NCBI GenBank assembly: GCA_903832025.1
Contig: CAIKZY010000152.1
Coordinates: 1-37,968 of the forward strand
DNA from: an uncultured Actinomycetes bacterium
GTDB taxonomy: Bacteria > Actinomycetota > Actinomycetes > S36-B12
Direction: 5' to 3'
Length of the DNA: 37,968 nt
In this document: positions 1-37,968 of the stretch, one piece after another
Layout of the letters: each line of letters begins with the position of its first letter
Numbering within the stretch: the stretch's first letter is position 1
Position numbers and translations under genes: made by a program
Notes under the pieces: model-generated
What the model was told of the DNA's origin: nothing
What the model saw: only the letters and a program-made list of their open reading frames with translations
Databases searched by the model: none

Positions 1-74
1 GCAATCGGGGCATCAGAGGAACGAGCAACCGCGACGACATCGCGGCGGAACTCGATCGGAAATGCTTTCGGCAT
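1..74 (-). CDS. IS3-type transposase subunit A (OrfA), N-terminal fragment cut by the window edge
   Basis: Read on the minus strand from ATG at 74, the 24 complete codons give a start MPKAFPIEFRRDVVAVARSS, followed by DAPI. This closely resembles the N-terminus of actinobacterial IS3-family OrfA proteins, the helix-turn-helix DNA-binding subunit of a two-ORF transposase. A good ribosome binding site (GGAAGGA) lies about 7 bases before the ATG. The rest of OrfA and all of OrfB would be beyond position 1, so intactness cannot be judged. The family assignment rests on a short stretch and on memory of the family. Confidence 0.72.
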   Translation of the reverse strand, partial: MPKAFPIEFRRDVVAVARSSDAPI

Positions 75-140
75 GACAAACATCCTTCCAGCGAGGACGA
101 ATCCTCACAGGTCAGGAGGCAACCAAACTCGGGGCAGTCC
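1..140 (-). mobile_element. End of an IS3-family (IS150-like) insertion sequence
   Basis: The OrfA fragment starts 65-70 bases inside what looks like the element's terminus. On the minus strand the bases just before it read GGGACTGCCCCGAGTTTGG (about 121-139), which resembles IS150-type terminal repeats (TGnACTGnCCC...TTTGG). The other end is outside the window, so neither the partner repeat nor a target duplication can be seen. The boundary at about 140 is an inference. Confidence 0.5.
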
Positions 141-150
141 CCGTGAGGGT

Positions 151-681
151 CTACTTGCGGTCAGTTGCCGTAATGGTTGTCGAAGTCTTGGTGCAGACCA
201 CGGTGAGGTTAATGGAGTGCAGTGACTGGACCTGGGGCTGACTGCTGCATTCCCCGCCTGGTAAAGCGTCGTAGCTTCGGAATTCGTGATCATCCGCGTT
301 CAGCAAGATCCCCACCATTTTGAGGCGGATTGTTCCCTGAAAGGTTTGATGGTCATAAATCTTCAGATCAAACTCGGGGAGACCTCTGGTGATCGACGAG
401 TTGGAGTTGATGTCTCGTTGGACGTGTTGTCCGGGATGCAGTGAGCAGTCTTGGAAACTGGCAGGGCGACCGCCCGTGGGGGCGCAGGGGTTGTCCGGTC
501 GCTTGTCCTCCCAGTATCCGTTGTTAATGCCGTCAATTGCGATGTGCATTGGACTGCTGGTGCTGTTGATGATCGTGACCGACCGATCTGCAGCAGCGGC
601 GCTCGCGGTCACCTGGGACAGCGCCATGGTTGCGGCAATCACCAGTGTGGCCGACATGGCGGCACGTGTTCCGAAACGCAT
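151..681 (-). CDS. Secreted protein of unknown function
   Basis: I do not recognise this 176-residue protein. From ATG at 681 it begins with a clear Sec signal peptide: a basic MRFGTR start, a hydrophobic stretch of about residues 8-22 and an alanine-rich cleavage region ending near residue 30. The mature part is polar, looks beta-rich and carries four cysteines (in PDNPCA, QDCSL, GECSS and VVCTK) that could form two disulfides. A reading frame continues upstream to 783, but that would bury the signal peptide, so the internal ATG is preferred; its ribosome binding site is weak. The stop codon is only about 11 bases from the IS end. There is no operon partner: the next gene upstream is divergent and 360 bases away. 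Confidence 0.6.
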   Translation of the reverse strand: MRFGTRAAMSATLVIAATMALSQVTASAAAADRSVTIINSTSSPMHIAIDGINNGYWEDKRPDNPCAPTGGRPASFQDCSLHPGQHVQRDINSNSSITRGLPEFDLKIYDHQTFQGTIRLKMVGILLNADDHEFRSYDALPGGECSSQPQVQSLHSINLTVVCTKTSTTITATDRK

Positions 682-1040
682 GGCGTGTAGCTTCTTGTTC
701 GAGACGCCTGATCTGATGTGAATGTCCACCTGCGACGTGAACGTCCAGCATCGCGGAGGAGATCCTGGCATTCCCGTGCGCATGTCTGAGCGCGCAGTCT
801 AGGTCAATGCGCGCGTTAGTTGGTGTGCTCCCATGGATCGGTTGAGTGCAATTGCGGGCGCGTGGCAATGGGATGCCCGGGTCGGCTGTCCAGGCGTGAT
901 CTGGTCTTCGGTGCCTGGCGCACGGTCAGGATTTCAGACCTGGCCCACGTAGGTGACGTCAGCCTTGGGCTGGCCTGAGGTTGCGCTTGGCATAGGTGGG
1001 CCATGAGTACGCTTGCGGCACTGGACCGCAGGAGGAATAC
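682..1040. other. Intergenic region between divergent genes
   Basis: No convincing gene is seen here. A TAGACT -10-like box on the minus strand (796-801) lies between the arms of a 7-bp inverted repeat, GCGCGCA (790-796) and TGCGCGC (808-814), and could be the regulated promoter of the secreted protein, with a leader of about 108 bases; no good -35 was found. Near 970 is a small CAGCC-TTG-GGCTG hairpin. At 1003-1050 a 15-codon frame (MSTLAALDRRRNTCT) overlaps the start of the next gene; its tandem AGG AGG arginine codons are that gene's ribosome binding site. Confidence 0.4.
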
Positions 1041-1328
1041 GTGCACTTGATCGCCAGCTTTCGTGTGCTGAGTGGACATGAGGAAACGGTGCACGATCTG
1101 CTGACCGACTATGCAGCCATCGTCCGTGCGACTGATGGCACCGTGCGATTCGAGACCTTTGCCGATGCGGCCGATGCACAGTGCATCGTGGTCATCGAGC
1201 AATACCGCGACGCACACGTGTTCCAGCAGCACATCAACGCACCGGAGAATGCGCAGTTCAATGCCGAACTCTCCAGTCATATTGAAGGTGCTGTGCACCT
1301 GCAGTTCCTGACCAGCCTGCCGGAGTAG
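1041..1328 (+). CDS. Antibiotic biosynthesis monooxygenase (ABM) / YgiN-like domain protein
   Basis: This 95-residue single-domain protein has the ABM dimeric alpha-beta barrel pattern: a first strand (HLIASFRVL, residues 2-10), a long helix (about 13-30), a strand with RFETF (about 39-43), then CIVVIEQYRD and FQQHINAPEN (about 50-75). Family members are small cofactor-free oxygenases or quinol oxidases, and the substrate cannot be predicted from sequence. The GTG start is chosen because AGGAGGA sits 5-10 bases upstream and the domain begins immediately. A longer frame opens at 996 but has no ribosome binding site. The stop is directly followed by the stop of the convergent membrane gene. Confidence 0.72.
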   Translation: MHLIASFRVLSGHEETVHDLLTDYAAIVRATDGTVRFETFADAADAQCIVVIEQYRDAHVFQQHINAPENAQFNAELSSHIEGAVHLQFLTSLPE

Positions 1329-1790
1329 CTAGCGATCGGCAGGCCAATCGGCAGCGGTGCCCGCCCGTCGATGGAGGCGAACAGCGGTCCAGCCGAAATA
1401 GCAACCCAGCGGGATTTCCATAAGCACCGCAGCGGCGATTGCCCCAACCTGATCAACGGTGCCCCACGACAGGCACACGTCAAACCAGGCATCGACCAGG
1501 GCCAAGGTGGCGCATACCGTCACCGCAAGGACCAAATGGGCATTGCGACCAAAGGCGCAAACCCCAACCCACGTGAAGGCCAGCAGCATGAAGACGTCGA
1601 ACCCCACCCAGGTCAGGCGCCACGCGCCGCCGCTGGAGGTCTCAGGCAGGGTGATGCCCAGATCGATGATCCATGGAATCAACACGATGACCCCGATGGT
1701 TGCCAGCAGTCCTAGGAACCACACGCCTGGGCGCCGCGGTCGGTCGACTTTGGCGCGCTGATCGTTATCCGGCGCCGGTGATGCATTCAT
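1329..1790 (-). CDS. Conserved actinobacterial four-TM membrane protein, function unknown
   Basis: The protein has 153 residues. After a charged, proline-rich N-terminus there are four likely membrane helices at about residues 22-44, 58-80, 85-106 and 116-138. The pattern WVGFDVFMLLAF followed by DAWFDV in the third helix region matches a small membrane-protein family I recall as common in Actinobacteria and without known function. The ATG at 1790 is preferred; a TTG seven codons upstream (1811) in the same frame is possible. Neither start has a strong ribosome binding site or a -10 box at leaderless distance. The stop codon abuts that of the convergent ABM gene. Confidence 0.62.
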   Translation of the reverse strand: MNASPAPDNDQRAKVDRPRRPGVWFLGLLATIGVIVLIPWIIDLGITLPETSSGGAWRLTWVGFDVFMLLAFTWVGVCAFGRNAHLVLAVTVCATLALVDAWFDVCLSWGTVDQVGAIAAAVLMEIPLGCYFGWTAVRLHRRAGTAADWPADR

Positions 1791-1882
1791 GGGTTCGCTC
1801 GCTTCAGACAACCAGCAGTGGGCACGGCAACTCCTGCTGCCCGGTCCGGTCCTGATCCAGCCCGCCCGTTCCTGGCCGGAAC

Positions 1883-3472
1883 TTATCCATCAGCAGATGC
1901 CCCGGTTGTGGCGACGGATTGATAGAAGGCAGTCTCTGCGGCCTTGCCCGGAAATTTCCACAAGACCAAGACCAGTCCGATCAGGGTGCACCCCAAGGCC
2001 GATGCCAGCGCCAGGGATTTGCCATCAGTGAAGGCTGCCGCCGCCGTGCTGGTGATGGCGTGTGCGGCTTGCGCGGGATAGCCGGTGGCCACCTGGGCTG
2101 CGCCTGCATACGAGGCGGTCATCTCCTGGGCCGCAGCGGTGCTGACCTGGGATGCCTGCGCGGGGGTCAGTGATGTCAGGGCATCGCGAATGTGTGCTGA
2201 GTAGGTGGCAGCCAGGATCCCACCGAGCATGGCCTGCAAGATCGCACCGCCGAAGTCCCGCGTGAGATCCAAGAACGCTGATCCCATGCCGGAGCGATTC
2301 AGGGGCACTGAGGACATCAGGGCCCGTGATGCGGGCGTGGCGGCCAGGCCGACGCCTGCGCCGGTGAATGCATAGGCAGTCATGACCCACCAGACCGATG
2401 CCGAGTCAGTCCACACGAAGGTCATGATGGTGAAGGCACATGCCACGGCGCCCAGGCCGAGCATGAAGCAGAACTGGGATCCCTTGGCCGCAATAATCTT
2501 CCCGGCGACCTGTCCGCCGATAGCGGTGAACAGTGCGGCCGGCAGCACCACGGCAGCGGCGCGAATCGTGCTGTATCCCAGCACGTTCTGCGTGAACTGC
2601 TGGCCGATGAACATCACGGCGATGAGCGAGCCGAACGTGATCGCACCGGCCACGAAGGCCACCCAGAACGTCGGCGCCTTCGCCAGGTTCAGTGCAATCA
2701 GGGGTCTGGCAGCACGGGTCTGCCGCCAAAAGAACAAGATCAGGACCGCGATCGCGATGGCAACCAGCGTCAGCCAGGAAGCGGTGATGCCCTTTCCTGC
2801 CAGTTCGATGGCCAGCACCAGGCCGCCCACACCGATCACGGACAGCACGCCGCCGAGGTGATCGACGGAGAACCGTTCCTCCCCGGCATGCCACGGCAAC
2901 ACGATCAGGCCGACAGCCAGGGCAAGCACGTCCAGGGGCACGGTGATCAAGAACACCGATCCCCACCAATAATGCTCAAGCATCCAGCCGCCGAGCAGGG
3001 GGCCGACCGCCGCCATTCCGCCGCCGATCCCTGACCACAGGGCTATGGCCGTGATCTGCGCCTTGCCCCGATACAGCGCCCCGATCAGGGACAAGGTGGT
3101 GGGAAACAGCAATGCTGCGGCAAGCCCGGACAGCAATCGCGCGACGATGAGCTCATTGGCGCTGACTGACCAGGCAGCCAGGCAGGCGGTGGGGATCGTC
3201 AGGACTGCACCGAGAACGAACAGCATCTTGCGTCCGTAGCGGTCACCGATTGACCCCAGATACAGCACAGTGGCAGCCAGACCCAAGGCGAACGCATTGG
3301 CGATGTAGGTGAGCTGGTCCTGATTGGCATGCAGGTCACGGCCAATCGAAGGAAGTGCGACATTGGCGATACCCAGGTTGATATTGGACACCACGGCCCC
3401 GGTGACCAACGCCAGCAGCACGTAGGTCGAGCGCTTGGGAGTATCGCTGATCGTCACTGTCGGGCTTCCCAC
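1883..3472 (-). CDS. MFS transporter, DHA2 (EmrB/QacA-type, 14 TM) drug:proton antiporter
   Basis: This 529-residue polytopic protein should export small hydrophobic compounds in exchange for protons. MFS signatures are visible: the DHA2-type IANVALPSIGRDL in TM1 (about residues 35-47), motif A GSIGDRYGRK in the TM2-3 loop (73-82), and a motif C-like GGGMAAVGPLLGG in TM5 (about 150-165). Length and hydrophobic pattern fit 14 helices. The GTG start at 3472 lies exactly six bases after a TAGCCT -10 box, so the mRNA should be leaderless. It is transcribed away from the FAD-oxidase gene, whose start is only 24 bases off. The substrate is unknown. Confidence 0.85.
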   Translation of the reverse strand: MGSPTVTISDTPKRSTYVLLALVTGAVVSNINLGIANVALPSIGRDLHANQDQLTYIANAFALGLAATVLYLGSIGDRYGRKMLFVLGAVLTIPTACLAAWSVSANELIVARLLSGLAAALLFPTTLSLIGALYRGKAQITAIALWSGIGGGMAAVGPLLGGWMLEHYWWGSVFLITVPLDVLALAVGLIVLPWHAGEERFSVDHLGGVLSVIGVGGLVLAIELAGKGITASWLTLVAIAIAVLILFFWRQTRAARPLIALNLAKAPTFWVAFVAGAITFGSLIAVMFIGQQFTQNVLGYSTIRAAAVVLPAALFTAIGGQVAGKIIAAKGSQFCFMLGLGAVACAFTIMTFVWTDSASVWWVMTAYAFTGAGVGLAATPASRALMSSVPLNRSGMGSAFLDLTRDFGGAILQAMLGGILAATYSAHIRDALTSLTPAQASQVSTAAAQEMTASYAGAAQVATGYPAQAAHAITSTAAAAFTDGKSLALASALGCTLIGLVLVLWKFPGKAAETAFYQSVATTGASADG

Positions 3473-3495
3473 TGCTTCAGGCTACCGTTTGCTCC
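3473..3495. promoter_or_regulatory. Divergent leaderless promoters with overlapping -10 boxes
   Basis: On the minus strand TAGCCT (3479-3484) is followed by six bases and the transporter's GTG. On the plus strand TACCGT (3483-3488) is followed by seven bases and the oxidase's GTG. The two boxes share the TA at 3483-3484. Both transcripts should therefore begin at or next to their start codons and should compete for polymerase. This is read from spacing; transcription starts were not measured. Confidence 0.6.
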
Positions 3496-4881
3496 GTGAA
3501 TGCAGCCGAACAGTTGTTAGAGGCATGTGCCAGTGCTCTGGCCGAGGCCGATGTGGTCACCGACCCGGATCGACTGCCTACGTACTCGCGCGATCGGTCC
3601 ACCGGCTCTGAGGCAGGTACCCCGATTGGCGTGGTGTTCCCGCGCACCACGGAGCAGGTGTCGGCGGTCATGCAGGCGGCGCATCGACTCAAGGTGCCGG
3701 TCGTTCCCCGAGGCGCCGGCTCCGGGCTGTCGGGTGGATCCAATGCCATCGACGGGTCGCTGATCGTCTGCGTTGAGAAGATGCGCGAGGTGCTGGAGGT
3801 CGATGTCGCCAACGGCTACGTGGAAACCCAGCCCGGCATCTTCAACACCGAGCTTCGTGAGCATGTCGCCGGCCATGGGGTCTGGTATGCCCCGGATCCG
3901 GCAAGCAAGGATTTTTGCTCCATCGGCGGCAACGTCAACACCAATGCCGGTGGCCTGTGCTGCGTGAAGTACGGCGTGACCCGAGATGCGGTCCTGGGTC
4001 TTGAGGTAGTGCTCGCCGACGGTCGGGTTACCCGACTTGGTCGTCGCACGATCAAGGGAGTGGCCGGATACGACCTGGCCGGGCTGATGGTCGGCAGCGA
4101 GGGCACCCTGGGCATCGTCACCATGGCCCGGCTCAGGCTGCGCCCGCTTCCGCCACCGGCGACCACCGCCGTGGCCGTGTTCCCTGATGTGTTCCGGGCC
4201 GGCATGGCTGTTCGCGCCATCATGTCCGAGCTCACCCCCAGCATGCTGGAGTTGATGGACCGCACCACGATCGCCGCCGTCGAGCAGTGGCGACCGATGG
4301 GACTGGACACCAACGCACAGGCACTGCTCCTGGCGCAAAGTGATGCTCCAGGACAGGCCGGCATCGATGAGTCTGATCGACTGCTGGAGTTGTGTCAGGC
4401 GGCCGGGGCATCGGAGGTGTTCCGCTCGGAGGATCCTGAGCAGGCGGACATGCTGCTTGGCGCGCGTCGGATGGCGATCCCTGCGTTGGAATCCATGGGT
4501 GATTGGCTGCTAGATGACGTGTCCGTGCCGCGCTCTGCATTGGCGCAGGCGATGGTGCTGATCGAGCAGGTGGCCGCCAACCGGCAGGTCATGATTGCCA
4601 CCTTCGGCCATGCCGGCGATGGAAACCTGCACCCGACCATCGTGGTTCCCAGGCAGGACAAGGATGCAGCAGTTCGAGCAATGGCTGCCTTTGACGACAT
4701 CCTGGACGTTGCCTTGCAATGCGGGGGAACGGTGACCGGGGAGCATGGGGTAGGAAACCTCAAGCGTGCCGGGCTTGCCCAGGAGCTCGATGCTCCGGCA
4801 ATCGACCTGCATACCCGGATCAAGGCGGCGTGGGACCCCGAAGGCATCTTGAACCCGGGCAAGGCACTGCCACGCTGGTAG
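3496..4881 (+). CDS. FAD-linked oxidase of the GlcD / D-lactate dehydrogenase family
   Basis: This 461-residue VAO/PCMH-type flavoprotein oxidises a 2-hydroxy acid such as glycolate or D-lactate to the 2-oxo acid. Visible motifs are the FAD diphosphate loop VPRGAGSGLSGGS (about 70-82), the second FAD contact GGNVNTNAGG (144-153), EGTLGIVT (202-209), and the C-terminal family signatures GHAGDGNLHP (371-380) and GEHGVGNLKR (415-424). Length fits single-subunit GlcD-like enzymes. There is no glcE or glcF next to it, so the electron acceptor is unknown and the exact substrate should be left open. The GTG start fits a leaderless mRNA from TACCGT at 3483-3488. Confidence 0.85.
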   Translation: MNAAEQLLEACASALAEADVVTDPDRLPTYSRDRSTGSEAGTPIGVVFPRTTEQVSAVMQAAHRLKVPVVPRGAGSGLSGGSNAIDGSLIVCVEKMREVLEVDVANGYVETQPGIFNTELREHVAGHGVWYAPDPASKDFCSIGGNVNTNAGGLCCVKYGVTRDAVLGLEVVLADGRVTRLGRRTIKGVAGYDLAGLMVGSEGTLGIVTMARLRLRPLPPPATTAVAVFPDVFRAGMAVRAIMSELTPSMLELMDRTTIAAVEQWRPMGLDTNAQALLLAQSDAPGQAGIDESDRLLELCQAAGASEVFRSEDPEQADMLLGARRMAIPALESMGDWLLDDVSVPRSALAQAMVLIEQVAANRQVMIATFGHAGDGNLHPTIVVPRQDKDAAVRAMAAFDDILDVALQCGGTVTGEHGVGNLKRAGLAQELDAPAIDLHTRIKAAWDPEGILNPGKALPRW

Positions 4882-4936
4882 CGGCGTCGATCAGCATCAA
4901 TCGGCACCCGAGGGCGTTTGCGATTCGGTGCGGGAC

Positions 4937-4970
4937 TTAGATAGGGGATGTTCGCTTCAGGGAAAGGACC
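4937..4970 (+). promoter_or_regulatory. Probable -10 region and ribosome binding site of the KimA-like gene
   Basis: TTAGAT/TAGATA (4937-4943) resembles a -10 box and would give a leader of roughly 30 bases. GGAAAGGA (4961-4968) is a good ribosome binding site 10 bases before GTG 4979. No clear -35 is seen. Confidence 0.4.
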
Positions 4971-4978
4971 TGTGACAG

Positions 4979-7318
4979 GTGTCGACCTCCTGGATTGACG
5001 GTGCCGCTGCGCCGATCCCGCTCGCAAGCCCCGCTGAATTGCGCGAATCGCGGCGGTACCGGCTCAAGACCGTGCTGCTGGGCAAGCCGATCATCAGTGA
5101 GCATCTCAAGCATGAGCGACTGAGCAAGTTCCTCGCATTGGGCGTGCTGTCCTCCGATTGCATCTCCTCCTCCGCCTATGGCAGCGAGGAAATGCTGATC
5201 GTGCTGCTGCCGGCCTTCGGGCTGATCGGCTTCACCATGCTGCTGCCGTTGACCGCAGTGATCTTGGCGGTCCTGCTGCTGGTGACCTTGTCGTATCGCG
5301 ATGTCGTGAAGGTGTACACAAAGACCGGCGGGTCATATGTGGTGGCTCGGGAGAATTTCGGGCCGATCGTGGCTCAGGTCGCCGCAGTGGCATTGATGCT
5401 GGACTACATCGTCACCGTTGCCGTCCAAGCGGCAGCCGGAACGGCCGCGCTGACCTCCGCCGTTCCGGGCCTTGGTCCATGGACACTGTGGATCACCGTC
5501 GGGGTAGTGCTCATCCTGGCCTTTGGCAATCTGCGCGGCATTCGGGAGGCCGGCAAGGCGTTCGCGCTCCCGACGTACTTTTTTGTCGGCTCCATGTTCG
5601 TGGTCATCATCGTCGGCATCATCCGCGAGGTGTTTGGCACGCTGCAGCAGTACCCGCTGAATCAGCCGGGGACCTTTCCCGAGCATTCCACCTCCAGCAG
5701 CGTGCTGGCCTTCGCATCGATCTTCATCCTGCTGCGTGCATTCGCCAACGGCGGCTCGTCATTGACCGGACTGGAGGCCATTTCCAATGGCGTGTCCATG
5801 TTCAAGCGGCCAGAGGGCGACAACGCCCGCAAGACCCTGGTCGCCATGAGCATGATTCTGGGAACCCTGGTCGCAGGAGTGTCGTGGCTTGCCTTTCACA
5901 CCCATGCCCAACCGTATGAGAGCGGCACTCCGACGGTCATCTCCCAGGTAGCCTCGGCAGTGTTCGGCAGCGGCGCCTTCGGACACCTGCTGTTCTTGGT
6001 CGTGCAGCTTGCCACCATGCTCATCTTGTACACCGGTGCCAACACGCCATTTAGTGGATTCCCGTTCCTTGCCAGTTTCGTTGCCGAGGATCGCTTCCTT
6101 CCGCGCAGCCTGATGAAGCGCGGACATCGACTGGTCTTCTCCAACGGCATCATCGTGCTGACGGTGGTATCCATCGCATTGCTGCTTGGCACCGGCGCGC
6201 ACGTGGACAAGCTCGTGGCCTTCTACGCCATCGGGGTGTTCACCGGTTTCACCCTGGCAGGCTTTGGCATGGCCAAGCACTTCGCCAATCATCCCGATGG
6301 GCCAAAGCGAGGCAAGGTTCTGCTCAACCTTGCCTCTGGCACGGTGTCGCTCATCGTGGTGCTGGTCTTCATCGTCGTGAAGTTCAACGAAGGTGCCTGG
6401 TTGGTCGTGGTGGTGTTCCCGATAGCGGTGTTCGCGCTGCTGCGACTGCATCGCCGGTATCGCCGGGAGGCGGCGGCACTGGCAGTACTCACCCCCGAGA
6501 CCGGGACGTCGATGATTTCCCGACACTCCATCGTGGTGCTGGTGGACAATGCGGACCTGGCCACGATCTCGGCCGTGCGATACGCCTTGAGTCTTCGGGC
6601 CGCCAACCTGCGCGCGGTTCACTACGTGCTGGATGAGACCCACGCCGAGGAGCTGCTCAACACCTGGATGGGACAGGCGGCACTGGCGCGGGTTCCGCTG
6701 GAACTGATTGCCTGCCCCGATCGCCGCTTGATGAGTGCCATCTCCCGACTGGCCGCCGCGGAGACCGCAGATCCGTCCACCGAGCTCACCTTGCTCCTGC
6801 CTCGACGGTCGTACTCATCGATCGTCGGGCGGATCCTGCACGATCAGACCGCCGATGACATCGCCCGATCCATCAGCAAGCAGCCGCGCGTGGTGGCCAC
6901 CATCATCCCGTTCGACGTGAACGGACTCCTGGAGCGTCGAGCCACGGTCGAAGCACAGATCCGCGGCAACGGTTCGGTGACGGCCACGGCACCAACTGCG
7001 GTGCTGGACCGCAGCGCACCGACAGTCATCGAAGAGCGCGAGGGCGTGACGCCCATCGGCTCTCTGCAATGGCGCAATCGCGCCAGCGTGAGTGGACAAG
7101 TGCGCATGGTCCACCTGTCGCCGATGTCCGGTTCACCGGCGTTGGAAGTCGAGCTGTGGGATGACAGTGGCGGGATCACGCTGGTCTTCTACGGCCGACG
7201 CAGTATTGCCGGGATCAAGGCTGGTACCCGAATGAGTGCCAGCGGCACGGTCGGTGAGTATCAGGGCAAGCTGGCCATCGCCAACCCCGTGTACGAACTG
7301 GTATCCGAAGAGGAGTAA
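4979..7318 (+). CDS. KimA-like APC-superfamily potassium/amino-acid permease fused to a C-terminal OB-fold domain
   Basis: The protein has 779 residues. The N-terminal half closely follows the KimA (formerly YdaO) potassium:proton symporter pattern: LLGKPI, then LSSDCISSSAYGSEEMLI (about 58-75), SYRDVVKVY with GGSYVVARENFG (about 103-128), and LDYIVTVAV. About 12 membrane helices occupy residues 60-490, followed by a soluble USP-like region (about 515-655). Residues about 684-779 form a separate OB-fold-like domain with VSGQVRMVHL, PALEVELWD, GRRSIAGI and NPVYEL, matching the small free-standing OB-fold proteins that in other Actinobacteria sit in the same cluster as this permease and the TrkA/Ceo proteins. 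Potassium uptake is the best guess; amino-acid transport cannot be excluded. The GTG start is supported by GGAAAGGA upstream. Confidence 0.82.
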   Translation: MSTSWIDGAAAPIPLASPAELRESRRYRLKTVLLGKPIISEHLKHERLSKFLALGVLSSDCISSSAYGSEEMLIVLLPAFGLIGFTMLLPLTAVILAVLLLVTLSYRDVVKVYTKTGGSYVVARENFGPIVAQVAAVALMLDYIVTVAVQAAAGTAALTSAVPGLGPWTLWITVGVVLILAFGNLRGIREAGKAFALPTYFFVGSMFVVIIVGIIREVFGTLQQYPLNQPGTFPEHSTSSSVLAFASIFILLRAFANGGSSLTGLEAISNGVSMFKRPEGDNARKTLVAMSMILGTLVAGVSWLAFHTHAQPYESGTPTVISQVASAVFGSGAFGHLLFLVVQLATMLILYTGANTPFSGFPFLASFVAEDRFLPRSLMKRGHRLVFSNGIIVLTVVSIALLLGTGAHVDKLVAFYAIGVFTGFTLAGFGMAKHFANHPDGPKRGKVLLNLASGTVSLIVVLVFIVVKFNEGAWLVVVVFPIAVFALLRLHRRYRREAAALAVLTPETGTSMISRHSIVVLVDNADLATISAVRYALSLRAANLRAVHYVLDETHAEELLNTWMGQAALARVPLELIACPDRRLMSAISRLAAAETADPSTELTLLLPRRSYSSIVGRILHDQTADDIARSISKQPRVVATIIPFDVNGLLERRATVEAQIRGNGSVTATAPTAVLDRSAPTVIEEREGVTPIGSLQWRNRASVSGQVRMVHLSPMSGSPALEVELWDDSGGITLVFYGRRSIAGIKAGTRMSASGTVGEYQGKLAIANPVYELVSEEE

Positions 7319-7453
7319 CCGTCCCCGCATGCATTCGCACCTGACTCCCGCGAGCATGGCAATGATTCCCGCGGCACGGTGGCTGGTTACCCGGAAGCCC
7401 GCAGGGCAAACTAGGCGTTGGTCGATCATTGCCGTTCAGTGAGGAATCCCGCC
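7319..7453 (+). other. Intercistronic region before the aquaporin gene, possibly structured
   Basis: A 9-bp inverted repeat, GGCAATGAT (7358-7366) and ATCATTGCC (7425-7433), encloses smaller hairpins such as GCCC-GCA-GGGC near 7398-7406. It closes just before the ribosome binding site GAGGAA (7441-7446). Repeats of this length and spacing are expected by chance in a window this size, so a regulatory role is only a suggestion. No clear promoter or terminator was seen. Confidence 0.25.
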
Positions 7454-8287
7454 ATGGCCTTGGATGAGTTCGCTGACTCAGTGGTTGCTGCTGAGCACCG
7501 ATGGATCTACGGTTTCCCCTCCACCGTGGTGGCACGACTGACGAACTTCAATGACCCACGGCAGGAGTGGCGTCGACTGTTCTCCGAAGTCCTGGGGACG
7601 TTCTTCCTCGTCCTGGTCGCTGCCGGCGGGGGCATGATGGCCGCGCAGTTCAGCGGGGCCGTCGGACGTGCAGCCGCAGTCACCGCACCGGGACTGATGG
7701 TGATGGCAATGATCTTGTTCATGGGCAAGGTGTCCGGTGCGCACTTCAATCCGGCAGTGAGCATCGCCTTTGCCCTTCGCGGTGATTTTCCCTGGCGCCG
7801 AGTGCCCGGCTACATCCTCGCGCAACTGGCCGGTGGACTGCTGGCGTGCTGGTTCCTTCAGGCGGTGATCAACACCTCAGCGGTCAACGGCGGCACCTAT
7901 CCGGCAGCCGGTGCTACGCCGCTTGCTGCATTCATGATGGAGACCGTGCTCACGCTCGGACTGGTCAGTGTCATTCTCGGCACGGCCTCCGGTGCCCAGA
8001 ACATCGGCATCATCGGAGCGGTGGGCGTGGGGGCATACATCGCACTAGCCGGATTGTGGGCCAGCCCGCTGTCCGGTGCATCGATGAACCCGGTGCGCAG
8101 CCTGGCACCGGATGTCATCGGGCATGACTATGCCAACTATTGGGTATACCTGGCCGGCCCCCTTGCCGGTGCCGTGCTGGCAGTGCTGGCCGCGGTGGTG
8201 CTGCGCGGTGCCGGCGGAGGCCGGTCGGGCTCGCAGGCTGCCCAAGGCGCGTTGTTCACGCACGTGCAAGATCCGAACAAGGACTAG
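7454..8287 (+). CDS. MIP-family channel (aquaporin-like)
   Basis: This 277-residue protein has six helices and two half-helices typical of aquaporins and glycerol facilitators, which pass water or small neutral solutes through the membrane. The first pore box is SGAHFNPAVS (NPA at 99-101). The second is SGASMNPVRS (NPV at 212-214), with alanine replaced by valine. The filter arginine (215) is present and is followed by serine rather than the aspartate of glycerol facilitators, which favours a water channel. A non-membrane N-terminus of about 40 residues precedes TM1. ATG 7454 has TGAGGAA about 8 bases upstream; an in-frame GTG at 7418 lacks one. The stop overlaps that of the convergent gene by four bases. 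Confidence 0.85.
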   Translation: MALDEFADSVVAAEHRWIYGFPSTVVARLTNFNDPRQEWRRLFSEVLGTFFLVLVAAGGGMMAAQFSGAVGRAAAVTAPGLMVMAMILFMGKVSGAHFNPAVSIAFALRGDFPWRRVPGYILAQLAGGLLACWFLQAVINTSAVNGGTYPAAGATPLAAFMMETVLTLGLVSVILGTASGAQNIGIIGAVGVGAYIALAGLWASPLSGASMNPVRSLAPDVIGHDYANYWVYLAGPLAGAVLAVLAAVVLRGAGGGRSGSQAAQGALFTHVQDPNKD

Positions 8288-9156
8288 GCGGCATCCAGCA
8301 CGGCAAGCAGTTCGGCGATCTGCCGCTGGAGATTACCGCGCACGATCGCCGCCGAGGCCATGAACCGCTGCTGCTCTGCGGCATACAGCGCGCGGCCCTG
8401 CGAGGTCTGGACCTGGATGGGCTCAACGCCGAGCTCCTGCAAGTCGTACGGCGAAGCACGCATGTCCAGCGCACGCCCCTGCCGGGCAAGGGCAAAGCAG
8501 TCGGCCACCAGCTCGCTGGCAATGAATGGGGAAAACCACATCGCGTACTTGTAAAGGTCCATCGATGCGTGCAGGCAGCCGGGTTGCTCCAATTCCTCCT
8601 GGCGCTCGCGCGTTGGCACGAGCGCATTGAGTGGCACGGCGGCATCGGTAAAGAACCGATAGGCATCGATATGCGTGCAGCGCAGTCCCACCTGGGAGAT
8701 CGTTGCCTCCAGCTCCTGTTCACTCACGCGCAGGGGATACTGCTCATGGCGCAGTTCAGGCGCGCGGTAGACCATGGCCCATTCATGCAGGGCAAAGCAA
8801 TTGGTCATCGGTGCGCGCTCAGCGGTGCCGATGAGAATGCGGTTCACCAGTTCCAAGCGTGCGCGATGGCGTGGCAACGCATTAGCATCCACGGTGACCG
8901 CGTCACCATCGCGGCGGTAGTGGCCAAGTTCAAGGAACTGCTGCGCATCACCGAGCAGTCCCACTCCCAGGCCCGGGTGCCAGCGGCGAAGTTTGGCCAT
9001 CGAGTATGGGTAGTACTCGAACAGGAAGTCATCCACCGGATGACGTTGTCCGGCCGCACGTCGCGCCGCCCTGCCGACAATCCATGGGTCAGCTCGGTCC
9101 CAGTGCACCTGCTGGCGTGCTCGCCACTGCGCTTGGGTGAGGACGTGCCCGGTCAC
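8284..9156 (-). CDS. Conserved actinobacterial protein, often auto-named '3-methyladenine DNA glycosylase'
   Basis: This 290-residue soluble protein belongs to a family I recall as widespread in Actinobacteria. Features are HPVDDFLFEYYPY (about 39-51), KLRRWHPG, NCFALHEWAMVYR (about 119-131), CTHIDAYRFFTDAAVPLNALVPTRE (about 160-185), LEQPGCLHASMDLYKYAMWFSPFI and SELVADCFALA, with many conserved His, Trp and Arg. It lacks an HhH-GPD motif or other recognised glycosylase fold, so the common name is unsupported and the function is unknown. The GTG start at 9156 is fixed by TACCGT exactly six bases upstream (leaderless) and matches where the family's conserved part begins. A longer frame to 9234 would run over the divergent promoter. 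Confidence 0.75.
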   Translation of the reverse strand: MTGHVLTQAQWRARQQVHWDRADPWIVGRAARRAAGQRHPVDDFLFEYYPYSMAKLRRWHPGLGVGLLGDAQQFLELGHYRRDGDAVTVDANALPRHRARLELVNRILIGTAERAPMTNCFALHEWAMVYRAPELRHEQYPLRVSEQELEATISQVGLRCTHIDAYRFFTDAAVPLNALVPTRERQEELEQPGCLHASMDLYKYAMWFSPFIASELVADCFALARQGRALDMRASPYDLQELGVEPIQVQTSQGRALYAAEQQRFMASAAIVRGNLQRQIAELLAVLDAA

Positions 9157-9206
9157 GGATGCACGGTACCCAGCGGACGCCGATCCTCGGGATCTACCCT
9201 GTGTCC
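9157..9206. promoter_or_regulatory. Divergent leaderless promoters
   Basis: On the minus strand TACCGT (9163-9168) is followed by six bases and GTG 9156. On the plus strand TACCCT (9195-9200) is followed by six bases and ATG 9207. Both boxes place the first transcribed base on the start codon. No strong -35 was recognised for either. Confidence 0.6.
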
Positions 9207-10583
9207 ATGCATCGTCATGCACTGTGGCATCCATTCGCCGACATGTCCGTGGTCGCCGGGAACGATTTCATCATTGCCAGCGGCGACGGCTGCACCGTCA
9301 CCGATACCCATGGTCGCACCTATCTGGACTCCACCGCCGGGCTGTGGTTTGCCAACATCGGTCACGGGCGCATCGAGGTGGCCCAGGCTGCCGCGCAGCA
9401 GATGTCCAGGCTCGCGGCGTACTCCACCTTCGGCGACTACGCCAACGCGCCGGTGCTGGAACTGGCTGATCGCATCGCGGCGATGGTGCCGATGACGGAT
9501 GCGAAGGTCTTCTTCACGTCGGGAGGCTCTGATTCGGTAGACACCGCCGTGAAGATGGTGCGCAAGTACTGGCAGTTGCTGGGCAAGGACGACAAGCAGT
9601 CGATCGTGACGCGAACCTCGGCATATCACGGCATGCATGTTGCGGGCACGTCCCTGGGGGGCATCGCGGCCAACCGCGCCGGCTTTGAGGACTTCGGGTC
9701 GCAGGGAAGAACGGTTGCCTGGGATGACCCGCAGGACCTGGAGGCATACCTGCACCAGGTCGGCCCAGAACACGTCGCCGCGTTCTTCTGCGAGCCGATC
9801 ATCGGAGCCGGTGGGGTGTACCTGCCACCGGATGGGTACTTGGAGCGGGTGCGTCAGATCTGCCGAGATCACGATGTGCTGTTCGTTGCCGATGAGGTGA
9901 TCAGTGGTTTCGGCCGCACCGGTTGTGCGTTTGCCTCAACACGCTGGCAGCTTGATCCCGACATCATCTTGGCGGCCAAGGGCATGACCAGTGGGTACGC
10001 GCCGATGGGTGCAGTGGTGGCCAGCGGCACGGTCGCAGATCCGTTCTGGGCACCTGGTGCGGGAATGTGGCGCCACGGCTATACCTATTCCGGACATGCG
10101 GTCAGCGCGGCGGTGGCCCTGGCCAATCTGGACATCTTGGAACGCGAGTCCTTGGTCACTGCCGTTCGTGGGCTGGAGGTGACACTGTCGGCAGCCTTGG
10201 CGCCGCTTCGCGGCCATCAGTTCGTGCATCAGGTGCGCAGTGGCATCGGACTCCTGGGAGCCGTGCAGTTGGATCCGGCCGTGCTGGCCGAGGATCCCGG
10301 CTTGCCGACCAAGATCGTGCACGGCCTGCGGCATCACGGCGTCGTCTCGCGCATGCTGGCCGATGGGAGCATCCAGATCTCGCCGCCGTTCACGATTACG
10401 CGCCGGCAGCTGCAGGAACTGTCCACCGGTATCGATGCGGTGCTGACCGACCTGGGCTCAGCTCGAGAACCGATCCAGAGCCTGCATGCCGAGCTCCTAC
10501 CGGAGCAGGATCGCGACTATCGGGGGTTCGACTCCCTGGACGATCAGCTGCTCTTGGACGTGCCCCCGCATCACGGCTCGTGA
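9207..10583 (+). CDS. Class III PLP-dependent aminotransferase (omega-transaminase type)
   Basis: The 458-residue protein has the fold-type I layout. SGGSDS (105-110) binds the PLP phosphate, the SAYHG region (138-142) stacks on the cofactor, DEVISGFGRTG has the PLP-N1 aspartate at 229, and AAKGMTSGYAP carries the Schiff-base lysine at 258. It resembles aminotransferases that use amines or omega-amino acids with pyruvate or 2-oxoglutarate; the real substrate cannot be read from sequence. The N-terminal WHPFADM is typical of the family. ATG 9207 is chosen because TACCCT lies six bases upstream, indicating leaderless mRNA; a GTG two codons earlier is less likely. Its last 13 bases overlap the convergent mscL gene. 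Confidence 0.85.
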   Translation: MHRHALWHPFADMSVVAGNDFIIASGDGCTVTDTHGRTYLDSTAGLWFANIGHGRIEVAQAAAQQMSRLAAYSTFGDYANAPVLELADRIAAMVPMTDAKVFFTSGGSDSVDTAVKMVRKYWQLLGKDDKQSIVTRTSAYHGMHVAGTSLGGIAANRAGFEDFGSQGRTVAWDDPQDLEAYLHQVGPEHVAAFFCEPIIGAGGVYLPPDGYLERVRQICRDHDVLFVADEVISGFGRTGCAFASTRWQLDPDIILAAKGMTSGYAPMGAVVASGTVADPFWAPGAGMWRHGYTYSGHAVSAAVALANLDILERESLVTAVRGLEVTLSAALAPLRGHQFVHQVRSGIGLLGAVQLDPAVLAEDPGLPTKIVHGLRHHGVVSRMLADGSIQISPPFTITRRQLQELSTGIDAVLTDLGSAREPIQSLHAELLPEQDRDYRGFDSLDDQLLLDVPPHHGS

Positions 10584-10948
10584 CGCTCGGCCAGGAGGTC
10601 GCGAATCTCCTGCAGGAGCTTGATATCGGCTGGGGTGGTGTCGACCTGGCCCTTGCCGCTGCGCTCGCGGAACTTGTTCATCGGTAGGACGAAGATGAAG
10701 TAGATCACCGTCAAGGTGATGAAGAAGGTGATCACCGAGTTCAGCATCTTGGTGAAGTCAATGACCTGACCGCGAACGGTGAGCGTTCCCGCATCGATGC
10801 CGCCGCCGAGGAAGATCCCGACAACCGGCTTGATCAGCGCATCGGAGAAGGCACCGACAAGTGCGGCGAAAGCTGCACCGACCACCACGGCCACGGCCAG
10901 GTCGATCACGTTGCCCCGCAGGACGAATTCCTTAAAGCCTTTCAGCAT
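10571..10948 (-). CDS. mscL: Large-conductance mechanosensitive channel MscL
   Basis: The protein has 125 residues, within the family's usual size. It opens under membrane tension to release solutes during hypo-osmotic shock. The diagnostic N-terminus MLKGFKEFVLRGNVIDLAVAV is present (an amphipathic helix plus the glycine/alanine-rich TM1 that lines the pore), followed by a periplasmic loop (about 46-68), TM2 (about 71-93) and the C-terminal helical bundle with PADIKLLQEIRDLLAE. The same frame continues upstream, but that part overlaps the zinc-ribbon gene and is not MscL-like. AAGGCGGG precedes the ATG. It lies 41 bases behind the zinc-ribbon gene and is probably co-transcribed from the CIRCE-controlled promoter. 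Confidence 0.93.
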   Translation of the reverse strand: MLKGFKEFVLRGNVIDLAVAVVVGAAFAALVGAFSDALIKPVVGIFLGGGIDAGTLTVRGQVIDFTKMLNSVITFFITLTVIYFIFVLPMNKFRERSGKGQVDTTPADIKLLQEIRDLLAERHEP

Positions 10949-10989
10949 GGCCCGCCTTCGTGTGTGGTGACCGGAGATGTCCTGGCCGG

Positions 10990-11334
10990 TCAGGAGGTGG
11001 AAGCAGAGGTGCCGGAGTTCAAGCTCGTGGAGGTCGTGGTGGAACTGGCAGTGCTGGCGGCCGATGAGCTCGATGAGGAGTCGGCAGCGCTGGAGGTCGC
11101 ACTGCTTGCCGGTGCACTGGTCGAGTTGCCGGAGGTCGATGGCGAGCTCTTGGAATCCCGGGAGTCGGTGCGGTAGAAACCGGAGCCCTTGAAGACCACG
11201 CCGACATTGTTGAATACCTTGCGCAGGGACTCCTGGCCGCACTGCGGGCATACCGTCAGTGAGGAATCGGACATCGACTGCACGGCATCGAATGCGTGTC
11301 CGCACGCGCTGCATGCGTACTCGTAGGTCGGCAC
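10990..11334 (-). CDS. FmdB/Ruc-like zinc-ribbon protein (probable redox-regulated chaperone)
   Basis: This 114-residue protein starts VPTYEYACSACGHAFDAVQSM and has a second pair CPQCG (about residues 32-35). The four cysteines form the FmdB-type zinc ribbon. Residues about 60-114 are almost only Ser, Ala and Thr, so they should be disordered. Mycobacterial Ruc (Rv0991c) has the same layout, is a redox-regulated chaperone, is under HrcA control and also sits near mscL and the formyl-THF cyclo-ligase gene. GTG 11334 has AGGAGGG seven bases upstream; the frame extends to 11442 without a better start. The CIRCE element lies 23 bases upstream. The chaperone role is inferred from family and context. 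Confidence 0.85.
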   Translation of the reverse strand: MPTYEYACSACGHAFDAVQSMSDSSLTVCPQCGQESLRKVFNNVGVVFKGSGFYRTDSRDSKSSPSTSGNSTSAPASSATSSAADSSSSSSAASTASSTTTSTSLNSGTSASTS

Positions 11335-11357
11335 GGTGCACCCTCCTGGTTCAGTGT

Positions 11358-11412
11358 CTGGCACTCTGACGCGTTGAGTGCTAATTCTGCCCTGAGGGGG
11401 TCCATTCGGCAA
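11358..11412 (-). promoter_or_regulatory. CIRCE operator (HrcA site) with overlapping promoter of the zinc-ribbon/mscL operon
   Basis: On the plus strand CTGGCACTC (11358-11366), nine bases, then GAGTGCTAA (11376-11384) match the CIRCE consensus TTAGCACTC-N9-GAGTGCTAA with one arm perfect and the other at 7 of 9. On the minus strand TTGCCG (11407-11412) and CAGAAT (11384-11389) are spaced by 17 bases and form a plausible promoter whose start, near 11377, falls inside CIRCE. HrcA bound here would block initiation, to be relieved under heat or proteotoxic stress. Confidence 0.85.
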
Positions 11413-11448
11413 AATCTCCCCGATGGGATCTGCCTGGAACACCCGTCG

Positions 11449-11460
11449 TAGGTTTCGCCC
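11449..11460 (+). promoter_or_regulatory. -10 box of the leaderless crcB pair
   Basis: TAGGTT (11449-11454) lies six bases before ATG 11461, so the transcript should begin at the start codon. That leaves no room for a fluoride riboswitch. Confidence 0.55.
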
Positions 11461-11850
11461 ATGCGCATCCCCGTCGCCTACCTGCAGGTGGCAATCGGTG
11501 CAGCACTGGGCTCACTGTGTCGCTACGGACTACAGCAAGCCTGGGATCCGAAGGGATCGGCTGGCCTGCCGCTGGGAACCTTGGTCATCAATGTCGTCGG
11601 CTGCCTGGTCATCGGCGCGGTCATCCCGCTCCTGCATCGCTCACCGGCGGGAAGAGCAGCGCAACCGTTTGCCACAACGGGCTTTCTTGGCGGCTTCACC
11701 ACCTTCTCGGCATTTGCGATGGAAACAACGGCCCTGCTCGATGCCGGCAAGGGTGCGATGGCCATGGGCTACGTGGCACTGACGTTGCTGTTGGGTCTGA
11801 TGGCAGTGGCCATCGGTGTCCGCCTGACCGCACGATGGGGCCGACCGTGA
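11461..11850 (+). CDS. crcB: Fluoride channel/exporter CrcB (Fluc), first subunit
   Basis: The protein has 129 residues and four membrane helices. Fluc proteins are dual-topology dimers that release cytoplasmic fluoride. Key family elements are GSLCRYGLQQ (about 16-25), the pore asparagine in GTLVINVVGCLVIG (about 39-52) and GFLGGFTTFSAFAMET (about 75-90), which supplies the Phe box and the central sodium site. The start fits a leaderless mRNA. The stop overlaps the GTG of the second crcB by four bases, so the two are translationally coupled and probably form one heterodimeric channel, as in many Gram-positives. Confidence 0.92.
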   Translation: MRIPVAYLQVAIGAALGSLCRYGLQQAWDPKGSAGLPLGTLVINVVGCLVIGAVIPLLHRSPAGRAAQPFATTGFLGGFTTFSAFAMETTALLDAGKGAMAMGYVALTLLLGLMAVAIGVRLTARWGRP

Positions 11851-12197
11851 TCATCATGGCCATCGTCATCGGCGCATGCATCGGAGCACCGTTGCGCTAC
11901 TTCACCGAACAACGCCTCACCGCAGCGTTGCCCGGTCGATCCTTTCCGTGGGCATTGCTGCTGATCAATGTCAGCGGCTGCGTGCTCGCCGGTGTTGCCG
12001 CAGCACAATTGCACGGTACGGCCCGGATCTTCGTGATCACCGGGATCTGCGGCTCGCTGACCACCTTCTCCGGATTCGGGTGGTCCATGTATTGGCTGTG
12101 GCACGAACGCAAGCAGGTGTGGCTGGCTGCACTGGCAACGATGACCATTGCCTGCATCGTTGGGTTTTGGATTGCCTACTGGATCTGCACGCGCTGA
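11847..12197 (+). CDS. crcB: Fluoride channel/exporter CrcB (Fluc), second subunit
   Basis: The protein has 116 residues and four membrane helices, with GAPLRYFTEQRL (about 12-23), INVSGCVLAG carrying the pore asparagine (about 37-46), and GICGSLTTFSGFGWSM (about 64-79). GTG 11847 is preferred because it forms a GTGA overlap with the first subunit's stop; an in-frame ATG at 11835 inside that gene and another at 11856 are alternatives. Paired crcB genes usually encode oppositely inserted subunits of one channel. Downstream the convergent folate cyclo-ligase gene ends 113 bases away, and only a weak 5-bp hairpin (about 12202-12216) is seen between them. Confidence 0.9.
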   Translation: MIIMAIVIGACIGAPLRYFTEQRLTAALPGRSFPWALLLINVSGCVLAGVAAAQLHGTARIFVITGICGSLTTFSGFGWSMYWLWHERKQVWLAALATMTIACIVGFWIAYWICTR

Positions 12198-12309
12198 CGC
12201 ACTGTCCGGGAGACAGGAACCGGGCACCCAGCCCACTGGTCCGCGCGTTCCGGTGCGAGCATGCTGGACCGTGCATGCCAGTGCCTGCATTCCGGTCCGT
12301 TCAGGCCAG

Positions 12310-12939
12310 TCACTGCCGCACGCACCAGCGGGCGCTGTCCGGCGTGACCACTACATCAATGCGCTCGTCGTGATCCTGGGCGGGAAGGGCCGGCAGGAAC
12401 TCATCGGCAAAGACCCATCCCATGCGAAGCGGGCCGCCGGCTTGCCAGGACCGGATGCCTGACAGTGCTCGATCGAAATATCCACCGCCTTGACCCAGGC
12501 GATTGCCTGCAGCGTCCACGGCTAGTGCGGGAATGATCATGACCTGTACCTGTTCGACGGGCATGCTCACGACAGTCTGTGGCTGCGCGATGCCGAAAGG
12601 GCCAAGCTCCACAGGATCGTCAGCCCGCAGCAGCGCCCAGGTCATCGGATCCCCAGGGTCTGCAGAGGCGCCCAGGATGGGCACAAGCACGCCAAGGCCG
12701 CGCGCTTGGCATGCGGTGATCAGCGGCTGAGTGTCCGGTTCCTCCGGCCTAGACAGGTAGCAGGCGACCTGCGAGATCGACAGGTCTAACTCCTGCCACA
12801 CCTGCAGCGCGTACGCGCACATGCTCAGGCCGGCTTGCCTGACTTCCCGGTGAGTGCGCAGTCGGCGACCCGTCCGCATCTGCGTGCGAAGCGCTGCCTT
12901 GGCCTGCGCAGCGGCATGGTCTTGGTCAGCACTGGTCAC
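12310..12939 (-). CDS. 5-formyltetrahydrofolate cyclo-ligase
   Basis: The 209-residue enzyme converts 5-formyl-THF plus ATP to 5,10-methenyl-THF in cytosolic one-carbon metabolism. The family signature is the C-terminal nucleotide/folate loop NRLGQGGGYFDRAL (about residues 147-160), preceded by MIIPALAVDAAG. The N-terminal basic helix (KAALRTQMRTGRRLRT) is also typical. The GTG start at 12939 fits a leaderless transcript: CACGAT lies six bases upstream on the minus strand. The gene is divergent from galU, the same arrangement as Rv0992c-galU in mycobacteria, which supports the assignment. Confidence 0.88.
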   Translation of the reverse strand: MTSADQDHAAAQAKAALRTQMRTGRRLRTHREVRQAGLSMCAYALQVWQELDLSISQVACYLSRPEEPDTQPLITACQARGLGVLVPILGASADPGDPMTWALLRADDPVELGPFGIAQPQTVVSMPVEQVQVMIIPALAVDAAGNRLGQGGGYFDRALSGIRSWQAGGPLRMGWVFADEFLPALPAQDHDERIDVVVTPDSARWCVRQ

Positions 12940-12973
12940 CAGTCAATCGTGCCGCATCCTCTATCGTGCGGTT
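12940..12973. promoter_or_regulatory. Divergent leaderless promoters of the folate cyclo-ligase and galU genes
   Basis: On the plus strand TATCGT (12962-12967) lies six bases before ATG 12974. On the minus strand CACGAT (12946-12951) lies six bases before GTG 12939. The two start codons are 34 bases apart, so the promoters share DNA. Confidence 0.6.
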
Positions 12974-13876
12974 ATGGGCCACAGCCAAGGCGTGCGAAAA
13001 GCAGTCATTCCCGCAGCCGGCTTGGGAACGCGGTTCCTGCCCGCCACCAAGGCCACTCCCAAAGAGATGCTGCCGGTGGTGGACAAGCCAGCCATCCAGT
13101 ACGTGGTCGAGGAAGCCGTGGCCTCCGGACTCGATGACGTGCTGTTCGTCACCGGTCGCAGCAAGCGAGCCCTGGAAGATCACTTTGATCGCAACCTTGA
13201 GCTCGAGGAAGTCCTGCGCGGGAAGGGTGACCACGCACGACTTGAGCAGGTCACCGAGCCCAGCGACCTTGCCCGAATCCACTACGTCCGCCAGGGCGAG
13301 CCGCTCGGGCTCGGCCACGCGGTACTGATGGCCGAGCAGCACGTGGGCGATGAGCCATTCGCGGTACTGCTCGGTGATGACCTGATTGATCCCCGGGACC
13401 CGATCCTGCCCGCGATGATGGACGTACGGCAGCGATTCGGGGGCTCGGTGCTGTGCGTCATGCAGGTTCCTGCAGACCAGATCTCCTTGTACGGCTGTCC
13501 GGCGGTAAGCCCGACCGATCGGGCAGATGTCTGGGCGGTGACCGACCTCATCGAAAAGCCTGACGCAGCCCAGGCGCCGAGCTCCTATGCCGTGATCGGC
13601 CGGTACATCTTGGATCCGGCCGTCTTTGATGTCCTGCGGCGAACCGAACCCGGTCGGGGCGGGGAGATCCAGCTCACCGACGCCCTGCGGACGCTGGCAA
13701 CGTTGCCGGGAGAGGCCGGCGGAGGCGTGCACGCGATCGACTTCACCGGACGTCGCTATGACACCGGCGATCGCCTGTCCTACCTGCAGGCAGTCATCAT
13801 GCTTGCCACTCAGCGTCAAGACCTTGGACCAGAGCTCCGGCGATGGCTGACAGAGTTCGTCGCCACGTTGTCATGA
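12974..13876 (+). CDS. galU: UTP-glucose-1-phosphate uridylyltransferase
   Basis: The 300-residue enzyme makes UDP-glucose from UTP and glucose-1-phosphate for glycan, trehalose and envelope synthesis. The nucleotidyltransferase signature VIPAAGLGTRFLPATKATPKEMLPVVDKP spans about residues 11-39 and is followed by YVVEEAVASG. GLGHAVLMAE and LLGDDLIDPR carry the metal-binding aspartates. ATG 12974 is exactly six bases behind a TATCGT -10 box (leaderless), and the conserved domain begins right after it; the frame extends upstream to 12854 without conserved sequence. Its stop overlaps the acetyltransferase start (ATGA). Confidence 0.94.
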   Translation: MGHSQGVRKAVIPAAGLGTRFLPATKATPKEMLPVVDKPAIQYVVEEAVASGLDDVLFVTGRSKRALEDHFDRNLELEEVLRGKGDHARLEQVTEPSDLARIHYVRQGEPLGLGHAVLMAEQHVGDEPFAVLLGDDLIDPRDPILPAMMDVRQRFGGSVLCVMQVPADQISLYGCPAVSPTDRADVWAVTDLIEKPDAAQAPSSYAVIGRYILDPAVFDVLRRTEPGRGGEIQLTDALRTLATLPGEAGGGVHAIDFTGRRYDTGDRLSYLQAVIMLATQRQDLGPELRRWLTEFVATLS

Positions 13877-14472
13877 GCAACTGGCCGGTCGTGCTGCAGC
13901 ATGGCCTGATTCGCCTTCGGCCGTTGCGCCAGCGCGATGGACGGTCCTGGATCGCGGTGCGCAAGCGCAGTGCTTCATGGCTGCAGCCGTGGGATGCAAC
14001 GTTGCCAGCCGCTGCTGCGATGCACGCCGAGATCAGTCCCACGTTCGGCGCGATGGTGCGTCGGTCCCGTGCAGAGGCCAAGGCCGGCCGCACCTTGCCA
14101 TGGGCCCTGGAATACGACGGATCCTTCGTCGGCCAGGTCACCGTGGGCGGTATCGCGATGGGCTCGTTGCGTGGGGCGTATATCGGCTACTGGATCGATG
14201 CCGATCACGCAGGAAAGGGCATCGTGCCCACGGCGGTGGCCATGGCATGCGACTACTTGATCAACGAACTAGGGCTCCATCGGATCGAGCTCAATATTCG
14301 CCCCGAGAACCAGGCGTCCCTGCGGGTGGCCGAGAAGCTGAAATTCACCCGAGAAGGACTTCGGCCCAAGTACCTGCATATCGATGGTCAGTGGCGTGAT
14401 CACATCACGTACGTCCTGTTCGAAGGCGATCAACCAGGCGGAGTCCTGGCCGGGTACCTCGCGACGCAATAG
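13873..14472 (+). CDS. GNAT-family N-acetyltransferase (RimJ/RimL type)
   Basis: The protein has 199 residues. RimJ/RimL enzymes transfer acetyl from acetyl-CoA to protein N-termini or other amines. The family pattern is RLRPLRQRDG (about 15-24), GQVTVGGIAMGSLRGAYIGYWID (about 88-110), then the acetyl-CoA loop AGKGIVPTAV (about 114-123), and the ELGLHRIELNIRPENQASLRVAEKLKF core (about 134-160). The ATG overlaps the galU stop (ATGA), so it is translationally coupled to galU. In mycobacteria the homologous rimJ also follows galU, but with moeA between; that gene is absent here. The target is unknown. Confidence 0.85.
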   Translation: MSNWPVVLQHGLIRLRPLRQRDGRSWIAVRKRSASWLQPWDATLPAAAAMHAEISPTFGAMVRRSRAEAKAGRTLPWALEYDGSFVGQVTVGGIAMGSLRGAYIGYWIDADHAGKGIVPTAVAMACDYLINELGLHRIELNIRPENQASLRVAEKLKFTREGLRPKYLHIDGQWRDHITYVLFEGDQPGGVLAGYLATQ

Positions 14473-14537
14473 GGAAATTTCCGACACGCCGAAAATACGT
14501 TGTTCGTCACTTCAGCGGTGTGTCTCAGTTGTCCCTC

Positions 14538-14550
14538 TAACGTACGACAC
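14538..14550 (+). promoter_or_regulatory. -10 box of the SepX/GlpR-like gene
   Basis: TAACGT (14538-14543) is seven bases before GTG 14551, fitting a leaderless or nearly leaderless transcript. Confidence 0.5.
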
Positions 14551-15411
14551 GTGACGGGTCTGATCTACATCGTGATCATCGCGCTGTGGGCTGCGGTCTT
14601 GATCCCGATGTGGCTGCGACGCCACGACCAGATCTCCGAAGTTCGGAGCACGGCGCGCTTTGAGCATGCGATGCACTTGCTTTCCGCCGATGACGGCCAG
14701 CGACCGGCGTATCGTTCGACCACGGGGATGTGGAACAAGATGATGGAACGTGCTCAGCCAGGCCCGGCAAGGACATCGACTCCGGCTTCATCCAGCCCCA
14801 GCCGCGGCACAGGTCCGGTGCGTTCGTCCGGTGTGAACCGATCGAACCAGTTGACTGGGTCTGCTCGTCGCCGAGCAGTGGTGCTCGCTACGTTGACGGG
14901 CCTGACCGCGCTGACACTGCTGGCAGCCTTTGCCTCTATCGTGCCGATGCCCCTTCCGATCCTGCTGGCACTGGTCACCGGTGCGTACATGATCGCCAGT
15001 GCAGTGACCGCTCCTGCTCGCGCAGCTCAGCGACCGGCCCGCACGCCCAATCCGATGCGTCGTCCAGAGCGCTCCGTGCAGCCGCAGGCTGCCGTGCCTG
15101 CCGCAGCCGTGGTAGACGACTGGGAGACCTGGAATGCCTGGGACGATGAACAAGACGGCTGGGATGCGGTGCCGACCACGCTGCCCACTTACGTCACCAA
15201 GCCACGCGCCAGTCAGGTTCCCCGTCGGATTGATCGCTCGCGGCCAGGTGAGTGGACCGGCACCGCAATGGTGGAGACCGCGCAGGCCATGATGGACGCG
15301 GAAATGTCCGCCGCGGCGGATGAAGCACCGTTGCCGGCCGGGTATGACGATGCCACTGCCGAAATCGAGATCGTTCACCTCGATGCGCCACGGCGCGTGG
15401 TCGGCCAGTAG
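14551..15411 (+). CDS. SepX/GlpR-family divisome membrane protein (Rv0996-like)
   Basis: The protein has 286 residues. One N-terminal helix (LIYIVIIALWAAVLIPMWL, about 4-22) is followed by RRHDQ and a long cytoplasmic Ser/Pro-rich linker. Two adjacent helices come next (about 114-133 and 137-156). The C-terminal tail contains the family hallmark: a Trp/Asp-rich segment (about 190-208) and then VPTTLPTYVTKPRA. This architecture matches Streptomyces SepX and corynebacterial GlpR, which support divisome assembly; GlpR is the membrane receptor for the gephyrin-like Glp (a MoeA homologue). The gene follows rimJ as in mycobacteria, but no moeA/glp gene is nearby. GTG 14551 is favoured by TAACGT upstream and because TM1 begins at once. 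Confidence 0.8.
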   Translation: MTGLIYIVIIALWAAVLIPMWLRRHDQISEVRSTARFEHAMHLLSADDGQRPAYRSTTGMWNKMMERAQPGPARTSTPASSSPSRGTGPVRSSGVNRSNQLTGSARRRAVVLATLTGLTALTLLAAFASIVPMPLPILLALVTGAYMIASAVTAPARAAQRPARTPNPMRRPERSVQPQAAVPAAAVVDDWETWNAWDDEQDGWDAVPTTLPTYVTKPRASQVPRRIDRSRPGEWTGTAMVETAQAMMDAEMSAAADEAPLPAGYDDATAEIEIVHLDAPRRVVGQ

Positions 15412-15476
15412 TCGCGATCGCCTTTCCAGGCTGGCCACGGCGCACCTGAACGCACTGCTACCCTCGGTCACTGCAA

Positions 15477-15549
15477 GGGGCTGTGGCGCAGTTGGTAGCG
15501 CGTCTCGTTCGCAATGAGAAGGCCAGGGGTTCGAATCCCCTCAGCTCCA
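15477..15549 (+). tRNA. tRNA-Ala (anticodon CGC)
   Basis: The cloverleaf can be folded by eye. Acceptor GGGGCTG (15477-15483) pairs with CAGCTCC (15542-15548) with one G-U pair and discriminator A. The anticodon loop is TTCGCAA between TCTCG and TGAGA. The T arm is GGGG-TTCGAAT-CCCC-like. The anticodon CGC reads GCG alanine codons. The CCA end is not fully encoded (ACC then G). A TACCCT -10 box at 15459-15464 gives a leader of about six bases. Confidence 0.95.
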
Positions 15550-15753
15550 CCGAGGTGAAGATGCAGCGCGCCGATGCCAGCCGGCGGCCCAGGGGCGCAA
15601 CCTCTCGGCATCCGTTCGCTGGCTGTATCGGCGGCCCGTGATCCAGGGCGAGGCCGGACCCTGTGGCTGTTTCGGTGACCGCTCAACACGCTGCGTGCGA
15701 TTGGTTCGCGAACTCGGCGCGCCCACTCCAGGTCAGGGCAATGCCATGGCAAA

Positions 15754-15797
15754 ACTTGCATAATGCAAGTGAAAAAGTAACTTGCAGTTCACAAGTT
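15754..15797 (+). promoter_or_regulatory. Two 17-bp palindromic operators over the SDR promoter (probable HxlR sites)
   Basis: Operator 1 is the perfect palindrome ACTTGCATAATGCAAGT (15754-15770). Operator 2, ACTTGCAGTTCACAAGT (15780-15796, extended by one base pair on each side), has the same layout, 26 bp downstream. A candidate -35 CTTGCA (15755-15760) lies in operator 1, and after 17 bases a -10 TAACTT (15778-15783) overlaps operator 2. A regulator bound here would cover both promoter elements. The matching site at 17343 and the HxlR gene between them suggest that HxlR is the ligand; this is inference. Confidence 0.7.
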
Positions 15798-15827
15798 AAA
15801 TGTGGACTCCGGAAAGGGGCGACTCAG

Positions 15828-16826
15828 ATGGCGGATCGGGTGCTGGTGTCGGGCGTCAGCGGCTACATCGGACAGCATTGCGCGGCCGAGCTGTTGAATC
15901 GGGGCTTTGAGGTGGTGGGGACCGTGCGCTCCTTGGCCAAGGTCGAAACCACCAGGAGTGCCATTGCCGCAGCCGCTCCCGTGGATCGGTTCACCTGCGT
16001 GGAGGCTGATTTGCTCAGCGACAGCGACAGCGACAGCGGCTGGGCTGAGGCGCTGCACGGGTGCGGGTCTGTCATGCACGTGGCATCACCGTTCATCCTG
16101 GCTGCGCCGAAAGATGACAACGCATTGATCGCGCCGGCTGTGGACGGAACCAGACGAGTGATCAAGGCCGCCCAGGATGCGAATGTGCGGCGAATGGTGC
16201 TCACCTCATCCACCTTTGCCATGATCGCAGGTCGCGGAACCGGTCGCTTCGGGCCCGAGACGTGGTCAGATACCGATGCGCGCATCGGCACGTATGCCAA
16301 GAGCAAGACCCTTGCCGAACGGGCCGCGTGGGCGGAAACCGTTGGCAGCGCGATGGAGCTCGTGGTGATCAACCCTGGCGCGGTCTATGGCCCGGCGCTG
16401 GGAGCCCAGGTCGACAGCGAAAGCATGTCGCTCATGACCAACTTGATTGGGGGTCGCATCCCGATGCTGCCGGATATCGCCATGGGCATGGTGGATGTGC
16501 GCGACGTGGCGCGACTGCATGCCGAGGCATTGACGAGCCCCGCTGCGGCCGGCCACCGTTTCATCGCGGCCACGGCGGAGCCGGTCAGCATGATGCACTT
16601 CGCCACCGTGCTGCGCGATGCAGGCTATGCCAAGGTTCCCTCACGCAAGGCCCCGAATGCCGCATTGCGCGTGATGAGCATGTTCGATCGGCAGACACGG
16701 GGCATGGTGCCGTTCCTCGGCCAGAAGGCGTCCTTCGACAACCAGGCCACATTTGCAATACTGGACTGGAAGCCGACTCCCATCGAGACGTCAATCGTGG
16801 AGATGGCGGCATCGATCACTGGCTAG
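15828..16826 (+). CDS. NAD(P)-dependent extended SDR (dihydroflavonol-4-reductase / aldehyde-reductase type)
   Basis: The protein has 332 residues. The Rossmann motif is VLVSGVSGYIGQH (GxxGxxG at about 9-15). The catalytic pair is Y156 and K160 in TYAKSK, with an SST serine near 128. The pattern of DGTRRVIKAA and the MVLTSSTFA strand fits reductases acting on aldehydes or ketones of bulky substrates. ATG 15828 has GGAAAGGGG about 8 bases upstream; the longer frame from 15663 would run through the promoter and operators. An in-frame hexanucleotide repeat (AGCGAC, 16017-16034) encodes an SDSDSDS stretch at about 64-70. The HxlR gene follows with nine bases between, so they form an operon. Confidence 0.82.
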   Translation: MADRVLVSGVSGYIGQHCAAELLNRGFEVVGTVRSLAKVETTRSAIAAAAPVDRFTCVEADLLSDSDSDSGWAEALHGCGSVMHVASPFILAAPKDDNALIAPAVDGTRRVIKAAQDANVRRMVLTSSTFAMIAGRGTGRFGPETWSDTDARIGTYAKSKTLAERAAWAETVGSAMELVVINPGAVYGPALGAQVDSESMSLMTNLIGGRIPMLPDIAMGMVDVRDVARLHAEALTSPAAAGHRFIAATAEPVSMMHFATVLRDAGYAKVPSRKAPNAALRVMSMFDRQTRGMVPFLGQKASFDNQATFAILDWKPTPIETSIVEMAASITG

Positions 16827-16834
16827 GAGGCTGG

Positions 16835-17203
16835 GTGGGCACGCAATCTAGGTCGCAGAGCCTTGACTGGCGTTCGGTGTGCTCCATTACCACCGGGCTT
16901 GATGTGATCGGGGATAAATGGTCACTGCTCATCGTGCGTGACTTGATTGCGCATGGCACGCGCACGTACTCGGAGTTTCGCGACGCCGCAGAGCATGTGT
17001 CCACCAATATTCTCGCCGACAGACTTCGGCTCTTGTCATCCCTGGGAATCATTGAGCGCACCAACCCTGGAGCTGCAGCACGCAATAACGCCTATCGCCT
17101 CACCGAAAGCGGCGCCGCTTTGCGACCGGTGCTGGAAGATATCGGCAAGTGGTCGCAAAAGTATCTCCGGCCGTTTCACGCCGCCATGGTTGACAGCGTC
17201 TGA
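16835..17203 (+). CDS. HxlR-family (MarR/DUF24) winged-helix transcriptional regulator
   Basis: The protein has 122 residues. The HxlR core is clear: VCSITTGLDVIGDKWSLLIVRDL (about 15-37), EFRDAAEHVSTNILADRLRLLSSLGIIER as recognition helix and wing start (about 46-75), YRLTESGAAL (about 87-96). C16 occupies the conserved N-terminal cysteine that senses electrophiles, quinones or hypochlorite in YodB, QorR and HypR; whether it does so here is unknown. GTG 16835 has AGGAGG only four bases upstream, overlapping the SDR stop. It is co-transcribed with the SDR and probably controls its own operon and the DUF1330 gene through ACTTGCA-type palindromes. Confidence 0.88.
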   Translation: MGTQSRSQSLDWRSVCSITTGLDVIGDKWSLLIVRDLIAHGTRTYSEFRDAAEHVSTNILADRLRLLSSLGIIERTNPGAAARNNAYRLTESGAALRPVLEDIGKWSQKYLRPFHAAMVDSV

Positions 17204-17342
17204 TCGACGGTGATGCCCGGCGCAGATCGCGCGGATGAGTTGCACGCGCAGGTGCGCCCACAGGGTTGCTCGTGGACGTGCGGTTCGGGATCTCACGATG
17301 GTCGCTCACGATCTCCTTTCGGCTATCGGGAAGTGGTCAATC

Positions 17343-17386
17343 GCTTGCAAAAAGCAAGTCACTGAGATAGATTGTGAGATGCAAGC
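17343..17386 (+). promoter_or_regulatory. HxlR-type operator and promoter of the DUF1330-like gene
   Basis: GCTTGCAAAAAGCAAGT (17343-17359) has the same 17-bp layout as the operators before the SDR. CTTGCA (17344-17349) also serves as a candidate -35, and ATAGAT/TAGATT (17367-17373) as the -10 after 17-18 bases. A degenerate second site ending ATGCAAGC (17379-17386) lies about 27 bp downstream. Both promoters thus have the -35 inside the left operator arm. Confidence 0.62.
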
Positions 17387-17412
17387 CAATCAGTCGATGA
17401 GGAGCAACCGCA

Positions 17413-17724
17413 ATGGCGGACACGCCCAAGCCTGCATACGGACTCGTGCAGATCAATATCAAGAATCCTGAAGAGTTCATGGAGCGCTACGCGCAGCACG
17501 TCTTTCCCATTCTTGCGGCGTGGGGAGTGGAGATGATCGCTGGTTCGATGACGCCGGTCACCAAGGAAGGAACTTTCAGCGGAAATTGGGCAGCTGTCCT
17601 GCAATTCCCCAGCATGGAGGTTGCAGAAGCCTGGTACGCATCGGCAGACTACGAACCCTTCAGGGACCTGCGGATCAACGAACTGACGGACTCCGGCAGC
17701 CTGGTCTTCGTCGAGGGCCGCTGA
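17413..17724 (+). CDS. DUF1330-like dimeric alpha-beta barrel protein
   Basis: The protein has 103 residues. YGLVQINIKNPEEFMERYAQHVFPILAAWGVEMIAGSMTP, then FPSMEVAEAWYASADYEPFRDLRINELTDSGSLVFVEG, matches the DUF1330 family: small ferredoxin-like-fold proteins whose activity is mostly unknown. GAGGAG lies about 8 bases before the ATG. It stands 209 bases behind the HxlR gene with its own operator-covered promoter, so it looks like part of the HxlR regulon rather than a read-through gene. A role in removing or modifying the inducing compound would fit, but this is speculation. Confidence 0.8.
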   Translation: MADTPKPAYGLVQINIKNPEEFMERYAQHVFPILAAWGVEMIAGSMTPVTKEGTFSGNWAAVLQFPSMEVAEAWYASADYEPFRDLRINELTDSGSLVFVEGR

Positions 17725-18072
17725 CCTCACCAGCAGTAGTTGGTGGGTCAGCCTGAAGGCGCCGTGGCTGTTTCACCGGCCGCAGCTGTCCAGTCGGGAA
17801 CACCGCAGCAGTGTGATCAGAACTCACCCGTGATGGGGGGAGGCTGATACGTGCGCGGCCACGGGGTGGCATAGCGGGCATTGCCCTTGGCGGTGAACGC
17901 CGCAACAACCGCTGCCCATGTCACGGGTCGCTTGCAACCTCGGCTGTGCGACGGGAGGAACTCCCGACGCTGTCCAAAAGGCTTCGTGGGCACCGGGCAT
18001 GCGCGCCGACGCGCCCGGCACTACCGTTGCGACCAACGCTCCTGTCGGCAACGAGGTAAGGGCTCTGCTCAC
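17725..18072. other. 348-bp region without a recognisable gene
   Basis: No coding sequence stands out on either strand. Small GC-rich hairpins are seen: GGGAG-GAA-CTCCC near 17953-17966, and CCGGGC with GCCCGG around 17996-18022. One CTTGCA half-operator lies near 17931-17936 without a partner arm. No convincing promoter was found for the exporter that follows. It may be a 5' leader or decayed sequence. Confidence 0.35.
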
Positions 18073-19755
18073 ATGTCACATGCACCGACCGGATCGACAA
18101 AGCCACCGTGGGGACTGCTCGTCGTCATCCTGGCTGCAACCTTCATGCAGTTGCTGGACGTCAGCATCGTCAACGTGGCCTCCCCGGATATCCAGCGCAC
18201 GCTGGGGGCTTCCTATGGCCTGGTGCAATTGGTGCTGGCCGGATATCAGCTGGGCTTTGCCTGCTCCTTGATCCTCGCGGCTCGGCTGGGCGACATCTTC
18301 GGTCGACGTCGACTGTTCTTGATGGGCATGGCCGTGTTCACCATTGCCAGCATCACGTGCGGGCTGTCGGTGAATATCCAGATGCTCATCGCCTCGCGTG
18401 TGCTTCAAGGGGTCGGCTCGGCATTGATGTTCTCCCAAGTGCTGGCCTTGATCCAGGTCCTGTTCCAGCCTAAGGATCGCGCCGCGGCCTTTGGCGGCTA
18501 CGGCACCGCAATCGGCTTGGGCTCGATCATGGGGCCGCTGGCCGGCGGCCTGCTGATCCAGGCGAACCTGACCGCTGACCCGTGGCGTGCGATCTTCCTG
18601 GTCAATGTCCCCATTGGCGTTGCCGCCTTCGTCATTGCCGCCTTGCGGCTGCCGGAATCCAAGGCAGAGCAGCGGCCGGGCCTGGATTTCACCGGTGCCA
18701 TCTTGTCGGCGATTGGCCTTGGCCTGTTGATCTATCCGCTGTCGGAGGGCAGGACCTATGGCTGGCCCGCCTGGTCCCTCCTGATGTTGGGCGGCGCGGT
18801 GGTCGTCCTGGCGGTACTGGTGATGTACGAGCGGCGCCTGGCACGGGCCGGCGGCGATCCGATCTTTGATACCCGACTGTTCGCCGATCGCGCCTTCCGC
18901 GATGGCGCGCTGCTGAATTTCGTCTTCTACCTCGGCATTCCATCCTTCTTCTTCACGATCTCGATCTACCTGCAGGTTGGCCAGGGCTTCAGTGCCCTGC
19001 AGGCCGGCCTCACCACATTCGCCTATGCCCTGGGCGCGGCCCTGGTCTCCCGCCGAGCCGGCGGCCTGGCCAAGAAGATGGGTGCAGGGGTGCTGGTGAT
19101 GGGCAGCGTCATGATGACCGTGGCCATGGCGGGGTTGGTGGCCACTGCACACCTGGCCGGGTTCGCGCCGAAGATGTGGTACTTCTGGCCCGGCATGCTG
19201 CTTGCCGGGCTGGCTTTCGGATTCTTCGTGCCCACCGTGATCGGTGCCGTCCTGGCAAACGTCCACCTGCAGCGAGCCGGATCGGCATCGGGGGTCCTGG
19301 CGACCTCGCAGCAAATCGGTGGAGCGGTCGGTGTGGCCATCCTGGGCATCGTGTTCTTCGGCTTCATCAGCGGCCACGCTCCCACCTCGGCGGCCAACGC
19401 TGCGCCGGCATTGCACGCCCAGCTCACCAGTCAGGGCATACCGGCCGGCGCCAGCGATGCGGCCGTTGCGCGCTTCCAGCATTGCTTTGTGGTGCAAAGC
19501 CGAAGCGTTGATCCCACATTGGCACCTCCGGGATGTCGCACGGCTGCAAGCCCGGCCGCGGCTCAGGCCTTCACCGCGGCCGGCACGCAGGCCAATGCCA
19601 CCAACTTCACCGGGGCCATGCAGGTTGGGCTCGGTGCCGAGGTGCTGGTGTTCGCGGTGACCGTTGTGCTGTCGGGCTTGCTGCTAGCGGAGGAGCGCCG
19701 CAATCGCGGGGCGCGCTCGCAGGTGGATGCCCAGGCGGGCCTGGTCGGTCACTAG
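18073..19755 (+). CDS. MFS transporter, DHA2 (EmrB/QacA-type, 14 TM) drug:proton antiporter
   Basis: The protein has 560 residues. TM1 carries LLDVSIVNVASPDIQRTLG (about 26-44). Motif A LGDIFGRRRLF follows TM2 (about 74-84). The TM5 antiporter motif is GYGTAIGLGSIMGPLAGG (about 142-159). Late in the protein, between the last two helices, is an outside loop of about 100 residues rich in Ala, Ser and Pro with two cysteines, longer than usual. ATG 18073 is the first start in front of TM1; only an AGGG about 12 bases away serves as a ribosome site. The frame runs back to 17881 but is not MFS-like there. Its position beside an HxlR regulon suggests export of a toxic compound. The last four bases overlap the convergent gene. 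Confidence 0.83.
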   Translation: MSHAPTGSTKPPWGLLVVILAATFMQLLDVSIVNVASPDIQRTLGASYGLVQLVLAGYQLGFACSLILAARLGDIFGRRRLFLMGMAVFTIASITCGLSVNIQMLIASRVLQGVGSALMFSQVLALIQVLFQPKDRAAAFGGYGTAIGLGSIMGPLAGGLLIQANLTADPWRAIFLVNVPIGVAAFVIAALRLPESKAEQRPGLDFTGAILSAIGLGLLIYPLSEGRTYGWPAWSLLMLGGAVVVLAVLVMYERRLARAGGDPIFDTRLFADRAFRDGALLNFVFYLGIPSFFFTISIYLQVGQGFSALQAGLTTFAYALGAALVSRRAGGLAKKMGAGVLVMGSVMMTVAMAGLVATAHLAGFAPKMWYFWPGMLLAGLAFGFFVPTVIGAVLANVHLQRAGSASGVLATSQQIGGAVGVAILGIVFFGFISGHAPTSAANAAPALHAQLTSQGIPAGASDAAVARFQHCFVVQSRSVDPTLAPPGCRTAASPAAAQAFTAAGTQANATNFTGAMQVGLGAEVLVFAVTVVLSGLLLAEERRNRGARSQVDAQAGLVGH

Positions 19756-21359
19756 ACCCAGGTAGGGCTCCACATGCGCAAGTGCCATGAGTCGTAGGGC
19801 AGCAGCTGTCCGGTCCACACCGGATAGAACCACCACGCAGCCACCACGGCCGCCACGACGAATGCCCCCGCGGCCAGTGCGCCGATGCGGCGTCGGCGTT
19901 GCTGCATGGCGATCATCCGTGCACGGTCTGGGTCATCGGAGTCGGTGGCTGACTGCGGTGTTGGTCCGATGATGGCCCCGCACGTCAGTGCAACCGCCAT
20001 CATGACAAATGGGCTGTAGACCACCGTGTAGAACGTGAAGATCGTCCGATTCAGGTACAGCATCCACGGCAGCCATCCTGCGGCGATCCCCACCATGATC
20101 GCCGCTGCCCGCCAGTCGCGCCTGGCCAGCCAGCGCCACAGCATGTAGACCATCGCCGCGACTCCGCCCCACCACAGGATCGGGTTGCCTAGGGCCACGA
20201 CCTCTGCTGCGCAGTTGGACACGGTGCATCCATGGGAGTGGTCCGTAACCGACAGCCAGTAGAAGGATGTCGGCCTGGCCATGAATGCCCAGCCCAACGG
20301 GTTCGCCGAATAGGCATGGGGAGTGTCCAGGCCGATATGAAAATGCCAGGCCTCAGCGTGGTAGTGCCACAGGGAGCGCAACGCAGCAGGAATGATGCTT
20401 CCGGGCTGGGAATCTGCCCACGTGCGATCCCATCCGCCCGAGGTAGCCAACCAGCCGGTCCACGTCGACACATACGCCGCCACGGCAACAGCGAACATCG
20501 ACACCGCGGAAATGGGCAGATCGCGAAGGATCGTCGCCCGCCACGGCATGCGCACCCCGATGGCCCGACGTAATCCGATGTCCCACACGACGGTCAAGAT
20601 GATGAAGGCCGCCAGGAAATAGATGCCCGACCACTTCACTCCACAGGCCAGGCCCAGGCATAGCGCGGCAGCCCACCGCAACGGGCGAAAGCCAAGGCGC
20701 GGACCGAAGTCGCTGTCCGCCAAGCCATTGACGGCCACCCACGCCGCCATTCTCGCTCGAGTCCGATCGCGGTCCACCACCAGCAATCCGAACGCCGCCA
20801 GGACCCAAAAGGTCAGCACCATGTCCAGCAGTCCGGTTCGGGACATCACCAGGTGAATGCCGTCGATCGCCAAGAATCCACCGGCCAGGGTTCCGACCAG
20901 GTCACTGCGCGTCAGGCGACGGGCGATCCGAGCGGTCATCAAGACCGTGGCAATGCCCAGCACGCACACAGCGATACGCCAGCCGAATGGCGTGGCCCCG
21001 AAGAGGAACTCCCCGACAGCGATCGTCCATTTCCCCAGGGGCGGGTGCACCACGAACTCAGGGCCGCTGCCGAAGATGCCCAGCGTGTGCCAGTTGCCGT
21101 TACTTGCCAGCAGGATCTCGTTGGCCTTGTCCACCATCACGCGCTCGTAGCCAAACCGAAGCAGGCTCAGGGCATCCTTTGGGTAGTACGTCTCGTCGAA
21201 GATCACCGCATGAGGAAGACCGAGGTTCCACAGGCGCAACACGGCCGCCACCACGGTGACGGCAAGAGGCCCGATCCAGCCGTGCCATCCACGTGATGGC
21301 ATCGCCGTGACCAGCAGGGCCGGCACGTCTTCGGACTTCGGCTGCACGGCGATCTCCAC
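19752..21359 (-). CDS. Protein O-mannosyltransferase (PMT / GT39 family, Rv1002c-like)
   Basis: This 535-residue multi-pass membrane enzyme should move mannose from polyprenyl-phosphate-mannose to Ser/Thr of secreted proteins. The catalytic acidic pair lies in the first extracellular loop, AVIFDETYYPKDALSL (D55, E56), followed by VHPPLGKW (about 92-99) and the IDGIHLVMSRTGLLDM loop. About ten hydrophobic helices follow. The GTG start at 21359 is exactly six bases after TACGAT on the minus strand, so the mRNA should be leaderless; a longer frame to 21449 runs into rsmI. Synteny with mycobacterial Rv1002c-Rv1003 supports the call. Confidence 0.9.
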   Translation of the reverse strand: MEIAVQPKSEDVPALLVTAMPSRGWHGWIGPLAVTVVAAVLRLWNLGLPHAVIFDETYYPKDALSLLRFGYERVMVDKANEILLASNGNWHTLGIFGSGPEFVVHPPLGKWTIAVGEFLFGATPFGWRIAVCVLGIATVLMTARIARRLTRSDLVGTLAGGFLAIDGIHLVMSRTGLLDMVLTFWVLAAFGLLVVDRDRTRARMAAWVAVNGLADSDFGPRLGFRPLRWAAALCLGLACGVKWSGIYFLAAFIILTVVWDIGLRRAIGVRMPWRATILRDLPISAVSMFAVAVAAYVSTWTGWLATSGGWDRTWADSQPGSIIPAALRSLWHYHAEAWHFHIGLDTPHAYSANPLGWAFMARPTSFYWLSVTDHSHGCTVSNCAAEVVALGNPILWWGGVAAMVYMLWRWLARRDWRAAAIMVGIAAGWLPWMLYLNRTIFTFYTVVYSPFVMMAVALTCGAIIGPTPQSATDSDDPDRARMIAMQQRRRRIGALAAGAFVVAAVVAAWWFYPVWTGQLLPYDSWHLRMWSPTWV

Positions 21360-21388
21360 CTGGCCATCGTAAGTGCCACAATGACGCG
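21360..21388. promoter_or_regulatory. Divergent leaderless promoters of the mannosyltransferase and rsmI genes
   Basis: On the minus strand TACGAT (21366-21371) is six bases before GTG 21359. On the plus strand CACAAT (21377-21382) is six bases before GTG 21389. Only 29 bases separate the two start codons. Confidence 0.55.
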
Positions 21389-22258
21389 GTGACTGACGGC
21401 GGGCAAGTGATCTTGGCGGCCACGCCCCTCGGCAACCCCGCTGATGCATCTGCCCGACTTCGCGAGGTGCTCCAAACCGCCGACGTCATTGCCGCTGAGG
21501 ACACCCGAAGGCTGCATCGATTGGCAACGGATCTTGGCGTGAGCATCACCGCGCCCGTGGTGTCCTATTTCGAAGGCAATGAGAGCACTCGCACCACCGG
21601 CTTGGTGCAGCAGGCGCTGGCCGGGGCCACCATCGCGGTGGTCACCGACGCCGGCATGCCCTCGGTCAGCGATCCGGGATTCCGGTTGGTCAGCGAGGCC
21701 ATTGCCGCAGGCGTGACCGTCACGGCAGTCCCCGGCCCATCCGCAGTATTGACCGCCTTGGCGGTGTCCGGACTGCCGGTCGATCGCTTTTGCTTTGAGG
21801 GTTTCCTGCCGCGCAAGGAAGGCCCCCGCACGCAGCGCCTGGCCGAGCTTGCCGACGAGCCGCGCACGATGGTGTTCTTCGAGGCTCCGCACCGACTCGC
21901 GGACTCCGCCGCTGCGATGGCTGTCGCGTTCGGTCCGGACCGATCGGCCGCAATCTGTCGAGAGCTCACCAAGACGTATGAGCAAGTCATCCGCGGACCT
22001 CTGTCCGAGCTTGCGCAGTGGGCCACGGGGGAGGTGCTGGGGGAGATCACGGTGGTGGTGTCGGGGGTTGTCGATGAGCCGGTGGCAGCCGACCAGTCGC
22101 AGTCGTGGGTGGCGCTGGCCGAAGAGCTCCAGCGACAGGGCATCGATCGCAAGCAGGCCATCGCCGAGGTAGCCCGGCGAAACGGAGTCCCCAAGCGCCA
22201 GGTCTACGCCGCAATGGTGCTGGCAAAGCCCCAACGGCTCGACGAATCCGGCATGTGA
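21389..22258 (+). CDS. rsmI: 16S rRNA (cytidine(1402)-2'-O)-methyltransferase
   Basis: The 289-residue SAM-dependent enzyme adds the 2'-O-methyl group to C1402 in the decoding centre of 16S rRNA. The tetrapyrrole-methylase-like fold shows VILAATPLGNPADAS (about 7-21), IAAEDTRR (about 36-43), VVTDAGMPSVSDPGFRLV (about 87-104), VPGPSAVLTAL and FEGFLPRK. The C-terminal part has the helical ELQRQGIDRKQAIAEVARRNGVPKRQVY segment. The GTG start has a leaderless-type CACAAT box. It ends 23 bases before metG. Confidence 0.92.
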   Translation: MTDGGQVILAATPLGNPADASARLREVLQTADVIAAEDTRRLHRLATDLGVSITAPVVSYFEGNESTRTTGLVQQALAGATIAVVTDAGMPSVSDPGFRLVSEAIAAGVTVTAVPGPSAVLTALAVSGLPVDRFCFEGFLPRKEGPRTQRLAELADEPRTMVFFEAPHRLADSAAAMAVAFGPDRSAAICRELTKTYEQVIRGPLSELAQWATGEVLGEITVVVSGVVDEPVAADQSQSWVALAEELQRQGIDRKQAIAEVARRNGVPKRQVYAAMVLAKPQRLDESGM

Positions 22259-22269
22259 GCTCGGCCGCC

Positions 22270-22281
22270 TAAGATTGCGCC
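22270..22281 (+). promoter_or_regulatory. -10 box of leaderless metG
   Basis: TAAGAT (22270-22275) is followed by exactly six bases and ATG 22282, so transcription should begin on the start codon. Confidence 0.6.
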
Positions 22282-23880
22282 ATGCCCGCGGCCGACAAGG
22301 CGTTCTACGTCACCACACCGATCTACTACGTCAATGACGCTCCGCACATCGGTCACGCCTACACCAGCACCGCCGGTGATGTCCTGACGCGCTGGCATCG
22401 TCAGCGCGGGGAGCACGTGTGGTACCTCACCGGTGTCGATGAGCACGGCACCAAAGTGGAGCGGGCAGCAGCAGCCGGGGGGGTCAGTCCGCAGGAATGG
22501 GTGGACACCCTGGTTGCCCGCGACTGGCTGCCGGTGCTGCACACCATTGACGCAGCCAACGACGACTTCATCCGCACCACATCTGAGCGGCACGTGCTTG
22601 GCGTGCAGCGGTTTTGGGAGGTACTGCGCGAGAACGGCTACTTGTTCCCGGCGCCGTATCAGGGCTTCTACTGTGTGGGATGCGAGGAGTTCAAGCTCGC
22701 CGGCGATCTGGTCGACGGGGACGGTGAGTTCGTCGGTCACAAGGTGTGCCCGATTCACGGTCGCCCGGTGGAGGAGCTGGAGGAGGAGAACTGGTTCTTC
22801 CGTCTCACCGCCTTCACCGATGCGCTCATTGCGCACTACGAGGCCAATCCACAGGCCATTCGGCCGGCCAGTGCCTACAACGAGGTCATGAGCTTCCTGC
22901 GACAAGGACTTGTCGACATCTCGATGTCGCGATCCAGTGTTGGCTGGGGAATCGCGCTGCCATGGGACCCCAATCAAGTGGTGTACGTGTGGTTTGACGC
23001 CCTGTTGAACTACGCGACCGCTGTGGGATACGGGGAGCCGGCCGACAGCGAGCTCGGTCAGCGCTTTGCGCACACATGGCCAGCCGACGTGCACCTTGTG
23101 GGCAAGGACATCCTTCGCTTCCATGCCGTCTACTGGCCGGCCATGCTGCTGGCAGCAGGCCTCCCGTTGCCCGGGACGGTCTTCGCGCACGGCTGGCTGC
23201 TGGTCGGCGGGGAGAAGATGAGCAAAACCAAGCTCACCGGCATCGCCCCATCCCAGATCATCGACACCTTCGGATCCGATGCGTTTCGCTACTACTTCCT
23301 GCGCGCGATCGCCTTCGGCAACGACGGGTCGTTCTCGTGGGAGGACATGTCCGCTCGGTACACCGCCGAGCTGGCCAACGGCCTGGGCAATCTGGCCGCA
23401 CGGGCAACGGCAATGGTGGGCAAGTACTGCCAGGGCGCGTTACCGGCAGCAGTCCAGATCGGTCCTGCCGAGCAGGTGCTGATCGATGCGGCGGCGCGGG
23501 CGGCCACCGGTGCCGACGCATGCATGCTGGAACTGGACTTTGCCGGCGGAATCGCCGAAGTGCGGGCGTTCGTGGAACTGGTCAATGGCTACATCACCGA
23601 ACAGGCACCGTGGGTCCTGGCAAAGGATCCGGCCAATGACGGGCGATTGCACACGGTGTTGAACACCGTGTGTGAGTCGCTGCGCATCATGGCCGTGCTG
23701 TACAACCCGGTGATGCCCAAGGCCATGTCCAGCCTGTGGGAGCAACTGGGCGCGCAGCAGGCGTTGGGTCACCTCGCCGATCAGCGCATCGCCACTGTCG
23801 CCACGTGGGGACAACTCCCGGCAGGAACGCAGGTCACCAAGGGCGAACCGCTCTTCCCGCGCATCGAGGACGTGACCTGA
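22282..23880 (+). CDS. metG: Methionyl-tRNA synthetase
   Basis: This 532-residue class I synthetase charges tRNA-Met. HIGH is at 22-25 in NDAPHIGHAYTST. A zinc-knuckle region with CVGCEEF and CPIHGRP lies in the connective domain. KMSKT is at 312-316 in GGEKMSKTKLTG. The anticodon-binding helical domain follows (about 370-520, with NGLGNLAARATAMVGKY). There is no C-terminal tRNA-binding extension, which fits the shorter actinobacterial form. The mRNA appears leaderless. tatD begins directly behind it. Confidence 0.95.
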   Translation: MPAADKAFYVTTPIYYVNDAPHIGHAYTSTAGDVLTRWHRQRGEHVWYLTGVDEHGTKVERAAAAGGVSPQEWVDTLVARDWLPVLHTIDAANDDFIRTTSERHVLGVQRFWEVLRENGYLFPAPYQGFYCVGCEEFKLAGDLVDGDGEFVGHKVCPIHGRPVEELEEENWFFRLTAFTDALIAHYEANPQAIRPASAYNEVMSFLRQGLVDISMSRSSVGWGIALPWDPNQVVYVWFDALLNYATAVGYGEPADSELGQRFAHTWPADVHLVGKDILRFHAVYWPAMLLAAGLPLPGTVFAHGWLLVGGEKMSKTKLTGIAPSQIIDTFGSDAFRYYFLRAIAFGNDGSFSWEDMSARYTAELANGLGNLAARATAMVGKYCQGALPAAVQIGPAEQVLIDAAARAATGADACMLELDFAGGIAEVRAFVELVNGYITEQAPWVLAKDPANDGRLHTVLNTVCESLRIMAVLYNPVMPKAMSSLWEQLGAQQALGHLADQRIATVATWGQLPAGTQVTKGEPLFPRIEDVT

Positions 23881-23881
23881 G

Positions 23882-24727
23882 GTGCTGCAGACACCGCCAG
23901 AGCCCTTGGCCGCACCGGTCATTGACACGCACTGTCATCTGGACATTCGCGATGGCGATCGGCACCCCGGTGCCACGGCGGACCCTGACGACCTGCTCGC
24001 TGCGGCAAGTGCGGTGGGCGTGCAGGGCGTGGTTCAGATCGGCTGTGACGTGGAATCTGCCCGCTGGTCAGTGCAGATCGCTCAGTCACGGCCGTGGGTG
24101 GTAGCAGGAGTGGCACTGCATCCCAACGAAGCACCGCGACTGCACGCCGAAGAAGGACGCCCCGCACTGCAAGCCGCGTGGGCGGCTATCAGCGAGCTGG
24201 CTAGGGATCCGAAGGTGCGTGCTATTGGCGAAACCGGATTGGACTACTTCCGCACCGACGAATCCGGCCGGGAAGTCCAGCACGAGTCATTTCGCTGGCA
24301 TATCGCCTTGGCCAAGGAACTGGGCAAGCCCCTGGTCATTCACGATCGGGAGGCCCATGATGACGTCATCAAGATCGTGGAGGAGGAAGGCCAGCCGGAC
24401 ACGGTGGTATTCCATTGCTTCTCCGGTGATGCGCAGATGGCCCGGTACTGCGCAGCCAAGGGCTGGTACATGTCCTTCGCGGGCGTGGTGACCTTCAAGA
24501 ACGCGCAAGGCCTGCGCGATGCGCTTCGGGAGGTCCCCGATGAACTGGTGCTCGTGGAGACCGACGCCCCGTACCTGACCCCGGTTCCATTTCGCGGCAA
24601 GGCCAATGGCTCGTATCTCATGCCGTACACCGTTCGCGCGATGGCCGAGGTGCGCCAGGTCAGCGAGCAGTCCATGGCGCAGACGCTGCAGGCCAACGCC
24701 ATCTCGGTCTTCGGCCCGTTCGGATGA
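23882..24727 (+). CDS. TatD-family metal-dependent hydrolase (YcfH type)
   Basis: The protein has 281 residues. TatD-type amidohydrolases are TIM-barrel metal enzymes with DNase activity reported for several members. Metal ligands are visible: DTHCHLDI (H17, H19), GETGLDYFR (about 113-121), [10 protein letters not shown] (about 152-161), VFHCFSGD (about 176-183) and [10 protein letters not shown] (about 224-233). The GTG start lies one base after the metG stop, with GAGGA about 11 bases upstream. The stop overlaps the rsmA start (ATGA). The metG-tatD-rsmA order is the common actinobacterial one; rpfB, often found between tatD and rsmA, is missing. Confidence 0.9.
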
Positions 24728-25581
24728 CGCAGTTGCTTGGAGCACGCGAGGTTCGGGAGTTGGCGCAATCCCTGGGCCTGCGTCCGACGAAGAAGCTGGG
24801 ACAGAACTTCGTCATCGATCCCAACACGGTGGAAGCCATCGTGCGTGCAGCGGGAGTGGGTGCAACCGATCGCGTCCTGGAAGTCGGACCTGGGCTAGGG
24901 TCTTTGACCTTGGCATTGCTGCAGCAGGTTCACAAAGTCATCGCCATTGAGATTGACCCGGTCCTGGCCGGGCAGTTGCCGATCACGATCGCCGCTCACA
25001 TGCCACAGCGCGCCGCGATGCTGACGTTGATGCAGGCGGATGCAATGCACGTGGATCACGTACCCGACGAGCCCACCGCGTTGGTGGCGAACCTGCCGTA
25101 CAACGTGTCTGTTCCGGTATTGCTGCACCTGCTGGATGCCGTGCCCACGATTACCACCGCCTTGGTCATGGTCCAGCGTGAGGTCGCTGAACGACTAGCC
25201 GCAGATCCAGGCAGTCGCACGTACGGCATCCCCAGCCTCAAGGCCCGCTGGTACGGCGCGGTGCGCCTGGCGGGACATATCGGCCGCAACGTGTTCTGGC
25301 CCGAACCCAATGTCGACTCCGCCCTGGTGCGTATTGATCGTGGCACCACGCCGGAAAGCACCAGCGGGCGACAGTGGGTGTTCACGGTGATTGATGCGGC
25401 ATTCGCGCAGCGGCGCAAGGCACTGCGCGGCGCCTTGTCGCAACTGGCGGGTACCGCAACCGTGGCAGAGACGGCGTTGCGCGAAGCCGGCATCGATCCA
25501 ACTCGGCGTGGTGAATTGCTGACCCTGGCGGAGTTCGTGTCGCTGGCAGATGCCTTGGCCCGTTGCCGTGGGCGGGTGTGA
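24724..25581 (+). CDS. rsmA: 16S rRNA (adenine(1518)/adenine(1519)-N6)-dimethyltransferase
   Basis: The 285-residue enzyme (KsgA) dimethylates two adenines in the 3'-terminal hairpin of 16S rRNA during late 30S assembly. SAM-binding motif I is [15 protein letters not shown] (about 49-63). The catalytic motif IV is [11 protein letters not shown] (about 121-131). GQNFVIDP precedes motif I and [11 protein letters not shown] follows motif IV. A C-terminal helical domain (about 200-285) is complete. ATGA overlap with tatD indicates coupling. ispE follows 26 bases later with its own promoter. Confidence 0.94.
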
Positions 25582-25595
25582 GCACCGCACCCCCG

Positions 25596-25607
25596 TACGC
25601 TGACCCC
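25596..25607 (+). promoter_or_regulatory. -10 box of leaderless ispE
   Basis: TACGCT (25596-25601) is followed by six bases and ATG 25608. This decides the start over the longer frame from 25563. Confidence 0.6.
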
Positions 25608-26516
25608 ATGGAGTCGGTGACCGTGCGCGTCCCGGCAAAGGTCAATCTGGAATTGGCCGTCGGGCCGGTTCGTGCCGACGCGTACCACGAACTAGCCACG
25701 GTGTTCCACGCGGTCACCCTGTTCGATCACGTACGTGTTGCTGCCGCGGCACCGGGCAGCGGCATCGCCCTGACGATCTCCGGTGAAGGCGCGACGACGT
25801 TGCCGGTGGACTCCAGCAACCTGGCTGCCCAGGCTGTTGCGCTCCTTGCCCGTCACGCTGGACTGTCCCCTGATGTCGCGGTGCACCTGGAAAAGGGCAT
25901 ACCTGTCGCCGGTGGCATGGCTGGAGGCAGTGCCGATGCCGCCGGAGCGCTGCTGGCATGCCAGGTGCTGTGGGGACTGGGCACATCGCGCGATGACCTG
26001 ATGCCCCTGGCGGCACAGTTGGGCTCGGATGTGCCATTCGCCTTGCATGGTGGCACAGCGATTGGCACAGGTCGCGGTGAGCACCTGACTGCGGTCCTGG
26101 CGCGGGGAGAGCTGCACTGGGTGTTTGCCCTGGCCGAGGGCGGGCTGTCGACTCCGGCGGTGTATCAGCAGTGCGACGTCTTGCGTGGTGATCTGCGCAT
26201 CGATCCACCGCAGGTATCGGACATGCTCATGCATGGACTGCGCATCGGTGATGCGCACACGGTCGCCGGTGCCTTGCGCAACGACCTGCAACCAGCGGCA
26301 GTGTCGCTGCGTCCTGGCCTTGCCCGGGTCCTGGAAGCGGGAAGTGAACTGGGCGCACTTGCCGGCATCGTGTCAGGAAGCGGACCGACGTGCGCCTTCC
26401 TGGCCCGCGATGGCAGCCACGCGTTGGACATTGCGGTGGCACTGATGTCGGCCGGAGTATGTCGAACCGTCAAGACCGCACAGGGCCCGGCCGGTGGGGC
26501 CAAGGTGGTCAGTTAG
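25608..26516 (+). CDS. ispE: 4-diphosphocytidyl-2-C-methyl-D-erythritol kinase
   Basis: This 302-residue GHMP kinase phosphorylates CDP-methylerythritol in the MEP pathway to isoprenoids. [11 protein letters not shown] (about 9-19) is the first GHMP motif, and the ATP loop is [19 protein letters not shown] (about 102-120). [21 protein letters not shown] (about 140-160) and the C-terminal [11 protein letters not shown] (about 255-265) complete the family pattern. The start is set by the -10 box six bases upstream. The stop overlaps the convergent TetR gene by four bases (TTAG). Confidence 0.93.
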
Positions 26517-27223
26517 CGCTTGCGCATGAGCAGGTCGGGCTTGGCTTCCATGTGCGCCAGTCCGTTCCAGGCCAGGTTGACCATGTGCGCAACGACATCA
26601 TCCTTTTTCGGCTTGCGAACGTCCAGCCACCACTGACCGGTCAGCACAACCATGCCGACCAGCATTTGCGAGTACATGCGAGCCAGCTTCTTGTCCATCT
26701 TGTGGGCGGCGAACTCGTTGGCCAGCAAGTGCTCGACTTGTGCGGCCACGTCAATGATCAGGCTGGCAAACGTGCCCGACGTCTGCGAAATCGGGGAGTC
26801 GCGCACCAGGATGCGAAAGCCGTCGGGATAGGCATCGATGTAATCGAACAGCGCCATACCGGCTTGCTCCAGGAGCAATCTCGGATTGGATCCATGGAGG
26901 GCATCCTCGAACGACCGCAGCAGATAGTTCATCTCGCGATCGACCAGAACCGCATACAGCCCTTCCTTGCCGCCGAAGTGCTCGTAGACCACGGGCTTGG
27001 AGACATTGGCCTTATTGGCGATCTCCTCCACGCTGACTGCCTCGAACCCCTTGTCGGCAAACAGCTTTCGACCGACGTCCAGCAACTGCTCCCGGCGCTC
27101 CTGGCCGCTCATGCGAACCCGAGCGTCAGCGGCCCGTCGAACCGCGTCACGTCGTGCGACGCTGCTGATGTCAGTGACGTTGTCGGCGTCGTCCGGCTCC
27201 AACACCTCGATCACGGTGGTCAT
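26513..27223 (-). CDS. TetR-family transcriptional regulator
   Basis: The protein has 236 residues. After an N-terminal extension of about 38 residues the helix-turn-helix domain is [53 protein letters not shown] (about 41-93). The remaining helical part is the ligand-binding and dimer domain. The ATG at 27223 lies five bases behind the desaturase stop, so the two form an operon; this favours control of membrane fatty-acid desaturation and of itself. The likely operator is the tandem repeat at 28237-28266. A TetR gene (Rv1019) next to glmU and mfd in mycobacteria may be the counterpart. The ligand is unknown, possibly an acyl-CoA. Confidence 0.87.
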
Positions 27224-27228
27224 GCAGG

Positions 27229-28206
27229 TCAGTTCGCCCGAGCCGGGTGGAACTTGCGCAGCCGGTGGGCCTGGGACGGATCGATGAGCTTGCGCACCAG
27301 GCGATCGTGCTTGGGCCAGCGCACATCGGTGGCCAGGCCGGTCTTCTCCAGCACTCGGATGAATGATGCGCTCATGTCCACCTGGCCCTTGAACACCCCG
27401 TGCCGCGCTGAGGTTGGCTCGGCATGATGCAGGCTGTGCCATGACTCGCCCATGGATGGAATTGCCAGCCACCACACGTTGGAGGACAGGTCGCGGGAGT
27501 TGAACGGCCGCTTGCCAAAGACGTGGCAGATCGAGTTGATCGACCAGGTGACGTGATGGACCAGGGCAATGCGAATCAGTCCGCCCCAGAAGAAGCCGGT
27601 CAATGCCCCCATCCACGACCAGGTGAGCAGTCCACCCAGTAGTGCCGGCAACAGCAGTGAGGCGGTCACGATCAGGGGGAATGCGCGCGAGATGCGCTGC
27701 ACGTCAGGGTCGTTGGCGATGTCGGGTGCGTACTTCTCCGGAGCCGTCTGCTCCTCGGAGAACAACCAGCCCATATGAGCCCAGTACAGGCCCTTTGCCA
27801 CCGCACGCTTGCTGGTGCCAAATCGCCATGGCGAGTGCGGATCGCCGACTTCATCGGAGAACTGGTGATGCTTGCGGTGATCGGCGACCCATTGGGAGAG
27901 CGAGCCTTCCAACGCCAGTGAACCGGCAATGCCCAAGGTGTACTTCATGAAGCGATTGGTCTTGAACGATCCATGCGTGAAGTGGCGATGGAATCCCACG
28001 GTGATGCCCGCGGCGGTAACGGCCCAGAACAGCAGCACGATGAACAGGTCGCTCCAGCCGACGAACCCACCCCACGCCAGCGGGATTGCGGCGATGACCG
28101 CAAGCAGCGGGATAATGATGAAGATTGCGATCGTGACGCGCATTGCTTGGCTGACGTAATTCTCGTCAGCCGCCGCAGCGGTATTGGTGGGTTGGGCGAG
28201 GTCCAT
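27229..28206 (-). CDS. Acyl-CoA / fatty-acid desaturase (delta-9 type, DesA3/OLE1-like)
   Basis: This 325-residue di-iron membrane enzyme should introduce a cis double bond into acyl chains. All three histidine boxes are present: HRHFTH (about 74-79), HRKHH (about 111-115) and the C-terminal WHSLHHAEP (HxxHH, about 255-263). An extra NSICHVFGKR element matches acyl-CoA desaturases. Four helices flank the boxes. The ATG has AAGGAGAG just upstream. Electron supply (an oxidoreductase) is not encoded nearby. It is the first gene of an operon with the TetR regulator, which probably represses both. Confidence 0.9.
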   Translation of the reverse strand: MDLAQPTNTAAAADENYVSQAMRVTIAIFIIIPLLAVIAAIPLAWGGFVGWSDLFIVLLFWAVTAAGITVGFHRHFTHGSFKTNRFMKYTLGIAGSLALEGSLSQWVADHRKHHQFSDEVGDPHSPWRFGTSKRAVAKGLYWAHMGWLFSEEQTAPEKYAPDIANDPDVQRISRAFPLIVTASLLLPALLGGLLTWSWMGALTGFFWGGLIRIALVHHVTWSINSICHVFGKRPFNSRDLSSNVWWLAIPSMGESWHSLHHAEPTSARHGVFKGQVDMSASFIRVLEKTGLATDVRWPKHDRLVRKLIDPSQAHRLRKFHPARAN

Positions 28207-28235
28207 GACTCTCCTTTTCGAGGCAGCGACAACTA

Positions 28236-28267
28236 CCTACGGTTCCGTAACCTACGCTACCGTAACC
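28236..28267 (-). promoter_or_regulatory. Tandem 15-bp repeat operator upstream of the desaturase-TetR operon
   Basis: Two adjacent copies, CTACGGTTCCGTAAC (28237-28251) and CTACGCTACCGTAAC (28252-28266), agree at 13 of 15 bases. Each is partly self-complementary (TACGG..CCGTA and TACG....CGTA). It lies 30-60 bases before the desaturase ATG, where promoter elements should be. This is a natural target for the co-encoded TetR protein. No unambiguous -10 or -35 could be assigned. Confidence 0.65.
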
Positions 28268-28320
28268 TCCCCTGTCCAGTCGAACGCGCCGATCATCTAG
28301 CCTTGACCACTGCATTGCAG

Positions 28321-28391
28321 TCCCGGGTCGTCTAGCGGCAGGACAGCGGACTTTGAATCCGTCAACGGTGGTTCGATCCCACCCCCGGGAG
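28321..28391 (+). tRNA. tRNA-Gln (anticodon TTG)
   Basis: Acceptor TCCCGGG (28321-28327) pairs fully with CCCGGGA (28384-28390); the discriminator is G. The anticodon arm is GCGGA-CTTTGAA-TCCGT, with anticodon TTG reading CAA glutamine codons. The T arm is GGTGG-TTCGATC-CCACC. The CCA end is not encoded. A TAGCCT -10-like box lies at 28298-28303. A 13-base palindrome, ACTGCATTGCAGT (28309-28321), ends on the first tRNA base. Confidence 0.95.
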
Positions 28392-28405
28392 CCTGACTGT
28401 TTCTT

Positions 28406-28427
28406 GGCCGTGCCCGCGGCCACGGCC
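28406..28427 (+). terminator. Hairpin after tRNA-Gln
   Basis: GGCCGTG (28406-28412) and CACGGCC (28421-28427) form a 7-bp stem with an 8-base loop, 15 bases behind the tRNA. Only a short TCTCT follows rather than a T-run, so it may be a weak terminator or a processing signal. Confidence 0.4.
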
Positions 28428-28497
28428 TCTCTGCCGGCACGGCCTGGCCAGGCAGGCAATGGCCTGGCAACCGTCACACCCAGACCGCATTCCTGGG

Positions 28498-28551
28498 TAG
28501 GGTTGCAGTCTTCCCCGCTCGGCCCTGTTCGTCGTGCCCATCGGAGGTAGC
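28498..28551 (+). promoter_or_regulatory. glmU promoter -10 and ribosome binding site
   Basis: TAGGGT (28498-28503) is a -10-like box giving a leader of about 40 bases. GGAGGT (28543-28548) lies just before GTG 28552 and decides that start over an in-frame GTG at 28534. Confidence 0.45.
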
Positions 28552-30033
28552 GTGACCACCACTGCGGTGCAGCATCCCTCAGTCGTCATCATCCTGGCCG
28601 CCGGCGAGGGCAAGCGGATGAAGTCATCCCTGCCCAAGGTCTTGCACCCGATTGCCGGTCGCACGCTGCTTGGCCATGTGCTGGGAGCGGCAGCAACCCT
28701 GGAGCCGGCACAGGTCGTGGTCGTGGTCGGCCATGGTCGTGAGCACGTTGTCGCTCACCTGGCTGAGGTTGCACCCTGGGCGATGACCGTGGTTCAAGCA
28801 GAGCAACGCGGCACCGGCCATGCGGTTCGCATCGCCCTGGCCGAGGTCCGGGCGCAGGGGATACCGATTGACCACGCACCGGTGGTCGTGCTCACCGCCG
28901 ACACCCCACTGCTGACCGGTGACACGTTGATCAGCCTGCTCGACGAACACCAGCGGTCTGGCGCCGTCGCCACCGTCCTGACGGCATCGGTGGACGACCC
29001 CACGGGCTATGGTCGCGTGCTTCGCAACGAGGCCGGCGCGGTCAGCGCCATCGTGGAGCACAAGGATGCCTCCGAGCGGCAGCGCGCAGTCACTGAGGTC
29101 AACTCCGGCATGTATGCCTTCTCCGCCACGCACCTTGATGCGGCATTGCGCAAGATCACCACGAACAATGCCCAGGGTGAGGAGTACCTCACCGACGTCC
29201 TTGGCGTGCTCGATAGCGATGGAATGACCATCAGCGCATCGATGTGCTCCGATCACCGGCAGATCCTTGGCGTCAATGACCGCGTGCAACTGGCCGAAGC
29301 TGCCGCAATCATGCGCGACCGCATCAACGCGCAGTGGATGCGGTCGGGAGTCTCGATCCTGGATTCGGCCACTACATGGCTCGATGTTGACGTGGAGATT
29401 GCCCCGGACGCAGTCATCTTGCCCAACACCACCGTGCGCGGTCCGTCCTCCATCGCGGCCGGTGCCCGGATCGGACCGGGAACCACATTGGCCTCATGCG
29501 AGGTCGGCGAGGGGGCATCGGTGATCCATACCTGGGCAGAGCTGGCCGTGATCGGCGCGCAGGCATCAGTGGGCCCGTTCACGTACCTGCGTCCAGGGGC
29601 GGTCCTGGGGGACAACGCCAAGGCCGGGGCCTACGTGGAGATCAAGAATTCGCGCATCGGCGACGGTGCCAAGGTGCCGCACCTGTCGTACGTCGGAGAT
29701 GCCGACATCGGCGCCGGCACCAACATCGGCGCCGCCACGGTGTTCGTGAATTACGACGGCGTGGCCAAGCACCGCACGGTCGTCGGCGAGCAGGTCCGGA
29801 TCGGCAGCGACACCATGCTCGTGGCTCCGGTCACCGTCGGTGATGGCGCGTACACCGCTGCCGGCTCGGTGATCACCGAGGATGTCCCGCCTGGGGCCAT
29901 GGCGGTGGGCCGTGCTCGCCAGCGCAATGTCGAGGGCTGGGTGCAGCGCAAGCGACCGCAAACGCCATCCGCTGAGGCAGCCCAACACGCCGAGCAGGAC
30001 AATGCCTCCACCAATGATTCAGCGAAGGGATAA
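28552..30033 (+). CDS. glmU: Bifunctional UDP-N-acetylglucosamine pyrophosphorylase / glucosamine-1-phosphate N-acetyltransferase
   Basis: The 493-residue enzyme makes UDP-GlcNAc for peptidoglycan. The uridylyltransferase domain begins with IILAAGEGKRMKSSLPKVLHPIAG (about 13-36), and QRGTGHAVRIAL binds the nucleotide. The acetyltransferase domain (about 255-460) is a left-handed beta-helix of hexapeptide repeats, with TYLRPGAVLGDNAKAGAYVEIKNS and NYDGVAKHRT carrying catalytic-site residues. The C-terminal tail (about 465-493) is polar and variable. The start is set by GGAGGT. prs follows after two bases, forming an operon. Confidence 0.95.
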   Translation: MTTTAVQHPSVVIILAAGEGKRMKSSLPKVLHPIAGRTLLGHVLGAAATLEPAQVVVVVGHGREHVVAHLAEVAPWAMTVVQAEQRGTGHAVRIALAEVRAQGIPIDHAPVVVLTADTPLLTGDTLISLLDEHQRSGAVATVLTASVDDPTGYGRVLRNEAGAVSAIVEHKDASERQRAVTEVNSGMYAFSATHLDAALRKITTNNAQGEEYLTDVLGVLDSDGMTISASMCSDHRQILGVNDRVQLAEAAAIMRDRINAQWMRSGVSILDSATTWLDVDVEIAPDAVILPNTTVRGPSSIAAGARIGPGTTLASCEVGEGASVIHTWAELAVIGAQASVGPFTYLRPGAVLGDNAKAGAYVEIKNSRIGDGAKVPHLSYVGDADIGAGTNIGAATVFVNYDGVAKHRTVVGEQVRIGSDTMLVAPVTVGDGAYTAAGSVITEDVPPGAMAVGRARQRNVEGWVQRKRPQTPSAEAAQHAEQDNASTNDSAKG

Positions 30034-30035
30034 CG

Positions 30036-31031
30036 GTGACCGAGATTACGGCCCCCATTCAGAAGAAGCTCGTCCTGCTCGCGGGACGGTCGCACCCTGA
30101 ATTGGCGAACGCGGTTGCCGATGAACTGGGAATTCCGCTGTCCAAGACGGTGGCCTACGACTTTGCCAACGGCGAGATCTTCGTTCGCTTCGAGGAGTCG
30201 GTGCGCGGTGCCGACGCGTTCGTACTGCAAAGCCACACCACTCCGATCAACACCTGGATCATGGAGCAGCTGATCATGGTCGACGCGCTCAAGCGCGCAT
30301 CGGCCAAGCGCATCAGCGTTATCGTGCCGTTCTACAGATATGCCCGCCAGGACAAGAAGCACCGCGGCCGTGAGCCGATCTCCGCACGCTTGATGGCTGA
30401 CCTGTTCAAGACCGCTGGCGCAGATCGACTGATGACCGTTGACCTGCATACCTCGCAAATCCAGGGATTCTTTGACGGCCCGGTCGATCACTTGTTCTCC
30501 TTGCCGCTCCTGGCCCGCCGCGTGAAGGAAAGCGTCGGTCACGACCGGATCACGGTGGTGTCTCCGGATGCGGGCCGAGTCCGGGTGGCGGAGAAGTGGA
30601 CAGACATCCTTGGCGCACCCCTGGCGATCATTCACAAGCGCCGGGATCCGGATGTCCCCAACCAGGTGAAGGTCCTGGAGGTCGTGGGCGAGGTCGAGGG
30701 CCGGGTGTGCGTGGTCGTTGACGACATGATCGACACCGGCGGCACCATCGTGAAGGCAGCCGAGACGTTGTTCGAGCAGGGAGCCGCGGGCGTCATCGTT
30801 GCCGCGACGCACGCCATCTTGAGTGACCCGGCTCGCGAGCGGCTCCAGAATTCGAATATCTCCGAGGTGATCGTCACCGACACACTGCCGATCGCTGAGC
30901 AGTCCCGATTCCCCAAGCTCACCGTGCTGTCCATTGCGCCGCTGCTGGCCAAGGCAATCACCGAAGTATTCACCGACGGCTCGGTCACCAGCATGTTTGA
31001 CGAGACTCCGGCCCACGAACTGGGGAATTAG
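30036..31031 (+). CDS. prs: Ribose-phosphate pyrophosphokinase (PRPP synthetase)
   Basis: The 331-residue enzyme makes PRPP from ribose-5-phosphate and ATP for purine, pyrimidine, histidine, tryptophan and NAD synthesis, and in Actinobacteria for decaprenyl-phosphoryl-arabinose. Motifs are the flexible catalytic loop RYARQDKKHRGREPISA (about 105-121), DLHTSQIQGFF (about 137-147) and the PRPP loop VCVVVDDMIDTGGTI (about 226-240). GTG 30036 lies two bases after the glmU stop, with GAAGGGA upstream. glmU-prs is a conserved actinobacterial pair. Confidence 0.95.
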   Translation: MTEITAPIQKKLVLLAGRSHPELANAVADELGIPLSKTVAYDFANGEIFVRFEESVRGADAFVLQSHTTPINTWIMEQLIMVDALKRASAKRISVIVPFYRYARQDKKHRGREPISARLMADLFKTAGADRLMTVDLHTSQIQGFFDGPVDHLFSLPLLARRVKESVGHDRITVVSPDAGRVRVAEKWTDILGAPLAIIHKRRDPDVPNQVKVLEVVGEVEGRVCVVVDDMIDTGGTIVKAAETLFEQGAAGVIVAATHAILSDPARERLQNSNISEVIVTDTLPIAEQSRFPKLTVLSIAPLLAKAITEVFTDGSVTSMFDETPAHELGN

Positions 31032-31053
31032 CACCAGGGCTCAAGGGCTGGAT

Positions 31054-31082
31054 TTCCCTCGCGACTGACCGGTCAGTAGACT
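31054..31082 (+). promoter_or_regulatory. rplY promoter with a perfect 14-bp palindrome in the spacer
   Basis: TAGACT (31077-31082) is a typical -10 box. The palindrome ACTGACCGGTCAGT (31064-31077) sits directly upstream and shares its last base with the box, so it occupies the -35/-10 spacer. TTCCCT near 31054 is a poor -35. A regulator bound to the palindrome would control rplY initiation. Palindromes of this size arise by chance about twice per window, so the position is the main argument. Confidence 0.45.
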
Positions 31083-31092
31083 GGGAGCAATT

Positions 31093-31159
31093 CCTCGGCG
31101 AGGGTGTCGCACGCGGCACCGTGATCGACGTGGTCGGCGCCACACGCGCTTTGCCGAGG
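31093..31159 (+). promoter_or_regulatory. Structured 5' leader of rplY
   Basis: The predicted leader is about 97 bases. CCTCGGC (31093-31099) can pair with GCCGAGG (31153-31159) to close a domain with an inner stem GGTG (31103-31106) / CACC (31117-31120). The ribosome site GAGGAG (31172-31177) stays outside. L25 represses its own mRNA in E. coli, so an autoregulatory leader is conceivable; this is an inference from position and pairing only. Confidence 0.35.
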
Positions 31160-31185
31160 TGTCCGACGCACGAGGAGAAGTAACA

Positions 31186-31626
31186 GTGGCTGAAGTTTCC
31201 ATCATCGCCGTTTCGCGATCCGATTTCGGCAAGGGCGCCGCTCGGCGAACTCGCCGCGAAGGCAACATCCCCGCAGTGATCTATGGCGAGGGATCCTCGG
31301 TGACCCACGTGGCCCTGCCTGCCCACGAATTGGAATTGGCCCTGCGCAAGCCTCGTGTGGTGCTGAACGTGAGCTTTGAGGGCAAGACCATCGTCACCAA
31401 GGCGCGCGATGTGCAACGTGACCCGGTCAAGCGTTCCATCGAGCACGTTGACCTGATCATCATCTCCGCCGGCGAGGCAACTGATCGCGGCAACGAGGCA
31501 GTGGCATTCGCCATTGCCGCCGAGGCCCAGGCGGTGCAGGACGCCAAGGATGCTCGCTCGGGCAACGCAGCCGCCGATGCAGCAGACGCTGCCCATGCCG
31601 CAGCCACGGCAGACGCCGCGGAGTAA
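31186..31626 (+). CDS. rplY: Ribosomal protein bL25 (CTC family), short form with Ala-rich tail
   Basis: The protein has 146 residues and binds 5S rRNA in the 50S central protuberance. The N-terminal L25 domain is complete: DFGKGAARRTRREGNIPAVIYG (about 12-33), a middle strand region, and TKARDVQRDPVKRSIEHVDLIII (about 71-93). Actinobacterial bL25/CTC proteins usually carry a second TL5 beta-domain and reach about 200 residues; here residues about 100-146 are instead an Ala/Asp/Glu-rich, probably helical or disordered tail. GTG 31186 has GAGGAG 8 bases upstream. It has its own promoter after prs. Confidence 0.88.
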   Translation: MAEVSIIAVSRSDFGKGAARRTRREGNIPAVIYGEGSSVTHVALPAHELELALRKPRVVLNVSFEGKTIVTKARDVQRDPVKRSIEHVDLIIISAGEATDRGNEAVAFAIAAEAQAVQDAKDARSGNAAADAADAAHAAATADAAE

Positions 31627-31646
31627 ACGCCCCACTTGCATGTCAG

Positions 31647-31712
31647 GTCAGGACCGGGGTTCCCATGAGTGAAGCGTGGCTGATTGCCGGGCTCGGGAAC
31701 CCCGGTCCTGAC
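31647..31712 (+). promoter_or_regulatory. Perfect 18-bp inverted repeat enclosing the pth start codon
   Basis: GTCAGGACCGGGGTTCCC (31647-31664) is the exact reverse complement of GGGAACCCCGGTCCTGAC (31695-31712). The 30-base loop is codons 1-10 of pth: the left arm ends at the base before the ATG, and the right arm is codons 11-16 (GNPGPD). In the mRNA this 18-bp, 13-GC stem would bury any ribosome binding site of pth. A perfect repeat of this length within 100 bases is not expected by chance here. A gate on translation, or an RNase III site between rplY and pth, are possible roles. Confidence 0.8.
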
Positions 31713-32270
31713 TATTGCGCGACCCGACACAACGTTGGGTACCAAGCGGTTGAATCAATTGCGCAGATGGTCTCCGGAACGTTCTCCCGGCATAAGCGAG
31801 CCAATGCGATGGTGGTGGAAGGGAAACTGGGACTGCCCGGTCACCAACATTCGGTGATCCTGGTCCAGCCCTTGTCCTTCATGAACGAGTCCGGTGGGCC
31901 GATCAAGGCCCTGATGCAGTTCTACGGCATCCCGGCCGATCATCTGATTGCCCTCCACGACGAACTGGATATCCCGTTCACGGCCTTGCGCACCAAGTTC
32001 GGCGGCGGCGACAACGGTCACAACGGCCTGAAGAGCATTCGCAAGTCGCTGGGCACCGGGGACTTCTATCGGGTGCGCATGGGCATCGGCCGACCGCCAG
32101 GCCGACAGGAGCCGGCCGACTTCGTCTTGAAGCCATTTGCCGCTGCCGAGCGAGCCGGTGTGGCCGACCTGGTGAACCGCGCCGCCGATGCCACGTGCAT
32201 GCTGATCACTGACGGCCTCGAACGAGCCCAACAGGTCTACAACTTCGGCCCGGCAAAGGACCCCTCATGA
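31665..32270 (+). CDS. pth: Peptidyl-tRNA hydrolase
   Basis: The 201-residue enzyme releases tRNA from peptidyl-tRNA that drops off ribosomes. LIAGLGNPGPDY (about 6-17) includes the substrate-binding asparagine (N12). The catalytic histidine is H22 in ATRHNVGY. PLSFMNESGG, the catalytic aspartate in LHDELDIP (about 99-106) and GGGDNGHNGLKSI (about 115-127) complete the family pattern. Start ATG 31665 is the only reasonable one, but its leader is locked in an 18-bp inverted repeat. The stop overlaps the cysQ start (ATGA). rplY-pth adjacency is conserved in Actinobacteria. Confidence 0.95.
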   Translation: MSEAWLIAGLGNPGPDYCATRHNVGYQAVESIAQMVSGTFSRHKRANAMVVEGKLGLPGHQHSVILVQPLSFMNESGGPIKALMQFYGIPADHLIALHDELDIPFTALRTKFGGGDNGHNGLKSIRKSLGTGDFYRVRMGIGRPPGRQEPADFVLKPFAAAERAGVADLVNRAADATCMLITDGLERAQQVYNFGPAKDPS

Positions 32271-33091
32271 GTGACCTGGACATCTCCGACGCGCAACTTT
32301 CGACGATGGTCGCTAAGCAGGCGGGGCAGCTCCTGCTTGAGTTGCGCGAGTCCTTTGGCGTCATTGCCCCCGACGACACCGATCGCGCCAACGACTTGCG
32401 CAAGGCCGGTGACCGGGCAGCCAATGACTTCATCGTCGCAGCGTTGCGCGAAGCGCGACCGCTTGACGGCATGCTCAGTGAGGAAGAAAAAGATAACGAC
32501 CTTCGCCTTGCTAGCGAGCGGGTATGGATCGTGGATCCACTGGACGGTACGTATGAATATGGGCAAGGACGATCGGATTTCGCAGTGCACATTGCCCTGT
32601 GGCATGCATCGACTGGCCGGCTCAGCGCCTGCACGGTGGACCTGCCGGCTCAGGGCCTGACGCGAACGATGTCCGATATCCCCGCGGCACCGGCGATATT
32701 GCCCAGCGACCGCCCGTTGAGAATCGTGGCATCGCGAAGCCGTCCCCCGGCAACACTGGCCGCTGCCATCGACATCTTGTCCGCGAAACTGGCGCAATCG
32801 GGGATTGCCCAGCATGGCGTGGAGATCATGGACGTCGGCTCGGTCGGCGCCAAAGTGAACGAAATCCTGTCCGGGCGAGCCGAGGCATACGTGCACGACA
32901 CCGGCTTTTACGAGTGGGACGTCGCAGCACCGTATGGGGTCGCTCAGCATTACGGGTTGGTCGCCTCCCACGTGACCGGAGAACCAGAAACGTTCAACCA
33001 CATGCCGCCGTACGTCACCGATCTCCTGGTGGCACATCCGTTGATCGCGGATCACCTGCGCGCGGCACTGCGTGAGGCTGCAACTTCGTGA
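32267..33091 (+). CDS. Inositol-monophosphatase-like 3'(2'),5'-bisphosphate nucleotidase (CysQ family)
   Basis: This 274-residue lithium-sensitive-type phosphatase of the FIG superfamily probably hydrolyses PAP/PAPS from sulfate assimilation; inositol phosphate is an alternative substrate. Metal-binding signatures are GMLSEEEKDND (about 68-78), WIVDPLDGTYEYGQGRSDFAVHIAL (about 86-110) and the C-terminal YEWDVAAPYGVAQHYGL (about 216-232). The ATGA overlap with pth and GTGA overlap with mfd put it inside a coupled operon, a place not typical for cysQ in model Actinobacteria. Confidence 0.83.
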   Translation: MSDLDISDAQLSTMVAKQAGQLLLELRESFGVIAPDDTDRANDLRKAGDRAANDFIVAALREARPLDGMLSEEEKDNDLRLASERVWIVDPLDGTYEYGQGRSDFAVHIALWHASTGRLSACTVDLPAQGLTRTMSDIPAAPAILPSDRPLRIVASRSRPPATLAAAIDILSAKLAQSGIAQHGVEIMDVGSVGAKVNEILSGRAEAYVHDTGFYEWDVAAPYGVAQHYGLVASHVTGEPETFNHMPPYVTDLLVAHPLIADHLRAALREAATS

Positions 33092-36000
33092 GTCTTGCCG
33101 GCCTGCTGTCCTTGATGAGCGCTGAGCTCACTGCGATCACCGAGTTCGCCGGTGGCACGTCACCGGTACGCGTCAATGCCGTCGAGGCAGTTCAGCCAGC
33201 CGTTGCGGCAACGATCGCCGCGGGCCGAACACCCATGCTGGTAATCACGGCAACTGGCCGGCAGGCAGAGGACGTTGCCGCGCAACTTCGCGAACTCACC
33301 CCCGGCGCCGCCATTGCGGTATTCCCGTCGTGGGAGACATTGCCCCATGAGCGGCTGTCGCCGTCATTGGACACCGTTGGTCGTCGCGTTGCGGTGCTTC
33401 GACGTCTGGTGCACCCGGACGACCGCGATGAGCTCGCCGGTGGCATCGATGTCGTCGTGGCATCGATTCGGGCCGTGGCGCAGCCGATCATCTCGGGGAT
33501 TGCCGAGACAGCGCCGGTGCGCCTTCGCGTGGAGGATCTCGGCGACCCCATGGATCTGGTCGAGCACCTGGTTGCGTTGGGCTACGAACGGGTGGACCTG
33601 GTCGAGCGTCGCGGGCAAGTCGCCGCACGTGGAGGAATCCTGGACGTCTTCCCGCCAACGACCGAGCATCCGGTTCGCGTGGAATTCTGGGGCGACACGG
33701 TGGAGGAGATCCGCTCATTCGCGGTGGCCGACCAACGGTCATTGGACAATCTGCCCCACGGGCTGTGGGCACCGGCAGTGCGCGAGCTGCTCCTGACCGA
33801 TGCCGTCAGGGCCAAGGCCGCACGACTGGCGCAAGTGCCGCAACTGAGCGACATGTGCGCAAAGCTCGCGCAGGGCATCAACGTGGAGGGCATGGAGTCA
33901 CTGTCGCCGGTCCTGGCAGAGGGCATGACCAGCCTGATGCAGATGCTGCCCTCAGGAACGCAGGTGGTAGCCATGGGCCCGGAGCGCATCGCCGCCCGCG
34001 CGCATGACCTCGTGCGCACTGCTGAGGAGTTCCTGGCGGCCTCGTGGCACAACGCCGCGGCCGGCAATGACACGCCAATAGACCTGGCAGGACTGAACTA
34101 CCTTTCGATGGACGAACTCCAGATCCAGGCCATCAAGGGCTCAATGCGCTGGTGGGACCTCAGCGCCTTGCCGGGCGATGATGAGCTAGCCGATCATGCA
34201 GAACTGCGGGTGACCATCGACGCCCAGCCCTGCAACGGCTATCGAGGCGACTATGCGCAGGTCGTCAACGATCTGCGCACGTGGCTGGCGCAGGGCATGA
34301 CCGTCGGCTTGGTAACCCAAGGACACGGCCTGGCAGAGCGCATCGCTGAGACGCTGGCAGGGGAGGACGTGGCAGGCCGATTGGTGGAGGACTTGACCCA
34401 GGCTCGCCCAGGTGTCGTGCACATCACCACCGGCAGACTCGATGCCGGATTCATGGTGCCCGGGCTGGTCATCGTGACCGAAGCCGATATCTCCGGGCAG
34501 CGGACCAGCACCCGGGACATGCGCCGCATGCCGTCGCGCCGCCGCCGCACCATTGATCCACTGACCTTGAAGTCCGGCGACTTCGTCGTCCATGAGCAGC
34601 ACGGTGTCGGCAAGTACGTGGAGATGGTGCAGCGAACCGTGGCCGACGCCACCCGCGAGTACCTGGTGCTGGAGTACGCGGCCAGTAAGCGTGGTCAGCC
34701 GGCCGATCGTCTGTATGTACCCACTGATCAGCTGGACTTGGTCACCAAGTACGTCGGAGGCGAGGCACCGGCCGTTCATCGCCTCGGCGGGGCTGATTGG
34801 ACCAAGGCCAAGGGCAAGGCGCGCAAGGCGGTTCGTCAAATCGCCGGCGAGCTCGTTCGCCTGTACGCCGCGCGTCAATCATCGGCCGGGTATGCCTACG
34901 GACCGGACACGGTGTGGCAACGCGAGCTTGAGGATGCGTTCGCCTACGTGGAAACCCCTGACCAGCTGTCCTGCATTGATGAGGTCAAGACGGACATGGA
35001 GCGCACGGTTCCCATGGACCGACTGATCTGCGGCGATGTGGGATACGGCAAGACCGAGATCGCTGTCCGCGCGGCATTCAAGGCGGTCCAGGACGGCAAG
35101 CAGGTTGCGGTGCTGGTGCCGACCACACTGCTGGTGCAGCAGCATTTCGCCACGTTCACCGAGCGGTATGCATCCTTCCCGGTCAAAGTCGCTGCCCTGT
35201 CCAGATTCTCCAGTGATGCCGAGGCCAAGGCCGTGCTGACAGCCATTGGCCAGGGTTCAGTGGACATCGTGATCGGCACCCATCGGCTGCTCACCCCCGA
35301 TGTTCGCTTCAAGGACTTGGGCCTGGTCATCTTGGATGAGGAGCAGCGCTTTGGGGTCGAGCACAAGGAACACCTCAAAGCCCTGCGCACCAACGTGGAC
35401 GTGCTGGCCATGTCCGCAACGCCGATCCCCAGAACCCTGGAGATGGCAGTGACAGGCATTCGCGAGATGTCGGTGATCCAGACTCCGCCGGAGGAGCGGC
35501 ACCCTGTGCTGACATTCGTCGGCCCCTACGACGACAAGCAGATCGGGGCTGCGATCCGGCGAGAGTTGATGCGCGACGGCCAGGTGTTCTTCGTGCACAA
35601 CCGAGTGGAGTCCATCGATCGGGTTGCCGCACGCATCCGCGACCTGGTCCCCGAAGCGGTGGTGTCCACCGCGCACGGGCAGATGGGGGAGCATGCATTG
35701 GAGCAGGTGATCGTTGACTTCTGGGAGAAGAAGATCGATGTCCTGGTGTGCACCACGATCGTGGAATCGGGTATCGACATCCCCAATGCCAACACCTTGA
35801 TCGTGGATCGGGCGGACATGTTCGGCCTGTCCCAACTGCATCAGCTGCGCGGACGCGTGGGCCGTGGACGCGAACGGGCCTATGCCTACTTCCTGTATGC
35901 ACCGGACAAGCCCTTGACCGAGACTGCGCACGAGCGACTGGCAACCATTGCCCAGCACACCGACCTGGGTTCGGGCATGCAGATTGCGCTGAAAGACCTG

Positions 36001-36618
36001 GAGATTCGAGGTGCGGGGAATCTGCTCGGTGGTGAGCAGAGCGGGCATATTGCCGATGTCGGATTCGATCTGTATGTGCGTCTGGTCGGTGAGGCACTGG
36101 CCGAGGTCCGCGGCACCGAGACCGCACCGGCCGCCGAAGTACGTGTCGAACTGCCCATCGATGCGCACATCCCGCACGACTACGTCCCCCACGAGCGTCT
36201 GCGACTGGAGGCCTACAAGCGACTGGCCGATGCCAGAACCGATGGCGATGTCGATGAGGTGCATGCGGAGCTGACTGACCGCTATGGCTCACCGCCACCG
36301 GCCGTGCAGGCCCTGATGCAGGTAGCCCGACTGCGCGTCCTGGCACGCGCTTACGGACTGCAGGAGATCGTGGCGCAAGGTAGTGCCGTTCGTCTGAGCC
36401 CGGTGGAATTACCGGAGTCGGCCACGATGCGACTGACCCGCCTGTACCCCAGGACCATCGTCAAGCCCGCAGTCCGTACGATCTTGGTGCCAAGGCCGAC
36501 TGGCAGCCCGCTGTCGGGCCCGGGAGTCCAGGGCACAGATCTGCTGGAATGGACCCAGACGCTCATCACCTCGGTCCTGCCCGGCACCAAGGTCCCGTCG
36601 AAGGTGGAGAACTCGTGA
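33088..36618 (+). CDS. mfd: Transcription-repair coupling factor
   Basis: The 1176-residue ATP-dependent DNA translocase removes RNA polymerase stalled at lesions and recruits UvrA. The N-terminal UvrB-like part has FPSWETLPHERLSP (about 75-88). The RNAP-interacting CarD-like domain follows near residue 490 (LKSGDFVVHEQHGVGKY). The helicase motor has Walker A GDVGYGKTEIA (about 649-659), DEEQRFG (about 750-756), SATPIPRTLEMA, and the TRG motif region QLRGRVGRGRERAYAYFL (about 918-935). The C-terminal TRCF domain is complete. Length is within the family range. The GTG start overlaps the cysQ stop; the GTGA at its end starts the lipoprotein. Confidence 0.96.
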   Translation: MSLAGLLSLMSAELTAITEFAGGTSPVRVNAVEAVQPAVAATIAAGRTPMLVITATGRQAEDVAAQLRELTPGAAIAVFPSWETLPHERLSPSLDTVGRRVAVLRRLVHPDDRDELAGGIDVVVASIRAVAQPIISGIAETAPVRLRVEDLGDPMDLVEHLVALGYERVDLVERRGQVAARGGILDVFPPTTEHPVRVEFWGDTVEEIRSFAVADQRSLDNLPHGLWAPAVRELLLTDAVRAKAARLAQVPQLSDMCAKLAQGINVEGMESLSPVLAEGMTSLMQMLPSGTQVVAMGPERIAARAHDLVRTAEEFLAASWHNAAAGNDTPIDLAGLNYLSMDELQIQAIKGSMRWWDLSALPGDDELADHAELRVTIDAQPCNGYRGDYAQVVNDLRTWLAQGMTVGLVTQGHGLAERIAETLAGEDVAGRLVEDLTQARPGVVHITTGRLDAGFMVPGLVIVTEADISGQRTSTRDMRRMPSRRRRTIDPLTLKSGDFVVHEQHGVGKYVEMVQRTVADATREYLVLEYAASKRGQPADRLYVPTDQLDLVTKYVGGEAPAVHRLGGADWTKAKGKARKAVRQIAGELVRLYAARQSSAGYAYGPDTVWQRELEDAFAYVETPDQLSCIDEVKTDMERTVPMDRLICGDVGYGKTEIAVRAAFKAVQDGKQVAVLVPTTLLVQQHFATFTERYASFPVKVAALSRFSSDAEAKAVLTAIGQGSVDIVIGTHRLLTPDVRFKDLGLVILDEEQRFGVEHKEHLKALRTNVDVLAMSATPIPRTLEMAVTGIREMSVIQTPPEERHPVLTFVGPYDDKQIGAAIRRELMRDGQVFFVHNRVESIDRVAARIRDLVPEAVVSTAHGQMGEHALEQVIVDFWEKKIDVLVCTTIVESGIDIPNANTLIVDRADMFGLSQLHQLRGRVGRGRERAYAYFLYAPDKPLTETAHERLATIAQHTDLGSGMQIALKDLEIRGAGNLLGGEQSGHIADVGFDLYVRLVGEALAEVRGTETAPAAEVRVELPIDAHIPHDYVPHERLRLEAYKRLADARTDGDVDEVHAELTDRYGSPPPAVQALMQVARLRVLARAYGLQEIVAQGSAVRLSPVELPESATMRLTRLYPRTIVKPAVRTILVPRPTGSPLSGPGVQGTDLLEWTQTLITSVLPGTKVPSKVENS

Positions 36619-37241
36619 AGCACGCCAAGCCCGTCACTGTCGCCGCATTGGCTGCCATGCTGGTCGCAACCGCCGCAACGACCGCGGCCTGCTCCAGCAA
36701 CGGCGGCACCACCCAGGCAGGTCAGGCAGCGACCGTGGGATCGACCACGATTACCAACTCCGACCTCAATGACTGGGTCAGCGGGGTACTGGAAACCCTG
36801 GGTCAGCCCAAGGACACCGCGAACCCGAACACCACCACAGGATCGCTGAACGTGATGATCTACCTGGATCTTCTCGATGATCTGGCTGCCAAGGCCGGCG
36901 TGGTGGTGACCCCCGGGCAGGTGGATGCCGCCAAGCGCAAGCTCATGACCGCGGGTGCGACCCAGCACGACCTCGAGGTCTCTGCCGCCCAATCGAACGT
37001 GCCGCCAGCACAACTGGACAACTTGATCAAGGCGAACCTGATCGTTGCCGACCTTGAGAACCTGGTGGCTCCCGGTCAGCCCCAGCAGGCGCAGGCAGCA
37101 GCGTTCAATCAGGCAGTGCTGGCCGAAGCGGCCAAGGTCGGGGTCACCGTGTCACCGCGATACGGAACATGGCAGGCCACGACCATCAAGCTCGGCGCGC
37201 CGCCCAACGACCTGTCGGTCCCGGCTCCGCAGTCATCGTGA
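36615..37241 (+). CDS. Lipoprotein with SurA-like N-terminal chaperone domain
   Basis: The protein has 208 residues. A lipoprotein signal peptide runs from VKHAKPV through an alanine-rich core to the lipobox TAAC, with the lipidated Cys at residue 26. The mature part starts with a short polar linker, and VGSTTITNSDLNDWV (about 41-55) resembles the SurA-type N-terminal domain of parvulin-like foldases; no PPIase domain follows. A SurA-like lipoprotein between mfd and mazG is common in Actinobacteria. The GTG overlaps the mfd stop (GTGA), an odd pairing of cytosolic repair and envelope functions. Function remains a guess. Confidence 0.75.
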   Translation: MKHAKPVTVAALAAMLVATAATTAACSSNGGTTQAGQAATVGSTTITNSDLNDWVSGVLETLGQPKDTANPNTTTGSLNVMIYLDLLDDLAAKAGVVVTPGQVDAAKRKLMTAGATQHDLEVSAAQSNVPPAQLDNLIKANLIVADLENLVAPGQPQQAQAAAFNQAVLAEAAKVGVTVSPRYGTWQATTIKLGAPPNDLSVPAPQSS

Positions 37242-37254
37242 GCACGCAGACATC

Positions 37255-37917
37255 ATGACCATCGCCCCGCGCCAAGGACAAGTGTTCTTGGAGTTGGTGG
37301 CGGTCATGGATCGTCTGCGCGGACCGGGCGGATGCCCGTGGGATGCCCGGCAGACACACGCCTCCCTGGTGGAGTACCTCATCGAGGAAGCCTACGAATC
37401 GGTCGAGGCTATCGAGAGCACGGACAGCCCCGCGATGGTCGAGGAACTCGGCGACCTCCTGCTGCAAGTGGTCTTTCACGCACGGATCGCCCAGGATGCA
37501 CCCGGCGAGGGCTGGGATATCGACGACGTCTGTCAGGGCATCGTCGACAAGCTCATTCGCCGACATCCGCATGTCTTCGCCGACGACCAGGCGTTGACCC
37601 CCGAGCAGGTTGAAGCCAACTGGCACACCCAAAAGGCCAGGGAAAAGGGCCGGGCATCAGTCACCGACGGCATTCCCGCCGCGCTGCCGGCATTGACGTT
37701 GGCCGCCAAGGTCAACGCTCGATCGCAATCGGTAGCCCGTGCTCGTCCGACCGACCAGGTCATCCTGCCCGATGGCATCGACGCGACCGGACTCGGTGAG
37801 CTGCTCTACTCCCTGGTCGTTCAGGCACATGAGCTTGGACTTGACGCCGAGTCAGCCTTGCGCATGCGGGTCCGACAGCAGATCGAGCAGATCAGGGATA
37901 TCGAGACGAACTCCTGA
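37255..37917 (+). CDS. mazG: Nucleoside triphosphate pyrophosphohydrolase MazG
   Basis: The 220-residue enzyme hydrolyses NTPs/dNTPs to NMP and pyrophosphate, cleaning damaged nucleotides. MDRLRGPGGCPWDARQTHASLVEYLIEEAYESVEAI (about 18-53) holds the first ExxE metal helix, and EELGDLLLQVVFHA (about 61-74) the second. The middle has the typical VDKLIRRHPHVFAD (about 97-110) and EANWHTQKAREKG. The C-terminal half resembles the second MazG repeat in degenerate form. ATG 37255 follows the lipoprotein stop by 13 bases without a clear ribosome site, so coupling is likely. A strong hairpin ends the unit. Confidence 0.92.
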   Translation: MTIAPRQGQVFLELVAVMDRLRGPGGCPWDARQTHASLVEYLIEEAYESVEAIESTDSPAMVEELGDLLLQVVFHARIAQDAPGEGWDIDDVCQGIVDKLIRRHPHVFADDQALTPEQVEANWHTQKAREKGRASVTDGIPAALPALTLAAKVNARSQSVARARPTDQVILPDGIDATGLGELLYSLVVQAHELGLDAESALRMRVRQQIEQIRDIETNS

Positions 37918-37936
37918 GCTGGGCACTCATGCATGT

Positions 37937-37966
37937 GGGGTCGGGATGCACCCGCATCCCGACCCC
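37937..37966 (+). terminator. Strong stem-loop after mazG
   Basis: GGGGTCGGGATG (37937-37948) pairs perfectly with CATCCCGACCCC (37955-37966) around a 6-base loop. It lies 20 bases behind the mazG stop and probably ends the glmU-mazG run. Whether a T-run follows cannot be seen because the window ends. Confidence 0.75.
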
Positions 37967-37968
37967 CC

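Follow-up and report, generated by a model that had tools for sequence, protein, structure and literature searches.

Do the genes that follow the tRNA-Ala gene in this actinobacterial DNA form a regulon under a single regulator, and what would that regulator sense? The window, the whole 37,968-nucleotide stretch analysed, belongs to a 2.2-Mb genome in 187 contigs that is 98% complete. Between tRNA-Ala(CGC) (15477..15551, + strand), the left edge of the variable interval harbouring the cassette, and a protein mannosyltransferase (PMT) gene convergent to the cassette genes (19752-21449), four genes with Pfam assignments lie on the + strand. They encode an extended SDR of 332 aa (15828..16826), assigned by sequence as a putative NADPH-type carbonyl/aldehyde reductase (DFR/CCR/Gre2-like), an HxlR/DUF24 regulator of 122 aa (16835..17203), a DUF1330 protein of 103 aa (17413..17724), and a DHA2/EmrB-type MFS exporter (18073..19755). 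The HxlR gene has a GTG start, with AGGAGG at 16825, and begins only 8 bp past the SDR stop; SDR and hxlR are therefore likely to share one transcript, making HxlR autoregulated. The G+C content of the SDR gene (0.64) matches that of its neighbours, and that of the HxlR and DUF1330 genes is somewhat lower (0.58).

Two promoters in this interval carry 17-bp operators, annotated without strand. At the SDR-HxlR promoter, operator 1 (15754..15770; ACTTGCATAATGCAAGT) is the perfect palindrome ACTTGC-ATAAT-GCAAGT, and operator 2 (15780..15796; ACTTGCAGTTCACAAGT) starts 26 bp from its start. Upstream of DUF1330, operator 3 (17343..17359; GCTTGCAAAAAGCAAGT) is followed 27 bp on by the degenerate operator 4 (17370..17386), which is backed by relatives. 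An earlier note on this DNA had described three sites of one layout, the 26-bp spacing and the degenerate partner, all of which we confirmed; its proposal that one HxlR serves both promoters through common operators is likewise supported. Our preferred reading, to which we assign a probability of roughly 0.65, is a local HxlR/DUF24 repressor regulon with C16-sensed release and detoxification by the SDR, probably acquired as a unit beside tRNA-Ala. HxlR dimers would bind the tandem operators, 26-27 bp apart at each promoter, with one operator of each pair over the -35 and the other starting at the -10, and would thereby block RNA polymerase. A reactive electrophile or oxidant would probably modify C16, which would end up as an adduct or in a mixed disulfide with a low-molecular-weight thiol (mycothiol, for example), and the repressor would be released. 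To judge from its fold and residues, the induced SDR would use NADPH to reduce a toxic carbonyl compound such as an aldehyde, and the DUF1330 protein may act on a related intermediate. That the local regulon is real, as a further example of the known HxlR/DUF24 type of stress switch, is well supported by the sequence comparisons below.

The regulator matches the HxlR domain (PF01638) with 69.7 bits against a curated cut-off of 20.8 and is the sole HxlR found in the host genome. Palindromic operators at its own and neighbouring promoters, as read from sequence, agree with its placement among HxlR/DUF24 regulators. C16, the single cysteine of the 122-aa protein, lies N-terminal to the domain, does not vary among the 27 aligned homologues, and aligns with Cys11 of Bacillus subtilis HxlR; it is followed by S17 and I18, and most relatives read C-P-I/V/L/M. 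The N-terminal cysteine that the earlier note had linked to electrophile sensing is thus present and sensing is plausible, but the residue is not diagnostic and argues only weakly for such sensing, because it is invariant in the subfamily and the defining residues of YodB and B. subtilis HxlR are missing. YodB (B. subtilis, MarR/DUF24) resembles the regulator in its HxlR-family winged helix, its N-terminal cysteine and its repression of detoxification genes. It uses a C6-C101 disulfide as well as adducts, whereas a single cysteine is found here. Its operator, TACT-N7-AGTA (PMC8063818), shares the palindromic geometry of the sites here, CTTG-N7-CAAG, but differs in the half-site. The YodB disulfide requires a second cysteine (PMC8063818), and a two-cysteine switch of this type is ruled out by the lack of a second, C-terminal cysteine in the 122 residues. 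B. subtilis HxlR, a member of the same Pfam family, is activated by formaldehyde via C11-K13, through a methylene bridge that needs lysine at Cys+2 (PMC7835342). The position of that lysine is occupied by I18 here, and the lack of Cys-x-Lys (C16-S17-I18) rules out a formaldehyde sensor of this type.

Since the YodB disulfide and the formaldehyde bridge both lack needed residues, what remains for HxlR, and is plausible, is a switch in which a single cysteine forms an adduct or a mixed disulfide. Mycothiol is a possible partner of C16, as the genome contains a match to the mycothiol ligase MshC, split over two contigs (C17 and C135). The single cysteine is a QorR-like arrangement: QorR, an HxlR/DUF24 repressor from the actinobacterium Corynebacterium glutamicum, has just one cysteine, near its N-terminus, and its gene adjoins an oxidoreductase gene. 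QorR controls a quinone oxidoreductase; the cassette here has an extended SDR instead. The nearest solved sequence relative of HxlR is PA1607 (PDB 2f2e), in which the aligned cysteine is present; our literature search found no function or operator for it.

What the switch would control is suggested by the SDR and by the genes that accompany related regulators. All SDR motifs read from the sequence are intact, namely GxxGxxG as GVSGYIG (9-15), the NADP-type Arg R34, and Y156-x3-K160, which marks the protein as an extended SDR of the DFR/CCR/Gre2 type. Its nearest solved relatives, cinnamoyl-CoA reductase, dihydroflavonol reductase and the Gre2 methylglyoxal reductase (phmmer E 1e-21 to 1e-29), have the fold family, GxxGxxG, YxxxK and the NADP-type Arg in common with it, but are distant in sequence. 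Genes adjoining related HxlRs with the operator encode GST, MAPEG, glyoxalase, SDR, FAD-binding oxidoreductase, MATE and MFS proteins. Because the operator elsewhere adjoins GST, MAPEG, glyoxalase, FAD-binding oxidoreductase and SDR genes, this comparison supports a detoxification role for the cassette, in line with the earlier proposal: such genes typically lie next to related HxlRs and carry the common operator. The rival that survives best, although we consider it unlikely, holds that HxlR senses a non-covalent ligand, the SDR substrate (e.g. a plant or algal phenolic), that C16 is structural, and that the module is catabolic or serves biotransformation rather than a stress response. The invariance of C16 across the subfamily would suit this alternative, as would the phenylpropanoid and flavonoid carbonyls used by SDR relatives and the fact that DUF1330 is not a known stress protein; the detoxification reading is favoured by the general nature of the other genes under the common operator (GST, MAPEG, glyoxalase) and by the precedent of thiol chemistry in the HxlR family.

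The detoxification cassette had further been proposed to form a sensor-detoxification-export module with the neighbouring MFS gene, a claim that the data for this window do not support. No operator lies in the upstream region of this gene (17725-18072). A search of 33 family relatives for the exporter gave zero matches at E<=1e-60, and the best homologues of this protein in the class are 35-44% identical; those near the cassettes of L034 and L036 are merely 32% identical, and none of the class genomes with the closest MFS homologues is among those with a clade HxlR (E<=1e-25). On these comparisons, the exporter is probably an accessory neighbour outside the regulon; it has a sporadic distribution of its own and is not conserved with the cassette. 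Its inclusion is a doubtful alternative, slightly less probable than the ligand model, and would draw on its location 348 bp downstream on the same strand, on its own absence from the family relatives searched, and on exporters tied to related HxlRs at two other loci, which make the idea reasonable. In L036, an MFS gene is divergent from the SDR gene with operators between them, and in L045:1943-3681, hxlR overlaps a MATE exporter gene by 4 bp, with tandem operators upstream (1645/1672).

The sign of regulation depends on where the operators lie relative to the promoters. For the SDR, the putative promoter TTGCAT-N16-TAACTT has its -35 (15756-15761) within operator 1 and its -10 (15778-15783), a weak one, at the left edge of operator 2. 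The putative DUF1330 promoter, TTGCAA-N17-TAGATT, is arranged likewise, with the -35 (17345-17350) within operator 3 and the -10 (17368-17373) at the left edge of operator 4. The operator sites gave no consensus promoter in a standard sigma-70 scan, so the promoter reading rests on the comparison with relatives, in which the layout is matched. Among 16 tandem promoters of closer relatives, 15 have a TTGnnn in operator 1 that is followed 16-18 nt on by a TAnnnT starting before operator 2; 20,000 spacer shuffles gave a mean of 3.5 and a maximum of 11, although the rows counted are related and the comparison is not a strict probability. The placement of the operators at -35 and -10 in the earlier note thus stands through the layout in relatives, but not through the standard scan. 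Given this overlap of the operators with both likely promoter elements, repression by two HxlR dimers covering the -35 and the -10 is the simplest reading. HxlR could instead activate transcription, as B. subtilis HxlR does at hxlAB, with C16 modification raising DNA binding; the namesake of the family is indeed formaldehyde-activated through C11-K13 (PMC7835342), and C16 aligns with C11. We regard this as improbable, given that the operators overlap the likely -35/-10 in 15 of 16 promoters instead of lying upstream of them, and that the lysine at Cys+2 is absent, both here (I18) and in most relatives (C-P-I/V/L/M).

Repression through these sites presupposes that they are true operators, which we assessed in the genome and in relatives. 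In a scan of the 2.2-Mb genome, perfect ACTTGC-N5-GCAAGT occurs at a single place, 15754, and 3 of the 12 places with <=1 mismatch fall inside this 2-kb locus. The nine remaining places correspond to ~0.008 expected sites per 1971 bp, for which three sites give P ~1e-7, a post hoc value because the pattern was derived from the same sites; the relatives provide the independent test. Nearly all nine outside sites have G+C-rich centres, and those of the locus and of relatives are A/T-rich; five one-mismatch sites fetched from elsewhere in the genome all fall within an open frame of >1.2 kb or overlap one. Matches with two mismatches are at chance level genome-wide (87 vs 96 in the control) and carry no meaning. 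The motif scan that the earlier note had called for thus favours the regulon, the strict sites not being scattered randomly and the loose ones being uninformative.

For the independent test, HxlR homologues were gathered from 84,980 species genomes plus kin; these relatives do not count as independent samples, and a large share of them are MAGs. Across many phyla, the surroundings of related HxlR genes contained 38 operator sites (<=1 mismatch) vs ~0.3 expected in shuffles: 17 vs 0.15 expected at loci whose HxlR is >=55% identical (n=20), 21 vs 0.15 at 38-55% identity (n=39), and zero at six more remote loci. A set of 45 sites gave the consensus ACTTGC[A/G]WWWTGCAAGT, and the usual spacing of tandem sites is 26-29 bp, with other pairs at 19-25, 32 or 37-39 bp. 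Operators 3 and 4 are both aligned in four of five DUF1330 orthologue upstream regions. Operator 1 is kept upstream of most SDR relatives, orthologues included, and the tandem pair upstream of many; in the SDR upstream region of L037, neither operator is clearly present. That the palindromes are chance, or another regulator's sites, would fit the chance-level count of two-mismatch matches but is highly improbable in view of the strong enrichment beside HxlR relatives across phyla and the conserved positions.

There is about an even prospect, in our estimation, that a one-cysteine HxlR subfamily in several phyla uses tandem, promoter-embedded ACTTGC-N5-GCAAGT, so that a reductase-regulator cassette could pass from one phylum to another and stay under the same control. 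If true, a single sequence signature would permit prediction of detoxification targets. The operator itself provides a recognition site, open to experimental test, for a branch of the HxlR family that is widespread although the family has been little studied; it ties that branch to detoxification genes across phyla, and suggests how a small stress cassette could move with its own promoter-embedded control. The operator may be undescribed so far: a literature search, with most subscription journals outside its reach, did not find ACTTGC with HxlR. Several relatives show further arrangements. An Akkermansiaceae MAG contig (L041:1246-1723) has a perfect operator, then a MAPEG gene, then hxlR. A gene that resembles a terminase small subunit (Pfam score below the gathering threshold) and adjoins an HxlR cassette also has tandem operators upstream (L042:3860-4363 and L137:11-514), and a further operator pair (L042:974-1017) precedes a gene for a small secreted-looking protein without a Pfam match. 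In L134:5858-6844, genes for DoxX-like and NADPH-dependent FMN reductase proteins, types that also occur in quinone stress responses, adjoin the SDR-HxlR cassette of G012.

The distribution of the genes bears on the origin of the cassette. Orthologues of the SDR and of HxlR lie side by side and have identical distributions, in 5 of 395 class genomes; DUF1330 orthologues occur in 3 of 390, all within these five, and SDR and HxlR divergences are correlated (Spearman 0.85). Two congeners have zero HxlR matches, and their stretches beyond tRNA-Ala (L129 as far as PMT; L130 without PMT in the stretch read) have no SDR, HxlR, DUF1330 or MFS match; in other family members, PMT comes soon after tRNA-Ala. 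The absence of the cassette from these congeners bears out its description as a self-contained accessory unit within a conserved stretch of housekeeping genes, from tRNA-Ala to PMT. Hosts of several phyla, including the cultured Polynucleobacter bastaniensis, are intermixed in the SDR and HxlR trees, where MAG contigs account for several of the relatives and support is weak at many forks; in the tree of HxlR, the same-family cassettes G012 and G023 group with a Saccharimonadia contig, apart from the HxlR here. As the phyla mix in both trees and the family cassettes group elsewhere, the trees suggest horizontal transfer of the cassette as a unit. Viral contigs searched for HxlR and SDR yielded no relatives, and no phage carriage was seen. 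Among the plasmid matches listed, SDR relatives are ~38-43% identical, none >=60%, and no cassette was seen. The listed ORFs include no integrase, and no convincing att repeat lies near tRNA-Ala. We rejected one att candidate, an imperfect 20-nt direct repeat (15663-15682/17764-17783; GTGGCTGTTTC exact) flanking SDR-HxlR-DUF1330, as one of ten chance-like direct-repeat families. The interval between tRNA-Ala and PMT (window 15551-19752) is a variable spot in the family, and in the congener L129 it contains different small genes, one of them DUF305-like by eye.
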